Assembly: GCA_003194525.1 (NCBI GenBank)
Contig: NBIV01000097.1
Coordinates: 176,306 to 240,305, forward strand
Length of the DNA stretch: 64,000 bases
Direction: 5' to 3'
Source of the DNA: Gracilariopsis chorda
Lineage: Eukaryota > Rhodophyta > Florideophyceae > Gracilariales > Gracilariaceae
The notes under the pieces were generated by a model. The model made no database searches. It was not told the origin of the DNA and saw only the letters and a list, made by a program, of their open reading frames with translations. Positions within the stretch are counted from its first letter, which is position 1; each line of letters starts with the position of its first letter. This document shows positions 1-64,000 of the stretch, in pieces. The position numbers and the translations under genes were made by a program.

Positions 1-1266
1 CAGCTCTGTCTCTCCAGACCGAGTCGTCCGTTAGTATTGGATACTACTCCATCACACTGTCAGCTGTCCAATCCGCTTTACCATCCGCTTTCCGCCCAGC
101 GTTTACCCACCAACTTTTCCAACTGCGAGCAGCTGGCACACAAGATGGTCGTATGCGCACTTGGTCCGGGCCTCATTCGGGAAAACCCGTCATGTCCAAC
201 CGTTCGCCCGATGGACGACTATTCGGAGCAGTCGACGTGGTTGCCGGGTGTTTCGATAGTGGTTCCAGAATACCCGTACCCGAAGAACATCTACCATTTT
301 GCCAACGTCGTGGCGCAAATCGCGCATGTGGCAGACCATCTTGCCACATTGCTTCCAGATCAAAACGTCTCCACCCTCAACTTGGTCATGCACGGCGCCG
401 AGAACAAGCAGCAATGGCAGTCTTCACTGTTCGAGTTAACGCTTCGTCGAAGAATCAAGTCAAAGTATCCCAACACAAAGGTGCACTACATGTCGGAAAG
501 TAAGGAGCACTTGTGCATGAAGAATGCCATCGTGATGGGGCGACGTGGTCATGTTAATGTATGGCCGTTTGCCAACTCCACGTTCGTTCCGACGGACGGC
601 TACAGCATTCCGGCGGACGCGGTACGGTTTAAACGCGCCGTGTTCGACGAGGTGGGTATAAAATGTGAACTGCCGTCTGGTGCATCTGGAAAGAGTTGTT
701 TACCGCCCAAGAGAGTTGGTTATGCGCGGCGTTCCTCAGGTTCAATGCGGTCATTTCCTGACCAGGATGAGAAATGGTTTGTGTCCATGTTGGAGGAGGA
801 GTGCACGCGTGCCGGATTTGAGCTGAAATCATTCATGACAAAAGCTGAACAACCGTTGGAAGATCAGGTGCGCACGTTTGCGGAGGTTGGGTTGGTGGTT
901 GGAATCCACGGTGCAAACCTGGTGAACTCATTGTTCATGAGGCCGTTTTCGGGTTTGTTAGAAGTGTTTCCGACCGAGGCGGTGAACCGATGCTACTACG
1001 CGGGCTCCAACTCTGGGCTACGGTACTTTGCTCACGAAAGCTCGACGCGGGCTAGTGCGGAGGAAAGTGGGTGTCCGGAGAACAATCGATGCAGGGAACA
1101 ACTTCGACATCGAAAGGTTAAGCTTGGTGCGCAGGATGATCGCAACACGATTCAGGCATATGTTCGGGAGGGAATTGAACACATTGAAAAGTTGCATGCA
1201 CGGTTTGGTGAAGGAGTTGAGGTGAGACTTGATGAGGATAGTGGGTTTTATCGTATTGTTGGATAG
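1..1266 (+). CDS. GT61-family glycosyltransferase (5' partial)
   Basis: The reading frame is open from the first base of the window to a TAG at 1264-1266, so the gene starts upstream and its N-terminus is missing. The first in-frame ATG, at about 145, lies inside sequence that already looks coding. The C-terminal half carries the signature of the DUF563/GT61 family: a glycine/histidine segment reading GLVVGIHGANLVNSLFM at about 895-945, followed by LLEVFP. Family members move xylose, arabinose or GlcNAc onto glycans or proteins in the ER or Golgi lumen and are type II membrane proteins. Any membrane anchor here would lie outside the window. The acceptor and sugar cannot be read from the sequence. 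The next gene converges from the right with about 800 bp between stop codons. Confidence 0.8.
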   Translation, partial: QLCLSRPSRPLVLDTTPSHCQLSNPLYHPLSAQRLPTNFSNCEQLAHKMVVCALGPGLIRENPSCPTVRPMDDYSEQSTWLPGVSIVVPEYPYPKNIYHFANVVAQIAHVADHLATLLPDQNVSTLNLVMHGAENKQQWQSSLFELTLRRRIKSKYPNTKVHYMSESKEHLCMKNAIVMGRRGHVNVWPFANSTFVPTDGYSIPADAVRFKRAVFDEVGIKCELPSGASGKSCLPPKRVGYARRSSGSMRSFPDQDEKWFVSMLEEECTRAGFELKSFMTKAEQPLEDQVRTFAEVGLVVGIHGANLVNSLFMRPFSGLLEVFPTEAVNRCYYAGSNSGLRYFAHESSTRASAEESGCPENNRCREQLRHRKVKLGAQDDRNTIQAYVREGIEHIEKLHARFGEGVEVRLDEDSGFYRIVG

Positions 1267-2070
1267 TCTTTTTGTTTATTTTGTTTGAGGACATTGCTTT
1301 GCTGTGTGTGTGTGTTTGTATGACGTTGCCAACGGACAGCGTGGTCCGTATCGAGGGCAGTTTGTAGTGAGGGGTGCGTGCAAGTAAAATGGGAATCTAC
1401 TCGTAGTGAGCGCGGCAGGTACAACAACAGTTCGATGCAGCGGATGCATGAACGGAGTGGATTATAGAAACGGAAATAGCTGTACGGCTGTTCCCTTTTC
1501 GTGCCAGGGAAAGACTCGTGACGCGGGTACCCAAGGGTACCGCTGTAACCAGCGGAGCGTTTGTACGTTCGCAGATCTGCACGGGACAGGCGCACAGAAG
1601 AGGGCAAGTTGTGCGCGTTGTATTGAATCACGATTCGCTGCGAAGCTACAACTGTAAGGCCGGCGCCCGCAGAGTATCGATCGTATCGGGGATAAGTTAA
1701 GTATATATATACCTGTAGTATGTACGTTGGTGTACAGAACGTGGACACTCTGCAAAGGTGCGGGAATGGCGCGGGAATGAGCGCGCACAACCGTCTGCTG
1801 CAGGCGCTGCTGAACGGTTGACCAGAGCGCGGCCACGTAACCATTGCATAGTACGCATACAGACTAACACTACAAGGGTGCACCCAGAGTGTTGTTTGGG
1901 CGCGTTTACATCTCTCTCAAAAGCTGCAAGCAGAGGCGATGACGCGCATGCTCTATGTACAACGCAACGAAATCTAAAGCGGTGTGGTCGTCCAACGCGG
2001 CCGCGCTATATATGCAAAAGGGAGAACGCAATTGACGCCACATGCAAAAGTTAGCTCATCAATACTCATT
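1267..2070. other. Intergenic stretch between convergent genes
   Basis: No convincing gene. It holds a short (TG)n run near 1300-1318, two GGTACC palindromes four bases apart at about 1527-1543, and AT-rich TATATA runs near 1701 and 2007. Open frames here have no recognisable domain and overlap one another in several frames. Confidence 0.6.
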
Positions 2071-3159
2071 TCAGTTGGACGGACACGAGTTCAACGCCGC
2101 GTTCCACTTTCCGCCATGCGCGCACGAAAAGTCGGAACACGGGAACAGAATAACGCCGTGCAACACAACCTTAGTACTACGTCCTCCAACCTTCACTTCA
2201 TACCGCTTTCCAGCCTCCAGCGCATCCCGCGTAGAGAACACATGTCCGTCAAAGTCAACAGTGTACACGGTTTTGGAGCGCCCGTTCTTGTTGTGGTACG
2301 CCTTGTTCATTCCGGCAGCGCCGGGGCGTGTCTTGGAACCCTGCACAAGCGTGAACGGCACGTTTGCAATTTCTACCCACACGTCGTTGTGTTCGGTGCC
2401 GTGGTCGGTGGTCATGTCCACCGTGAGTGTGTAGCGCTTGGACTCAGTGGGTGTGAAGGCGTAGCGCAGAGTTGCCACTCCCGGCTTGTCGATTCCTGTG
2501 GATGGGTTGTTGCGCTTGTATGCCATGCCGTTGGACACGAGCTCCCAAGCGCCGGTTTTCTCCATGTACTTGGTTGCGTCGATGTAGATGCACGAGGAGG
2601 ACGACGACGCGGTTGCGGTGTCGTACGCTGTGCTGCTTGTTGCAGCGGTTGTGGTGGGAGGAACGGTAGTGGTCGCTGCAGCGGTTGTGGGCGGAGGAAC
2701 GGTGGTGGTACTTGCAGCGGTTGTGGTCGGCGGAACGGTTGTGGGCGCAACGTCTGATCGCGGGCCGCTCGGATCGGGGCATGCAAAGGTGATGGTGGAA
2801 GCAACCGAATCGCCGTTACTCAACACGCACGACACCTTGGTAACGCGCGCGCGAGTAATCCAAGGTCTAGCTCCAGCCTTAAAAGTATCGCCTTTCAGAG
2901 TGTACGGCATAACCCGTTCCGTACGTTCAAAGTCGCCGTCGATGTAAAACGAGGCCGACTTGACATGTTTGTCGGCGCCAGGTAGACACACCACGGTTAA
3001 AGGGGACGGGATATGTTTCGGACAGAGGGTTGATTCGGACTGCAACAGCGGACCGGGCTGCCAGTTTGACATACGACCTGGTACGGACGCCTGGTAGATG
3101 CGCAGCGTTTGGCAATTGGCCAGAGCGAGAAGCAGGGGTAGCACGACGAGGCGAAGCAT
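2071..3159 (-). CDS. Secreted two-domain protein with Thr/Pro linker
   Basis: A 362-residue protein starting at an ATG (3157-3159). Residues 1-16 form a signal peptide ending at ANC-Q. An N-terminal Cys-containing domain (about 17-130) is followed by a low-complexity linker (about 137-186) with three near-copies of a TTVPPxTTAA unit, a likely site of dense O-glycosylation. The C-terminal domain (about 187-362) is rich in short beta-like segments (RYAFTPTESKRYTLTVDM) and ends in a Cys-rich tail. A linker between two globular modules is typical of secreted carbohydrate-active or cell-wall proteins, and the C-terminal module could be a carbohydrate-binding jelly roll. That is inference; I do not recognise the family. 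A TATA box lies about 90 bp upstream. Confidence 0.75.
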   Translation of the reverse strand: MLRLVVLPLLLALANCQTLRIYQASVPGRMSNWQPGPLLQSESTLCPKHIPSPLTVVCLPGADKHVKSASFYIDGDFERTERVMPYTLKGDTFKAGARPWITRARVTKVSCVLSNGDSVASTITFACPDPSGPRSDVAPTTVPPTTTAASTTTVPPPTTAAATTTVPPTTTAATSSTAYDTATASSSSSCIYIDATKYMEKTGAWELVSNGMAYKRNNPSTGIDKPGVATLRYAFTPTESKRYTLTVDMTTDHGTEHNDVWVEIANVPFTLVQGSKTRPGAAGMNKAYHNKNGRSKTVYTVDFDGHVFSTRDALEAGKRYEVKVGGRSTKVVLHGVILFPCSDFSCAHGGKWNAALNSCPSN

Positions 3160-3247
3160 GATATGTATCGGGAGTGGATGAAGGAGGGGGTCGACGACGT
3201 TGAGAGTGGCGGGGGTGGGAGGGGGCGGGTGGGGTGCGAACAGCCCG

Positions 3248-3254
3248 TTTTATA
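3248..3254 (-). promoter_or_regulatory. TATA box inside an inverted repeat
   Basis: On the minus strand this reads TATAAAA, about 90 bp upstream of the ATG at 3159. It sits in the loop of a perfect 6-bp inverted repeat, AGCCCG ... CGGGCT (3242-3261). Confidence 0.6.
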
Positions 3255-3418
3255 GCGGGCTGAGGACGGAGTCATTTTGAGGGGCGGCGTGCACGTAGCG
3301 GACGGGGGGAGGCGAAGGCGGACGCATGTGTACGGCGGCGCGCCGTTAACGGCGCGCGCCCAAATCGTGGCAGTCGCACACACAACCGTTCACGCTGCGC
3401 GCTGAATTGTGCGCTGCT

Positions 3419-3436
3419 GCGCGCGCGCGCGCGCGC
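3419..3436. repeat. (GC)9 run
   Basis: Uninterrupted GC dinucleotides with Z-DNA-forming potential, about 260 bp upstream of the secreted protein gene on the minus strand. Confidence 0.9.
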
Positions 3437-4160
3437 AACGTCTTCGGCGCGGCGCTCTTCCGCGTGGACAGGTGGCCATGGCTACAGGTGGCCACGGCTA
3501 CAGGTGGCCACGTGCCAAAGTACAGGTGGACACGTGGACGGACGCTGCTCGCGCTCGCGGCGCGCTCGCGGCGCCCCTCTGGCGTGGCACTGCCAAATTC
3601 GGACGGCGGTTGAATTTGGTGCGCAAAGTTTACAACGATGCAACAAAGTAAAGTTAGATACAGTATGGAATAAACTACATGCATACTGTACAGTAGTATG
3701 TAACTTTAGCACGTCATCGTCGCGAGCGAGACGTGCTTGGCAGCCGCCACCACAAGTCCACCGCGCGCGCCAATTATGTGTTCGTCCTGCGAGGCTTGAG
3801 GAAAGCGTCATTTCGAGGCGTGCCGTTGGCGTCGAATCTGCGCCATGTGCTCTTTCACACAACCTCCCCTTCCGAACGCGCGTTACCAACGTGGCCGCAA
3901 ATCCGTTTCTCCGCGCCCAAACCTGTCTTGCTGCGCTTCTCGCGCTTCGGCCGCGCTTACAAATCGTAACTGACCGCTTGCAGATTCAGCCCCGTCTCCC
4001 GTCATGCGCTTACCTGCGTTCTGTCGCACTTGTTCTGCAGCGCGTGTGCTCTTTGAGCAAACCATTCGCACGCACTCCGACGCGCTTGCTTCGTTGCGCC
4101 CTCTCTTCCGCTTCGCATCAACATGTACCTGTGCATAACAACTCGCTTGCATCGTTCCAC

Positions 4161-4214
4161 ACTCCACACACTCCACACACTCCACACACTCCACACACTC
4201 CACACACTCCACAC
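4161..4214. repeat. 9-bp tandem repeat, six copies
   Basis: Exact ACTCCACAC units. They produce the spurious His/Thr/Pro and Trp/Ser/Val repeat frames on the two strands. Confidence 0.95.
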
Positions 4215-4756
4215 AACAAGCTATCACCGTTGGCAGCTCACCATGGACAACAACCACATGCGCTTCAAGCCATCCCACTCATCAATCCGCCCGTCAGCCC
4301 CCTTGGTCGTCCTGCTTGACGCTGTGTGCCTGATCAGCTTTGCGTTTCAAACCATTTGCACCATCTCCTTGTCCAATCACAGAAACCATAGTAAAGCCAC
4401 CACTCCTTCATGCGAATACCATAGCTTGTCCACCCAAGTCGCCAATTCCATGCATTGGCTAACTCACCACAATGAACTGTGCCTCGGCCCTTCGGGCTCA
4501 GAGCTGACCCCCCGCTAACCAACGCATCGTCCACTGCATACTACCCTTGTAGCTCTATCCAACGCCCCGGAGGGGCGAGGTCCGGCAATCAGCGATGCGC
4601 GTTTACTGTAATGTGCGCACTGACAGTGATCACAGAAACAAAACTTGACACCTCTTTACGCTCCCCGTTCGCCACCGCGGAGACCGCCGCCGGAGGCCAC
4701 AACGTCCGAACAGAACGTCTGCGTTTGTAAATGTGACAGCTCCCAACAGCCAAGTC

Positions 4757-5398
4757 ATGCGACCGCTCTTCATCCCCGCGCTCTCCGTTCGATTCATAAG
4801 CCGTCGTAGACAACGCTCTCTTCAGCATTCTTCCCGCATGTCCCTCGACATTCCCACCATTCGAGCTGCCCGCTTCCCGGCCACAGCCGACCACGCAGCC
4901 ACGCTGCTCGGCACCACCAAGCCCACTCCCTCCTTGGACGACGCGCTTTTGCGGGAGCTATTCTCGTCGTCTGATGGCGCCCGGGGCGCTTTGGTGGCCG
5001 TATTGTCCTACCCGTCAATTCCCCATTGCGATGACCCGCTGGATCAGAAGCTCGCTTCAGTTGTTTCTGAGATCGCAAGTCGAGATGATGAGGCGGGAGC
5101 CACTTTGCGGACGCTGCTGGTTACGAACGTGGTCATGCCCAATGCCATGACCGTAACCTATAGGCAACTCGGCAAGACGCAACTCATGGAGGCAAGTGCG
5201 ATGACGGCCAGGAGAGCCGCCAACTTGCTGCGTATCGTTTCAGCGGATCAGAAAGTGAAGGATATAGCTAGGGAGTTTGTCAGAGGACTTAGAGACGACT
5301 TGGGCACGTTTGGTGCTTTCGCCACCAAGTGGCAATACGGGAAAGGTGAACGGGAGCAAGCCATCAAGGGAATAGGCGAAGCTGTGGACGGTATCTGA
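4757..5398 (+). CDS. Hypothetical protein, 213 residues
   Basis: The frame runs to a TGA at 5396-5398. The first ATG is at 4757; a second at 4838 (MSLDIPTIRAARFP) would give 186 residues. The segment between them is Arg/Ser-rich (FISRRRQRSLQHSSR) and would suit a mitochondrial or plastid targeting peptide, which is inference. The rest is a predicted alpha-helical soluble protein with a conserved-looking core (ATLRTLLVTNVVMPNAMTV) and a charged C-terminal helix, no membrane segment and no Cys motif. I do not recognise a family. It ends 52 bp before the convergent fucosyltransferase-like gene. That it is a real gene rests on length, non-repetitive composition and ATG context. Confidence 0.55.
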   Translation: MRPLFIPALSVRFISRRRQRSLQHSSRMSLDIPTIRAARFPATADHAATLLGTTKPTPSLDDALLRELFSSSDGARGALVAVLSYPSIPHCDDPLDQKLASVVSEIASRDDEAGATLRTLLVTNVVMPNAMTVTYRQLGKTQLMEASAMTARRAANLLRIVSADQKVKDIAREFVRGLRDDLGTFGAFATKWQYGKGEREQAIKGIGEAVDGI

Positions 5399-5450
5399 CA
5401 CCGTATCTCGGTCACCAGTCAAGCGAGAACAATCGTCATCTGCTTTAGCT

Positions 5451-6776
5451 TTACTCTGATTGCAACAAGTTCTCTTCCTTTTCGAACCATTCTGGCGCGT
5501 TCAGCCTCTCCTTGTCCTCGTAGTATCCCAGGTCCTGGCATTGATCCACGAGAACACAGCTCCAATCACTGACCTTTCCCATCGTGCGACGCTTGAAGTA
5601 CACAGTGCCAGACCAAGTGCTGGCGAAATCACCCACAAATACATGCGCATTGATGGCGAGTTCGCGTTCGACAAAATTTTCCATCGCTTCGTCAAGTCCC
5701 CCGACTCGAGGAAGCACTCTGATGTGTGCCTGGAATTCGTTTTCAAGCGATGCCATGGTCTGAGGAGGGACATATGGACTGGCCGCAATGTAGAGAGACG
5801 TGCTGTTTGCGGATCGCATTTTGCGGACAACTGCACCAACCAGCGCTGAGGGTGTAACATAAACGACTGTATCATTGGACCCGATGTTCAGTTTCCTTCG
5901 GATACAAACGCCACCATGTTCGGTGTCGCATTCGTGTTCATCGTATCGTAAATGAAGCAATGTCATACGAGACGCCCACGAGTTGCGCATCATCTCTTTC
6001 ACGATGGGCGCAGCTTCCACGTAGTGAAGCACACTGTATACATACTGGTGGGCACGATGTCCGGAGAAAGAGAATGAATGGCCATCAACAATGACACATG
6101 CATCTCGCAGCTGTCTGAGTTCATGGACAAGTGCTGGATCACCAGCGGTAGAAAACTTCATATGATGCCGGTGTACAGAGATTCTGGACATGGCTCGGTC
6201 TGCACACTGACCGACAGTTTCGGAAGGCTGTTTATCGCCGGCCATCTGACAGACGATCTGAAGCAGCCTGCTTGATGGAAGCAGTTTTCCAGCGCCTCTG
6301 CGCACAAGATATACATGAGTTATGCCCCGGCGACAAGACGATGGAAGTTGTTCTGACAGAGGAGCAAAGCGAGCCATGACGCCAAGATCCCAGAAGTTCT
6401 GCGCCGGATGTTCTTCAGAGCGATGCGGAAAGCGGGGTAGTCGACGCGCTGGTATTGTTGGAGGGACGAGAACGAGACCGGTTTGACGGGCCAGTATGAG
6501 GGCTTGTAACAAGAAGTAAATCTGATTTCCGATGCCGCCATGAGTAACAGTTAGAAGTGCAGGCTGGTGGGAGTGCGGAATGGAGAGCGGGAGATGATGG
6601 GCAATGAGCAAACATAGCGCGAAAACTGCGAGCACGTGGAGGGGTTTAAGCAGACGACGCTTGCTTACGGGAGGTCTGCTTGGAACGATGGAAACCACTC
6701 TGCGTTGCGGCATGGGGAGACGTGTGAAGTAGGGATATGAAGATGGGCTGGAGTCATGTTTGCGGACAGAAGGCAT
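5451..6776 (-). CDS. O-fucosyltransferase-like type II membrane protein (copy 1)
   Basis: The first ATG (6774-6776) gives 441 residues. A cytoplasmic tail rich in Arg/Lys/Pro is followed by one membrane anchor at about 46-62. The luminal domain opens with THGGIGNQIYFLLQAL (about 79-94), the GDP-fucose binding motif type (G-G-x-G-N-Q) seen in protein O-fucosyltransferase-like enzymes. HLRYDEHECD (275-284) matches the second conserved motif (HxR...D/E), and GDFASTWSG (about 382-390) the third. Known relatives transfer fucose from GDP-fucose to proteins or glycans in the ER or Golgi. The acceptor cannot be told from the sequence. A paralogue of exactly the same length lies 675 bp upstream on the same strand. 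Confidence 0.8.
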   Translation of the reverse strand: MPSVRKHDSSPSSYPYFTRLPMPQRRVVSIVPSRPPVSKRRLLKPLHVLAVFALCLLIAHHLPLSIPHSHQPALLTVTHGGIGNQIYFLLQALILARQTGLVLVPPTIPARRLPRFPHRSEEHPAQNFWDLGVMARFAPLSEQLPSSCRRGITHVYLVRRGAGKLLPSSRLLQIVCQMAGDKQPSETVGQCADRAMSRISVHRHHMKFSTAGDPALVHELRQLRDACVIVDGHSFSFSGHRAHQYVYSVLHYVEAAPIVKEMMRNSWASRMTLLHLRYDEHECDTEHGGVCIRRKLNIGSNDTVVYVTPSALVGAVVRKMRSANSTSLYIAASPYVPPQTMASLENEFQAHIRVLPRVGGLDEAMENFVERELAINAHVFVGDFASTWSGTVYFKRRTMGKVSDWSCVLVDQCQDLGYYEDKERLNAPEWFEKEENLLQSE

Positions 6777-7451
6777 CAGAGTGAAGTCTGGCAACTTTCT
6801 TGAATGCTAGTGGCTGATGAACTGCAAGTGTGCGAGAGTTACGATGTGAAATGCAATGGGGGTGGGACTCGCCCTAAAAGGGTTTGTTATGATGTCTATG
6901 ATGTGTCAGCAGCCAACGGAGGAGAAGAGCAAATCCCGTGAGAGCACGACGTGAAACGATGTATACAAGGGCACGTGTGTCACGGGTACAAAGGTAGTCT
7001 ACACAAGAAGTCGTGGAAAGGTCAGGCGTTTTTATAGGGTTGCAAGAAACAAGTACGCTTTGGAAAACTATGAGGGGGCGCGAAGGATCGTGTGTACATA
7101 TGGCGACGAACGATGCGTGTACTGCAGCCGCGACGCACGACAGGGGCCCGTTGTTAAGAAGGTTTGATCTGAACCAACCCAACAGTGTTTCCGACGGTTG
7201 CCGTGCAGACATTTGTCGCAGGGTGGCTACCGGAGTTTCGCCGATCGTAAGTCAAGGATGCTCCACTTTCATCCACTTTCATCAATTTGGCAGCTCTTCC
7301 GCAATGACCTCAAACGTACCTGCACGAAGATGGAACATCTCACCTTTGTACAAAAAGTCCCAAGCTCTTGTTCTGGTGTTGAGCAGGAGTACTTCCCATT
7401 CCGAAATGTTTCTATACCCAGAGCCACGCGTGATGATGGACGAGAGTCACA
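6777..7451. other. Spacer between the tandem fucosyltransferase-like genes
   Basis: Should contain the promoter of copy 1 and the 3' end of copy 2. I see no TATA box, repeat or open frame with a recognisable product. Confidence 0.5.
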
Positions 7452-8777
7452 TCATTCCGAGTGACTTATGTTGTACATCTTCTCGAACCAGTGCGGATTG
7501 TTGAGCTTCCCGTTAAGGGTATGAAATGCCAAGTCGGTGCACAGACCGACGACCTTACAGCTCCACGCACTCTTCTTTCCCATGGTGCGCCTCTTGTAAT
7601 ACACGTTTCCCGACCAAGTACTACCAAAGTCGCCGATAAAAACCTGCGCATTAATCGCAAGTTCCCGTTCCACAAAGTTCACAATCGCTTCATCTGATGC
7701 CTGAAACCGCTCGACAACTTCGATATCCTTGGCGAGCCGTTGTAGTAGAGGCTTCAAGATGCGTGTTGGTACGTAGGGGCTGGCTGCAACGTAGATTGAG
7801 GTGCTCTTCTCAGCATGCATTTTGCGAAGAATAGCGTTCACTAAACCTCCCACCGGAACATACACCATTGTATCATTCTTTCGGGGCTCCAGTTTCCGAC
7901 GGATGCAAACGTTCGTGCGATTCGTATCGCAGTTGTGTTCATCGTAGCGAAGATGAAAAACAGTCATACCCGGTTTCCATAATTTGCGCATGAGCTCCTG
8001 TACATATTCTGATGCTTCCACATAGTGAAGCAAACTGTACAAGTAATTGTTTGCGATTTCGCCGGAAAATGTGTACGAGGGGCCGTCTATGACCACACAT
8101 CCTTCTCGTATCTGCCTCAACTCCTCTAACAGAGAATCATCGCCCGCTAGAGAATGGTCAAGATAGATCTGCTTTATGAGTACTTTCCGTAGCGCTGTTT
8201 CCCCGCACTCTCGAACGCTTATTGGCTGTGTTTGGTTAGGGTCTAGATCGCATGCCAGATGAAGAAGTCCACTAGAAATCTGTGCTTCCACAAGCTTTTT
8301 CCCTCTTTGTAAGAGGAACGCGTTTGTTATGCCGTGGGCACATGATGGTGGCTGCTGTGAGGTCGTGGTGAAGCGGGACATCAATTTCAAGTCCCAGAAC
8401 TTGTCGGCAGGGTGGTCTTTAGAACTGTGTGGAATACCCTGTATATGGCGAGGGGGGATTGATGGGGGTACGAAGATGAATCCTGCTTGGCGAGCGAGCA
8501 TCATAGCTTCCAGTAAGACGTATATCTGGTTTCCAAGGCCCCCATGAGTGACAGTCAGAAGAGCTGGGCGGGATGAAACTTGAGACAGCTCTAGAAGTCG
8601 GGGAATTCTTAAATGCAGAAATGAGACAGCGATAAGTGTGAACAAAGAAAACAAAGACAAGAGCGAGGAAACGCCATGCTTGTCCTTGGACGCGGTTGAT
8701 TTCCGAGCGGTCGCGGTGTTGGGCTGAATGTTCGATGCCTGTGGCGAAATGGATTTACATGAGGTGGAGGAAGGCAT
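7452..8777 (-). CDS. O-fucosyltransferase-like type II membrane protein (copy 2)
   Basis: The first in-frame ATG (8775-8777) gives 441 residues, identical in length to copy 1 at 5451-6776, which supports both start choices. A Ser/Thr-rich cytoplasmic tail precedes one membrane anchor at about 36-56. The GGLGNQIYVLLEAMML motif (from about 79), HLRYDEHNCD and GDFGSTWSGNVYYKRRTMGK align with the same blocks in copy 1. Cys and acidic residues around the second motif are shared (RYDEHxCD...CIRRKL). The two genes are a tandem duplication that has diverged mainly in the tail and stem. As in copy 1, function is inferred from the GDP-fucose-binding family; acceptor unknown. Confidence 0.8.
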   Translation of the reverse strand: MPSSTSCKSISPQASNIQPNTATARKSTASKDKHGVSSLLSLFSLFTLIAVSFLHLRIPRLLELSQVSSRPALLTVTHGGLGNQIYVLLEAMMLARQAGFIFVPPSIPPRHIQGIPHSSKDHPADKFWDLKLMSRFTTTSQQPPSCAHGITNAFLLQRGKKLVEAQISSGLLHLACDLDPNQTQPISVRECGETALRKVLIKQIYLDHSLAGDDSLLEELRQIREGCVVIDGPSYTFSGEIANNYLYSLLHYVEASEYVQELMRKLWKPGMTVFHLRYDEHNCDTNRTNVCIRRKLEPRKNDTMVYVPVGGLVNAILRKMHAEKSTSIYVAASPYVPTRILKPLLQRLAKDIEVVERFQASDEAIVNFVERELAINAQVFIGDFGSTWSGNVYYKRRTMGKKSAWSCKVVGLCTDLAFHTLNGKLNNPHWFEKMYNISHSE

Positions 8778-11700
8778 TGCGGTGAGCGTGAAGAGATGAG
8801 AAGATTGATGTACAGCGGAGTAAGGGATTCGCTGGGGCGTGGAGATGGATTGTAAGCGCGCTGCAGATCGGAGCCTTCCGGTCCACAACTTGAGAAAGTC
8901 CGGGACGGGGGGTGTGATTGGCTGTTTCTAACAAATGCAGTTGCCCTTCATTTTAAGGCGTTGGATTTGCTGATTATTGCCCAAGCCGAGAGATGCGACC
9001 TAAAGTTACCAAGGGTATGCTACAGTGGCATCCGTAGTCTGCTTAAAGTTATCTAGATGCGGAGCGTGTTTTAGCCTTACCATGTCCGACAGTTGCGCAG
9101 GTCTCGATCTTAGTGTACATACAGTACAGGGGGGTAGATTGCTAACCCTTATCGCTACACGGAATAGTGGCACCCTATTCAAAACGGTCATCCTGCGAAC
9201 TATATCAAGTCAGGCATTAATGAGAAGCAACATGCCGCTACAAGCGCAATTGTTTACAACAGCTCAGTAATGAGCATCTGCCGCTGAGCTATAGCCCTCT
9301 CTGATCGTTTAGCCCGAAACGGCGCTATCAACAGCAATCTGTTCAATATCCTTAAACCAAAAAAGTATATCACCCTCCGGTGGTAAGGGAGCAACAATTC
9401 CGTCATCTTTTTCACTGCCACAGTCCATAATATTCTCAGACTCACTCAGTCTGGTCCGTGTCTGGATCGGTTTTGATCGTTCAGTGACCATGGCTGGTTG
9501 ATGGTGCTCGGAAACGGGTCGACACTTAGCAACAGAGATCATGCGAGTGGCAACCGACGACCGGGAGCAAAGTCTCCCCTATAGGTGTGCCACGTGCTGC
9601 GGGGTGGCATTACTTAGAGGGAGGCACTGCTCCAAGTGGCACAATTGCGAGCCTCCCCCCCTGTATCACTTGCGAAGCACGTTGGACCTGAGCACAAACC
9701 CCACCATCCTGGCACTGGCGATGGAACTGCAAACGGAACACAGGTCACTGAACTCAAGGGATAAACCTTCACCCCGCTTTTCCTCATTCATCTCATGGAC
9801 CAACGGTCTTATCTTGCTAGTTGTTTTGAAGCAAATCACTGTACAATCACTACTTGTTACAAGTTGTTCGTAAAAAAAGCGCTACTATATGATAGGATCG
9901 TCAGTCCACCTGCACTTTTTGCGCGGAAGTATCCTAAGCTTCATAGGTATTGCAGTTTCGATACGTGAGTAGGTCGAACCTTTTGAATGCCTGTTTCTAC
10001 TCCATCCTCGCGTTCAAATGCAGGTATAAACTGTCAACGGTGAGTTATGTACGGCAAGTGCACTACGTCCCCGGTTCCTTGTCACGTCAGTGGTACTTGT
10101 TGGGAAGGGGATTTGCGGAACAGTTCGAACGACGACAATTGCATGTTACTGCCCGCCATGATGCTTTGAGTGACGCATACACTGCGTTTTCTGACGTTTG
10201 TATACAAGTCGTAGGTCTGCTTCAAATGCTGTCCTTATAACCCTGATATTCTGTCTCTAGCTAGCGTGTTTGAATACTTTAAGCAGAGACAAGTTCTTTG
10301 ATTAGGACTCCTCCTACCCTTGGTACGACGTTTTCGGAATTAGTTGCGTGCGCCCCATAAACAAACACCAATATCTACATTTTGTCTCAGCCGAAGGAAC
10401 CCCAAAGACAGATGAATCGGAGGGGAACAGCCGCTGTCCTTCTTACGGCTTCGATCCGTTGACAGATGGTCCGATCGTGTGGGGTACGCTGTCAGCTCTT
10501 CTATTGCCATTACTTTCTGTAGGCTTTCTCCCATGTCTTCCTGATCAGGATCAGGGACGCTCAAAGAAAAAGAACCAAAGCGAATCAGCGATTGTGACTG
10601 CTTTGGAACTACAGTTCATTTGTTATATCTTTCCTCAATATTCGAACGAACTTTCATAAACCACCATCACCAAACTCTGAGATAAGTTGCTCGGCTTCAC
10701 AGGCATTGCAACCCAATTGTTGTACACTTGCGAAGGCCGGTAGGGTTCAATAGTTGTCTTCATGTACAGCATTTGCGTTTCGGCGTATCTCAGGTTTCTC
10801 AAGTTCAATGTGGATACTAGCAAGCATTATCTGCTGCTTGGTAAAGCGCTTAATTCCACACCACCTATTTGTAAGATCGCAATAAGCACGAGTTTCAAGA
10901 ATCTCGAGTTCTCTTTGGCCTACGGGCGACTTTTGGAAATGTGTAAATGGACCACTGTAACCAAGGGTGAAGGGATAGAAGGCTAATACTTTATTCTTCT
11001 ACTACTCAGTCCTGTTCTTGTGCAGAATGACCGACTTTAATGACAGCATTTCTTCCAGTTCCATCAAATGCGAAATTGTAAGCAAGACCATGGCGCTGTT
11101 TCCAGCAGTAGAAATGCATGTGATTCGTGAGTGTAAATCGTTGAGACGATGGGACGTGCATTGATATTGGTGGTCTCGAATGTAGATGCAATTTGCTGGA
11201 ACAATGTGTTTGAGGTGCTAAACAAGCTTGACAAAGCAGAATTCAGGAATGCGTAGAACTACAATGCATGTGTTTTCACGGAGAGGTGAGTTTGGGAAGT
11301 GTAAGTGAGATGTGGACGGCAACATGGTGCAGAAGATTGCGCAATGTTGTTCGGGCGCATGGGTGGATGGAGTCATGGATTGTGTTGTATCAGCTGGTGC
11401 TAATACTGTTACTAGACATGCAAAGCGGTGTTTCGAACGTTTCTTTTCATGCGCATCGTTCGGAATTGCTTGTTTGAGGAGGATGGGGAGCAGTTTCGAC
11501 AAGACGGCAAACAGCTCGAATTGAATAGACTGAGAGTGCGCTGCAGGGGGTGATGTATGATGTGATGCTTTTGATTTGAAAGGAAACCTGGCGAGTATAG
11601 TTAGCTGGCCAAACGAATTAGTGTTCGGCGTGAATGACATGACATCGACATGGGGTTGGACATTTGCTTTAGTCAAATCGGTAGAAGGGGTGATAGAAAT

Positions 11701-13346
11701 CGGATTGGAACGTTGAATGTAAGGTTAGGTGGAAACACGGTGGAGAAAGAAATGCACGCAATGCACCAAGGGTACCAACGGTACCGTTTAGCAGCGATAA
11801 CATTTTGTGACAAGTGGAGCGGTAATACGAAGCGAGGTGACTTGACGGGTTATAACGGTAGTGGCGGAGAATTCTGGTGGCTGTCAGGGATGTGTACCTA
11901 GCTACCCTGGGTAGAAGGTGGGGGGTTGGGGGAGGCTGGGCTGTTGAGGAGGAGCGATAGATAGGAATGGATTGGCGCAGAAGCGTGGAGTGAAGTATCT
12001 TTCCTTGCGGAGATTCGATATTGATTGCGAGCAAGAACTGATGGCGGGCGCTTGTAACAACCGTAAGCTGATGATGATGATGCGGATGACTTGTTGACAG
12101 GTGAATGGAGCGGAGGTGTGATTGGGCAGATGCTGGGGGGGGGGGCGTCTGACAACGGAATCTGCGGCGCAGTGTTGGGTGCGTGCTTCCCACGTGTGCG
12201 TGGTGTAAAGATTATTGGATACCAATTCGTCCGATCCGTTTTCTCGTGCTTGTCTTTTTATTATAATAATAGTTGCACAAGGGTTGGTAAGAGGGGAGCG
12301 CGGATCACGTCCGACAGCTCGCTATACTGGTCACGTTGACACTATGTTGTGAATGAAGGATGGGTGGGAGTACAAGGGTAAGGCCATCGGGTTTACGGGG
12401 TGGGGAGACCTCGACAAAAGAACGCTGCGCTGAGAGACTGCCGTTGGGGGGGGGGGTGGAGAGAACGAGGCGGATGGGGAGGGGGTGCAGTGGAGTACCC
12501 AACCAAACACATCAAACTTGAGGTGGGAGGACTGTAATCTTATACGTGCGCAGCAGTGAAATCAAGTCGCGCGCGAGATGGTAACCAAGCTAGATACGGT
12601 GGTAACGAGGAGTACGCGCGCACTGACGGCATGAGGAAGCACGCTGACGCAAGGGCGCGTAACTGCTCACAACCGGCGAAGGCCACGTAGTGCGCCGACG
12701 GCACAGCAAGGCGATGAGGTACGGGCGCTCTGGTATACGCACTCTACGGGCACACTGGTATGCGCGGTCCGACGCTTAATTTGCGGGCGGATTGAGGAGC
12801 GACGAAAGCGGCGCGCATCCGCGTCAGCGTGTAATGGAAGCGGTCGTAAGCGCTGTGTAATCGCAATTCAGCGCCGCAATCGCTCACCGGCACGTGTAGC
12901 AGCCGGCCGCGTTGCCGCCGCGCTGTGCGCAGTCGATTGCATGAATCGCGCCGCACCATTGGCCCCACTCTCCTTCATTAGCTCCCGACCTTCCACACGA
13001 GCCCGCCTTTGACGCCCTTACCTGCAGTTCTGACTTCGTACGCTTCGTGGCTACGCCGAACCGCATCACATCTGCCTTCCCGTCATGCAGCTTACCTCAA
13101 CATGAATCATTCTTCATCACTTTACACCGCTTGCCCACCTCCACCCCTCCTCTACAAATACCCCACCCCGACTTGACGTGCCTGCGTCGCTCCGCTCTTC
13201 CCCCTCTCCCCCCCCTCTTTCGTTGCCAACTTAGGTGTTCCTCTGTCAACTACTACCTTTTCCCATAACACATTAACTCGCTCACACTCACTCGACACTC
13301 ACACACGCAGCCGTTCTTTTTGTTGGTACACTCTTGCGATTAGCTG
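8778..13346. other. 4.6 kb stretch without a recognised gene
   Basis: Several open frames of 60-150 codons exist on both strands (for example 9309-9542 minus, 10348-10659 plus, 11218-11640 minus with an ATG start), but none has a domain I can name and they are no longer than chance would give. The stretch contains three TACC-N3-GGTA inverted motifs (9007-9017, 10315-10325, 11773-11783) and poly-G runs near 12136 and 12446. The last 250 bp before the Gly-rich gene are strongly pyrimidine-rich and are probably its promoter and leader. Old, fully decayed transposon sequence is a plausible content. Confidence 0.5.
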
Positions 13347-14177
13347 ATGATGCTTTCAACTCGCAGTGCATTCGTGTTGGTTGTGCTGGTAGGCGTGATC
13401 TGGCGCGCGCATGCCGTACCCACGCCCGTCGTGATCCTCGGCGGACAGGGCGGTGACGGCGGAGATGGCGGTGCAGGCAACGCCGGTGGAGAAGGAGGAA
13501 ACGGCTTCCTGGTAGCCGTAGGCGGACGAGGCGGCAACGGCGGAGACGGCGGAGACGGCGGCGTAGCCGATGGTAGCTCGCCCCAAGGCGGAGGCGGAGG
13601 CAACGGTGGCGACGGAGTAGCAATCTTCGACGACGGCGTGCCGACTATCGGGTCCGGCATTGGCGGATCTGGCGGTCAGGGCGGCCAGGGCGGGGTGTCA
13701 TTCGATGGACTAGGCGCTCGAGGCGGCAAGGGTGGAAATGGAGGGGCCGGAATCATCGGCGGTGACGGCGGTGCTGGCGGTACTGGCGGAGTTGGAAAGA
13801 CGGCTGGTGAAGGTGGAGACGGTGGTGATGGAGGAGATGGTGCAATTGCCATCCCGCTTGTCGGTAACGGTGCGAGTACGCCTTCGGCGTTGTCGATTGT
13901 GCCGTTCGCGACGGAGCAGGGAGTGGCTGCTGCGGCGGTTCCGATTTCGGTGGAGGACTCTAGCACTGCTGCGGCTGCTACGGCGATTCCCGTGCAGTTG
14001 GTGAGCACTTCGAACGGCACGCCGGTGCTGATTGGTGGCATTGGCGGACGGGGAGGTGACGGAGGCACGGGCGCTCCGAATGGCGCGCCGGGACGAGATG
14101 GCAGGAATGGAAGACGTGAACGTCCGACCGGAGGGCTTGAATATCTGCAGCAGCTGCTGGCTCAGAACGGGCTCTGA
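13347..14177 (+). CDS. Secreted glycine-rich repeat protein
   Basis: ATG-ATG at 13347, stop TGA at 14175-14177, 276 residues. A signal peptide (about 1-23, ending RAHA-VPT) is followed by a long array with three-residue periodicity GG-x-GG-x (about 31-165), interrupted by short non-Gly islands (FLVAVGG, VAIFDDGVPTIG). A Gly-poor Ala/Val/Ser segment spans about 170-230, a second short GG-x-GG array follows, and the C-terminal tail is basic (RDGRNGRRERPTGG). The pattern resembles cell-wall glycine-rich proteins and collagen-like or PGRS-like repeats. A structural role in the wall or extracellular matrix is inference. There are no Cys or Tyr cross-linking clusters. Long Pro-rich frames on the opposite strand are mirror images of the GGN codons. 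Confidence 0.75.
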   Translation: MMLSTRSAFVLVVLVGVIWRAHAVPTPVVILGGQGGDGGDGGAGNAGGEGGNGFLVAVGGRGGNGGDGGDGGVADGSSPQGGGGGNGGDGVAIFDDGVPTIGSGIGGSGGQGGQGGVSFDGLGARGGKGGNGGAGIIGGDGGAGGTGGVGKTAGEGGDGGDGGDGAIAIPLVGNGASTPSALSIVPFATEQGVAAAAVPISVEDSSTAAAATAIPVQLVSTSNGTPVLIGGIGGRGGDGGTGAPNGAPGRDGRNGRRERPTGGLEYLQQLLAQNGL

Positions 14178-14819
14178 GAAGCGCGAGAGTTTGAAGAATG
14201 CGCAAGCTGTTTGTTTTTTATTGGGGGTTTAAAGGCGAAGGTGGTGCGGACGAAGAGGACTGGAGTTTTTTCTATGATGAAGTGAATGTTTGAATGTTAG
14301 TTATTGAGGCCCATTATTCTATAAAGCGTATATATAAACAAAGAGTTTAAACCGCGTGCGGTTTTTGCTTTCCCGTCGTTGCTTCCTCATCCGTCGAGGG
14401 TGGTGGAACACGACTGGGGCGGCACGGCATGACGCGGGAAACTGTGGTTGTTTACTTGACTCCCGAGGGCGAGGGCGACGGCGGGGGCAGTTTGGGTCTC
14501 TTCTGTGGTGGATGATATACGTGTACCAGCTGCGACAATCAGCTTCCACGGAAGAGCGCAAGATGAGCATCGCGAATTGGCACGCGCGCAATTACAGTGG
14601 GCGCGCGCTTACAGACGGATGGGCGGAGCCACAGCGGGCGCACGTGGCGCACCTCCGTTGCGCACTTGCGACGTGTAATTGCGCGAGTCGCGCACGCGCC
14701 GCGCTCGCGCCGCCACGTGAACGGCGCTTCGCTCACGACGATCGCTTTGCCCTTCGCCAGGCGCGCCTTTGAGAGCTCCACGCGCGGCGCTCACCACTTT
14801 CCCCTTCGCTCTCCCCCCC
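14178..14819. other. Intergenic stretch
   Basis: AT-rich TATATAAACA near 14330 may belong to the 3' end of the upstream gene. The segment 14570-14810 is very GC-rich with many CGCG steps and leads into a TATA box at 14820. No gene seen. Confidence 0.5.
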
Positions 14820-14826
14820 TATAAAA
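14820..14826 (+). promoter_or_regulatory. TATA box of the Tyr/Asn-rich secreted protein gene
   Basis: TATAAAA preceded by a C-run. A start site 25-30 bp downstream would lie near 14850, past the first in-frame ATG (14843), so translation should begin at the next one, 14981. Confidence 0.65.
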
Positions 14827-14980
14827 CTGCGTCGCCTCCCGCATGCCGCCTTCGTCTCCGCCCCCATCCCCCGCCCCACTACCTTCTCCGCCGTCTTCGC
14901 CGTCTTCGCCGTCTTCGCCGCTCCGTTCTTCCTCCGTTCCCCCGTCGTCCGCCCTCGGCCTCCCTGGCGCGCCGCTCGTC

Positions 14981-15682
14981 ATGCGCTTCTCCTGCCGTTT
15001 GTGCGCTGTCTTTTTCGTCGCGCTGAGTGTCGCTGCGGCGTACGCCTCCTTGCTCCCGCCTTCTGCTTCGCTTCCTCGCGATGATCCCACCGCCGCGGCG
15101 CAGGCCTCCTCGTCGCGAGCGCCCCGTCGCTCCGTTCGCCAAGCGCGAGTCGCGGTGGCGTCCTCTTCGAAGCAGCCGCCACAGCTAGCCGTTGCGAACC
15201 GCCCCGCCCCCGCCCAAGTCCCTGCCGTCCGCCGGCTTGCGCCAAACGCACAGCTTGTGAAACCGCTGCACAAGCAGTCCGCAGTCAGTCGCGAGGCCGC
15301 TTACCAGCGGGAACGCCTCCAACGCCCGCTCACGAGAAAGGCGTCCACCAAGTCCCACGCCCACGCCAAGAACAAAAAGCCCACAAGCGCACACAAGTCA
15401 GCGACAAAGCCAAAGCCGTTGACAGGCGGAGAGATTCATCGTCGCCGACGCGGTGCACCCGATCAAGGCGTTCTGGTGGACAAGTCGTACGAAGCTCCCT
15501 GGTATAGTTTTTCATTCCATAAACCAGACGGCGGCCTTCATTATAACAATGGCAACGGATATCTTCTCGGCTACCAATATCGTGACGGCCATCGCTACCG
15601 CAACCGACCGCGTCCCGGCAACAGCTACGAGAATCGCGAGGACTTTCACTACAAGGACGGTAACTACTATGCGTATTTTTAG
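14981..15682 (+). CDS. Secreted basic protein with Tyr/Asn/Gly-rich tail
   Basis: Start chosen at the ATG at 14981 (233 residues), because it opens directly with a signal peptide (MRFSCRLCAVFFVALSVAAA) and because an earlier in-frame ATG at 14843 lies only 17 bp after the TATA box. The mature protein has an Ala/Arg/Pro-rich region, a Lys/His-rich basic stretch (about 120-155), an Arg run (HRRRRG) that could be a processing site, and a final 50 residues dense in Tyr, Asn, Gly and charged residues (YLLGYQYRDGHRYRNRPRPG). Tyr-rich tails in secreted proteins can be cross-linked or bind wall polymers; here that is inference. I do not recognise the family. Confidence 0.65.
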   Translation: MRFSCRLCAVFFVALSVAAAYASLLPPSASLPRDDPTAAAQASSSRAPRRSVRQARVAVASSSKQPPQLAVANRPAPAQVPAVRRLAPNAQLVKPLHKQSAVSREAAYQRERLQRPLTRKASTKSHAHAKNKKPTSAHKSATKPKPLTGGEIHRRRRGAPDQGVLVDKSYEAPWYSFSFHKPDGGLHYNNGNGYLLGYQYRDGHRYRNRPRPGNSYENREDFHYKDGNYYAYF

Positions 15683-18420
15683 AAGGAAAGAGTGTCCTTC
15701 AATGCCACTTGTCACGTCGTAGCGCCACTGCGTAACGCTCCTTCCGCCGTTTCAAGTCTTGAGTGTGGCCACTTGATAGTTGCTGCCTTCGGTACCGTTG
15801 GTACTAACGGTATGTACCAGCGGTATCTACCTACTTTTGTGTCCACCCTTTTCCAAACCTTGTATATAATAGGTCGTGCAATCTTTTTCCAGCTGTGTGC
15901 GTCGAATCAGCTACTTGCGTTCAACCGAGAGCCAGCTCTCAATAAACATAGGCAATAGCTATTTGCTCCACCTGTGTTCATCCAAACGCTTCGCACAACT
16001 CTTCAAATGCTAGATATACCCTGTAAGTGGAAACCGCTTTACCTGCGCTTGTTGTCTCGCAGCCAGTCACCTAGCCCTCATACCGACACTCACGCTCTCG
16101 AGTGTGCGCCACTCTCAACGGCGCGTTGTTCCACACCCGCCTGTCCACACGGACAAACACCATTTTCATACACGGTAAGCCTCACACCACGCATTCTGCC
16201 AGGTTGCTTACTCACTAGGCGCCAACACCACCTGCAACGCTGTCCACGCACGGCAGCAACACGTTGCGCCCATTGCTCCACCAGCCACCTCCTGCATCCT
16301 CCTGCACATTATTGTGCACTGGCGACTCTCTGCACAACCTCAACTTGTTCTACAGTTGGGGTCTTGACATCACAAAGGCACACCAAAGGCAAATTTGACA
16401 TGATGCTATCTGCAGCATTGCTTTGGCGCACCGCCTTCCAGATTGTACCGTTGCTTACACCGCGTTACGCACCGATTTGCTTGTGAAGCTCAGAAGCAAC
16501 CCCCACCTTTTTTTGTTTGCCGAGTACCGTTGTACCAGGTTACGAAGGTACTGTACCTTTGGTACCGTTGTTACCCATGGCATCGCTAGTAGCGATTCGC
16601 TACCCTTGTATTCTGAGAAGATCTTTTGAAATCAGTGGACACAAACCCCAACGTTACGATCGCCGTTCGCATTCGCCGCCCTTCATCGCCGCCAAGCGCT
16701 ATCTCCGTCACCCGGTACAGATGTTGCTGTCAATCGCGATAAAATCATCTTGCGATCGCCACCGCTCCCATCGCTCTTCATCGCTACCCGCCCGCTATTG
16801 CTAGTGTCGGCTATTGCTAGAACGCTACTGCCGGCCGTCGCCACCACCATTCGTCACCTCCGCCGCATTTGTATTCACCGCCCACAACTGTCACCGCGTG
16901 CTATCGGGAACCACCTGCCAGTGCTATCGTCGCCCCAAAATCGCACTCGACATCGTACTCCCACAATCGCGCTCACTACACTCCTCCGGAGATTTCGTAG
17001 TTGCTTTTTACTGTCTTGTACATTTCATCAACACTGCACTGCACTCCAGTTTTATCGCACATGAGCGTCTGTTCACTAAACTGCTCGTGGTCCTTTTCCT
17101 GCCTAATCGCATGGCACCACTGAGATCTTGCTTTCAATGTCTTGGCTTTGCGTTGTTTTGCTGTAGCGATCGCTGTATTAATCGCAGTATCCTTGCACTT
17201 TTATTGAGCATTTGATGCCGACGTTCATCCGTCATCCTTGCAGCCCTTCCTTTGCAACCATTCGTCCTTTTTCACATGCTATCTCATATTTTCACTTCGC
17301 ACACTGGGTAGCCTTCTCTTGAAATTCCGAATCGCATTTTGCGCGAAGGCGCAAATCTATTCAACCTGTGATAGATGAACCTGTGTATGAAGTCAAACAG
17401 CTCGCGGCGAATTGTCTAGCTGTTTCGCCTCCTGCGGTAACGTCTCAAGCTGTTGAGTCTGTAAATGCTTCGCCGTACAGTCTCGACGTTCGTGGACCAC
17501 TTGGCATTCGTGCAAAAGGATTACACAAGATTGAACGGGTCTGTATGGGAGATGAGCGGGATGGAATGCCGAGAAGGCGCGGTTTCTCTGGCTGTGTTGA
17601 AGAAGCTTTTGATAGAGCTGATGACCATTGCACGATATGTTAACTATAGTAGCAATCGGGAATCTTCGCGAATGCATGCTGCAATGGCGATGCAAGAGGG
17701 AGAAGGCCGCTGCGACGGAAGCGCTTTGTGGGGATCAATGATGATCTGTCAACTGGGGAGTAGTGATACGGACGAAGTTTAAAGAAGCTGAAAGTCTCCG
17801 GGAAACAGGACTGCTGGATGGAAAGAAAGCGCTATTCGGGTTCTTCCAGTCTTGTTTTTCGTTCTCTCCAAGAAGAAGTTAACAGACTTGGAACGAAAGC
17901 GAATGAGTGCAGTGACCATTTCACAAGAAAGCCTACTGCAAACGCTCGATTACCGCCCAGAAAGTGTGATTGATCTCGATACGAAACAGTCGGAGATACG
18001 TAGACCACGACCTAAGTACTGCTGAAATGCGCTCGGACCAACGCGTCTCGACGCGAAGATGTAACATTAAAGACAATTAATGTTAGGGCTCCCAGCTTAT
18101 TTCTGAGACAACGGCTGATGAAGAAAGAGAAAGCACAAGGCCTTCTTCGGCTGTTCTCTGTATAGAGGGCCAAATCTTCGACGGAGCGTGGAGTGGCCTT
18201 GTATGGTCAATACGCCCCAGATTTATGGGAGATATCTACCGAAGGGTAGCGGCTAGCAGTGCTATCTTACCTGATAGGAAGTCCGCAAGGTACGAAGGTA
18301 GTCTGCGCGTGAGATACAAAACGAGCGAATAAGAACTTGGAATATGCCCGACGCATGAGCAATCAACTGACATAGTGAGGTCTAGGAAGTGAATTATGAG
18401 TTTTTATAATGGCAATATTG
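15683..18420. other. 2.7 kb intergenic stretch
   Basis: No gene recognised. It carries three exact TACC-N3-GGTA motifs (15793-15803, 15815-15825, 16554-16564) with degenerate neighbours around each. Frames at 15974-16486 and 17368-17782 lack ATG starts or domains. I looked on the minus strand at 17000-18400 for the missing C-terminal half of the pirin gene (a GLQLW-type block) and did not find it. Confidence 0.5.
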
Positions 18421-18432
18421 CTAACCCTTACC

Positions 18433-18924
18433 ATCAGTAGCAGGCATTTCACTGTGAACAATGCCACGACCGGCAGTCATCCACTGCAAATCACCCACTC
18501 CTATTGTACCAGCATGGCCCTTGTTATCCTCATGATGGAATGCTCCCTCCAGCATGTAGGTGACAGTCTTCATTCCGCCATGGCGATGGTCCGGAAAGCC
18601 TGCCGGTTTCGTCACATTAAACTCGTCGAGCAGCAGAAAAGGGTCCAAATTTGGGAGTTCGGTTGATCCAATACTTTTTCTTACGCGGGCACCAACACCT
18701 TCTGATTGCTCGCGCGCAATGACAACTCTTTTAACGTCGCGAAAGCAATCATGCTTGGGGTGGAAGTTGTTAATCGCTTCGATACTGTTTGCAAAAGATT
18801 TGGTAGCAAGAGTGACATTGAAGGAAGCGGAATTGTATGAATAATGAATGCTGAGGCTATTACAAGATGGAAGAGAAAGAACAAGACGTGCTTTTTCGAA
18901 AGCCTTTGCGTGTTTGCTTACCAA
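18433..18924 (-). pseudogene. Pirin-like gene fragment (N-terminal half only)
   Basis: The minus-strand frame encodes the N-terminal cupin of pirin: VKRVVIAREQSEGVGARVRKS, DPFLLLDEF, then FPDHRHGGMKTVTYMLEG and GDLQWMTAGRGIVHSEMP. The His pair of DHRHGG and the H/E of HSEMP correspond to the iron-binding residues of pirin. The usual protein is about 290 residues; here homology stops after HSEMPATDG. At that point (GATG followed by GTAAGG, donor at 18431-18426) the sequence looks like a splice donor, but no following exon is visible within 1.4 kb. No ATG precedes the homologous part in frame, and a GTAAGC donor-like site occurs at about 18921. So this is either the middle exon of a gene with longer introns than its neighbours, or a truncated copy. 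I favour a truncated copy, weakly. Confidence 0.6.
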
Positions 18925-19383
18925 TACAATTTGTATTATACAAGAAGAGAAAACGGCACGAGGTAGAGCAGGTGAGTGGTACGATATGTCCGTCGCTTAT
19001 GGTCAGAGTGTTTCGGTGTGTTCCGCTCTATATTTCTTCGACGGGGACACATGCACGGGACAGACACAGAAGCGTAGGGGGCTTCCGGTCGCCACCGGAA
19101 GTTGGTCACAAAGTCTTGGGAACATGGAGTCGGTTAGACGGCGGTGGTTTGAAGGTCGCTGGAGTGGGCCACGGCGATAGTTACTTTGTGAGCAATCAGC
19201 GCCGGTATTGTGGGGAACTCATCACGACGCATTTGGTTAAGCGAGATTCTTTGCCGCCGGTTGAACTCGCATATTGGACAGCGTTCCGATCCAGGACACG
19301 TATTCGTCATTCTTTCTTACAAGGTCTAAAGGGTTACAGAGGTGTACAAGCAAGGGGAGGAGAGTGCTAATCTAATTTGTCAT
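18925..19383. other. Short intergenic stretch
   Basis: Between the pirin fragment and the phosphatase 3' end. No repeat or gene recognised. Confidence 0.45.
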
Positions 19384-21157
19384 CTACTGCTCCGCATGAA
19401 CAACGAACTCGCCATAGTTGCCCAGCGGATCCGTCACAATCTCTCCATCCGGCCCTATACAACGCACGGTCAGTGAGCGATCACTATAGTACACGCTCAT
19501 GAAGTTGGGAACAGCAATGTTGCTAAACATCACAGCCTTCTCTCCGGTCAGGTGTGCATTGGACCCATACGAGTTTAGATAGCGCAACGCCTCTCCCTGA
19601 TAAACAGAGAGGAATGCACCAAACGTAGAAGAACCAATGGGTCCGGTGGAGAATTCGTGGATTGCAGGACTTCTTCCGGGGTTGATTCTAGAGAAAATGC
19701 TAGCATGAATATCACCCGCCAGAAACACTACGTTCTTGATGTTCTCCTCCTCGATGAAGCTTAACAGCTCCTTTCGTTCCTTCCAATATCCTTCCCATCT
19801 ATCTCCAGGGGCCAAATACCACTCCATAATCTGCACAGAAGTAATGATAATCTTGAACGTAGAATCACTGTTCTTGAGTCCCATCTTCAACCATTGCTTC
19901 TGCTCCTTACCACGTCTTATCAGCGTCGCGGAAACCGGTCTGATTCACAATCGGTTGAGAGAACAAGTCGCACCCCGAAAGCCCAAGCGCCGCAACCTCC
20001 GGCACAGCTCCGCACAACTCCTCATCCGTCACATTTGGCGGCCGCACAGGCAGCAGACCTATCGCCGGGACCTGTGTATCTCGATACTGTCTCAAATCCA
20101 ACATGAAAACCTCCACATGCTTTCCAACACGAATGCGACGAAAGAAACGCGTCTCAGGGCTCCTCAGCCCCGGTGCTGGGTCATCGCTTTGAAGCTTGTT
20201 TCCGGGCGTGACGCCGTTCATCTCAAAGAAAGCCTTCCGACCAAACAGGTACTGAGCCTCAATCTTGTGCTTGGAAGTCGTATCTGGTAGTTGCACATCC
20301 GCAGACAGTATGGTATCCTGAATGCGACGCGGGTTGCCGTCTTGTCCCACAAAGTTGTCGTTGACTTCGTGATCATCCCACACGGAAAAGATCGGGATAG
20401 AGCGGAGGACTTCTGGAAAGCCTTCTCCTGTGTACGCGCTGGAGCGCTGGTCGACGTACAGCGAATTGTAGTAGTCTGCGGTGGTATTGGGGATGCGGCA
20501 ACACCTGTTGACTTGGTCAAAGGTGGCGTTCTCGGATAACCAGAACCTATCGGCATACACGGCGTCTCCGTTGAAGATGGCGAAGTCAGGGCTATTATGG
20601 GTGACATAACGGTTGAGCGCGGCACTGACAGGGTACGGATTGCGGTTGGCACAACTCATGTGCACGAAGGAAAACTGGCGTTCATCTTGATAGTCTCGCA
20701 GGGTAACGAATGAACCAAGCGGCGATTTGACAGCAGTCTCGGAGGTGAATTGGTAATAGTACTTGGTGTTGGCGTCAAGGTCTGATAAGAACAGCTTTGC
20801 GACATAAGCTCCTGGGTTTTCACGAGGGTCTATGCCGGCGTAGGACACCGCTTGAAGTGAGTGGTTGGCGATGACTGCTGTGAGTTGGGGGTCTGTGGCG
20901 ACAAGCACCTGAGCAACGGTGCGTTCTGATGAGGATGTACGACAATCGGACGAGGCGAGACTTGCTTGAATGATAGCGCTGTTGTTGGTTACATCTCCGG
21001 ATTGAAGGCTGAATTGGCAGGCGGGTGCAAGGACGAACAATACCGAAAGACCGAGGATGGACGCCACATGAGAACACACCATTGCTGAAGGTCGATGATG
21101 GTAGTAGTGGCGGCTGGGGTAAATTGCAGCTTCGTGCTTGGAGAATTTAAAGTGCAT
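19384..21157 (-). pseudogene. phoD-like: PhoD-type secreted alkaline phosphatase, one frameshift
   Basis: Two minus-strand frames join into one phosphatase of about 590 residues. The first (21157-19907) may start at the ATG at 21157 or, better, at 21082, where MVCSHVASILGLSVLFVLAPA forms a signal peptide. It has the beta-sandwich N-terminal domain of PhoD and metal-site motifs NGDAVYAD and WDDHEVNDN. The second (to 19384) continues with KQWLKMGLKNS and AGDIHASIFS, the last metal-site motif. PhoD enzymes hydrolyse phosphodiesters and monoesters outside the cell and use Ca and Fe. The frames part near 19905: one surplus base after the codon for W in DKTW turns the expected EQKQWL stretch out of frame. 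The rest is undamaged, so this is either a recent pseudogene or a sequencing error. A short intron is unlikely. Confidence 0.8.
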
Positions 21158-22104
21158 GCATCATGCATGCTGATCACGGCTGGCACTGCTCACCTCGGGT
21201 AGCAGATGCGCGTTTTTTTCTGGGACAAATCCTTTCGCAATGAGTTGTGCCATGTGCCACTCATGGCCGTGATCATGGAGATGCGCGACATGGGGAGACG
21301 ATGGCTGGTGTGGCGAAAGTAAGATGTGAAAGAACCTCTTTCGATGATGACGGCGCGCCTGACGAAGAACTTCGTATCGATAATGGTCTGGCAAGCTGCG
21401 AAGTGACCTGTCCGTAGATAACGTGGCACGCTCGGAAGGGTTTTTGAGAAGAAAAACCCTCGGAAGGGGTCACGTGAATCTATTTGTACCGGCCTTGCAC
21501 AACGCTTCTGGGATCGGTAGCAAATCTCATCGTTCCTACCCATCCACATCACACTCGTACTGCCACTTCGGATGGGGCTCGCCGAAGCGCTGCTAGATCT
21601 GCAGTGTACGAGCAGACCCCTATCCCGGCCACGACCAAGCTCGTTTGAGGTTGCCGGTTTCCATTCCACCATATTGCGTACCCTTCTCTCCCACCTTTGT
21701 TCACTTCGAGCATGCGGACCTGAAGCTTATGACCATCCTTGGCACACGTAAAGTTCTCTCGTTCTATCTGATAGCACGCCTGGCCCCATTCATCGTGCCG
21801 CCAGAAATGTTCAAAACTCTATAGAATCCGCATATGCTCTCATTCACAGACGGTACCGTTTACCTGAGACCAACCTTCATCCCACTTCACTGCTGTACGT
21901 GTAGACGGATTACTGGCATCCATCCGAAGGACACCTACTGATCTGTTTGTTCACTCTTCGCTGTGGACCTCGCCCAATTCCTGTTTAAGTGCCTGCGCTG
22001 CGTCTTTCTGGATTTCTGTTGGCGTTTCCTTTCGGCATTCTGCAAAGCTCGGATTCCTGGTTCAGCTGGCATTGGGGCCCTACGCAGTTGTCGGAGACCC
22101 GAGC
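21158..22104. other. Intergenic stretch
   Basis: Begins with a palindromic GCATGCATCATGCATGC near 21154-21170, just upstream of the phosphatase gene. No gene recognised. The right part may include the 3' end of the LINE that follows. Confidence 0.45.
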
Positions 22105-24560
22105 CTGTCAGTTACTGTTCGGCTGTCGGGTTCAAAGCTGATCTGTTCTCCCTCACCCCAAAAGTTGTCATGGTTCGCAAAGCTTCTTCAAGCAGAATCT
22201 CTGTGTCAATCCTTATCGAAATACACAACTTCGCTGCTTGAGCAGCTGATATGTCGTCTATACTAGGAAGATTGACTAGGTCTCTCAACTGATCTAATGG
22301 TGTCGACGTCACATACCCGGTTTGGAAGCGAAGTGCTTCATTTCCAGCTCGCTCTAGTAGGGCAGCGACTGAGGTTTTAGTGGAATTCGGTATCAGTGCC
22401 CATGCTGCATACCCTGCGATTGGCTCTGCAAAACCAACCCTAAGTGTCTCCATTGTTTTCCGGCGGCACCCCATGCTTTTCCTGCCATCCTCCTCTGTAT
22501 CCAGCAGCCGTTCGTATACCGTTTCGTGACTTCTTGCAAGTGGTTTCGAAAGCTTGAGCGAGAGTCCAAGAGCACCCCCAGGAACCTCGCGTTCTCGACA
22601 GGGTGCACTTCGTGTACATATATACTGTAACATATAGGCTATATTGGATTTGCTTCCAGTTCGTATATGTGAGCGGCACCACAAGTCTTTTATGGGTTCA
22701 GCATGACTTCGCCTTAGGGCAGGTCTTCCAGCCTTTCGATGACACTTTGCAGTTGTAAGCAGTCTTAAATTGTCTTTCCTGCTGCCCAAAACGCTGTGTC
22801 ATCTGCCAACAAACTTGTCATAACCACACCGCCGTCCCTCGTGGCCTCAACCAGTAGGTCGTAGATGAACGCAATCCATAGACCTGTGGATAGGGTTGCG
22901 CCCTGCAGCAACATTCATCGCACCACCCTTTCCAGGCGGAGTGCTGTATTCGATCTGCTTCTCCACTGCCTGTCCACGATAAAGGCACCACAGGAGCAAT
23001 GAACTGTTCATTTGTCCCAGCTTGACCAGCAGCTGATGGTGGCGCGCACTGCCGTACGCCGTACTAAAGTCACAAAACTCTGCAAAGGTGTGCTTTTCCT
23101 GGTTCCATCCATTCGTGATGTCTTCACATAGAGCGGCAAACTGCTCTTCCGTCGAGCGGTTCATACGAACCCTGCTAGTGCGGTGGGAGCAAAGGTTCCC
23201 GCCAACTCATGTAGATCCTGCTAATCATCTTTTCAGCCAGTCTTGCGACAGCAGTGGTTACGGGATGAGCAGAAACTTGTGCAGTGCTACCGGCTTTAGT
23301 ATGGGTAAGGGTGTCACCTTCCGCCATGTTGCCGGAGTTTCTGACTCACTTTCTACGTGATCTGGGCCGCCGATCCTTCGTTCGTTCATCTCTCAAAAAG
23401 CGCGTCGTCCAAGTTTTCAGCCGTGAAGACAGTTTGTTGTCCATCCTTTGACCCGTCGCTCGCAGTCGCCAGGAAGACAGCGGTATTTGTTCCTGTATTC
23501 TACCTCCTTCTCTCATACACATCCCTTTTTCACTTCTTGCTTTAGGAACAATTTAGCGCGCGTCTAGTCCTTCAAGTGATGGCCTCCGGATGAGCATGTA
23601 GAGGTGCTTGTGCGCCCTCGCTCGTCCATCGACCCGGCAAGCTGCCAAGGGTTCCCGTTATCCGATCTACCATCTGGGGCTGAGACCATTCTCCTCCAAG
23701 TTTCTCTCTTCAACCGGTCCAGTGTTATTTTCGTTTCCCATGTGGCCTCTTGCAATGCCACCCTAGCCTCTTCTGACGGCTCTGATTGCAAGGCTGTGTA
23801 TGCCTATGTCCTCCTTTCCACGGCCTCTGCGGCAGCTTGACACCACCACGGGACTTCTCTATTGCGTCTAGCGCTTGGTACTGCTCGCCACGCAACTTTG
23901 AGTATAGCCGCGGTTAGAACACTATTCTCTTAGTCAATACTCCACCCTAGTTTTGGCGCATTTGCCTCACTTGTTTCTATCACCTCCTGGAACTGAACCC
24001 AATCGGCCTTTGCGACCCATTCTTTCTTGTTATGCACCAGCGCGGAACTTGGTCCCACTTGCAGATTAGTTATGAATATGCGGTGGTCCGAAGAGGGCAC
24101 TGGAAGAACCGGCCAATCTGCGTACTCAGCCCAATTACGCGGTACGGCAGATATGCGTATTCCGCTCCTTGTGCCAGTTGACGGCTCCGTCCTCGCTGGG
24201 ACGTTGTCTCGCTTCAGCGCAATGCGTCGAGTAAACTCGAGTGCTTCTTCTAGGGCTACTCCAGCACCCCCTCACTCTTGTAAGGGAATTACGAACCACA
24301 GGTGTTGCTATCTGCTACCGTCATGTCTTGTTCGCAAATGTCGCTGATCCAAGTGTCCGCCAAAGGTTGGGGCGAGGCATATACGTTGGAAAGTCATGGG
24401 ACGCCTTTCTCTATTCTTAGTATTGCAGTAATTGCGTCGATTCCCGGTCTAAGGTGTTTTGCCTCAACGAGACCCACCCCCAGACCGCGTCGCTGGTAGA
24501 TAGCCACTCACTTTCCGCGTCCATCTGCTAGGGTAGAGTGTTGATGTCGATCGCATCTTC
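22105..24560 (-). mobile_element. Decayed LINE-type non-LTR retrotransposon
   Basis: Read on the minus strand from right to left there are fragments, in several frames, in the order expected of a LINE ORF2. An endonuclease-like piece (GVGLVEAKHLRPGID, about 24480, and a following SDHRIFI block near 24090) comes first, then a linker region (KKEWVAKADWVQFQEV; KRETWRR; NPWQLAGSMD). Next are reverse transcriptase blocks: VARLAEKMISR, NRSTEEQFAALCEDI, FAEFCDFSTAYG (normally the D of motif A), a QGATLSTGLW block and LLADD at about 22797-22811. The thumb/C-terminal part is PIAGYAAWALIPNSTKTS ... GYVTSTPLDQLRDL. Many frameshifts and stops make it inactive. Ends, poly-A tail and target duplication were not found. 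Confidence 0.75.
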
Positions 24561-26710
24561 CGACCACAGTGCATCATAGTACGGGTGGTGTTTTGTCTTC
24601 GTTTCTCAGAGGAATTTTCTGGATGCATAGAACATTGGGCTTTCCTCGTTATGTAGAAGAGCCCTCTTTGGCCGAAAGCAGATGATTTGCATGACGGTTA
24701 CAAACGATACCAACGGTACGTTTGGTATGTACCAACGCCGGCGGTAATCTTGCGCAATTTTTCTTGTTTTTTCGATGACCGAGGCGTTATTTATCTCCGT
24801 GAGTGAGCCGATCGCCACCCCGTCTCTCCCCCGACTACGCAGGGAAGATGGGCACACCGCGAGAGGGTGGATCGGCTTGTGCCCACCCCTCCACCTCCCC
24901 CACCCCCCTCCAATCAACAAAAGCACGGCTGGTGACACCGAGTCCTTGGGCAGTAACTGTGCTCCATGCAGTCGAAGATCAGTACAATTTCGATACAACT
25001 TAGAAGAAACACCAAGGTGAAGATGATACAGGCTGCGATGACAATCACCATGTTGATAAGCGAAGAGCTCCACCTTGTTCGATTCGGGTTAGGTGAAATC
25101 GCTGTTCAGACAAGTCTAGTAACCACTGACACGCCTCGAGGGCTAGAGTGGTGATAAGCAAAGGACTCCACATTCCACCTTGTTCGGTTTGGGTTAAATT
25201 ATATTGCCCATTCGATCAGTCCAGTAACTACATACAAGCTTTGAGACGCGGAGCAATAACAGGACGGCGACGTCTCAGATTTCTCTACAAGAATGGACAG
25301 AGCGAGCGAGGCATCGAACCAAGCGAACAAGGATCTCTAGTTCTTTGCGGCGCTCGAATTTGCGCACGAGAACACTAGCGGCGCAATGTCCACGCTGATG
25401 ACGAACAGCGCGAACAAACCTTTGATGATCAAGCACAATGTCCTCGTTCTTCGCCGTTGTCTACCCTCCTGATAGCGGACATCGAGAGCCATGTGCGCCC
25501 ATACCCCAATAGAGGTAAGAAGGTCTGTTAACCCTCCACCGATGGGCCGGAACGCATCAGATAATGACGGTTTTTCCGGGCTTGGCATCAACTATGTTTC
25601 GTTGTTCATAGCAATTGCCAGCTGGTGTTCCCCCGTCCAGTTGATACATATTTTTGCCCATAGTTGAAGAGCTTGGCGCATTCCTCGCCATGAGCGTTGT
25701 TGTTTATTGTATCGCCGTTGTCATGATCACTCTACAGCTGCGGAAGAATAAGAAGATCTCTTTTGAGACCGGTCTGTTCTGTAGTGCTACGGTTCTACTA
25801 CGAACGTATCCATCGTGATGGCGCTCAATGACCATAAGCGGTGTAAGTGTACGATATGCGGCAAAGACGTTTACCCCCTCAAGATCGCTCGACATACCGA
25901 CAAAATGACTTGTACATAGCGTTCGGTTCGTGACTGCAACGGCTATCGCTGGTGCTATACTGCCCTCGCTTTGACGAGTCGGGAAGTGTTCTGCAATGTG
26001 CTGAGGCTCTATTGCATAGCCTTTGTATCAGCAAGAAGAAAAATGCATGCACCCGATGGCATATCAGTGGTCTCACGAGTGTCTCCAACGGACAGACAAG
26101 CGATACGGCATGTTTGCATCGATAGCTCACCATTACCGGACATTTAGGGTCCTTTGCCCTGCGTGACGTACGGAGGTGCCCTCCCTCTTTTACGAACGCG
26201 CATACATTAATTCCTCGTAGAGCGGGGGTTTGCTAAGAACCCCGACAACCTAGAATACTTACTCCTATACTGTAGCCTCGAACTACAAACCAGTAGCCGT
26301 GCCACACTCACTGCGCTACGTATGATACGAAGAAAGTATTTGGTCCCGTAGGTTTGTGTTTCCAACGACTATCGGCTTTTTCTCTGCACCTCTTCATTCA
26401 CCCTGTAGAGATCGTCGGTGAAGGGGCACACCACGACAAGGCGCTTCGCATGTACCACGTTGGCCGCCACAGAAACCATTGACGACGTCCCTTCGACGAA
26501 CCCAATCTTCATATCATCGGCGAGACCAGACATAAGAACCTGCGCGTAGCTTGTATCATCATCCGACCCCAGCGTAGTCCTCCGAGAAACCCCTGGAAAA
26601 CGCCCGTCCAGAGGCTCCATTGGAGCTCTTCCTTCGAGGGAAAAAATTCAGGGAAATGGCGGTTGGATTTTCTAGCTAGGTCAGACAAGAGGCTCGTGAC
26701 CGACTGCATA
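24561..26710. other. 2.1 kb intergenic stretch with a diverged duplication
   Basis: No intact gene. Around 24708-24735 is a cluster of TACC/GGTA inverted motifs. Positions 25055-25142 and 25151-25243 are two diverged direct copies of one unit, sharing CCACCTTGTTCG and a CAGTCCAGTAAC-like block. The minus strand at 26370-26740 contains open frames of unknown nature that end at the Tc1 element insertion point. Confidence 0.5.
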
Positions 26711-28262
26711 CAGTGCGCGAAATCTCTATACGACACCCCCCTGATTTAAAAGCAACGGCTTTATGTAATGTCTCACGAGGTGTAAACTTTTACTAATCTA
26801 TTCGTTACATAGAACAGTACTGAACGAGATAGAAAAACAATAAAACAAACTGTTACACAACCTTTCATTTCAAAACGGCTACCAAAAGCCGCGCAACCCC
26901 TATACGACATAATAAAGAATATATATCTTGCAGTAGTGCTACTAGTAGCGTAGTCTTTCTACACATTCCATTGCTTTCTACACACTTCCTTCTTTCTATC
27001 CATCCACATTTTCTTTAAAAAAAACATGCCACGCGGCACTTATTTGTCGGAGAAGGAAAAAGGCCAAATTGGAGCATTCAGGAAGACAGGATGGTCAATT
27101 TCCGCCATATCACGTGAAGTGAAGCGTAGCAAAGATGTCGTCAAGCGGTACTTAGACAATACCAAAGGATATGGGACTAAAAAACCCACCAACAAGAAGG
27201 GAAAAATAACCCCAGCAGCTCGACGACTGCTGGTTCGTAAAGCATCGAAGGGCGAACAAACTGCGTCCCAGCTAAAAGTCGCACTCCAATTGCCTATATC
27301 AAAACGTAGAGTCCAACAGATAATCTCTGCAGAGGAACACTTTAAATATAAAAAGGTGAAACAGGCTCCTCCTCTAACCGACATTCACAAAACAAACCGT
27401 TTGAATTGGGCTCGGAAAAGGCATGCGTGGTGACTTGGAGAATCGGGCCGTGTTGTGTTTTCCGATGAAAAAAAATTCAACTTGGATGGTCCTGATGGTT
27501 TTGCTTACTACTGGCATGATATGAGGAAGGAAGAAAGGGTGATGTCGAAGAGACAGAAAGGTGGTGGTGGAGTGATGGTTTGGGGAGCTTTTTCTGAAAA
27601 AGGTGTCAGCAAACTAGCTGTGTTAGTTGGCAATCAGGACTCTAAGAAGTATGTTGAAACCTTGAAAAACTATTTGCTACCTTATTCGCAAACTGTTTGC
27701 GGGACAGGATGGATTTTTCAGCAAGACAATGCAGCAATTCATACTTCTAAGTTTACTAAGGACTGGTTTGAGACTAACAATTTGGATGTTATGGAGTGGC
27801 CAGCACGTAGTCCTGATCTCAATCCGATTGAGAATCTTTGGGGAATTCTGGCTAGGCGAGTTTATGCTAATGCAAAACAGTTTGATACTGTTGTTGAGCT
27901 TACAGAATGCATTTTGTCAGAATGGGACAAAATTGATCGCGTCACGTGCTACAATCTTGTCAAAAGCATGACAAAGCGTTGTGCTACTGTCTTAGAGAGA
28001 CAGGGAATGAAAACAGACTACTAGATTTGTTCCTTGATGTTCGAAACGTTGCTACGTGCACACCTGTCGTATAGGGATTGCGCTGTCTCAGGTAGCCTTT
28101 TTAAAGAAAAGTAAGTTTGTGTTTGCCTGTTTTATTTGAAAGTGTGTCCATTTATTTGATTCCAGATGTAGAGGAACTGGACAAAGTTTCAAGCTTGTAA
28201 TGTTTACAGAAAGCTCTTTGTTGTCATTTTAGGGGGGTGTCGTATAGATATTTCGCGCACTG
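26711..28262 (+). mobile_element. Tc1/mariner transposon, 1552 bp, near-intact
   Basis: Terminal inverted repeats of 32 bp (26711-26742 and 28231-28262) match at 31 positions and begin CAGTGCGCGAAAT. Both ends are flanked by TA (26709-26710, 28263-28264), the target duplication of Tc1/mariner elements. One plus-strand transposase gene fills most of the interior. Confidence 0.95.
27026..28024 (+). pseudogene. Tc1-type DD34E transposase with one nonsense codon
   Basis: One continuous frame of 332 codons from ATG 27026 to TAG 28022-28024, broken only by a TGA at 27431-27433. The N-terminal third is a helix-turn-helix DNA-binding region (SEKEKGQIGAFRKTGWSISA). The catalytic triad is complete: D in [10 protein letters not shown] in [11 protein letters not shown] and E in [12 protein letters not shown], with 34 residues between the second and third, as in the Tc1 family. 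Length is as in active relatives. With terminal repeats still 31/32 identical, the copy looks recent. The TGA could be one C-to-T or G-to-A type change. Confidence 0.9.
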
Positions 28263-28989
28263 TACACTATCTAAACTACGTGCTGTTAGCCGGGGGCCTC
28301 TTCACGACTTTCTACGAAGGTACTGCCACAGAACGAAGATCAGACCCGGATAGGCTGTGCCGTAGAAGACGGCATGGCCAGGTCTTACGGGGTTCGAGAG
28401 CGCATCCAGGAAGCACGACGGTGACTAATCTTTCTCTCTGTGGCCTCTGAGGCTCGCCGTCCTCTCCGTCAGCATCCGTTCTCCCGTCTTCTTTGTTCTC
28501 AGCTTGCAGCAAGCAGAAGGTGGAACGCTGCACAGCGTTACAAGTGGCACCGGCTGTGCCGGCTGTGTCAGGCGGCTGGCGCTATCTTTAGAAAAGACTT
28601 GTAAACGGAACCAAGTACTTGTGCGTGTAGATCCCGTGAACATGACTGCCTGATTTCTACGATGCCGCAAACCTCCGTTCAGCTCACGTTCAACTGGACC
28701 GGATACCTGTGGGTAGTAGCCCTTGATCGTCCGGCACCGCCTACTGGAGAGTACGGAAAGGATAAAGGTGACTCAAAAACTGCTATGGGGCCCATGATTA
28801 GGCTAACGTTATCGACCTCCATGGCCACGCCGCCAACAGCCCCGTCGTGGCGATTCCAGTACGCAATCGAAAAAAACTCCAGCCAAGTGACACCACGTAT
28901 ATCCTACATGTCTTTCTGATACACACTTTCGTAGTGCTCAACGCAACCGCTCTTCAACGTCCGTGTTCGTCAACATTCACCTCCGCACC
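28263..28989 (-). other. Intergenic stretch with a decayed minus-strand coding remnant
   Basis: Between the Tc1 element and the NB-ARC gene. On the minus strand, about 28900-28680 reads as a 70-codon protein-like stretch (VTWLEFFSIAYWNRHDGAVG ... SLIMGPIAVFESP) that ends in a stop. Lower down, other frames continue with mixed composition towards the transposon. I do not recognise it; it may be the remains of a gene into which the Tc1 element jumped. The NB-ARC promoter must also lie here, but no TATA box is visible. Confidence 0.35.
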
Positions 28990-31900
28990 ATGTCAGGCCT
29001 CGAAGTTGTGGGGCTTGTGTTAGGCCTGCTCGGGCCGCTTGGACAGGCCATAGATCTCACCATCCAAATTCGTCAACGTCGCTCAGCGCAGCGCTCCAAT
29101 TCCCAGGCAACAGATCAGTTGCTAAACCGTTTGAATGAACAAAAACACCAACTATCTCAACTACGCGATGAGCTTTCTCAAAATTCTCTAGCACTTCCAC
29201 CTGTCAACCTCAAGCAATTTCAGTGTGAAATGCGCCGTGTGCATCAACTTTTCGTCCAACTGAGTGCTGCCCTATCTGATATTACTACCCGACTTTCTCC
29301 ACGATTATTCTTGTCGTGCGTGTCGCAATTCTGCGCAGCCACGTCAGTTTCCTCCGATTTGGAAGATATCTCTGCTAAACTGTTCCAAGCCGAACAAATC
29401 ATAATCTCCGTGCGTTCCCTATTTGTGCTTGTGTCTACCATTGAAACGCGAACTGACGAAATTATTAGACATCAATCCGGAAAGATAAACGCACTACAGG
29501 AAACCATTACCGACAGACTCAATGACAACACACTCGCTCTCAATTCACATAACGATATCTTCACTCCATTCAAAGCGAGAGCCTGGGTACCACTCCACAC
29601 GGTTTGCGATTTTGATGCTTGTGACCAAAACGGCAAGCCTGACACTGTTTTAGCCCATTTGAAGCTCCAAGTGTTGTCGGTCGACCAAACTGATAGCTTT
29701 ATGATATCAGTATATGGAGAAGGTGGCATTGGAAAGACCACCACCATCAACGCTCTTTCATTGCACCCTGAAATTCGCACATGCTACGTGGATGGGATCT
29801 ACACCATCACCCTTGGTTTGGATGCCACCGAAGCAACTTTAGTTCTTGAGCTATGCAAGATTGTGCGTCAGTCTGGTGGCCGACGTTTGGCTAACACGCT
29901 TCAAGGAAAGGAGCTAAAAAAAGATGTATTGTTAGGTGCAGCTGACTGGTTTCGAAATAGAAAGTTCTTGCTTGTTGTCGATGACGTGTGGAACATACCA
30001 GGCCAGGGTAAGAACATTATTTATGAACTTTACGATTTTGTGGCAGTGGGCGATCATAGCGCGCTTGTTTACACCACTCGTGACGTAGAGTTGGCTATTT
30101 TGGCCAAGGCGTACAAGTTAACGCGATGGGAAGGGCTTTCTTCACGTAAGCTCCTTCTCAAGTTTGCTGGCTATGTTGATGAGCACCACGACCAGCTCCA
30201 CGAGGATAATGTTATTGACTGCTTGCTTGAAAGGTGTCAAGGCTTACCAGTATTGTTGTCAGTAGTTGGAAGGATCATCGGTGAGACCGTAGCCGCTGTG
30301 GAAGGAGATTCAAAGCTTGTTTGGAAATGGTTCATGACACAACAGCACGAACTGATAGACCTTGAAGTGGACCGCTATGGTTCAGTGAAATCCATCTTCC
30401 TGTCTGCGTTAAGGGCGCTTGACAATTACCATGGAGTTGGAAAATTTCGCTTCGAACTTCGTCACACGTTCGTCGAGATGCACCGCGCTCTGTGTGTCAT
30501 TCAAAAGCAGGAATGGGCGCCATTATCAATTTTAAGTTTTCTATGGAAGTTGGAAGACGAAACACAGGCTGCACAAGTCTTGCGACCTTTCGCCTCAGTT
30601 GGCTTGCTCATCAGCCTATTTAAGGGAGAGGGCGACAAAGCAGTACAAGGGGCTGCGATGCACGACCTTTTTCTTGACTACGAGAAAAGGGAAGCAGAAC
30701 ACCGCGGAGAGATGACAGACTGGCATCGAAGTGTCGTTGACGGCTATGTCAAGAACTGGAGTCTTGGAGACGGTACTGAACATGGGTGTCGGGAGTGGTG
30801 GCGTGTCAATCCCGACGATGCTTCCTATTTCAGACAGAACATTGTACGCCATCTTGGAGAAGCTGGACTGGGGCAAGAGATGGCTACTCTTGTTTCCAGG
30901 CCGCAATGGATTGAAAAACGGGTGAGAGAAGATGGCTTCATGTTGTATCTCCAAGATTTGAATTTTGCAATCAACCGTTGTGAAAAAGATGAGAGTCTGG
31001 GCACAGAGGAAGGCATGAAGACGATTGAGCTCAAGCTTGTCAAGAAAGCTTTGCGTCTGAGTTACGATTACATCCATGACATAAGTGAAGGAGATGTCGA
31101 AGTCTGGTTTCAGTTGCATGCAAGGTTGTTTGACATGGCAGCGATGAATAGATCCATTGAGTCCTATGTCAATTACATAGCAACGCACGCACCGAGACCT
31201 TGGCTACAGCTTGATGGAGGTTGCTTGACACCCACGACAGAAGGAATTGATATTGTTGCTTCGCATGATTCGTCCGTGAGGTGTTTGAAAGTTTCGGCCG
31301 ATAATAAGACTTGGCTTGCCGGGGGAAGTAATGGAAGCCTTCACGGAGGAAGCGTAGGTGAGATCATCGAGGGAAACGTGAAATTTACAGCACACAATTC
31401 CAGTGTCATCTGTGTTGCCCGTAGTGCAAATGGTAAACTTGCTGCTTCTGGTTCGGTTGACGGAAGTCTCAAGATGTGGAAAGTTGATGGGAATGACTAC
31501 TCATTGATTGAAACCGTATATCACACCAGGGCGGTGAACGGAATTGCATTTAGTGCGAATAACCAAATGATTGTTTCATGTGGGCAAGATGGAAAGATTT
31601 GTACATGGAATGTAACGAAGGTACAGGGTGACTCTTCGTCTGTAAATTGTGTGGAGCGTGCACATGAAGGTGGCAACGTTCGAGCAATAGGACTGTTAAA
31701 CGACAATATATTTGTTTCCGGAGGGGATGATAAGAGAATAAGATTCTGGAACTTGGACCTATCTGAGAGAAAAGAATGCGAAATTGGTTGTGGAAGTCGA
31801 GTGTTTGCAATCGCCGTGAGCAGTGATGGACGTACTCTAGCCGCGGGCCTAGAAGACTGCACCGTACGAGTATGGAAAGTGAATGAAGATGGAGAGGTAT

Positions 31901-32940
31901 TAAGTTCCCAACAGATCGAAAGAGTTGAGAATGCTCACCGAGCTTCAGCGCTTGCTATTTATGAAGATAGAGATCTGTTGGTGATCGGAACGATGAATGG
32001 ATTGGTTTCTGTTTGGAACTTGAGAACGAAGACAAAGGTGGGTAGCATGCCACAAACTGGTGGTGCCTCGACAACAGGTGTTGGATTGATAATTGTAGAC
32101 GACGAGTTGTGTTGTATATGGAGTTCCGGCAGTGGTTGGGTTCGTGTATCTGACATATCACGCGATGCAACCGGTGAAGCGCACGGTACTGCGAGAGGTA
32201 TTACGTTGTCAAAATCCGGTGCCGAAGCTGTTCTGGCGAACGAAGATGGATTAATCGAGGTAATTGATATTGCATCACGCACGCCAATCACTGAGGCCTT
32301 TAAAGTGGATCATCCACTGTCCGTAGCTGAATTAACGCCAGATGGAAAGAAGCTGGTGTATGCAGCACATGATGGGTACGTAGGAATCTGGGATGTCAGT
32401 CGTCGTATATGTCTCGGAGAATGGCGTGAGCATACTCGAGCTGTGTTGAGCATGGCAGTGAGTGAGGACGGAAAGTACCTGGCGTCTGCGAGTTCTGATA
32501 ATTCGGTACGTGTGTGGGATTTGGAGAGTGCGGACTTGAAGTCTTCGATTCTGACAGAAGGGACGCAGGCCATGTGGAGCGTGTTTTTCGGGAAGGACTC
32601 TGGAAGAGATATTATCACGGTTAGTGACAATCAGACTGTGGCTTTTTGGCAGGACCGCAAGGAGATTCAGTCGGTTACCCTAAGCAGAGCTGCTTGGCGC
32701 ATGAGTCGAAGAGAAGCGTTTCGGGAGTTTGGAAAGCAAGTGGATTGTTCAGAGGATGATTACGTTGCGTGCATGGTTAATCAGTTAATGCTTGTTGGCA
32801 GTGATGGCACTGTGAAGCGACGTTTGGGATCACTTGAGGGGAATATGTTGCCAAGACATTGGAAATATTCTGCTAGCGAGCACACATTCTGTGTGACGGC
32901 ATCTTCAGGAGTAGTTGTTTATCTCAAACTTCATCAGTAA
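28990..32940 (+). CDS. NB-ARC / WD40 STAND protein (NLR-like), 1316 residues
   Basis: Single exon, first ATG at 28990. The N-terminus has a hydrophobic helix (GLEVVGLVLGLLGPLGQAID) and a Gln/Leu-rich coiled-coil-like region to about 190. The NB-ARC nucleotide switch follows: Walker A GEGGIGKTTT (243-252), Walker B LLVVDDVW (327-334), TTRD (362-365), the GLP motif at 418, and MHD at 557-559. From about 757 to the end lie roughly a dozen WD40 blades (for example KLAASGSVDGSLKMWKV and YLASASSDNSVRVWDLE) forming one or two propellers. Family members are ATP/ADP switches that oligomerise when the sensor domain binds a ligand: Apaf-1, plant NLRs, fungal HET proteins. The architecture matches Apaf-1-like and fungal NB-ARC-WD40 proteins rather than plant NB-LRR. 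A role in defence or cell death is inference. All motifs are intact and the gene is flanked by transposon debris. Confidence 0.9.
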   Translation: MSGLEVVGLVLGLLGPLGQAIDLTIQIRQRRSAQRSNSQATDQLLNRLNEQKHQLSQLRDELSQNSLALPPVNLKQFQCEMRRVHQLFVQLSAALSDITTRLSPRLFLSCVSQFCAATSVSSDLEDISAKLFQAEQIIISVRSLFVLVSTIETRTDEIIRHQSGKINALQETITDRLNDNTLALNSHNDIFTPFKARAWVPLHTVCDFDACDQNGKPDTVLAHLKLQVLSVDQTDSFMISVYGEGGIGKTTTINALSLHPEIRTCYVDGIYTITLGLDATEATLVLELCKIVRQSGGRRLANTLQGKELKKDVLLGAADWFRNRKFLLVVDDVWNIPGQGKNIIYELYDFVAVGDHSALVYTTRDVELAILAKAYKLTRWEGLSSRKLLLKFAGYVDEHHDQLHEDNVIDCLLERCQGLPVLLSVVGRIIGETVAAVEGDSKLVWKWFMTQQHELIDLEVDRYGSVKSIFLSALRALDNYHGVGKFRFELRHTFVEMHRALCVIQKQEWAPLSILSFLWKLEDETQAAQVLRPFASVGLLISLFKGEGDKAVQGAAMHDLFLDYEKREAEHRGEMTDWHRSVVDGYVKNWSLGDGTEHGCREWWRVNPDDASYFRQNIVRHLGEAGLGQEMATLVSRPQWIEKRVREDGFMLYLQDLNFAINRCEKDESLGTEEGMKTIELKLVKKALRLSYDYIHDISEGDVEVWFQLHARLFDMAAMNRSIESYVNYIATHAPRPWLQLDGGCLTPTTEGIDIVASHDSSVRCLKVSADNKTWLAGGSNGSLHGGSVGEIIEGNVKFTAHNSSVICVARSANGKLAASGSVDGSLKMWKVDGNDYSLIETVYHTRAVNGIAFSANNQMIVSCGQDGKICTWNVTKVQGDSSSVNCVERAHEGGNVRAIGLLNDNIFVSGGDDKRIRFWNLDLSERKECEIGCGSRVFAIAVSSDGRTLAAGLEDCTVRVWKVNEDGEVLSSQQIERVENAHRASALAIYEDRDLLVIGTMNGLVSVWNLRTKTKVGSMPQTGGASTTGVGLIIVDDELCCIWSSGSGWVRVSDISRDATGEAHGTARGITLSKSGAEAVLANEDGLIEVIDIASRTPITEAFKVDHPLSVAELTPDGKKLVYAAHDGYVGIWDVSRRICLGEWREHTRAVLSMAVSEDGKYLASASSDNSVRVWDLESADLKSSILTEGTQAMWSVFFGKDSGRDIITVSDNQTVAFWQDRKEIQSVTLSRAAWRMSRREAFREFGKQVDCSEDDYVACMVNQLMLVGSDGTVKRRLGSLEGNMLPRHWKYSASEHTFCVTASSGVVVYLKLHQ

Positions 32941-35900
32941 GTGGGAACATCATCCTGAAGACACACACGCCATCGGGATCGTTGGGCGGGGTCGCCGCCA
33001 CATGAACGTTGAGGCGCAGTGTTTCGCATATCTGGAGGAGCTCACTTCTACTTTGTTATGAACACCGGCACAGCACTGGTACATGTGGATAGAACGCGGC
33101 GTGCGGAGTGAGCGCTGCGATACCGACCGGAAGGAACGCGTCTGCAAGCATTGCTTGATTGCTGACGAAGCCACCTTCCAGTTGGGCGTGACTACTACCA
33201 TGCAACCAAGGGGCAGGTGAAAAGACGCCGCAAGAGCATTGTCGAGCGTCTTCGTCTCGGCCTTGAGTCACCTGGGCCCGTCATTCTTCTCTCACTGCTC
33301 CGAAAAGGCGATATTACCCCTACTGTTGTACGAGACTTGCAGAAGTGAAGAGCGCAATACATTCATCACTAGTAATTTGAATTGTCAGCGACTGGAGGAG
33401 TGCAATTCCTCTATAGCTATGTAGTGTTGTCAGTAATTCGAAAACACGGAAGCCCTGCGAAGGGACGCCAATGTATGCACCACACCACACAAGCAGCGGG
33501 CGTGGTCGAAAGGAGAAGGACAAATAGCAACAACGAGAGGAGCAAAGAAAATTTTCGCAGAAACATCGAGTCCGGAAGCGCAGGAACATTCTTGTGCTGA
33601 TGACAGTTCTTGCATCACGTAGAACAAACTAAAACACCGCTCTAGACAAATGAGCCACACAGTCAACTCAACGGAGTGACTCATATGTGCACTGAAGTAC
33701 ACGGTGAAAACATGAGTATGACAGGCATGGGTTTGCCGCGGCACGAGACGGCAGACTTTGGACGCAAGGCGAAGGCGCCAGGTCGCTGTCCAGGGACACA
33801 ACACCTGCACGCGATCTGCAACACTCCCTTTGTAGCTCCAACTGCTGCGCCGCCGTTGACGGTTAGCAGTGCTAACGCTGGGTTAGCAATCTTCCTTTGG
33901 TGTGCATGGTTTGGCTCGGTGCTGGCATAGGTACCAACGGTACTGGTTAAGTTATGGAGCAGAGAGTTGCCGTTTGCAGCGAAGTTTGAGTGGGTGAAGA
34001 CTCATGTGAAGGCAGCGTGCTATGCAGGAGGCTTTCGAATATGGCCAGATGTGCCTTCGTGCCAGTGGCTGAGATACGGTATCTGAATCTGCAGGTGACG
34101 TAGAATAAAATGTTGTGGCGACGTGTACGCTGTGGTTTGGCGGTCGGCGATGAACTGGTGCTTGATTTATTGATTTAGGGCAATGTTGGTTCCGTCAGTT
34201 ACCAAGGGTAGATAGACTTGATTTATGATAGCTTATGTGTTGCCAAAGGCGCGGGGGATGTGGCCATAGCGCCGAGTGAAAGAGTTGTGTTGGAGGGGGA
34301 AAGAGGAGGAGTTCTAGAGGAGGGGCTTTTCAGCATAATTGATGTGATGTTTATGCGGAGTTCACGGAGCTAATGAAGCAAATGCCTCCTGGTAAATTAA
34401 GGTATAGTACAGAGGTACGTTCCACTGCGGGAGCTGTTTATCGAGGTGTATGACGGCTGTTGGACGCAAAAGTTGTTTCCCAGCAGACATGGACTGGGGA
34501 CGATTTATGAGAGCGTTAGCTCGTTAGCCGATGTGACCTGACGTTCACTCATCGACGTACTGCATCGGGCAGGTGGCAATGTTAGTGCACATGTGATAGA
34601 CAAACAATGAGAGAGAGAGAAGGGTACAGTTAATTGAATACAAACTTTAGGTGTACCCTTGGCATGGCAGTGTGGTGCACATTGACCTTGGTGGACACCT
34701 TTGCGCGCACTAGAGTAGCTACATGTGTAAAGTTACGAGAGCAGGGCGGTGTGAGCGAGTTGAGGGGAGCTGGCACCAAAGACGGCGAGGTGGAAAAGCA
34801 GTCGAGAAGTAAGGCTGGTGTGGACGAAGTTGGCAGTTACATACAGTATGCAGCCCGGCATCCGTGCAAGAACAGGGCGCAACTGTGGGTGGAGCGAGGC
34901 GTGCCAACAAGAGCGTGCGGGCAATTAGCGTTGAGATCATCTGCATTGTGAGCTAATGAGCACATGTGCGTGTTGAGGGAACGTTCCGTGCGACACAAGG
35001 GGGTGTAGGAGATGTGTTGGAAGGAGGGAGGGGGCGCAGGGATTGCTTAGGGAGGGGGCGGGGGAAGTACGCGGGTAATACATATGCGCTGAGAGGCAAC
35101 CAAGAGGGGAGAGATGATAAACATCTTATGCGATGCGCTGGAGTATCATATACTGTGCGCTGTGGACATGAGTGGCGGGGCGGGAGAGAAGTTGAGCGGA
35201 GAAGGACGGGGGCGCAGCGCTGGCGGGCAGCGCATTTGCGGCGATAGCGCGTCTGTTGGCGTCGCTGGAGGGTGTAACATAACTTAGCTACTGTAAGTTA
35301 GCTACTGTAAGTTAGCTACTGTAAGTTAGCTACACTACGCGCTAACGCCTTTCCAATGTATAACTTAGAGTGTATGCGGCTAGCCGGACGCACTGGCGCG
35401 TGTGGCGCCCACTCAAACAGCGGCAACGCAGCCGCCGATTCGAGCACCGGTGCACGGCGCTTTTGTTTACGACGCTACTGCCCCTGCCCGTGCTGATATC
35501 AGCGAAGCCCTTGCGCGCTCTACTGTCTCCGTCCCCCCTGCGACGGATATCTGCGTGCACTTCTTCCCGTACCCCCCCCCCCATCACCGCCGTATTTCAC
35601 CTCTCTTGACCCTCCCCTCTCTCCAACCGCCCTCCTACATCCCTTCCTGCTATCTGCGACACCCGTTCCTCCACCACGCCTACTGCTTTCAGTCGCTCAA
35701 TTTGTCAAGTGACAACTCTGCCCCGAATATCACGGCGCTTGCCTTGCCCATCCGTCGCTACGCGTATGCGTCGTGGCTCATCCCCGTCACCTCTTCAATC
35801 CGTTACCATCAAACACCGCCCCGTTATCCGCCTACCTCTACCAATTGCCCATTCTCAAGCCCTCCGCCCTCTTCGCCCCACCGTTGAATCCGCTCGCCGT

Positions 35901-35944
35901 CGCCTGCTCCGTCGGGAGCGGCCTCCAGGCCTGCCGCTTGCGAC
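32941..35944. other. 3 kb intergenic stretch
   Basis: No gene I can name. TACC-N3-GGTA motifs lie at 33932-33942 and 34200-34210. A 14-bp tandem repeat (GTTAGCTACTGTAA, 3.6 copies) is at 35283-35333. The last 400 bp before the receptor-like gene are C/T-rich, with a long C-run near 35572, and are probably its promoter and leader. The minus strand at about 33270-32930 shows protein-like segments (see findings). Confidence 0.5.
35283..35333. repeat. 14-bp tandem repeat, 3.6 copies
   Basis: Unit GTTAGCTACTGTAA; the first copy starts with C in place of G. Copies are otherwise exact. Confidence 0.9.
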
Positions 35945-37786
35945 ATGCATCATCATCCATTTCAATCCACCCTTCCCTTTCTCGCCCTTTCCCTCCTCCT
36001 CATAACTCTCGCCCACTGCAAACCCGCCTCCGGTAACTTCGACTGCACGCAGCATAATCCCCGCGCCTCTCAGAACAATGGCAAAGGCTGTTTGCGCAAT
36101 CTCAACATCAACCGCCACCTCTACGAACAATGCCGCTCCAAAGACTCAAACGTCACCTGCTACATCTTCCTGCAGGAACCCCCCTTCATCAACCTCGATA
36201 GGGTGCAGTTGTGGAACAGCTCTGACGCTGCTACTCAACTTCAGAAGCCGTTCGAGTGCGGAGACTTTGAGGATCAATTCCTCCATGTTGGCGGCATTGG
36301 AGGCATTGCCTTCGAAACGCACAAGCTCACCTCCTCGCGCAATGACTTGTGCATGTGGGGCGGTCACTCCGATGATTGCGGCTTCAATCAGCTCGTTGAC
36401 TACACTCACCTCATGGCTGACGAAGGATATCGCTTCGCTGTAACGGGGCTCCTGCTGGAGCTACCAAGCCGTCAATGTTTTCATCACCCCTCCGCCGCGC
36501 TCACGGATAGCGCCGTCATCATCGTCGGTCAGAAGGACGCCAGCAACGGCGTTGTGCAGGGTCCCTTCGAACAGCTCATTCGCCCTTTCGACTGGGGAGC
36601 GTGGGGCATCTTCGGCGGCGTCCTCATCTTGTTCATCATCGTTTGTTTTACCATTGCCGTGCGCTTCCACTGGTTCAGAGGCCGCAGTTTGATCACCGCG
36701 TTTTTCATCTTTGCCGGCGAGCGCGATGAGGCCATGGCTCATGAGGCCAATGTCAACCACCACAACAATGATGATGCCATGGCGTTTGCGACCAAGTATG
36801 GCTTGGCTATGACCTTGTTTCGCATGGCGCTGCTGGCTCTTATTGCTATCTTTGCGCTCTTCTACGAGGTGGCCGTAGTGAATTTCCTCTTCCAGCAACA
36901 GAACCAGTCCTTGAGCAAGCCCGTCAAGAGACTGCCGCTGGCCGATTTGAAGCACTTCTCCGTGCTCAGGGGCTCGGCACTGGAAAATGTGTGGAATGCC
37001 ACAGGTAAGCTTTTTCACCATGCCATGAGCGTCACAGTAGGTACCATTGTATCATAGCCATGTTGCGAATTTAACTCTGCTAACGACGACAATGCATTCG
37101 ATGATTTGACCAATTGTACAGTGCTTGCTGGACGAAAGGACAACTGGGGGAACGACTTGCCGTGGCAACGATGTCCAACCGCCACGGAGTGCGTGGATTG
37201 GACGAAAGAAGGGAAGACCACCTATATGGTGACGTTTGAAATTGTCGGCAAACACCTTCTGGCGCAGAAGACGGAATGCAGCGAGTTGACCGTCTTCAAA
37301 ACAAAGGACGTCTTGTACCATTTTAATGGTGGTTGGCTGTATAACAAGGCTGTGAGCGAAGAGAGGCGCATGCAAGTGGATCGTGAGCTGGTCGGTCTTC
37401 GAATTGATGGACAGTCCCGAAAACTGGTGGATTCGTATCTTGACGAATACACATGTGAGGAGAACATAGTGCTAACAATCGGGCCGACCATCATTTTGAT
37501 CCCTTGTTTGATATTCGTGCTTCCACCGTTAGCGTGCTCGGTGCTTGTGCTGGTGTTGTGGAAGAAGAGAAGAAGACGAGAGTCGGGTGCTGTGGGTCAC
37601 GGTGTGTTGCCGTCGAGCGCTCATGATTCGAACAAGCGGTTCGAAGAAGACAGTTCCACTGACAACTCTTCGTCGGATCTGAGTTGTGTGGCGATTGGGA
37701 GTTTGAACAAACGCTTTTATGGGGACGACACCATTGACAGCTCCTCGGCGGATCTCACTGGTGTGGCGATCGATCGCCGCTGCTGA
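35945..37786 (+). CDS. Ionotropic glutamate receptor-like membrane protein 1 (two exons)
   Basis: Exons 35945-37004 and 37122-37786, with a 117-bp intron (GTAAGC ... CTAAC branch-like site ... ACAG), phase 1, give 574 residues. A signal peptide (1-25) precedes a Cys-rich extracellular domain with TCYIFLQEPPFI, which resembles the opening of the ligand-binding S1 lobe of ionotropic glutamate receptors (EPPF). Next comes a block ending ALTDSAVIIVG like the end of S1, a membrane segment at about 220-241, a cytoplasmic His/Asn-rich loop, a second at about 290-315 (ending YEVAVVNFLF), an S2-like extracellular part, and a last membrane segment at about 468-500. A Ser/Asp-rich cytoplasmic tail follows. 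The order matches an iGluR, but the SYTANLAAF pore signature is not present. Ligand gating is therefore inference. Confidence 0.65.
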
Positions 37787-38134
37787 CTTGATATTTATTT
37801 GTGTGTGTGTACATATATAAGCACTTTTCCAAACTTTATTTTCCTGTAAACAGTCCGGAAACGCGCTGGGTCAAACGAGCTGGCGTCGTTGCTGAGAGAC
37901 CGGGTGGGTGGCAAAAGGGGCGAACAACTCGATCGCGGGCAGTGGAGACTCTGCTCCCGCATGTGAGAGGTTTTACCGGTTTGGCGTCGTACTGTTCGGT
38001 AAACAAGGTTAGATTGTTAACCCTTTCAAGCGTATAGCCTTCTATGTACCTCGGGCTGCGCCCACGGTACCAAAAGAGGTATGGGCGCAGGGCAGTGCCG
38101 TGGTCAGTTCCAATCACACGGGAGTGTGCCGGCA

Positions 38135-38171
38135 ATGGCTCTTTCAGGCGCATTGCGCCGGAAAGAGCCAT
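38135..38171. repeat. 37-bp near-perfect palindrome
   Basis: Arms ATGGCTCTTTC and GAAAGAGCCAT (11 bp, exact) enclose a second palindrome, GGCGCATTGCGCC. Confidence 0.85.
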
Positions 38172-38275
38172 CGGCGGGTATTGTCAGCCAACGGCGCATT
38201 TAGTTGAAGCAAGTTGAGCCCACCGTCAGCAGCTGCTGCCAGTGTAGATAAAATCCTGAAAACACATTTCGCGTT

Positions 38276-38371
38276 TTATCTCACTTGCAACAGTTCAATA
38301 TATAACGGGGCAGTTCAAATATCAGATATTCAACTGCCCCGGTACATATTGAACTGTTTCAAGTGAGATAA
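38276..38371. repeat. 96-bp foldback with 40-bp arms
   Basis: The left arm 38276-38315 and the reverse complement of the right arm 38332-38371 agree at about 37 of 40 positions; the loop is 16 bp. The arms start TTATCTCACTTG and end CGGGGCAGTT. Looks like a MITE or a DNA/RNA hairpin element. No coding capacity. Confidence 0.85.
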
Positions 38372-38746
38372 CTCGTACTTGTGCAACGGGAAACCATGCC
38401 ACGTGTACAACAGGGGACAGCTTGAGTGCGGAAAAGGGTTACTCATAGTTGAGGGCCTCAGCTGATGCCGTCTCCAGCGAGCATTCGTTCCAAAACCATT
38501 TCAACCCTTCGTATCTTCGGGTCGTCATTGTCAGGCTGCTGGCAGCAGTAGAGGGCTACCAGTTTAGTTACAAACGGCGAACGGAGGTACGAAGCTACTG
38601 AGGATAATCGCCTGTCACTCACGGAGACCTCGAATTTGCGCACAGCACTTTTTTGTGTCTTCAGGCCAACCCAACGACTGCGATGATGCCCCTTCGACCG
38701 GCCCGAGTTGAAGTCCTCTGTAGATGACACCCTTGGTACCAGCGGT

Positions 38747-38750
<4 letters not shown>

Positions 38751-38795
<45 letters not shown>
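38751..38795. repeat. (TC)22 microsatellite
   Basis: Uninterrupted TC dinucleotide run in the pyrimidine-rich leader upstream of the ATG at 38990. Confidence 0.95.
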
Positions 38796-38800
<5 letters not shown>

Positions 38801-38989
38801 TCTCGATACCGGTTCGGACACATACAGCTTGCCGCCACTGACATAACACACTTCTCATTCACTGGTGACATCTGCCGCCATCCCTGCTCGCTACTCTGTC
38901 GGCGCCAGGCAGCTTTCCCTCGCGTTACATCGCCTAGCTGCTCCCGCAGCCCCCGTCCACAAAACCTACTCCCTCATACCCACTCCATA

Positions 38990-39939
38990 ATGTCGCTTCC
39001 GTCGAAGCAACAGCGGTCACCGCGGCGACTTGTGCTCACCGTCTTCTCACTCTGTCTTCTCTTACTCGCCACACTACTGCTAAATATCCCTCGCATTTTT
39101 GCACCTCGCCCGCGAAGACTCGACTGTCGGAACATGATCACCAGAGGTGACGCGTACGGTGGATGGACCATGTGCACGCCTCTTCACTCACTGAGCGACC
39201 AACTTGTGTATACCATTGGCGTCGGTCGTAATATCAAGTGGGATGAGGCTATCATGAAGGAGTTTCACACCATCCACCATGGATGGGATCCTACACCCAC
39301 TGCGCAAGACTTCTTTTCCAAGCGCTCCATACCGTCTCAATTCTACTTTCACAACGTTGGCTTAGCAGCTCATGACGGTAGTATTAATCTAAAGCTACCC
39401 GAGGGAAATGCTGATAGTTATACTGTCATGCATCAAAAGGGTGAGGCGCAGGAGGGCACAGAAGGTGTGTATCCTGTGCTTACTCTGCAAAGCATGATGA
39501 GACACAATCATCATGATCATTTAGCGATCCTTAAGATTGATGTCGAAGGCGCTGAGTTTGACGTTGTCAAAGCGTGGCATGAAAAACGCGCAAATGTGGC
39601 TGCCGATCAGGTGTTGATCGAGTTTCACGGCCGGTACTTTGATTCGGGATCCAACATGGTCAGGCAGGCCGTCAAGCAGATGGATGAGCTGGGATTCATG
39701 TTGGTTCATAGAACCAAGTTGGTACGTTTTCTCCCCCACCTGTCGTTTCGACCTTTCCGCACCGAAACGCGCATGTGGCCGCGCGTGCATCTGTCTACGT
39801 GGAATACTGACCGGCCATCTCTTTCTCTCTTGCGCCTGTGTTGTTCGATATGTGATAGGAGTACACTTTTGCAAAGAAGAAGCTTATCAGAATGTTCAGA
39901 AGATCTAACAAGGGTACAAACGTTGGCGCTTCCATTTGA
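38990..39939 (+). CDS. FkbM-family methyltransferase, membrane-anchored (two exons)
   Basis: Exons 38990-39721 and 39859-39939, with a 137-bp intron in phase 0 (G/GTACGT ... GATAG/GAG), give 270 residues. The ATG at 38990 is chosen because it directly precedes a basic tail and a single anchor (about 13-38, LVLTVFSLCLLLLATLLLN). The luminal part has LAILKIDVEGAEFDVV and DQVLIEFHGR, the signature of FkbM-type S-adenosylmethionine methyltransferases. Splicing restores HRTKL-EYTFAKKK, a usual FkbM C-terminus, which supports the intron. A type II topology suggests methylation of glycans in the Golgi (inference). The gene sits between the two receptor-like paralogues on the same strand. Confidence 0.8.
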
Positions 39940-40534
39940 AATCGTTTGGTAAAAGGAGCACCTGTCCCGTGTTTGTGTGCCAAACAAGAAGAGCCATACT
40001 GCTACCTTTATGTCTGTGTGCGCCTGTATCGCACGAGTACTTCCATCTATTGTGTGGGCGTTGCCACGTCAGAGAAGCGCTTAACCCGTATCGTGGCCTC
40101 GTCATAGTTGGTGGATGGAAAATGAGAGAGGGGGAACTATTAACGGTGTACCAGAAAACGCGGCACGGTGGTGGTCAAAATTAGCAAACGCACTTTTTTA
40201 TTGGCCTGCCCAATCGCCAGCCTTCCTTCTCCAAGAGCTTGTCTCGAGAGAAGTATCGATTGGCTGTAGCGCTCGCCTGCTCGGCAACGCACAATTGAAA
40301 TGAAGTGAAGTGTTGTCCAATCGTGTTTTTCGAACAAGTTCTCACCCTCTCCGACCATCCTAGCAGATTAGTTCAGTCACGACCTCCAAATCCGATACAA
40401 AGCTTTCCCTCCGCTCTTTCGTTGTTCTTCTGTTGCCTCCGTACAAGTACCAAAGCTGCTGGCCGAGTCGTTCAAAGAGCGTCTTTCCCGTCGCCTCCAT
40501 CTCCACATGCTCCGAGGCTTCGTCCCAGAAAATC
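39940..40534. other. Intergenic stretch
   Basis: About 600 bp holding the 3' end of the methyltransferase gene and the promoter of the second receptor-like gene. No TATA box or repeat stands out. Confidence 0.5.
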
Positions 40535-42074
40535 ATGTGGCGAGTGCTCGCTGTCATGCTGCTTGTGCTCCTCGTCACGCTTGTGCCGCTTGTGCGCGCG
40601 ATGAATCCATGCGGACAGCCACGAAAGCCGGTGCCCGGTTGTCTACCTCCCTTGGCTCGTAACATTCATCATCCTGACTATGCTCACTGCAAGAATCAAA
40701 CGTGCTACCTATTCCTACAGGAACCACCTTTTATCGTGGTACCGCAATTCAAGACTCGCGACCCCCTTTACAAACCATTTCCTTGTTCAGAACCGCAAGA
40801 GCTGCACCCCGGACTAGAAGGTATTGCGTTTGAGGTGCACGCCTTAACATCTTCTGCGCGCTCTTCATGTATATTTGCTGGACAAAAGTCGCAGTGTTCA
40901 TTTAACCAGCTTCATGACTTTGCAGTATGGTACGCACAGTATGGATTTCGTTTCGCGGTATCTGGGGCATGGATAGATACACCTGAACGAAGATGTCACT
41001 TAACTCCATCAGCACCATTGGTAGATTCGTCCATGATGATTGTGGGGGCAAACATAGCCTCACCGGCGACAAATGCGTTGGAACAAGTAACGCGACCATT
41101 TCGAACGGGTACGTGGGTTGTGCTGCTAGGCGTCACTTTGTCATTTGTATTGGTTGGCATTGCGATTGCGGGGATTGTGGCGAAGAAGTTGTCAAAGGCT
41201 GTGTATGTGTTAACCGGCTTGAAGGAGAGGCTACAAGACGTGAACTCGAAGCGGTTGGCGTCTTCTCTCAGTATGCTGCGAGCAGCGGTATCTAGCTTCG
41301 GTGCTATCGTGTATTTGTTCTACGGAGCGGCTGTAGTGAACTTTTTGTTTGCGCAAAGCAACGTACATATGACGAAGAGTGTTGCTGGTTTGAGGGTGAG
41401 TGACCTGAGTCACTATGCTGTGCTGAAGGACTCGGCTTTGGAGTATGTATGGGACGCTAGCGGTAAGTGTTCTTTACTTTTCTTTGATATGGCATGAGAG
41501 TGGAATCGCTGACACCTTTCTTTTGGATAATGAAATAGTTGATCCGATGCGACGAAAGTACGATAGCAACGAAAGTACGAATTACCCATGGAAACGATGC
41601 TCATCTGGGAAAGAGTGTATTGAATGGGTCTACAAGGGCACAAATAACGTTCAGTTCGCTGTAACATATGGGGTTTTGGGGAATCATTTCATTCACGAAC
41701 TAGCAGACTGCCACATTCTGACGGAGTGGCGATCGAAGCAACCTTTAGCAACGTTTAACATTGGCTGGTTGTTCAACCGGGCCATACCCATGGATGAGCA
41801 ATTGGAGATAAACCGACAAATCGTAGGCCTTCGCATCCGTGGTACGATCGGAGAATTTGTATCTAGGAGAAAGGGTGACGCAACTTGCGAGGAAGTGGCA
41901 GTGAGCACTATAGGTTCTCTGGTAGTTTTGATTCCGATAGGTATCTTTGTCCTGCCACTTGCGGCGGCGGGACTCTTTCTTGTTGCGTGGGCAGAGGTGT
42001 GGCGCTGGAAGGCGGGGAGGGAGCGGAAAGCAGCACAGGAGGGACCAGGGGTCCTCGTGACAAGTTCTGTATAG
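40535..42074 (+). CDS. Ionotropic glutamate receptor-like membrane protein 2 (two exons)
   Basis: Exons 40535-41462 and 41539-42074 (76-bp intron, GTAAGT ... AATAG, phase 1) give 487 residues. The ATG at 40535 opens a signal peptide (MWRVLAVMLLVLLVTLVPLV). The layout is that of paralogue 1: TCYLFLQEPPFI, a block ending PLVDSSMMIVG, membrane segment at about 194-215, another at about 250-273 (ending YGAAVVNFLF), an S2-like part with LSHYAVLKDSALEYVWDAS, and a final segment at about 429-459. The intron falls at the homologous place and phase as in paralogue 1, just after WDAS/WNAT. The tail is shorter and basic. Paralogue 2 lacks the His/Asn loop between the first two membrane segments. As for paralogue 1, channel function is inferred from layout. 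Confidence 0.65.
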
Positions 42075-42444
42075 CTCTTGCTTTTCTTAGGATAGATCTC
42101 AGTGTATAATTCTTGCTGCCCACACGCTCTCCTTCCAACTGTAATCTCTACATCAGTGTCCAACGCGTCATTGAAGGGCAACAGCGATGTACCCTTCGTA
42201 CTCGTTGAGTACCATTGAACGCCTACACGATCGTGTGATCGACTCGTTGCCATTGAGATGTTGGCCTGCCGGAGAGTCGAAATCACGATCCCTTTTCGCC
42301 TCGTTGGATACACCCGCTTCGCCCAACACGGACCTGCTCTATGCGGCCGCTGTCGCCACATGCACTTAAGGCGGGTCTTCCTGTCCTTCTAACCGTCAGC
42401 CCCCAATCTTCTCCGTCTCTGTGCCCCTAACCCAACCCATCAAG
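42075..42444. other. Short intergenic stretch
   Basis: Nothing recognised; pyrimidine-rich just before the ATG at 42445. Confidence 0.5.
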
Positions 42445-43158
42445 ATGCGTCTCTCAATTCTGACACACCTCGCCTTCGCTCTCTTTCTCGCCGTCTCTAC
42501 GGCCATGCCGTCTGTCCACTGGTCGCTTCGACAGGACAGTGAGACGAAACCTTCGCCCTCTCCAATGCAGTCAGAGATTCCGACGACAATGCCTTCTCCT
42601 TCGCCGGTGCAGACAGAAGACCCGATATTGACTGCTTCGCCTTCCCCTGTTCAGTCAGGAGACCCGATGCTGACAACGCCGTCGCCCTCTCCATCAAAGA
42701 CAAAGGAAACGATACCAACAACCGCAGAACCCACGCCGTCGCCGTCGCCATCAAATTCAACGGAAACGACAACCGAACCTGAACCCGAACCAACCCCAGA
42801 TTCCGATGACGTCTGCGTGGATGAGCAGTATCTGCTTCAAACCGGCCACACTCGAGATCAATTCGTACACAAGGTCGCACGACTTGTGAACGCATACTGT
42901 CCGCCATCCAACCTAGCCTTACCCTGTGGTTCTGAACACCACAAACTTCGATTATCAGACGGTACATCTGTCAGTTACCGTGACTACTGCCGTGAGAACG
43001 CTTGTGAAAGACGTGTACTTAAGGTGAACTCTGTGTTCTCCCATCTCTGGGAGGAAACCGTCCATGGAGATGTAAGACTTACTATGTTCGATGTTCGTCA
43101 TCCGGAAAGTGCTCAGAAGCTTTTGCACTGGACCATGCATAAAGTCCGCAACCTCTAA
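42445..43158 (+). CDS. Secreted Ser/Pro-rich protein with C-terminal Cys domain
   Basis: ATG at 42445, 237 residues. A signal peptide (MRLSILTHLAFALFLAVSTA) precedes a stalk (about 35-120) built of repeated PSPSPxQ(S/T)xxP units. These are imperfect copies of about 15 residues, rich in Ser/Thr/Pro and then Glu/Pro (TEPEPEPTPD), probably O-glycosylated. The C-terminal domain (about 122-237) has five Cys and a basic, helical character (SVSYRDYCRENACERRV ... TMHKVRNL). It resembles 2071-3159 in design (signal, Thr/Pro stalk, small domain) but not in sequence. I do not recognise the family. A wall-associated role is inference. Confidence 0.65.
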   Translation: MRLSILTHLAFALFLAVSTAMPSVHWSLRQDSETKPSPSPMQSEIPTTMPSPSPVQTEDPILTASPSPVQSGDPMLTTPSPSPSKTKETIPTTAEPTPSPSPSNSTETTTEPEPEPTPDSDDVCVDEQYLLQTGHTRDQFVHKVARLVNAYCPPSNLALPCGSEHHKLRLSDGTSVSYRDYCRENACERRVLKVNSVFSHLWEETVHGDVRLTMFDVRHPESAQKLLHWTMHKVRNL

Positions 43159-44458
43159 AAGCAGTTTTGGGGCCGTTTTGTACGGTTGCAGAGCGCCTAC
43201 CCGTTTGTCTTCGATCTCCAGTGTTGAGTGCAAGCCGTTTTAGTCTTGCTTCTTCCTGCTGTCGAGTAGCAACCTAATGCTTGTCAAGTTATTGGCCTTT
43301 CTGAGTACAAGTCAGTTGGCCTTTCCGCGGTGTACGTGACTTCCTCGTGGAAGCCAAATGGATTGATGACCGAATCTCCTTCAGAGATCGGCCAAAGCTC
43401 AACAGGCCCAAAAAACAGCAACACCCTTGGCCATTCTGCGCTTATAAATTGATCTCAGACTGTACGTAGATTCCATGGCGACATAATCATAGCAAACAAT
43501 GTCGCTGCTAACAGAGTTAGCTCCTTTCCTAAAACTTAAAGCCCAGTCTAACGATGAGATGATAGTCCTCAAAATTTACATAGAGCCTACTGCGCCTTGT
43601 GACGAACAAGAGCGCATTTTGCTCGATTTCCTAGAGATGCGGCACAGGCGTAAGTTTGTCTGTCTAGTCCGCTAGTTAATGAACAGGCTTGAGCCTCGTT
43701 GCATGAATACGTTACATTTAGAGCGACACATATAGTTTTTCACAATTCTATGTTGGTCAAGCCACCGGGCTACATCTAGCGTCAACCTACTATAGAAAAA
43801 GAAGAAGTTTTGCCTGTTAGATTACTGACATAGAGCTGAAAACGCTGTTGATCATTATGTCATGAGGTGCACAAAGAGCTCCAAGGCGAGGCGGAGACCT
43901 TACGGGTGTTTGAACACTTTCAGAAAGAGAAATTCCTGGAGAAGGGCTCACGCTTTCAGAATGAGTGTGCCTATAAAACAAACAACAAAAAACAGCAGTG
44001 GTATTTTAAGTAACGCAGAAGAAGATTTATTCGGCAGCGGAATGAGCAGCTGGTGCTGATCAACACCAGGGCCGGCGGTTGTGCTCGCAGTGCCTCTGTT
44101 CCAGCACCCATCCACCTTGGAAGCACCAGCGACCGCCTTCGCGCACGCTCAGCTCCGCTGCCGAGCTTGGGCTTCTTGTTCTCCCACCCAGCCTGTCTTC
44201 GACCGCTGGGGGCACTTCGTCCTTCTGAGACGTTGCTGTGTGTGGCTCAGTTTTACTGATCACAAGAAGGGCAGATCATTTTTACCCTTCAGTGCACGAA
44301 ATGCCGTTAAGCACACCCAGACACAAGCTTCTATTGCAGGGATCGGCATGCTTTTGCAGTATACCGATGTGGTGCACGCTGCCCTTTGGATAGTTAATCA
44401 CATCCGTAGACTCCTTTTCTCATAGATAAGAACTACAGCTGTGCTATCAATAAAACAC
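43159..44458. other. 1.3 kb intergenic stretch
   Basis: No gene recognised. Short frames at 44053-44425 (plus) and 44060-44263 (minus) overlap each other and lack domains. Confidence 0.45.
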
Positions 44459-45686
44459 CTTGCGAAACTTCTTTAAACCCACGAAATACTATATGACACA
44501 TGTCACAAAAATGGCGGAACTTTCTGCTAATTCAAACTTCTTGCCTAACACTACTTAGTATTAGTGACAGCAAACACTGAGTTGCTTGTCTATCCCAACT
44601 AAAGAACCTAAATATGGCGAGAGGAAAGTACTTGTCTCAATTTGAGAAAGGACAGATATCCGCACTCCGCCATGAAGGACTCTCTTTACGTCAAATTGCA
44701 GAGCACGTGCAACGCTCCGTCGGGGCAGTAAGAAGCTTCTTAAGTTCAAAAAAGAAGCCACATCATCCTACCATTGCCAAGAAGTTTCGAAAACTGTCCC
44801 CACAGCAACATCGCGCTTTGTTACGGGAGGCACGCAAGGGCAAGTCAAGTGCATCAGATTTGAAAAGGGACCTCAATCTGACTGTATCTGTTCGCCAAGT
44901 GCATCAGCTACTTAAAGAAGACAAAACCTTGAAATATTCCAAAATGATGCAGGGCCCGAAGATGACCGAAGATCATAAGGTAGCACGGCTACAATGGGCA
45001 CGACGCAGCATATCTAAAGGGGATTTTTTTGGAATAAAGTTGTGTTTTCAGGTGAAAAGAAGTTTAACCTTGACGGCCCAGATTGTCTTTCATATTACTG
45101 GCATGATTTGAGAACAGAACTGCGACGTCTATCCTCCCGTGTTGGAGGTGGTAACTCGGTCATGGTTTGGGGTACGATATCATTGTATGGAGTCAGTGAC
45201 TTATTATTTTTATCGGGCACTCAGGATTCTAAGAAGTATTGCGATACCCTAGAGCTTGGACTACTACCTTGGACTGCAGGAATATTTGGACCTATGTCAA
45301 CTTGGGTGTTTCAACAGGACGGTGCATCCATTCAATGTTCTGCTTTTACAAGGAACTGGCTACTGCAACATCAGGTTCGGCTTCTATCCTGGCCTGCTAA
45401 GTCACCAGACCTTAATATAATTGAGAATGTCTGGGGATTAATGGCTAGGAAGGTTTACGCAAATGGTAAGCAATTCGACAATGTCGAGGACCTTAAGGAC
45501 TCTATTCTAAATGTATGGCGCACTCTAACTGCAGACTACATTCAGAAACTGTATCGATCTATTTCTAGACGCTTGTTAGCTGTGATGGACAAACTTGGTG
45601 GTGCTACAAAGTACTAGAGCAATAAAGGCGTGCACTTTTATTAAATGTGTCATAACTTATTTCGCGTGCTTAAACCTATTTCGCTG
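44459..45686 (+). mobile_element. Tc1/mariner transposon 2, decayed
   Basis: The right end reads, outward, TA then CAGCGAAAT... (TA at 45687-45688). The imperfect left repeat (about 44459-44501) shares GCGAAA, TTTAA and ATGACACAT with it. Left boundary approximate; no TA is left there. Contains a transposase related to that of the 26711 element. Confidence 0.75.
44614..45617 (+). pseudogene. Tc1-type transposase with frameshift and lost catalytic Asp
   Basis: ATG at 44614. The first frame has the helix-turn-helix region (FEKGQISALRHEGLSLRQIA) and ends at 45111. The second picks up at about 45030 and runs to TAG 45615-45617. The shift falls in a run of seven T (about 45024-45032). The first catalytic residue is changed: FSGEKKF where the 26711 copy has FSDEKKF. 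The second D (FQQDGAS) and the E (SPDLNIIENVWG) remain, 34 residues apart. Related to the 27026 transposase along its whole length, but clearly another subfamily. Inactive. Confidence 0.85.
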
Positions 45687-47909
45687 TATGATTTTAGTTT
45701 AACCTCCGTATGAAACGGAACTGCGTCAAACACATACCAGTGTCGTGTTGGGCACCCGTTTCGACCTTATGCAAGCATGACTAGTGTCATGCTTGCACCT
45801 TTGAAACGCCTTTATGGGCAGTCGGGTGGGTGTGCTTAAAGGAGTTTCGCGCACTGTACCTGACCGAAAATCAAGATCGAGCGAAAGCTGCCATGCAGCC
45901 ACAAATAAAGCCGAATCCCGATCGTACAGTCCTCTGTCAATCAGTCTTACAGCAGACAGCATACAAAAGCGAGCAGTGCAAGATCTCGACGCAAAGGCAA
46001 GAGGTAGAGCCTTCTTCTCACAGGATATGGGCCCACGCCGCCGCTAGCGCTTCCTGACGACCCTCGACTCAAACTCAAAGCCACGTCCACCGTCCCACGC
46101 ATGTCGCCACACAATTTTCTAAGACGCATTCATACAACCGCCTCGCACGACAACTCCGCAAAAAATTCACTCGCTTAATTCAAGCGTACACAAACCGCCT
46201 CCATCACAAGGCAATCTCAGTTGTCAACGACACGCTCGTCCTTCAAGATACAGTGCGGGAACCAAGCTACAACATGGACAACAGCAACTACATTCTTCTG
46301 AGGCCGTACAAAGCTCAACCCTTCCAACTACTTTCTATGGTCTTTTGCCATCAGAAACCACGCTTAAACGCTCAAAGCTACTGTCCACCTTGTGTCAAAC
46401 AGATTACCTCCTGCGGACCCCTTCAAACACAAAACGTACATGCTGAAGACGACAGAACTTACCAGAGTTATACTCAGTAACATCCCATCCGATATCTTTG
46501 GCCAAAGTTTCGTTTCGGATGACGACCCCACATTGCATGAGCATTTCATGAGAATCATATATCACATCTGCTAAAGCACAAAAAAAGATCATCAATTGTT
46601 GAAAATTGAAGCCGAGATCATTTGTTTTCAACATAGCACCAAAATCGGGGATTAAATCAACGATCACAAAGAAGTGCGCGAGCGCATGCTCGCGGCCAAA
46701 TAACCCAACATCGCATATGAAGCCACGACAGTGGACTTCTTTATTGAAAGTATGAAAAGAAACTCCAACCTAGCCACCAACGTCTTCCAACTCTTGGCCA
46801 ACAAAACGAAAGATATCAAGGATTTAACTCCGACATTCAAAAAACCCAACTTATTCTCCCAAACTATCACACCCACACCATCCGTGGCTTCGTCCTCAAC
46901 GCATTTCACCCGGGAGTACGGCCATTTTCACCAGTATCGTCTATATGACCGTCGCCTATATTATTCTCCCCGCCCTCATCCTCCATTTTCCAGCAAATCT
47001 TGCCAATTCCACTTTTTGCTCGGGATCCCTCCGCAGCATGAAAGGTTGCAGAGATTCGCAAGACCCCAAAACCTGGACTCAAACTACTTTTTCTAAAATC
47101 CAATGGACCTACACTACCCTACGGCCCAACTACCACAACCTTCTGCAAGTACACGCGTATTATTCGCCCTCCATTCCACAACTACCCTCTCCAGTCGATA
47201 TAATATCCGAGAACTGCACCGAGGCAATAGTCACGTTCCATTTAGATATTGGAATAAACATAACCCACATCACACACCGAACCTCGAAAATGGAACCACT
47301 TTTCAGATCACTACTCACCCCTAACGCCAATGATCAGCTGACCAAATTCTTCTACCATGGAATCCTGCACACTCTATCACAGAAGAATAACCAACCATAC
47401 AACTTCATTCGGTACCCAATCGTCACATTAAGCACAATCTGCTTTCATTACATGCTCTAGCTTCTCGATATGGACTTGTTACTTTCATCGCGAGCTGAGG
47501 ATGCATTTTCAACACCAACTGCACCACTCTACAGGCTATGGCAACCAGAAAATAGAAACAAAACCAATATCAACTACCAGCGTCCGTTTTCTCCTTCGTG
47601 ACTTACACATCTCGCACAATATCAATCCCTGGCCTTAGACACAAAATCTATTCTTCACCCGTCCCTCACATCACACTCCCAGTTACCAGTGTCAAACCTA
47701 TCCATATAACACCACACACAAATTTGCGCAACCTCCCCAGCTCTACAATCCCTCGGGCTCCCACCCCGGCCCAGCTCAGTTCTCATTGGTGACATCTTCG
47801 CCTTAACCATATACATCCGGCCAAAATCACAATCACAGCGCAGAAACGCCTCATCTCCACCCTTCCGAAATCCTTTCCGGCTGATACCATTCTAACCTGT
47901 TCGGCATGT
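45687..47909 (+). other. A/C-rich stretch, probably decayed retrotransposon
   Basis: From about 46050 the plus strand is strongly C- and A-rich and poor in G, unlike the host genes. A 171-codon frame (46945-47460, ATG) with a hydrophobic start and frames at 46731-47096 exist but have no nameable domain. The same composition continues into a Copia-like integrase piece at 47910, so I take the stretch as gag/protease debris of that element (inference). Confidence 0.4.
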
Positions 47910-48178
47910 CATCAGGCTAAACTAAACCTGCATTACACAAACTCATACATCACAATTACCCCGTAGGGGCGTATGTTATTTCAGAAACCTGTGGGCCAGT
48001 CAAGCCCACATCCACCCACGGCAACAATCATATCCTCATCACTATCTGTGTGAAAATCCACTGTGTCTTAGCCCACTTCATCCGGGACCAGAAATATATC
48101 TCCAAACAATTCGATGAGACCTTTCATCATATAAAACAAATAATGGGTCATCCGCTCACCTATTATTGTGGTGCAACG
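47910..48178 (+). mobile_element. Copia-like integrase fragment
   Basis: A plus-strand frame reads VGAYVISETCGPVKPTSTHG, then NHILITICVKIHCVLAHFIR. This is the layout of the first catalytic block of Ty1/copia integrase (D-x-CGP, S/T-x-G, then hydrophobic strand and Lys/Arg region). A neighbouring frame has a C-x2-C zinc-finger-like piece just upstream. One stop and a frameshift show decay. The expected D of the block is E here. Confidence 0.5.
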
Positions 48179-48536
48179 TGAAAGGCGTGGAAATCCCAAT
48201 GATGCTACTCATAGGAGTGTGACGTGGTTACCGTGACGGCTCTACCGTATATGAGTTGGACTCGTACGAAGTGATGCTAATGGGATGGTTTACTGCGTGA
48301 AGTTCCACCTAGGAAGGTAGGAATGTAGATTAGATTGCAGGATGAGTAAACACGTGGAAGCCTGTGCGCCTGTGCGCCTCTGTGCGCCTGTGCGCCTGTG
48401 CGCCTGTGCGCCGATGCGCCTGTGCGCCGACCTCTCAGAGTGCTGACCTCTCAGGGTGCCTGACACCACCCTGGCCACGTATGTGGTCCTGAGGAGGTGT
48501 GCACTATTGTAGTTAATTATTATAATTAAGTTGGAA
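48179..48536. repeat. Left flank of the Helitron array with 8-bp repeat
   Basis: Contains about eight copies of TGTGCGCC at 48363-48428 with small interruptions. No gene. Confidence 0.7.
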
Positions 48537-49683
48537 CAAGTGGAAACGGCCTTCGGCCGTAGGCGGCGCTGCGCGCCGCGTTGTGTTTGTAGCTTTGTGT
48601 GTTTCGTGGCGTTCGGAGGCTCTCCGAACACTTTGCTCGCTTGCACTCGCAATAGCGCTCGTACAACCACGGGGCGCCGTGGCGCCGAGAGTATGTGGAG
48701 CCGCAAGGATTTGTGATTAGGTGCAAAAATTCACTGCAGTGCCAGCCAATGATGAGAAAGCGCGACACGTTGCTTTGTGTAACTGGGTGGCACTGCAGTC
48801 ATTATGGGAGTGCCAGGCAGTAAGCAGGAAGCTTTGCTGCTGCTGCTGCTGCTGAATTTTTTAAGTGGTACGGCGGCGTTGCGCCAAATGGGCGTTTTCC
48901 ATGGGCAAACGGGGGCGTGCAAGACGAAGTTGTGGCGCAACACCTCCATTCAATCAATAACACCCCCATCATACAGGAACAAATACTTATAATGGAGAGA
49001 CAAGTGGAAACGGCCTTCGGCCTTGGGCTGCGCTGCGCGCCGCTGAGTAGAGGTGACTTTGGGGGATCTGCAGGCCGCTTATGCTCGCTAACGCTCGCAC
49101 ACGACCTACATACCCATGAGAGCCGCGACGCCGAAAGTGAATGTAAAATAGGGTAGCAATTGAGCGCCCATGCGATTGTGATTGGCGCGCACTGCAGTTG
49201 TGCATACAGAGTACAGTGGAATGTAATTGGCTGGCAATTCAGTCATTTACTGTAGTGCCAGCCATGCCAGCCACTGATACTTTAGTGCCAGCCACTGAGC
49301 AGTAGCGGCAGTCAAGATGCAGCAGCAGCCAATAAGGTTTGAGCTTTGCTGCTGCTGTTGCTGGTGATGCTGCTGCTGCTGCTGCTGGTGAATTTTTTGA
49401 ATGGTAGGGAGGCGTTGCGCCAAAAGAGGTTTATGCATGCGCTGAATAGGGCGTGCGGGGGTGTTTATTGGCGCAACGCCTCCGTTCAATCAAGATGTAG
49501 GTGCTCATACGCTTGTAAATCTATATAATGGAGAGACAAGAGGAAGCGGCCTTCGGCCGCGGGCGGCGCTGCGCGCCCCGGTGGAGGAGTGATAAACAGC
49601 GGTGAGGAAAAAAGAGGGTGGAGAAAGCAAAAGCAGAAAAGCAAGTAGTTTAATTCAATGAAAGAAGAATGCAAGAGATATGA

Positions 49684-52600
49684 TTACGGTTGTGGAGGGA
49701 TGCAGAACTGAATGGCTTCAGGCAGCACTGGGTTGGCGATGGGAACAGGCATGGGATGAATTGTGTGCGCATTCGAGGGTGTAAGCTGCGGATCATACAG
49801 GAGCAGCACATGGTCGTTCCTTCGAACGCGCTACAATGCGACATACAACTGACCAGCGCAGAAGAAGTTGGATCGCACATCCACAACCAAGCCATCCAAC
49901 GTCTTTCCCTGTCCTTTGTGAACGGTAGCTGCAAACGCGAGACGAATGGGAAACTGCCTTCGAATCATGCGAATATCTGCGAAAGAAAACTCGAAGTCGA
50001 TACGATGCAGGAGCTGTCGTTCGAGCACCTGTCTGTTCTCGTCGAATCGAGCCACCTGCATCGTAAATTGATCTACACGCACGACTACGAACAGCTTTCC
50101 GTTGACCACAGCGGGATGCAGCACGTTCCGAATAACCATAACTGGCACACCAATCTTCAAGTCCAAGTTATGAGGCGGTACTCCAGTAGGCGCATACTGA
50201 TATGCAAACTCTGGGACGATAGAACTGGCAAAGTCAGACTCTGGGTTCTGTCCACGAACAGGTTGCACGGTTGTCGCTGACGGAAGAGTGAAGCGCTCAC
50301 CAGGAAACAGATCTAGCGCTGCCGCATTATGTTCGTCGACCAACTGATTTGTGGAGGCAACGAGCATTTTGCTGAGATCCACATCCTCCTTGCGTCGTGT
50401 TGTGAGCCACTTCCACAGGAATTGGTAGGCGGTTTGCATGCCACCGGTAGATCTGAGTGGTAGTGGAGCGTTGTTGGATATTGTGTTTCGTGCAATGGAA
50501 CGTAACAGCGACGCAAATGCCGGATCATTCGCTTGGCGTACTTGTTCCGTGAGGTATAGCACTTGAACCGAGCATAATGTTCACAGATCACTCTTCCACG
50601 GCAATTCGTTGAGAATGTTTGTGTACACTCGTCTCACATTTCCACTTGGCTCGGCCTCCATGTACACCTGCGGCACCACTGGAAGCAGCTGGGAGTAGTC
50701 GCCGGATAGAACGATGGTCAAGCCCCCAAACGGAGGTGGGTTTTCCATTCCACTGCAGCGAAGATCTTTGAGCAACGCATCCATGAGTTCGAAGAGCTTT
50801 CTTGAGAGCATGGACGCCTCATCCAAGACGAGCAGTTGTATTTCGCGTAGCAGTTCTGCACGTTGAGATCGGGGACCGTACTTTGACACAGTGGCTGTAG
50901 TGTTGCTTGTGCTGTCCCTATCAGCTACACCCAGTCCGAGAAGGCTATGTAAAGTGCGGCCACCTTCGTACAATGAAGCTGCAATGCCTGTTGTAGCAGT
51001 CATTTCGGGGAGCATTCCTTCCGACTCAACGATATCACGAAGGAGGTTGAGCACGTATGTCTTTCCGGTTCCTGCGGATCCTTGCACAAAGAACACGTTT
51101 CCAGGAGTGCTTGTTCGCTCCTGTAGCGCCTGTCGTTGTTGCAATGCGGCAATGACGGTGTCAATGACTTGTCTTTGGCGAGATTTTAAGGTGGCGTACC
51201 TTGCCTGCAAAGTTGACGAATTTCGCACCTCTCGTGCGTCTCGAGTTGTTGTAGCTCGATTCGCCTCAGTCAATGCTGTATGATCCTGCTGTAGGTGTTG
51301 GGAGAAGAAGCTCTGATCGCGAAGCAGTCGTCCTCCGTGCCAGTCTGAGATCTCCACCATACGTCGATACATTTCTTGCTTTCGTTGCTGCTCATCTCCT
51401 GTATGTATGTCACTACATAATGCCTCCCAGTTTTCGACGGCCATTTTTTCTGGGTCTGCGCCTTGTTGGTATAGTGTGACAACCATACGTCGTAGCTCGG
51501 AGGGCGTGCTGTATACCTGCACTGCTTCTTGGAATGCAATATCAAACTCAGATCCGTCCGCGAGCAGTCCGCTTACAATCGCAGTTTCACGATACGTTCC
51601 ATACTGCTGTCCGTTGAAAGTCCTTGCGTCATCATAAGAGCTCGAGCCGTGATTCATGAGCAGCAAGCGCAGAGCAAATAGCTCAATGTCGGACGGTGAA
51701 ACACCTCTGATCCTTGCAACACACTGCTCGTCTTCCGTGCGCTCTACCACGTACATGGGCGGATCGCAGTCGTCTGTGGGCACCTGGGTGCTGTCTACGT
51801 CGTATTGGTTAAGCACGCGGGCTGGAAGCGTGCGATACAATCGAACTTTTTCAAAGTACGAAAGGTAGTCGAGGTTTGCGTATGCTTCGGGCCTTGCAAA
51901 GTATCTCTCCAGTGTAGACGGCTGTGATGCAGAAAGAAGCTGGTTGGGACCTCTCAGCAGAAATGTGTGCTCTCCTTCCAAGTGAATGGCCAGTCGCTCT
52001 ACTTTTGGTACGATGTGAACATGTCGAAACTCGAAAAGTCTCCAAGCTGCATTGACAGCGCCCACCACACGTGCTCGCATGTATGCACGAATGTCGTTCT
52101 GCACCTGCGGCTCTTGTTGCTGCTCGTTGTGTGTGCCTGTCTCATTAGCACCACTCACGTTGGGCACCACCTCCTGAGCTTTGGGCTGCTTAAACGCGTA
52201 CGTCATCAGATAAGCCACTGCGCCCCCTCCTTGCGTGCGCTCTACGTTGATATGAGAGCGGTACTTCTTGGTCAGAGTTGGGTTGTACGGCACTATCTTG
52301 AGGTCATGTTGCCTTCTTCTGCGGTAGACCACGCGATTCGTGCCTTCTTCAATGTACGTCTCCGGCACAATCATGTTGCGGTCGTATCCAAACTTGCAAC
52401 GCCCAGCGCGATTCCGGCAATAGGTGGAGTGGCGGTGCCTGTGCATGGAACGAATGAGGGCACGCAACGCGTCGTCTTCACCGGGAAGAGGAAGTTCTGC
52501 ACGAATCAGCTCGTCGATCACATCAACGTCTTCAATCACGCCTCCTTCGAGCCACACGAGCATGTGGTGATGAGGCACATTGCGCTCCTGAAACTCGAGC

Positions 52601-55099
52601 TTTGATGCAAGCCCCAGGCACTTCAATCCGAAGATGTGCTCCGAGTTCTTCTCCAAGTCCTTCATGAAGTCGTTTGCGTACTGGTTGTACACCCTTGCAA
52701 TCAGATCAGGTCGGTCAAACGGTCGAGGGTGGTTACTCTGTGCCGTAAATGCGCTCCGATTGCTGGTATTCATACCAAGGCGCTGGATGTCCTCTCTCCA
52801 GATGTTCATGGTGATTGTAATGAACAGAGAAGGCGGTCCTCTCCGCGCTACGATCGCCTGTACATCCATGCGCTTGTTATTCCAGTACGCTGCTGAGTTG
52901 ACCTAGTCATCGGGCAGAAATATGCGTCCCATTTGCGCGAACTGGGATGGTGACACATGACTTGTTTGCTGCTGTGCTTGCTGGAGCTCTTGCTCTTGTA
53001 CAATACCCGCCTGTTGTTCTCTCTCCAGGAAACGTAGTCGCATGTCCTCAATGTTTGTGTGCGTGCGTAGCATCCACATCTGCATCAACGGTCCACTGCT
53101 GAGGAGGATGTTGTCTGAGTACAAACGTCGCTTTGCGTTCTGAGCCCAAGTGAGCTTTCGGAGCTTCCATTCGTTGACGCTGAGATCTGAGCTTTGCTGT
53201 GTGGAGTTCCTTGCCTCCAGGAACAGGCCGATGTCAAATGGTTCGTGCTGATCACCGTACGGGTAGAGAAGAGGGAAAGTGCCCTTCTCTGCAAGTTTGG
53301 ATGCCAGTTTTAGAAGTCGGTACCGCACTTGCGCATTGTTTGCGGCATTCGCAGTCGCCCCTGCTTCAGCAGCAGCAGCGCTCGTCACTGCAGCGTGCTC
53401 TTCGGTTACGGTTCCTTCTACCAAGCGCGGTAATTGAGACTCCACTCGATACAGGCCAGTTGGATCCACGACGAGCGTTCTCATCATGGTTGGCCCGCCA
53501 CCAGGAGCATCTTCAGGGAGAGGCCCAGCACCTGCGTGAGGAGCACTGACTGTGGCACTTCGGGTTCCTTCGTAACCACGTACGACTACTCCCTCTTCTG
53601 CTGCCTGCATGCTGATATCGACGGCGGTATCTGCATTTTGTTGTTGTTGTTGCGTGCTAAGCATGGATCGGTACCGCTCACGCACCACTTCTGGCTTGGG
53701 CTGGATCACATCGTACAACTTGGGCACGATGTCTCGTACGTTGATGTCTTGAATGAACGCACGCAAATTGGCACGCGCATAGTGAGAGGGATCCAAGGAA
53801 GGCAGACCAGTACCCCACAGAAAGCTGTAGCGCGTGTTGTTCTGGTTCTGCGCGGGCAGAGCGAGAGCTGCGTTGCCCTCAAGTCTGAGAAAGGAGGGAC
53901 CGCCTCCCGTCACATACGACATGTCCATGAGCGCTTGCGTCGTCGCGAAGAGCGTATTCAAGTTGAGTAAATGGCTGTGGAAGGCTCTCAGGCTATAAAG
54001 ACTGCGAACCAACTTACTGCTATGCCTTTTGCGGAACGTGACCCCATCCTGACATTCTTTTCATTCCACAGCACACTCCAGTGACCTCTGTGCCAAGCAA
54101 AACACAACCGCAATACTTGCAGCTGTGAATTTTCAATGTCCAGTCCGCTTACGGGCAGGAGGAGAGCGTGTGTGAGTGTTCGCCGCATCTTCCGCATCGC
54201 CTTTGACCTGCAGTGGGAAGCGTCTCAAACTCCGGCACGCTTGCACGGATGGCCGGATCATTCCTCGCCTGAGCTGCCACGGAATCCCACGCATAGTACA
54301 CGCGATAGAGTCCTCGATCAGGACGCCCAGCACAGTGCATGACCGTCATATCAAGCTGTTGCTGTGGCTGATGCTGCGGCTGGTGTCAGGGAGCCGGTGT
54401 GATCTCATCCGCTTCCACCTCCATCGGAATGGACATCTGTTGTTCTTCCTGTTCAGCTTGTGGCAACGCAGGCTGCGGCGGCGGGTGTGAGGGAGCCGGG
54501 TTGATCTCATCCTCTTCCACTTCCATCGGGACTGGCATCTGTTCTTCCTCTTTTTCAGCTTGTGGCAGAGCAGGCTGCTGTGATGGCGGTGGCTGTGAGG
54601 GAGCAGGGATGATCTCATCCTCTTCCAATTCCATCGCAATAGGCATCTGTTCTGCAGGCATCGGTGGGAGAGGGGGAGGCATCGGAGGCGGTGGAATGGG
54701 ACTTGGAAGGCCTCTCACAAACTCCAGAAATCCAGGAATTGGGCACGATGTTGGTAGATCTGTGGCAGCGGACCCACTGGCTCCAGCGGCGCTTGTGCTA
54801 ACTGCTGCTGCAACCGAAGTAGGTGCAGGAGTAATTTCGTCTTCTTCAACCACTGGAACAATAGGTCGTTGAACGTGTGCTCCGCTCTCATTTACTCGCA
54901 ACTCATCTGGAGATGTAGGAGCTGGTTCTCTTCGGGGTCTTCCAGCTCCTGCCCGTGCTCCACCACTGCCGACGCGACGACCACCAGCGTTTTGCCTTGA
55001 ACCGCCTGCGTTCAACCTGGCACCTCCAGAATTGTCTCTGGCACCTCCCGAGTTAGATCGGATGCCACCAGAGTTCAGAGGTCGCCCTCCTCTCGTCAT
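49684..55099 (-). pseudogene. Helitron Rep/PIF1-like helicase gene, broken
   Basis: ATG at 55097-55099. The N-terminal part has GG-S/A-R-x-N repeats, then three acidic units (EEDEINPAPS type), then a zinc-knuckle-like C-G-R-C-G-E-H-S-H segment near 54170. After a frame change the main frame (from 54012) runs through LLYPYGDQHEPF and FITITMN to the Rep core: HHHMLVWL and the two-Tyr motif AYLMTYAFK. The PIF1 helicase follows: Walker A GSAGTGKTYVLN, LLVLDEASML and LSGDYSQLLPV. It ends at TAA 49684-49686. In-frame stops are TAG 52903-52905 (just before the Rep core), TGA 50581-50583, and TAG 49831-49833 inside the last helicase motif (YVAL-stop-RVR); another TGA ends the N-terminal frame at 54386. 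Rep nicks and rolls the element, and the helicase unwinds it. This copy cannot make the full protein. Confidence 0.9.
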
Positions 55100-55824
55100 T
55101 TCAATTTACAAAAGAAAAGAAAAAAACAATTCTATGTTTTTAAACCGTTAAAAAATTTGCCAGAGTTCCAGAATAATTCCCAATAAAACACAAAGTTGAA
55201 AGTGAAAAAACTGGTTGCAGTTTGTTGCGTTGCACCCACCGGGCCTAGTCGCATGCAGCAATTAAAAACAAGTTGCTGCAAGGCTTATATTTACCCGATG
55301 CAGTCGTGCGCAGCACAGGGACTCTCGACACACTCCTGTTGGATTATGACGGGCGGAGTGTGCCCAGCCGGTTTTCAAGCCGTTTGATGTTTAACCCGCG
55401 TCCGGTCGTAAGGATTGGTCTGCCTTTACTCACACACCGAAATGTGCTTTCCGGCCCCAAGAGGTACGACACGGCGGCCGCCCCGGACCCTGCACAGCAA
55501 GCTGGTATTAGGTCCGGTAAACCCTCAGACTTCCTGATCGCCGTCAAACGACCAGTATACCACAGAGGAGCACCTGACTTTTCCCAGATCCGTGGTACTT
55601 AGTGGGTTACTCTTGTGGCGACCTGCACACGAGCTCGGCCTTGCCTAGGTCCCAGGCCAGCAAACAGTGCCCAAAGTAGCAAAAGGTTACGACACTGCGC
55701 TATTGGCCATGCCTGAATGGGATGGAAAATAGTGGTTAGGGTCAGCAAGCGAGATGCATTTGGCACTGCGCCAGTGCAGTATATACGTCTGTTGCAGGCA
55801 AGTCTGCAATGAAACTTCAGTATA

Positions 55825-55904
55825 CACTGCACTGGCGCAGTGCAATTTGCCACGTGTCGGAATGCACTGCACTGGCGCAGTGCAATTTGCCACGTGTCGG
55901 AATG
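55825..55904. repeat. Exact 40-bp tandem duplication
   Basis: Two identical 40-bp units, each with the palindrome TGCACTG-GCG-CAGTGCA, in the non-coding part of the long Helitron unit upstream of its gene. Confidence 0.9.
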
Positions 55905-56649
55905 AACAGGCGGGGTTTTGCTGCTGAGTGGCTGGCACAACAATTTGATTGTATTGCAAGCCATTCAGCAGCCATTGCACAGTCAACTTGCAGCAGCAGC
56001 AGCTAATTAACTGAACGCTTTGCTGCTGCTGCTGCTGCTGAATTTTTTTAATGGTGGGGAGGCGTTGCGCCAAATGGGCGATTTGGATGGGCAAACGGGG
56101 GCGTGCAAGAGGATTTTGTGGCGCAACGACTCCATTCAATCAAGAACACCCCCTCATAGAGGAACAAATACTTATAATGGAGAGACAAGTGGAAACGGCC
56201 TTCGGCCGTGGGCGGCGCTGCGCGCCGCGTTGTGTTTGTAGCATTGTGTATTTCGTGGCGTTCGGAGGCTCTCCGAGCACTTTGCTCGCTTGCGCTCGCA
56301 ATAGCGCTCGTAGAACCACGGGGCGCCGCGGCGCCGAGAGTATGTGGAGCCGTAGGGATTTGTGGTTAGGTGCGTAAATTCACTGCAGTGCCAGCCAATG
56401 ATGAGAAAGCGCGACACGTTGCTTTGTGTAACTGGGTGGCACTGCAGTCATTATGGGAGTGCCCGGCAGTAAGCAGGAAGCTTTGCTGCTGCTGCTGCTG
56501 CTGAATTTTTTAAATGGCAGGGAGGCGTTGCGCCAAATGGGCGATTTGCATGCGCAAACGGGGGCGTGCGAAGCGAATTTGTGGCGCAACGCCTCCATTC
56601 AATCAAGAACACCCCCCTCATAGAGGAACAAATACTTATAATGGAGAGA

Positions 56650-57660
56650 TTGTACCTACTTAAGTGAGCGCGACCTCATCGTCGCGAGCACTAAGTAAAG
56701 TTAAACCGACACTTCGGTCATTCATATCTGTTTAGTTTGACCTGAGGTATCCGGCTCTGGATTGTGATGTCGTTGTGCCGTACTACTTCCCGCGGAGGGT
56801 CACAGCATTTGGTTCGCTCAATTCAAACGCTCGTTAAGTATACAGATACTCTGTGTTATAATTTTCGTGTGACATTTATCTACCGTGTGTTACTAGTATC
56901 GCCCCTGTATTGGATATTTTGTCCGATACATCCCGTCCATGTGCACCCTCTTTCGAATCTGTTTTCGCTCTCATCACGACCCGCCAGGTTGTACCATTTT
57001 AGTTGGTTCTTTCCCCTTTTTTCCCTTTGTCCCGTTGGATTCTCTGTGGGCTGGAAAAGCACTTACACGGATTTGTACATTAAGTTGACCAGCTGGTATC
57101 CAGAGTCTGGGTATTATCTTCAACGATATAGCCGGAAGCCACCTGGTGGTTTTGATCCCTGAACACTGTGTGTTACGGAGGGAACTGTAGCTGTGCCTAC
57201 CTTGCAAGAGAGCAAAGCCGTGAACACCTTGAGTGAATCTCCCGCCCATGGATATTGCTCCACACAAAAAAGAGCTCTAACCAAGGTGCAGACGAAGCAC
57301 GTTAAATGTATTTGACTTCTCTAACCCAAGTAGTCATCTTCAACCTTTTCAATCACACCTATCACACGATTCGAAGAACGGACTTCCAACTTTATCACAA
57401 AAACTTGGAACCTACAGTCACCACCCATACAGCGTTTCGCAGTCGCCAAAAATCCCACCACCCCACGCCGAGCACCATCCAACTCACGGCACCCCCCCTC
57501 TCCCCTCCCAGCCACACTAGCACAAGCAAGACATTACCCAGATTCTTCTCAATGCAAAGTAGCCCATAAAAATATCCTGAGAAACCTGAACACCCACAAC
57601 AGTATCAAATCGCTTCCACCACACTTCCAACCACTCGCACATGCCATGATGTCTTTCAGA
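56650..57660. other. Right flank of the Helitron array
   Basis: No gene. A CGCGAC/GTCGCG hairpin lies near 56670. TGGTATCCAGAG at 57094 resembles an initiator-tRNA primer binding site but no supporting LTR pair is visible. From about 57310 the plus strand is A/C-rich, as at 46050-48180. Confidence 0.4.
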
Positions 57661-57745
57661 ATGCTGCATCGCTACAAACTCGCGACAGGAGGCACCATCT
57701 CACAATTCAAGGCCCGATAAAACATTTAAGGGGACCTAATGACAC
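57661..57745 (+). mobile_element. Copia-like reverse transcriptase fragment
   Basis: Plus-strand frame MLHRYKLATGGTISQFKAR, then two stops, then GDLMTP. It matches the start of Ty1/copia reverse transcriptase (K-x-n-G-x-I-x-x-F-KAR-L-V-x-x-GD). Same strand and composition as the integrase piece at 47910. Confidence 0.45.
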
Positions 57746-58445
57746 CCAGGCTGCACTGCGATTCGTGACATACAACAACGTACACAGCTGACCGCACTAC
57801 GTCTAATAAAGTTAGATCTATGACTTGGTCGATGCAATACGCACTGTACCAAGCGGTTAGTGTGCCACGTGGTTTAGAGCGGGTAGTTAACTAGCATACT
57901 ACTTCATTTAATTGTTATATACAGGTAGTGGTATTCCGCTACTGAGGCGTTGGGCCACGCCACTAAGGCCTGCCCCAATGCATGCCACATAGCAGATTAC
58001 ACCTCAGGTTGAGCCTCACTCACCTTAAAGGTGGGCTGAGCACTCCCTCTCCAAGAATTGTAAAGGTAAGCACCTCTAGGCTAAGTGTGATTCTACTTGG
58101 TTTTCACAGTCAACCCTCTGGTTTGGCTATGAATATTCAAGCTCTACTAGAGCGTATGAACGGTAAAACCAACACTACGAATTGGTGACGGTCAGCCCAC
58201 CTGGGTATCTCCGGCCCTTAGTTTTGTGGTGCTGCCACCCCCATCCGGTCACCCAACTTCCACGCTTCAGGTTGAACACTGCCCATGCTACCAATAAATG
58301 TTATGCAGACGGACTACCAAGCTTTTACTCTGCACCCAATTGATTGCACCACATTTTGTTCTGCCGACCTAGAATCTGTAACTAGACTGATTGGTTTTGG
58401 AAAGAATAATTCGGAAGGGAGTGTATTTTGTAAAACCGTTTACCT
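57746..58445. other. Non-coding stretch before the gypsy gag
   Basis: Probably includes the leader of the gypsy element. No long terminal repeat could be paired within the window. Confidence 0.4.
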
Positions 58446-61400
58446 TTGGTTAACACTAGAAAGCGATTCAGTGAAACATCAGTTTACCAATTGGATATTC
58501 GACAACCGAACACAAGGTTCGGGGGTTCATTGAGCCGAAAAGCGGGCGTAGGCCCGCACCAGGGATTCGTTGAACCAATACTGGACAACCCGGAAGAAGT
58601 ATTACGAAGGACTACCGTACAGGTCTATGACTACGACGAGGAGCAGATAGTGGAGGTTGCTGCTCCCTTGGCAGCCAATGTGGTAGAGACCGCGTCCACG
58701 GTGGGGCCGAGAACCAGTACGACATCCAACCAAATGATAGAGAAGAAGGATGAAGACAAAGCTAAGGTGCTGTTACCCAAGTTGGATTTGAATAGCATTA
58801 CCAAGATGATGATTGACAGAGCTACGCACGAGCTCGCCGATCAAGTACAAGCCTTGGTTTTTAAATTTCTCGAGCACGAGGCTCAGGAATATATAGTCCA
58901 AGTGGTGCAAGAGTTCCTGCAGGAACACGGAAGGGTGTCCCCGCAAAGCCCACCAACCGTCGTGTTAATGACGGCAACCAACCACGGTAACCCACAGGTT
59001 TCTTCGGAAACGAATGCTACCCAGCCATCCATCCCTATAAACCAAACTGTTCAGAAGCTTCCGGACCCATTTCGGAAACTGGAAGACCTTCAGATAGACG
59101 AAGGAAGGGGGTATATACATCTCACGAAACCAACTGGTAGAACCAAGCAGGTCCCCGATGGAGGAGACCCTGGTGGCGATGGTTCGCTGAGCTCGGAGGA
59201 TGAGCGACGACGGAGACCAAAATGGAAAAAAGGAGACCAATAGAAGAAAGACAAGGGGAAGTGCGTCGGAAGTTCTTGGAGAATGCCAAGCAGCGTATAA
59301 ATAGGAAACAAAGGAAGGAAAAGCAGTTTCGGAAGGTGGACAAAAGCTGTAAAGGTAGAACCAAACGGTATGACTCATACGATGACAATGGGTCCGAAAC
59401 GGACTCCGACCTGAATGTAATTGGGCCGTTCACCGCCCAGTTCACCAAAGTGGTTGATTATAGAACCTACAGATAACCGAACTGGGATTCTGAGTACACT
59501 TCACAGGTAGCTTAGAAGATCACCAAACAGTATAAACCGCTTGGTTTCCAAATGGATGATACCACCTTTCAGGTGATGATCCCATTGCGATCATTGATTT
59601 TCTTCAAGGTTTCAAGATCACTTGTAACCAGAATGGTTTTCCAGAAGGCGCAGCCATGTGGTTGTTTCAATTTTACTTGGAGAAGCAGGCCTCATCCCTG
59701 CCTCACAGTAGGATGCAAGAGATCATCATGTTGGCTGATGAAAACCAAACAGAAATGCTTTGGACTTAGCCGCAGGTCGTCAACTACCTTTTTGAAACCT
59801 ATGCGACAGATGAGGTTATTGAGGACGCTTATGCAGAACTTCTCAGTCACCATCAAAGGTCAGTACGCACCGTATTGGAATTCCCGAAATCGTTGTTCGC
59901 GATGGCCTCCCGTTTTGGTATTGTGTCTAGTGCCAATCCGTTTAAGTCGTAGTTAGCCGACAAAATTGGCAAAGCCATTATGTCGCCGGTATGTAATCAC
60001 CTCACGACGAACCGAAAGGTAGATTATAATGCTGGCGCGGTAGGCGCAAGCCCTTGGAGATACTCATCGAGCCGATCAAAGACGGTCCAGTGCTTTTGTC
60101 AAGCCTGGTAAGGATAAACCGAAATGGTGCATTCTGGAGGTGGATTATTCGTCAACCTCCGAGGACACGGCACACGATGTCTTACCAGATGGAACTGCGG
60201 TACATTTGATACACACCGAGGTCACTTTCGCATCGGTTCTTCCATCATCCGCGTGTACGTCGCAATGTCAGCCTCAACCCCGAGGGCGTCAACGCCAGCC
60301 ACACAGATGTCCAGACCAGACCAACAGTTACTCGCAATACGACTTCTTGGTAGGTCCACACTACAGATTCAGCACTCTTCTTACCATATGGCACGCGTCC
60401 AACCTTGGAATGAACGCTGATGCGCGGAATCGCGATGGATTTGAGGAATGCAACAACTAATAATCTGTTTTGGTGGTGTAGTCTATCACCTCACCACCTG
60501 GTTACCACATGCTCGAATGTCCTCCTCAGGTTTGGGCCGCGCTCCCTCAAGTGCGTCAGCACAGCTATTAGGTGGTATCTGGCAAAGCGGACGGAAACCG
60601 GCAGGTAGAGGACATGCAATCTTCTGTACACCAATAGGCTAATTTTGTCACTGGTACGGACTGGGCAGGCAAAGCCAATGCTGCACCATCCTAGGCACAA
60701 AAAGCCTAAACGTTGGGCTCAAGGACAATCCCAACCGTTCTCAATCGGAAGTTCAACTTGCAATACCGGCTTCTCATATGCTTTTTCACCCTTTGGTTAT
60801 CGGAAAGGAAGCGATAGAACACCAATCGGTACCTATCTGCTTTCTGACGCATCACAACTGCAAGTTTAACATCACCCTTGGGGTTTCTGTTAACCATTTG
60901 GTTCCGTTCACAGCCATTTTGGATACGGGAGCTGGCCCGAATATGGGTAATGCGAAGTTATTATGCCCGAAGGTGTTGGACAGGGTAGAGCCATAAACCT
61001 TTACGAACCCATTGGTGGATGCGAAGGAGTGAAAATTAGCGGTCCTCTGCAGCGTTCAAATAATGGTAGCCATAGGAGCCCTCAAACTCCGGGTAAACTT
61101 GATGATAATCAACCAATTGGCAACGGATTGTATCCTTGGAACTACGTTCATTAACAACTATTCCCGTGCCGTTTTGCCTCGAACCAGAACGGTATAATTT
61201 CACAAGGGTCCAGGAGTAGCCTTACGTGGTCGGCATTCGTCGTAAACCACATCGAGACCAAGGCAGGAAGCGCCATATGCCATAGTATCCAACTAGGTTC
61301 GACTTTCGAAGTCTATTTGGATCTCGCCCATGCACCAAGTTGTAGCCAAAATGATATTCCATCGAATTGGACTAGAAAGCCACCATAAGGTCCTGGAATG

Positions 61401-63520
61401 CTATATGACCATCGTGGCAAACGGTATCGGGGACAACGGACCGAATCAAACCTCTCACATATGCTTAAGCAATTTCAGTAATCATATGGTAAAAGCACTG
61501 GAGAACACCGTGTGGGACAGCATCTCCCGCCCCTGGTAGTATTTTTGCCCTGACACTACAAAGGTCGTCCGGAGAATTCCATGCTAAGGAGGGCGGAGCG
61601 AAACCAACGGAGGAAGGAGAGAAGCCAACCACGCCGTGAAACGCCGAAAAGGCTCCATATCCAAGTGGAAGTACCAACTGGAATGAGATGTAACCATCGG
61701 CTCTGAGGGGAAATCTTTGTGGGGATCGTATCCTCAACCTATTAGATTCATTAGTACCATGTGTTGAGGTCACCGAAGGGTGATTGAAGCCACGCAACAC
61801 CGTATTGACTTGGTTCCTGGAGCAACGCCCATACACGAACAACCATACCAAGCAGGACCAGAAACCGACGGTGGAAACCCAAGACGGGGAAAGAATTTTG
61901 AAGGAAGGGATTATGAGCCCGCAATATGTGGAGTAGACTAGCCCAGTGGTATTGTTCTAAAAGAAGGGACACACCAGAATGAGGTTTTGTATCGAATATC
62001 GAAAAGTAAACGCCAGTACGGTCAGGGATTCGTATCCAATACCTAGAATGGACGAATGTGTTGATTCACTTGAGGATGCAAAAGTCTTCACCACATTAAA
62101 TGCAACTGCACTTTTGGCAGGTAACGATACCCGAGGAGGATAGGGATTACACTACATTCACTTGCCACTATGGGATCTTCCGCTTCTTGCCATTGCCAAT
62201 ATTTGCAAAATGCGCCCGCTATGTTCCAGAGGGCTCCGTACGTATTCCTGTGTAAGGCAAGATGGCAGTCCGCACTGGTGTATAAAGATGACGTAGTCAT
62301 CTATTCCCGATCGGTTGAAGAACACTTTGGGCGCGTCCGAACGGTGTTCCATCTCATGAAGGATGCCATGATGACGCTCAAGCGAAGAAAATGCAGTGTT
62401 CTTTGACCAAATGTTACAGTATTTGGGTCATATGATGAGCCCAGGTCGCCTGCACTCAGCCGAAAAGAACATCCGAGCGGTTGAGGAAGCCAAACTTCTA
62501 CTGGCCCAAATGGATATATGTTCCTTACTTGGTTGTTGGACCGTATACTGACGGGTTATCAAGGAGTTCGCCAGAATTGCAACACCCGCTAACAAGAAAC
62601 TGCAGAGAGAATAACAATATCAGTTTGGAAAGATTGAGGAGGACGGGATTCGAGCGCTCCAGAAGCTGAAACCCGCGCTGATCTCATCACCAATATTGGC
62701 TCTACCAAAGCCTGGTTATCACTACACCATTGATAGTTATGGATTTTCTGCTCAGTTAGGATATTGCATAATTCAAGACCAAGCCGATGGGAGCAAACTA
62801 CCGATTGGTTACTAAAGCAGGGCGCTACAATGTGGAAAAAAACCAATCGGATTGGGCTAGGTTCGTACAGCCCCTGACGTACGCTTACAAGCTACAGGTA
62901 TACCGCTCCACTGGAATCAGCCCCTCTGACTTGGTTCTACCACAATACCCTCCAGTTATGATCTTCCAGCAGAGTCAGAGTAACCGACGAGCTGCAGGGA
63001 CACAATCGACCGCACAGGTGAAGAAAGATATCATCCAAAGCTTGAGAGAATCCCTACAGATAGCAACCGGCAACAAACAAAGGCCTAGGAAAGGAGAAAC
63101 TATTTAACAAAAGGTGAGAGCGATAACCAAATTGGAACAGGGAGATTACGTCTTTGTAGACATGCTACCGAACGGTGTTCACCAATCCACAAAAGATGAG
63201 ACGGGTGACCGCTTGGTTGATGAGGGCATAAAGTCGAAACTGCTGCCCAATTCTACGGGAATCCTTCAAGGTTAGTTGGCGTAACGCCCAAACAGTAACT
63301 ATCTTGGAAAACAGACTCTAGAATACCGTGTCGGTAGAGAGGGTAATAAGAGTCCCGCGCTCTGAGCCCACACCCCAAGTCTTACCGCCCTCACAGACGA
63401 CCTTCTTGCCACCAACAGCCCAAGACCAAGACGAAACAGCACTGGAAGCAATCAGCGATGGGAGAAGTCCCCCCTCCACTCCCTCACACCAGGAACATAC
63501 CATGTGGGCTGAACCAAAGA
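58446..63520 (+). mobile_element. Degraded Ty3/gypsy retrotransposon with internal deletion
   Basis: Plus-strand fragments occur in gypsy order. A gag start at 58446 (VNTRKRF after what is now TTG) runs 265 codons with an acidic/helical middle. A basic RKFLENAKQRINRKQRKEK piece follows (59222-59476), then the gag core near 59600-59760 (WLFQFYLEKQASSLPHSRM) in shifted frames. A retropepsin DTGA lies at 60922-60933. Reverse transcriptase has RKVNASTVRDSYPIPRMDEC near 62005 and YKDD at 62281-62292 (usually YLDD or YVDD). Then come the tether/RNase H start (SSPILALPKPGYHYTID, SKLPIGY near 62810), the end of integrase (DWARFVQPLTYAYKLQVYRS, 62850) and a GDYVFVD block near 63140. RNase H jumps to the last part of integrase within about 20 bp, so most of RNase H and the integrase catalytic core are deleted. 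Many stops. Confidence 0.85.
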
Positions 63521-64000
63521 GGTAGCGGTAGATCCAACCGTCTCCGTGACGGTCTGCCCGATAGGTGTAAACCAACCAACACAAGGGATTGAATCTATGG
63601 ACACAGAAAGTGTAATTGATTGCATAGTCTGTCACGACAAACCGTTTTCGGGATTTGTTACCCTGTACGGTGGTACGGGTGGAGAGCCCTCCATGACACC
63701 ATGGAGGCACCCTACCACCTACCTAATACATTCCTCATAAGTTACTGGCGCAAACGAAGGGAAACCCTACCAATTGGATAATTTAACAACACTGCAGTGC
63801 ATCGTCACTAAGCAATAAGAGGGACTCTGTTTTGAGCACAATACCAACAGTCGTATCACTAATAAGACCTAATCATAACGAACCGTACTCAAAATATACG
63901 CATAACATACCCAAGAATGTCACAAGAGGATAACAGAAGGAAAAAAACTTTATGGAGCATGACCAGATGGATATCCGTATCCACCGCGTCCACATCTCGG
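63521..64000. other. Tail of the gypsy element or flank
   Basis: A-rich near 63940 (GGAAAAAAAC), which could be a polypurine tract. No 3' LTR recognised before the window ends. Confidence 0.35.

Follow-up and report, generated by a model that had tools for sequence, protein, structure and literature searches.

Four transposon units that we assign to the Helitron superfamily (RepHel) lie directly against one another in a single orientation at positions 48537–56649 of the window (the whole 64-kb stretch of DNA that was analyzed). They are of three related kinds with the same end signals, as the alignments and end structures described below show, and we see about an even chance that the array was built up by one insertion after another, each new element entering precisely at the 5′ end of one already in place. 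Units were delineated by direct reading and a repeat search, cut out of the window and aligned pairwise. All four are on the minus strand, which is the coding strand as defined by the orientation of the RepHel gene, and zero bases separate them. In 5′–3′ order on this strand they are U4 (464 bp, 56186–56649), U3 (6,649 bp, 49537–56185), U2 (536 bp, 49001–49536) and U1 (464 bp, 48537–49000). U4, the 5′-most unit, and U1, the 3′-most, were classed as non-autonomous Helitrons from alignments (to U4 and U3 in the case of U1). U2, also non-autonomous, has common ends, a differing 5′ region and a largely distinct interior, and U3 carries a decayed RepHel gene, recognized by alignments, profile and structure matches, and stop positions. 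With its units all pointing one way and joined 3′ to 5′ with nothing between them, the arrangement qualifies as a tandem array, a term for at least two Helitrons so placed. A sequence-only reading had described four head-to-tail units without intervening host bases; its boundaries and order were confirmed by reading and alignment, and the base-exact abutment of four Helitron units is real.

On the minus strand, TCTCTCCATTATA forms the start of every unit, and TTCC(A/T)CTTG forms the 3′ terminus of every unit, following a hairpin. The three internal junctions are exact joins that all read G|T. By direct reading, the array is bordered on the plus strand by a host A at 48536 and a host T at 56650, so that the outer flanks together give A|T, with no target duplication in this one array. 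The flanks support host A|T as the likely pre-insertion site, as had been proposed for these two bases. The whole window was scanned for the end patterns, allowing up to two mismatches (up to one for the hairpin core), and beyond the units' own ends this returned a weak 5′-type match at 51904, inside U3, and a weak 3′-type match at 28541, outside the array. BLAST (E 1e-3) detected no copies of the units outside the array in the 64-kb window. About 100 bp beyond the left edge of the array is a short GCGCCTGT-type minisatellite (48352–48435), and an ORF in the array flank matched no Pfam family.

Both ends of the units contain sequences that can pair, as judged by pair counts and folds on the minus strand. 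In U1 the 3′ terminal hairpin (48546–48560) has a 6-bp stem and a GAA loop and lies 9 bases from the end; its counterparts are at 49010–49024 in U2, 49546–49560 in U3 and 56195–56209 in U4. All six pairs are present in U1, U3 and U4, and five of six in U2. In U3, an A-T pair has become G-C by changes on both sides of the stem, a single event among four sequences. A second hairpin just upstream of the terminal one retains 7, 6, 6 and 7 of 7 pairs in U1–U4. At the other end, U4 has a 5′ subterminal inverted repeat with 16-base arms and a 44-base loop (56521–56596; 15 of 16 pairs), and equivalents are found in U1 (48872–48947; 13 Watson-Crick pairs and one G-T of 16), U2 (49408–49483; 16/16) and U3 (56058–56133; 14/16). 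Fold z-scores for U1–U4 were mixed, both for the 5′ structure (−1.06, −6.28, −1.80 and −2.83) and for the 3′ end (−2.59, −0.89, −1.77 and −2.87). Inverted repeats common to both ends of a unit were not found above chance when the first 150 bases were compared with the last 80: the longest exact inverted match was 5–6 bases in the four units, a length reached by 216–298 of 300 shuffles, and imperfect repeats were sought only at 20 bases or more. The claim that the 6.65 kb unit has the same ends as the short ones is borne out, as the TCTCTCCATTATA start and the hairpin with its CTTG end occur in all four.

Between these ends the units differ, and as judged by alignment they represent three kinds rather than repeats of one unit, with U1 and U4 as the only like pair, and a non-adjacent one. 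U1 and U4 are 94.0% identical, with 28 substitutions over 464 positions and no gaps (15 of 185 positions in the 5′ region). Their equal length had been noted correctly, although 28 differences make the term near-identical generous. Similarity between U3 and this pair extends over about 170 bp at the 5′ end (90.6% identity to U1, 92.9% to U4) and 47 bp at the 3′ end (87.2% to U1). No part of U3 convincingly matched the ~250-bp interiors of U1 and U4 (best E 0.19), and we therefore rejected the idea that the two are plain internal deletions of U3. By its sequence U2 is a clearly diverged subfamily: 58 of 184 aligned 5′ positions are changed relative to U1, and the figure against the other units is 51–58 of 184. 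What it has in common with them is the opening 13 bases, the 5′ stem and the 3′ end. In a comparison run with no low-complexity filter, its interior gave short weak matches to U3, the best being 50 bp at 76% identity (E 5e-4).

The gene remnant of U3 extends over 49686–55099 on the minus strand, as delimited by stop readings, translation and Pfam matches. Its firm part occupies one frame from approximately 54060 downward, with in-frame stops at 52905, 50583 and 49833 and a presumed natural stop at 49686. For the N-terminal part we infer a different reading frame, which opens at an ATG (55099) and is broken by stops at 54388 and 54151. A frame change probably occurs near 54.02–54.06 kb, an intron there being the alternative; further stops in the N-terminal frame (54022, 54016 and 53995) were taken to lie below it. 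The pieces between stops were searched separately against Pfam and solved structures. In a 773-residue piece, Pfam recognized PIF1 (E 3.8e-37) as well as Helitron_like_N (E 4.3e-20); the piece after it matched Pif1_2B_dom (E 9.3e-8). Neither N-terminal piece had a Pfam match above cut-off, and no Pfam family was found for the stretch that two stops bound in the presumed N-terminal frame or for a frame of 109 residues in non-coding U3 sequence. Inside the PIF1 match is the helicase stretch GSAGTGKT (51058–51081, minus strand), which we take to be Walker A. The best solved-structure match of the 773-residue piece was Helraiser (7LCC, E 1.5e-49), in which PHHHMLVWL (52549–52575, minus strand), containing the HUH motif named in the literature, aligned with PHAHILLIL, and the two-tyrosine motif YLMTY (within AYLMTYAFK, 52189–52215, minus strand) aligned with YLFKY. 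These matches make a firm case that the U3 gene is RepHel.

A fusion of Rep, with HUH and two tyrosines, to a PIF1-like helicase was found in U3 only, where it is interrupted by stops. The gene is decayed, with three firm in-frame stops and probably two more plus the frame change, and as read here a complete transposase is encoded by none of the units. The proposal that the 6.65 kb unit bears a Rep/helicase gene holds for the identity of the gene; its decay had gone unmentioned. A reassigned stop codon was rejected as an explanation, as TAG, TGA and TAA all interrupt the reading. Two repeat features were also observed in U3. Three tandem copies of approximately 102–108 bp, at 54372–54683 in the presumed N-terminal part, encode an acidic, proline-rich repeat. 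Upstream of the gene, at 55756–55896, a palindromic GCACTGGCGCAGTGC-type motif occurs in two 40-bp direct copies and one inverted copy and is perhaps a binding site.

The RepHel match, 5′-TC, 3′ hairpin and A|T flanks support the identification of the units as Helitrons. Compared with canonical Helitron1 features, all four units begin with TC, and the flanks of this one array indicate insertion between A and T without duplication; the hairpin, quoted at ~10–12 bases before the 3′ end, is at 9 bases in all four, one base short of that range, and the terminus is CTTG in every unit in place of CTRR. Features of Helitron2/Helentron elements were absent: the flanks are A|T rather than TT, and none of the four units has subterminal inverted repeats common to its two ends. 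The local 5′ inverted repeat of the four units does not appear among canonical Helitron1 features as described, and Helentron-type elements have related ones.

Several described systems resemble the array in part. Helraiser (Helibat1), a Helitron1 from bats, shares the RepHel protein, 5′-TC, 3′ hairpin and A|T target without duplication, as far as its published descriptions go; unlike it, the units here end in CTTG rather than CTAG, all four have a 5′ subterminal inverted repeat, and the gene is decayed. HELPO2 of Pleurotus ostreatus is alike by description in its AT target, subterminal hairpin and CTTG 3′ end (PMC4289320), and the word 'tandem' is absent from the text of that paper. CTTG ends are also described for maize Helitrons and some Helraiser events (PMC4778049). 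Helentron, Helitron2 and DINE-1 elements, as described, likewise have an inverted repeat near the 5′ end and a 3′ stem-loop, but they insert at TT and have subterminal inverted repeats at both ends, whereas here the target is A|T and no such repeat is common to the ends.

PMC5876387 cites tandem Helitron arrays and head-to-tail junctions from plants and bats, and tandem or adjacent Helitrons are described from bats, Bombyx mori, maize, rice (CentHel) and Metarhizium acridum (three in tandem). Distantly related Helitrons are described as directly abutting in bat and maize. Judged against those descriptions, the present array is set apart by one RepHel-bearing unit among three short ones that belong to two subfamilies, and by its base-level resolution. 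According to the sources consulted, the tandem arrangement, the CTTG end variant and both rival mechanisms are already published, and this locus is another such array. In the literature searched, which left most subscription journals outside its scope, we found no published test that uses unlike units as labels. Exact-pattern scans, which are blind to diverged relatives, gave no viral contigs with the 5′ end, the 773-residue RepHel piece or the 3′ end; among genome contigs, the protein piece gave 10 pattern matches, none of them confirmed, and the 3′ end gave none.

How might unlike units come to abut so exactly? The 5′ junction of a resident element, host-A|TC, would combine the launch nick of the transposase with an A|T target that is followed by an A+T-rich stretch. 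Entry at this point would convert host-A|TC into host-A|new...CTTG|TC-resident, leaving no host base between the elements; it would also fix the head-to-tail orientation and restore A|TC at the outer edge. Growth would proceed from the 5′ edge because occupied internal junctions become G|T and are no longer AT targets, and the order of arrival would be U1 first, followed by U2, U3 and U4. A+T content is 75% in the opening 20 bases of each unit and 85% in the 20 host bases that follow the array's 3′ end, compared with 49% for the window on average. For Helraiser, available accounts describe a preference for AT sites whose surroundings are rich in A+T, above all on their 3′ side, and in vitro cleavage of single-stranded DNA by the transposase between the flank and 5′-TC; they also describe cleavage at other places in the ends and none on double-stranded DNA. 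Since 46 of 1,751 reported Helraiser insertions were not at AT, G|T junctions would not be absolutely closed.

We computed the probability that three untargeted insertions would all fall at the 5′ junction in the same orientation as approximately 2.8e-7, assuming that every AT is used equally in both orientations and that each insertion falls within the cluster or at its edge. Either insertion was targeted, then, or the units came in together as one block. A tentative extension, which we hold to be possible rather than probable, is that the transposase prefers the 5′ end (A|TC) of a resident relative, across subfamilies, and that the order of the stack records arrival, with the newest unit at the 5′ edge. 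If the launch site were also a preferred landing site, orientation and the missing host bases would be explained without terminator failure. Insertion order, targeting and the separate arrival of each unit are what we infer under this scheme. The existence of three kinds of unit favors separate insertions, as copying of one unit cannot give them, and the mixed array is explained a little better by serial insertion than by uncontrolled copying of a single element. Serial insertion predicts that U1 is the oldest unit, but no such age order was visible in the 5′ differences that are informative among U1, U3 and U4, of which there are 20. Private changes numbered 9 in U1, 6 in U3 and 5 in U4 (chi-square p 0.52; U1 vs. 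U4, p 0.42), a result equally consistent with one-time arrival. Serial insertion and arrival as a block are both compatible with this locus taken by itself.

Arrival as a block could result from rolling-circle read-through, including template switching, past a weak 3′ terminator into neighboring Helitrons, with the multi-unit strand inserted at once. We consider this the foremost rival and a real, if minority, possibility. It is the published explanation for the bat and Bombyx mori arrays in the sources available, and for Helraiser its frequency is described as measured: about 11.7% of events read through the 3′ end when the element was intact, and at least 36% when the hairpin was missing. 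The U2 terminal hairpin is short of one of its six pairs, although the other three are intact, and the comparable counts of private changes among U1, U3 and U4 fit simultaneous arrival. Against this, read-through needs unlike elements that were already adjacent at the source and so merely moves the question, and BLAST detected no duplicated multi-unit block within the window. Read-through or a multiply copied circle repeats one unit, and therefore neither alone is adequate for unlike units. Read-through or template switching had been suggested from the sequence as the cause; it is possible, but it is insufficient alone for neighbors of three kinds in which U1 and U4 stand apart and differ by 6%. 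Short units flanking the long one on either side would also be expected from successive 5′-edge insertions.

Homologous exchange between the common Helitron ends, through unequal crossing-over or gene conversion, seems an unlikely way for the array to have been built or reshaped. The differences between U1 and U4 are mildly clustered and could reflect exchange: 12 of the 28 fall in unit positions 59–136 (48865–48942 in U1, 56514–56591 in U4), and with random placement 12 in 80 bp was reached in 84 of 3000 trials and 15 in 120 bp in 80 of 3000. Several window sizes were tried, however, and at 40 bp the clustering was unremarkable (7 differences, reached in 825 of 3000). The common ends are also short (~170 and 47 bp), and transposition directly accounts for junctions that are, without exception, exact end-to-end joins.

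A concatemer, formed by several rounds of replication on one Helitron circle, is very improbable. Helitron circles or joined ends are described in the literature consulted, but the product would repeat one unit, which is contradicted by lengths of 464, 536, 6,649 and 464 bp and by three interior kinds. A pure concatemer was accordingly rejected for the whole array; a dimer that was later split could explain U1 and U4 only. Least credible of all is an assembly artefact joining dispersed repeat copies, as repeats are prone to misjoining but even the most alike units differ by 6% and the host sequence on the two sides of the array gives a proper A|T.

Elsewhere in the 64-kb window, Rfam searches at gathering scores and a tRNA scan gave no matches. 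Two related long ORFs are present on the minus strand at 5451–6806 and 7452–8927 (65.5% DNA identity over 574 bp), the first of which has a weak O-fucosyltransferase match below the Pfam cut-off. An open frame of 1,349 residues at 28891–32940 contains an NB-ARC domain and WD40 repeats.
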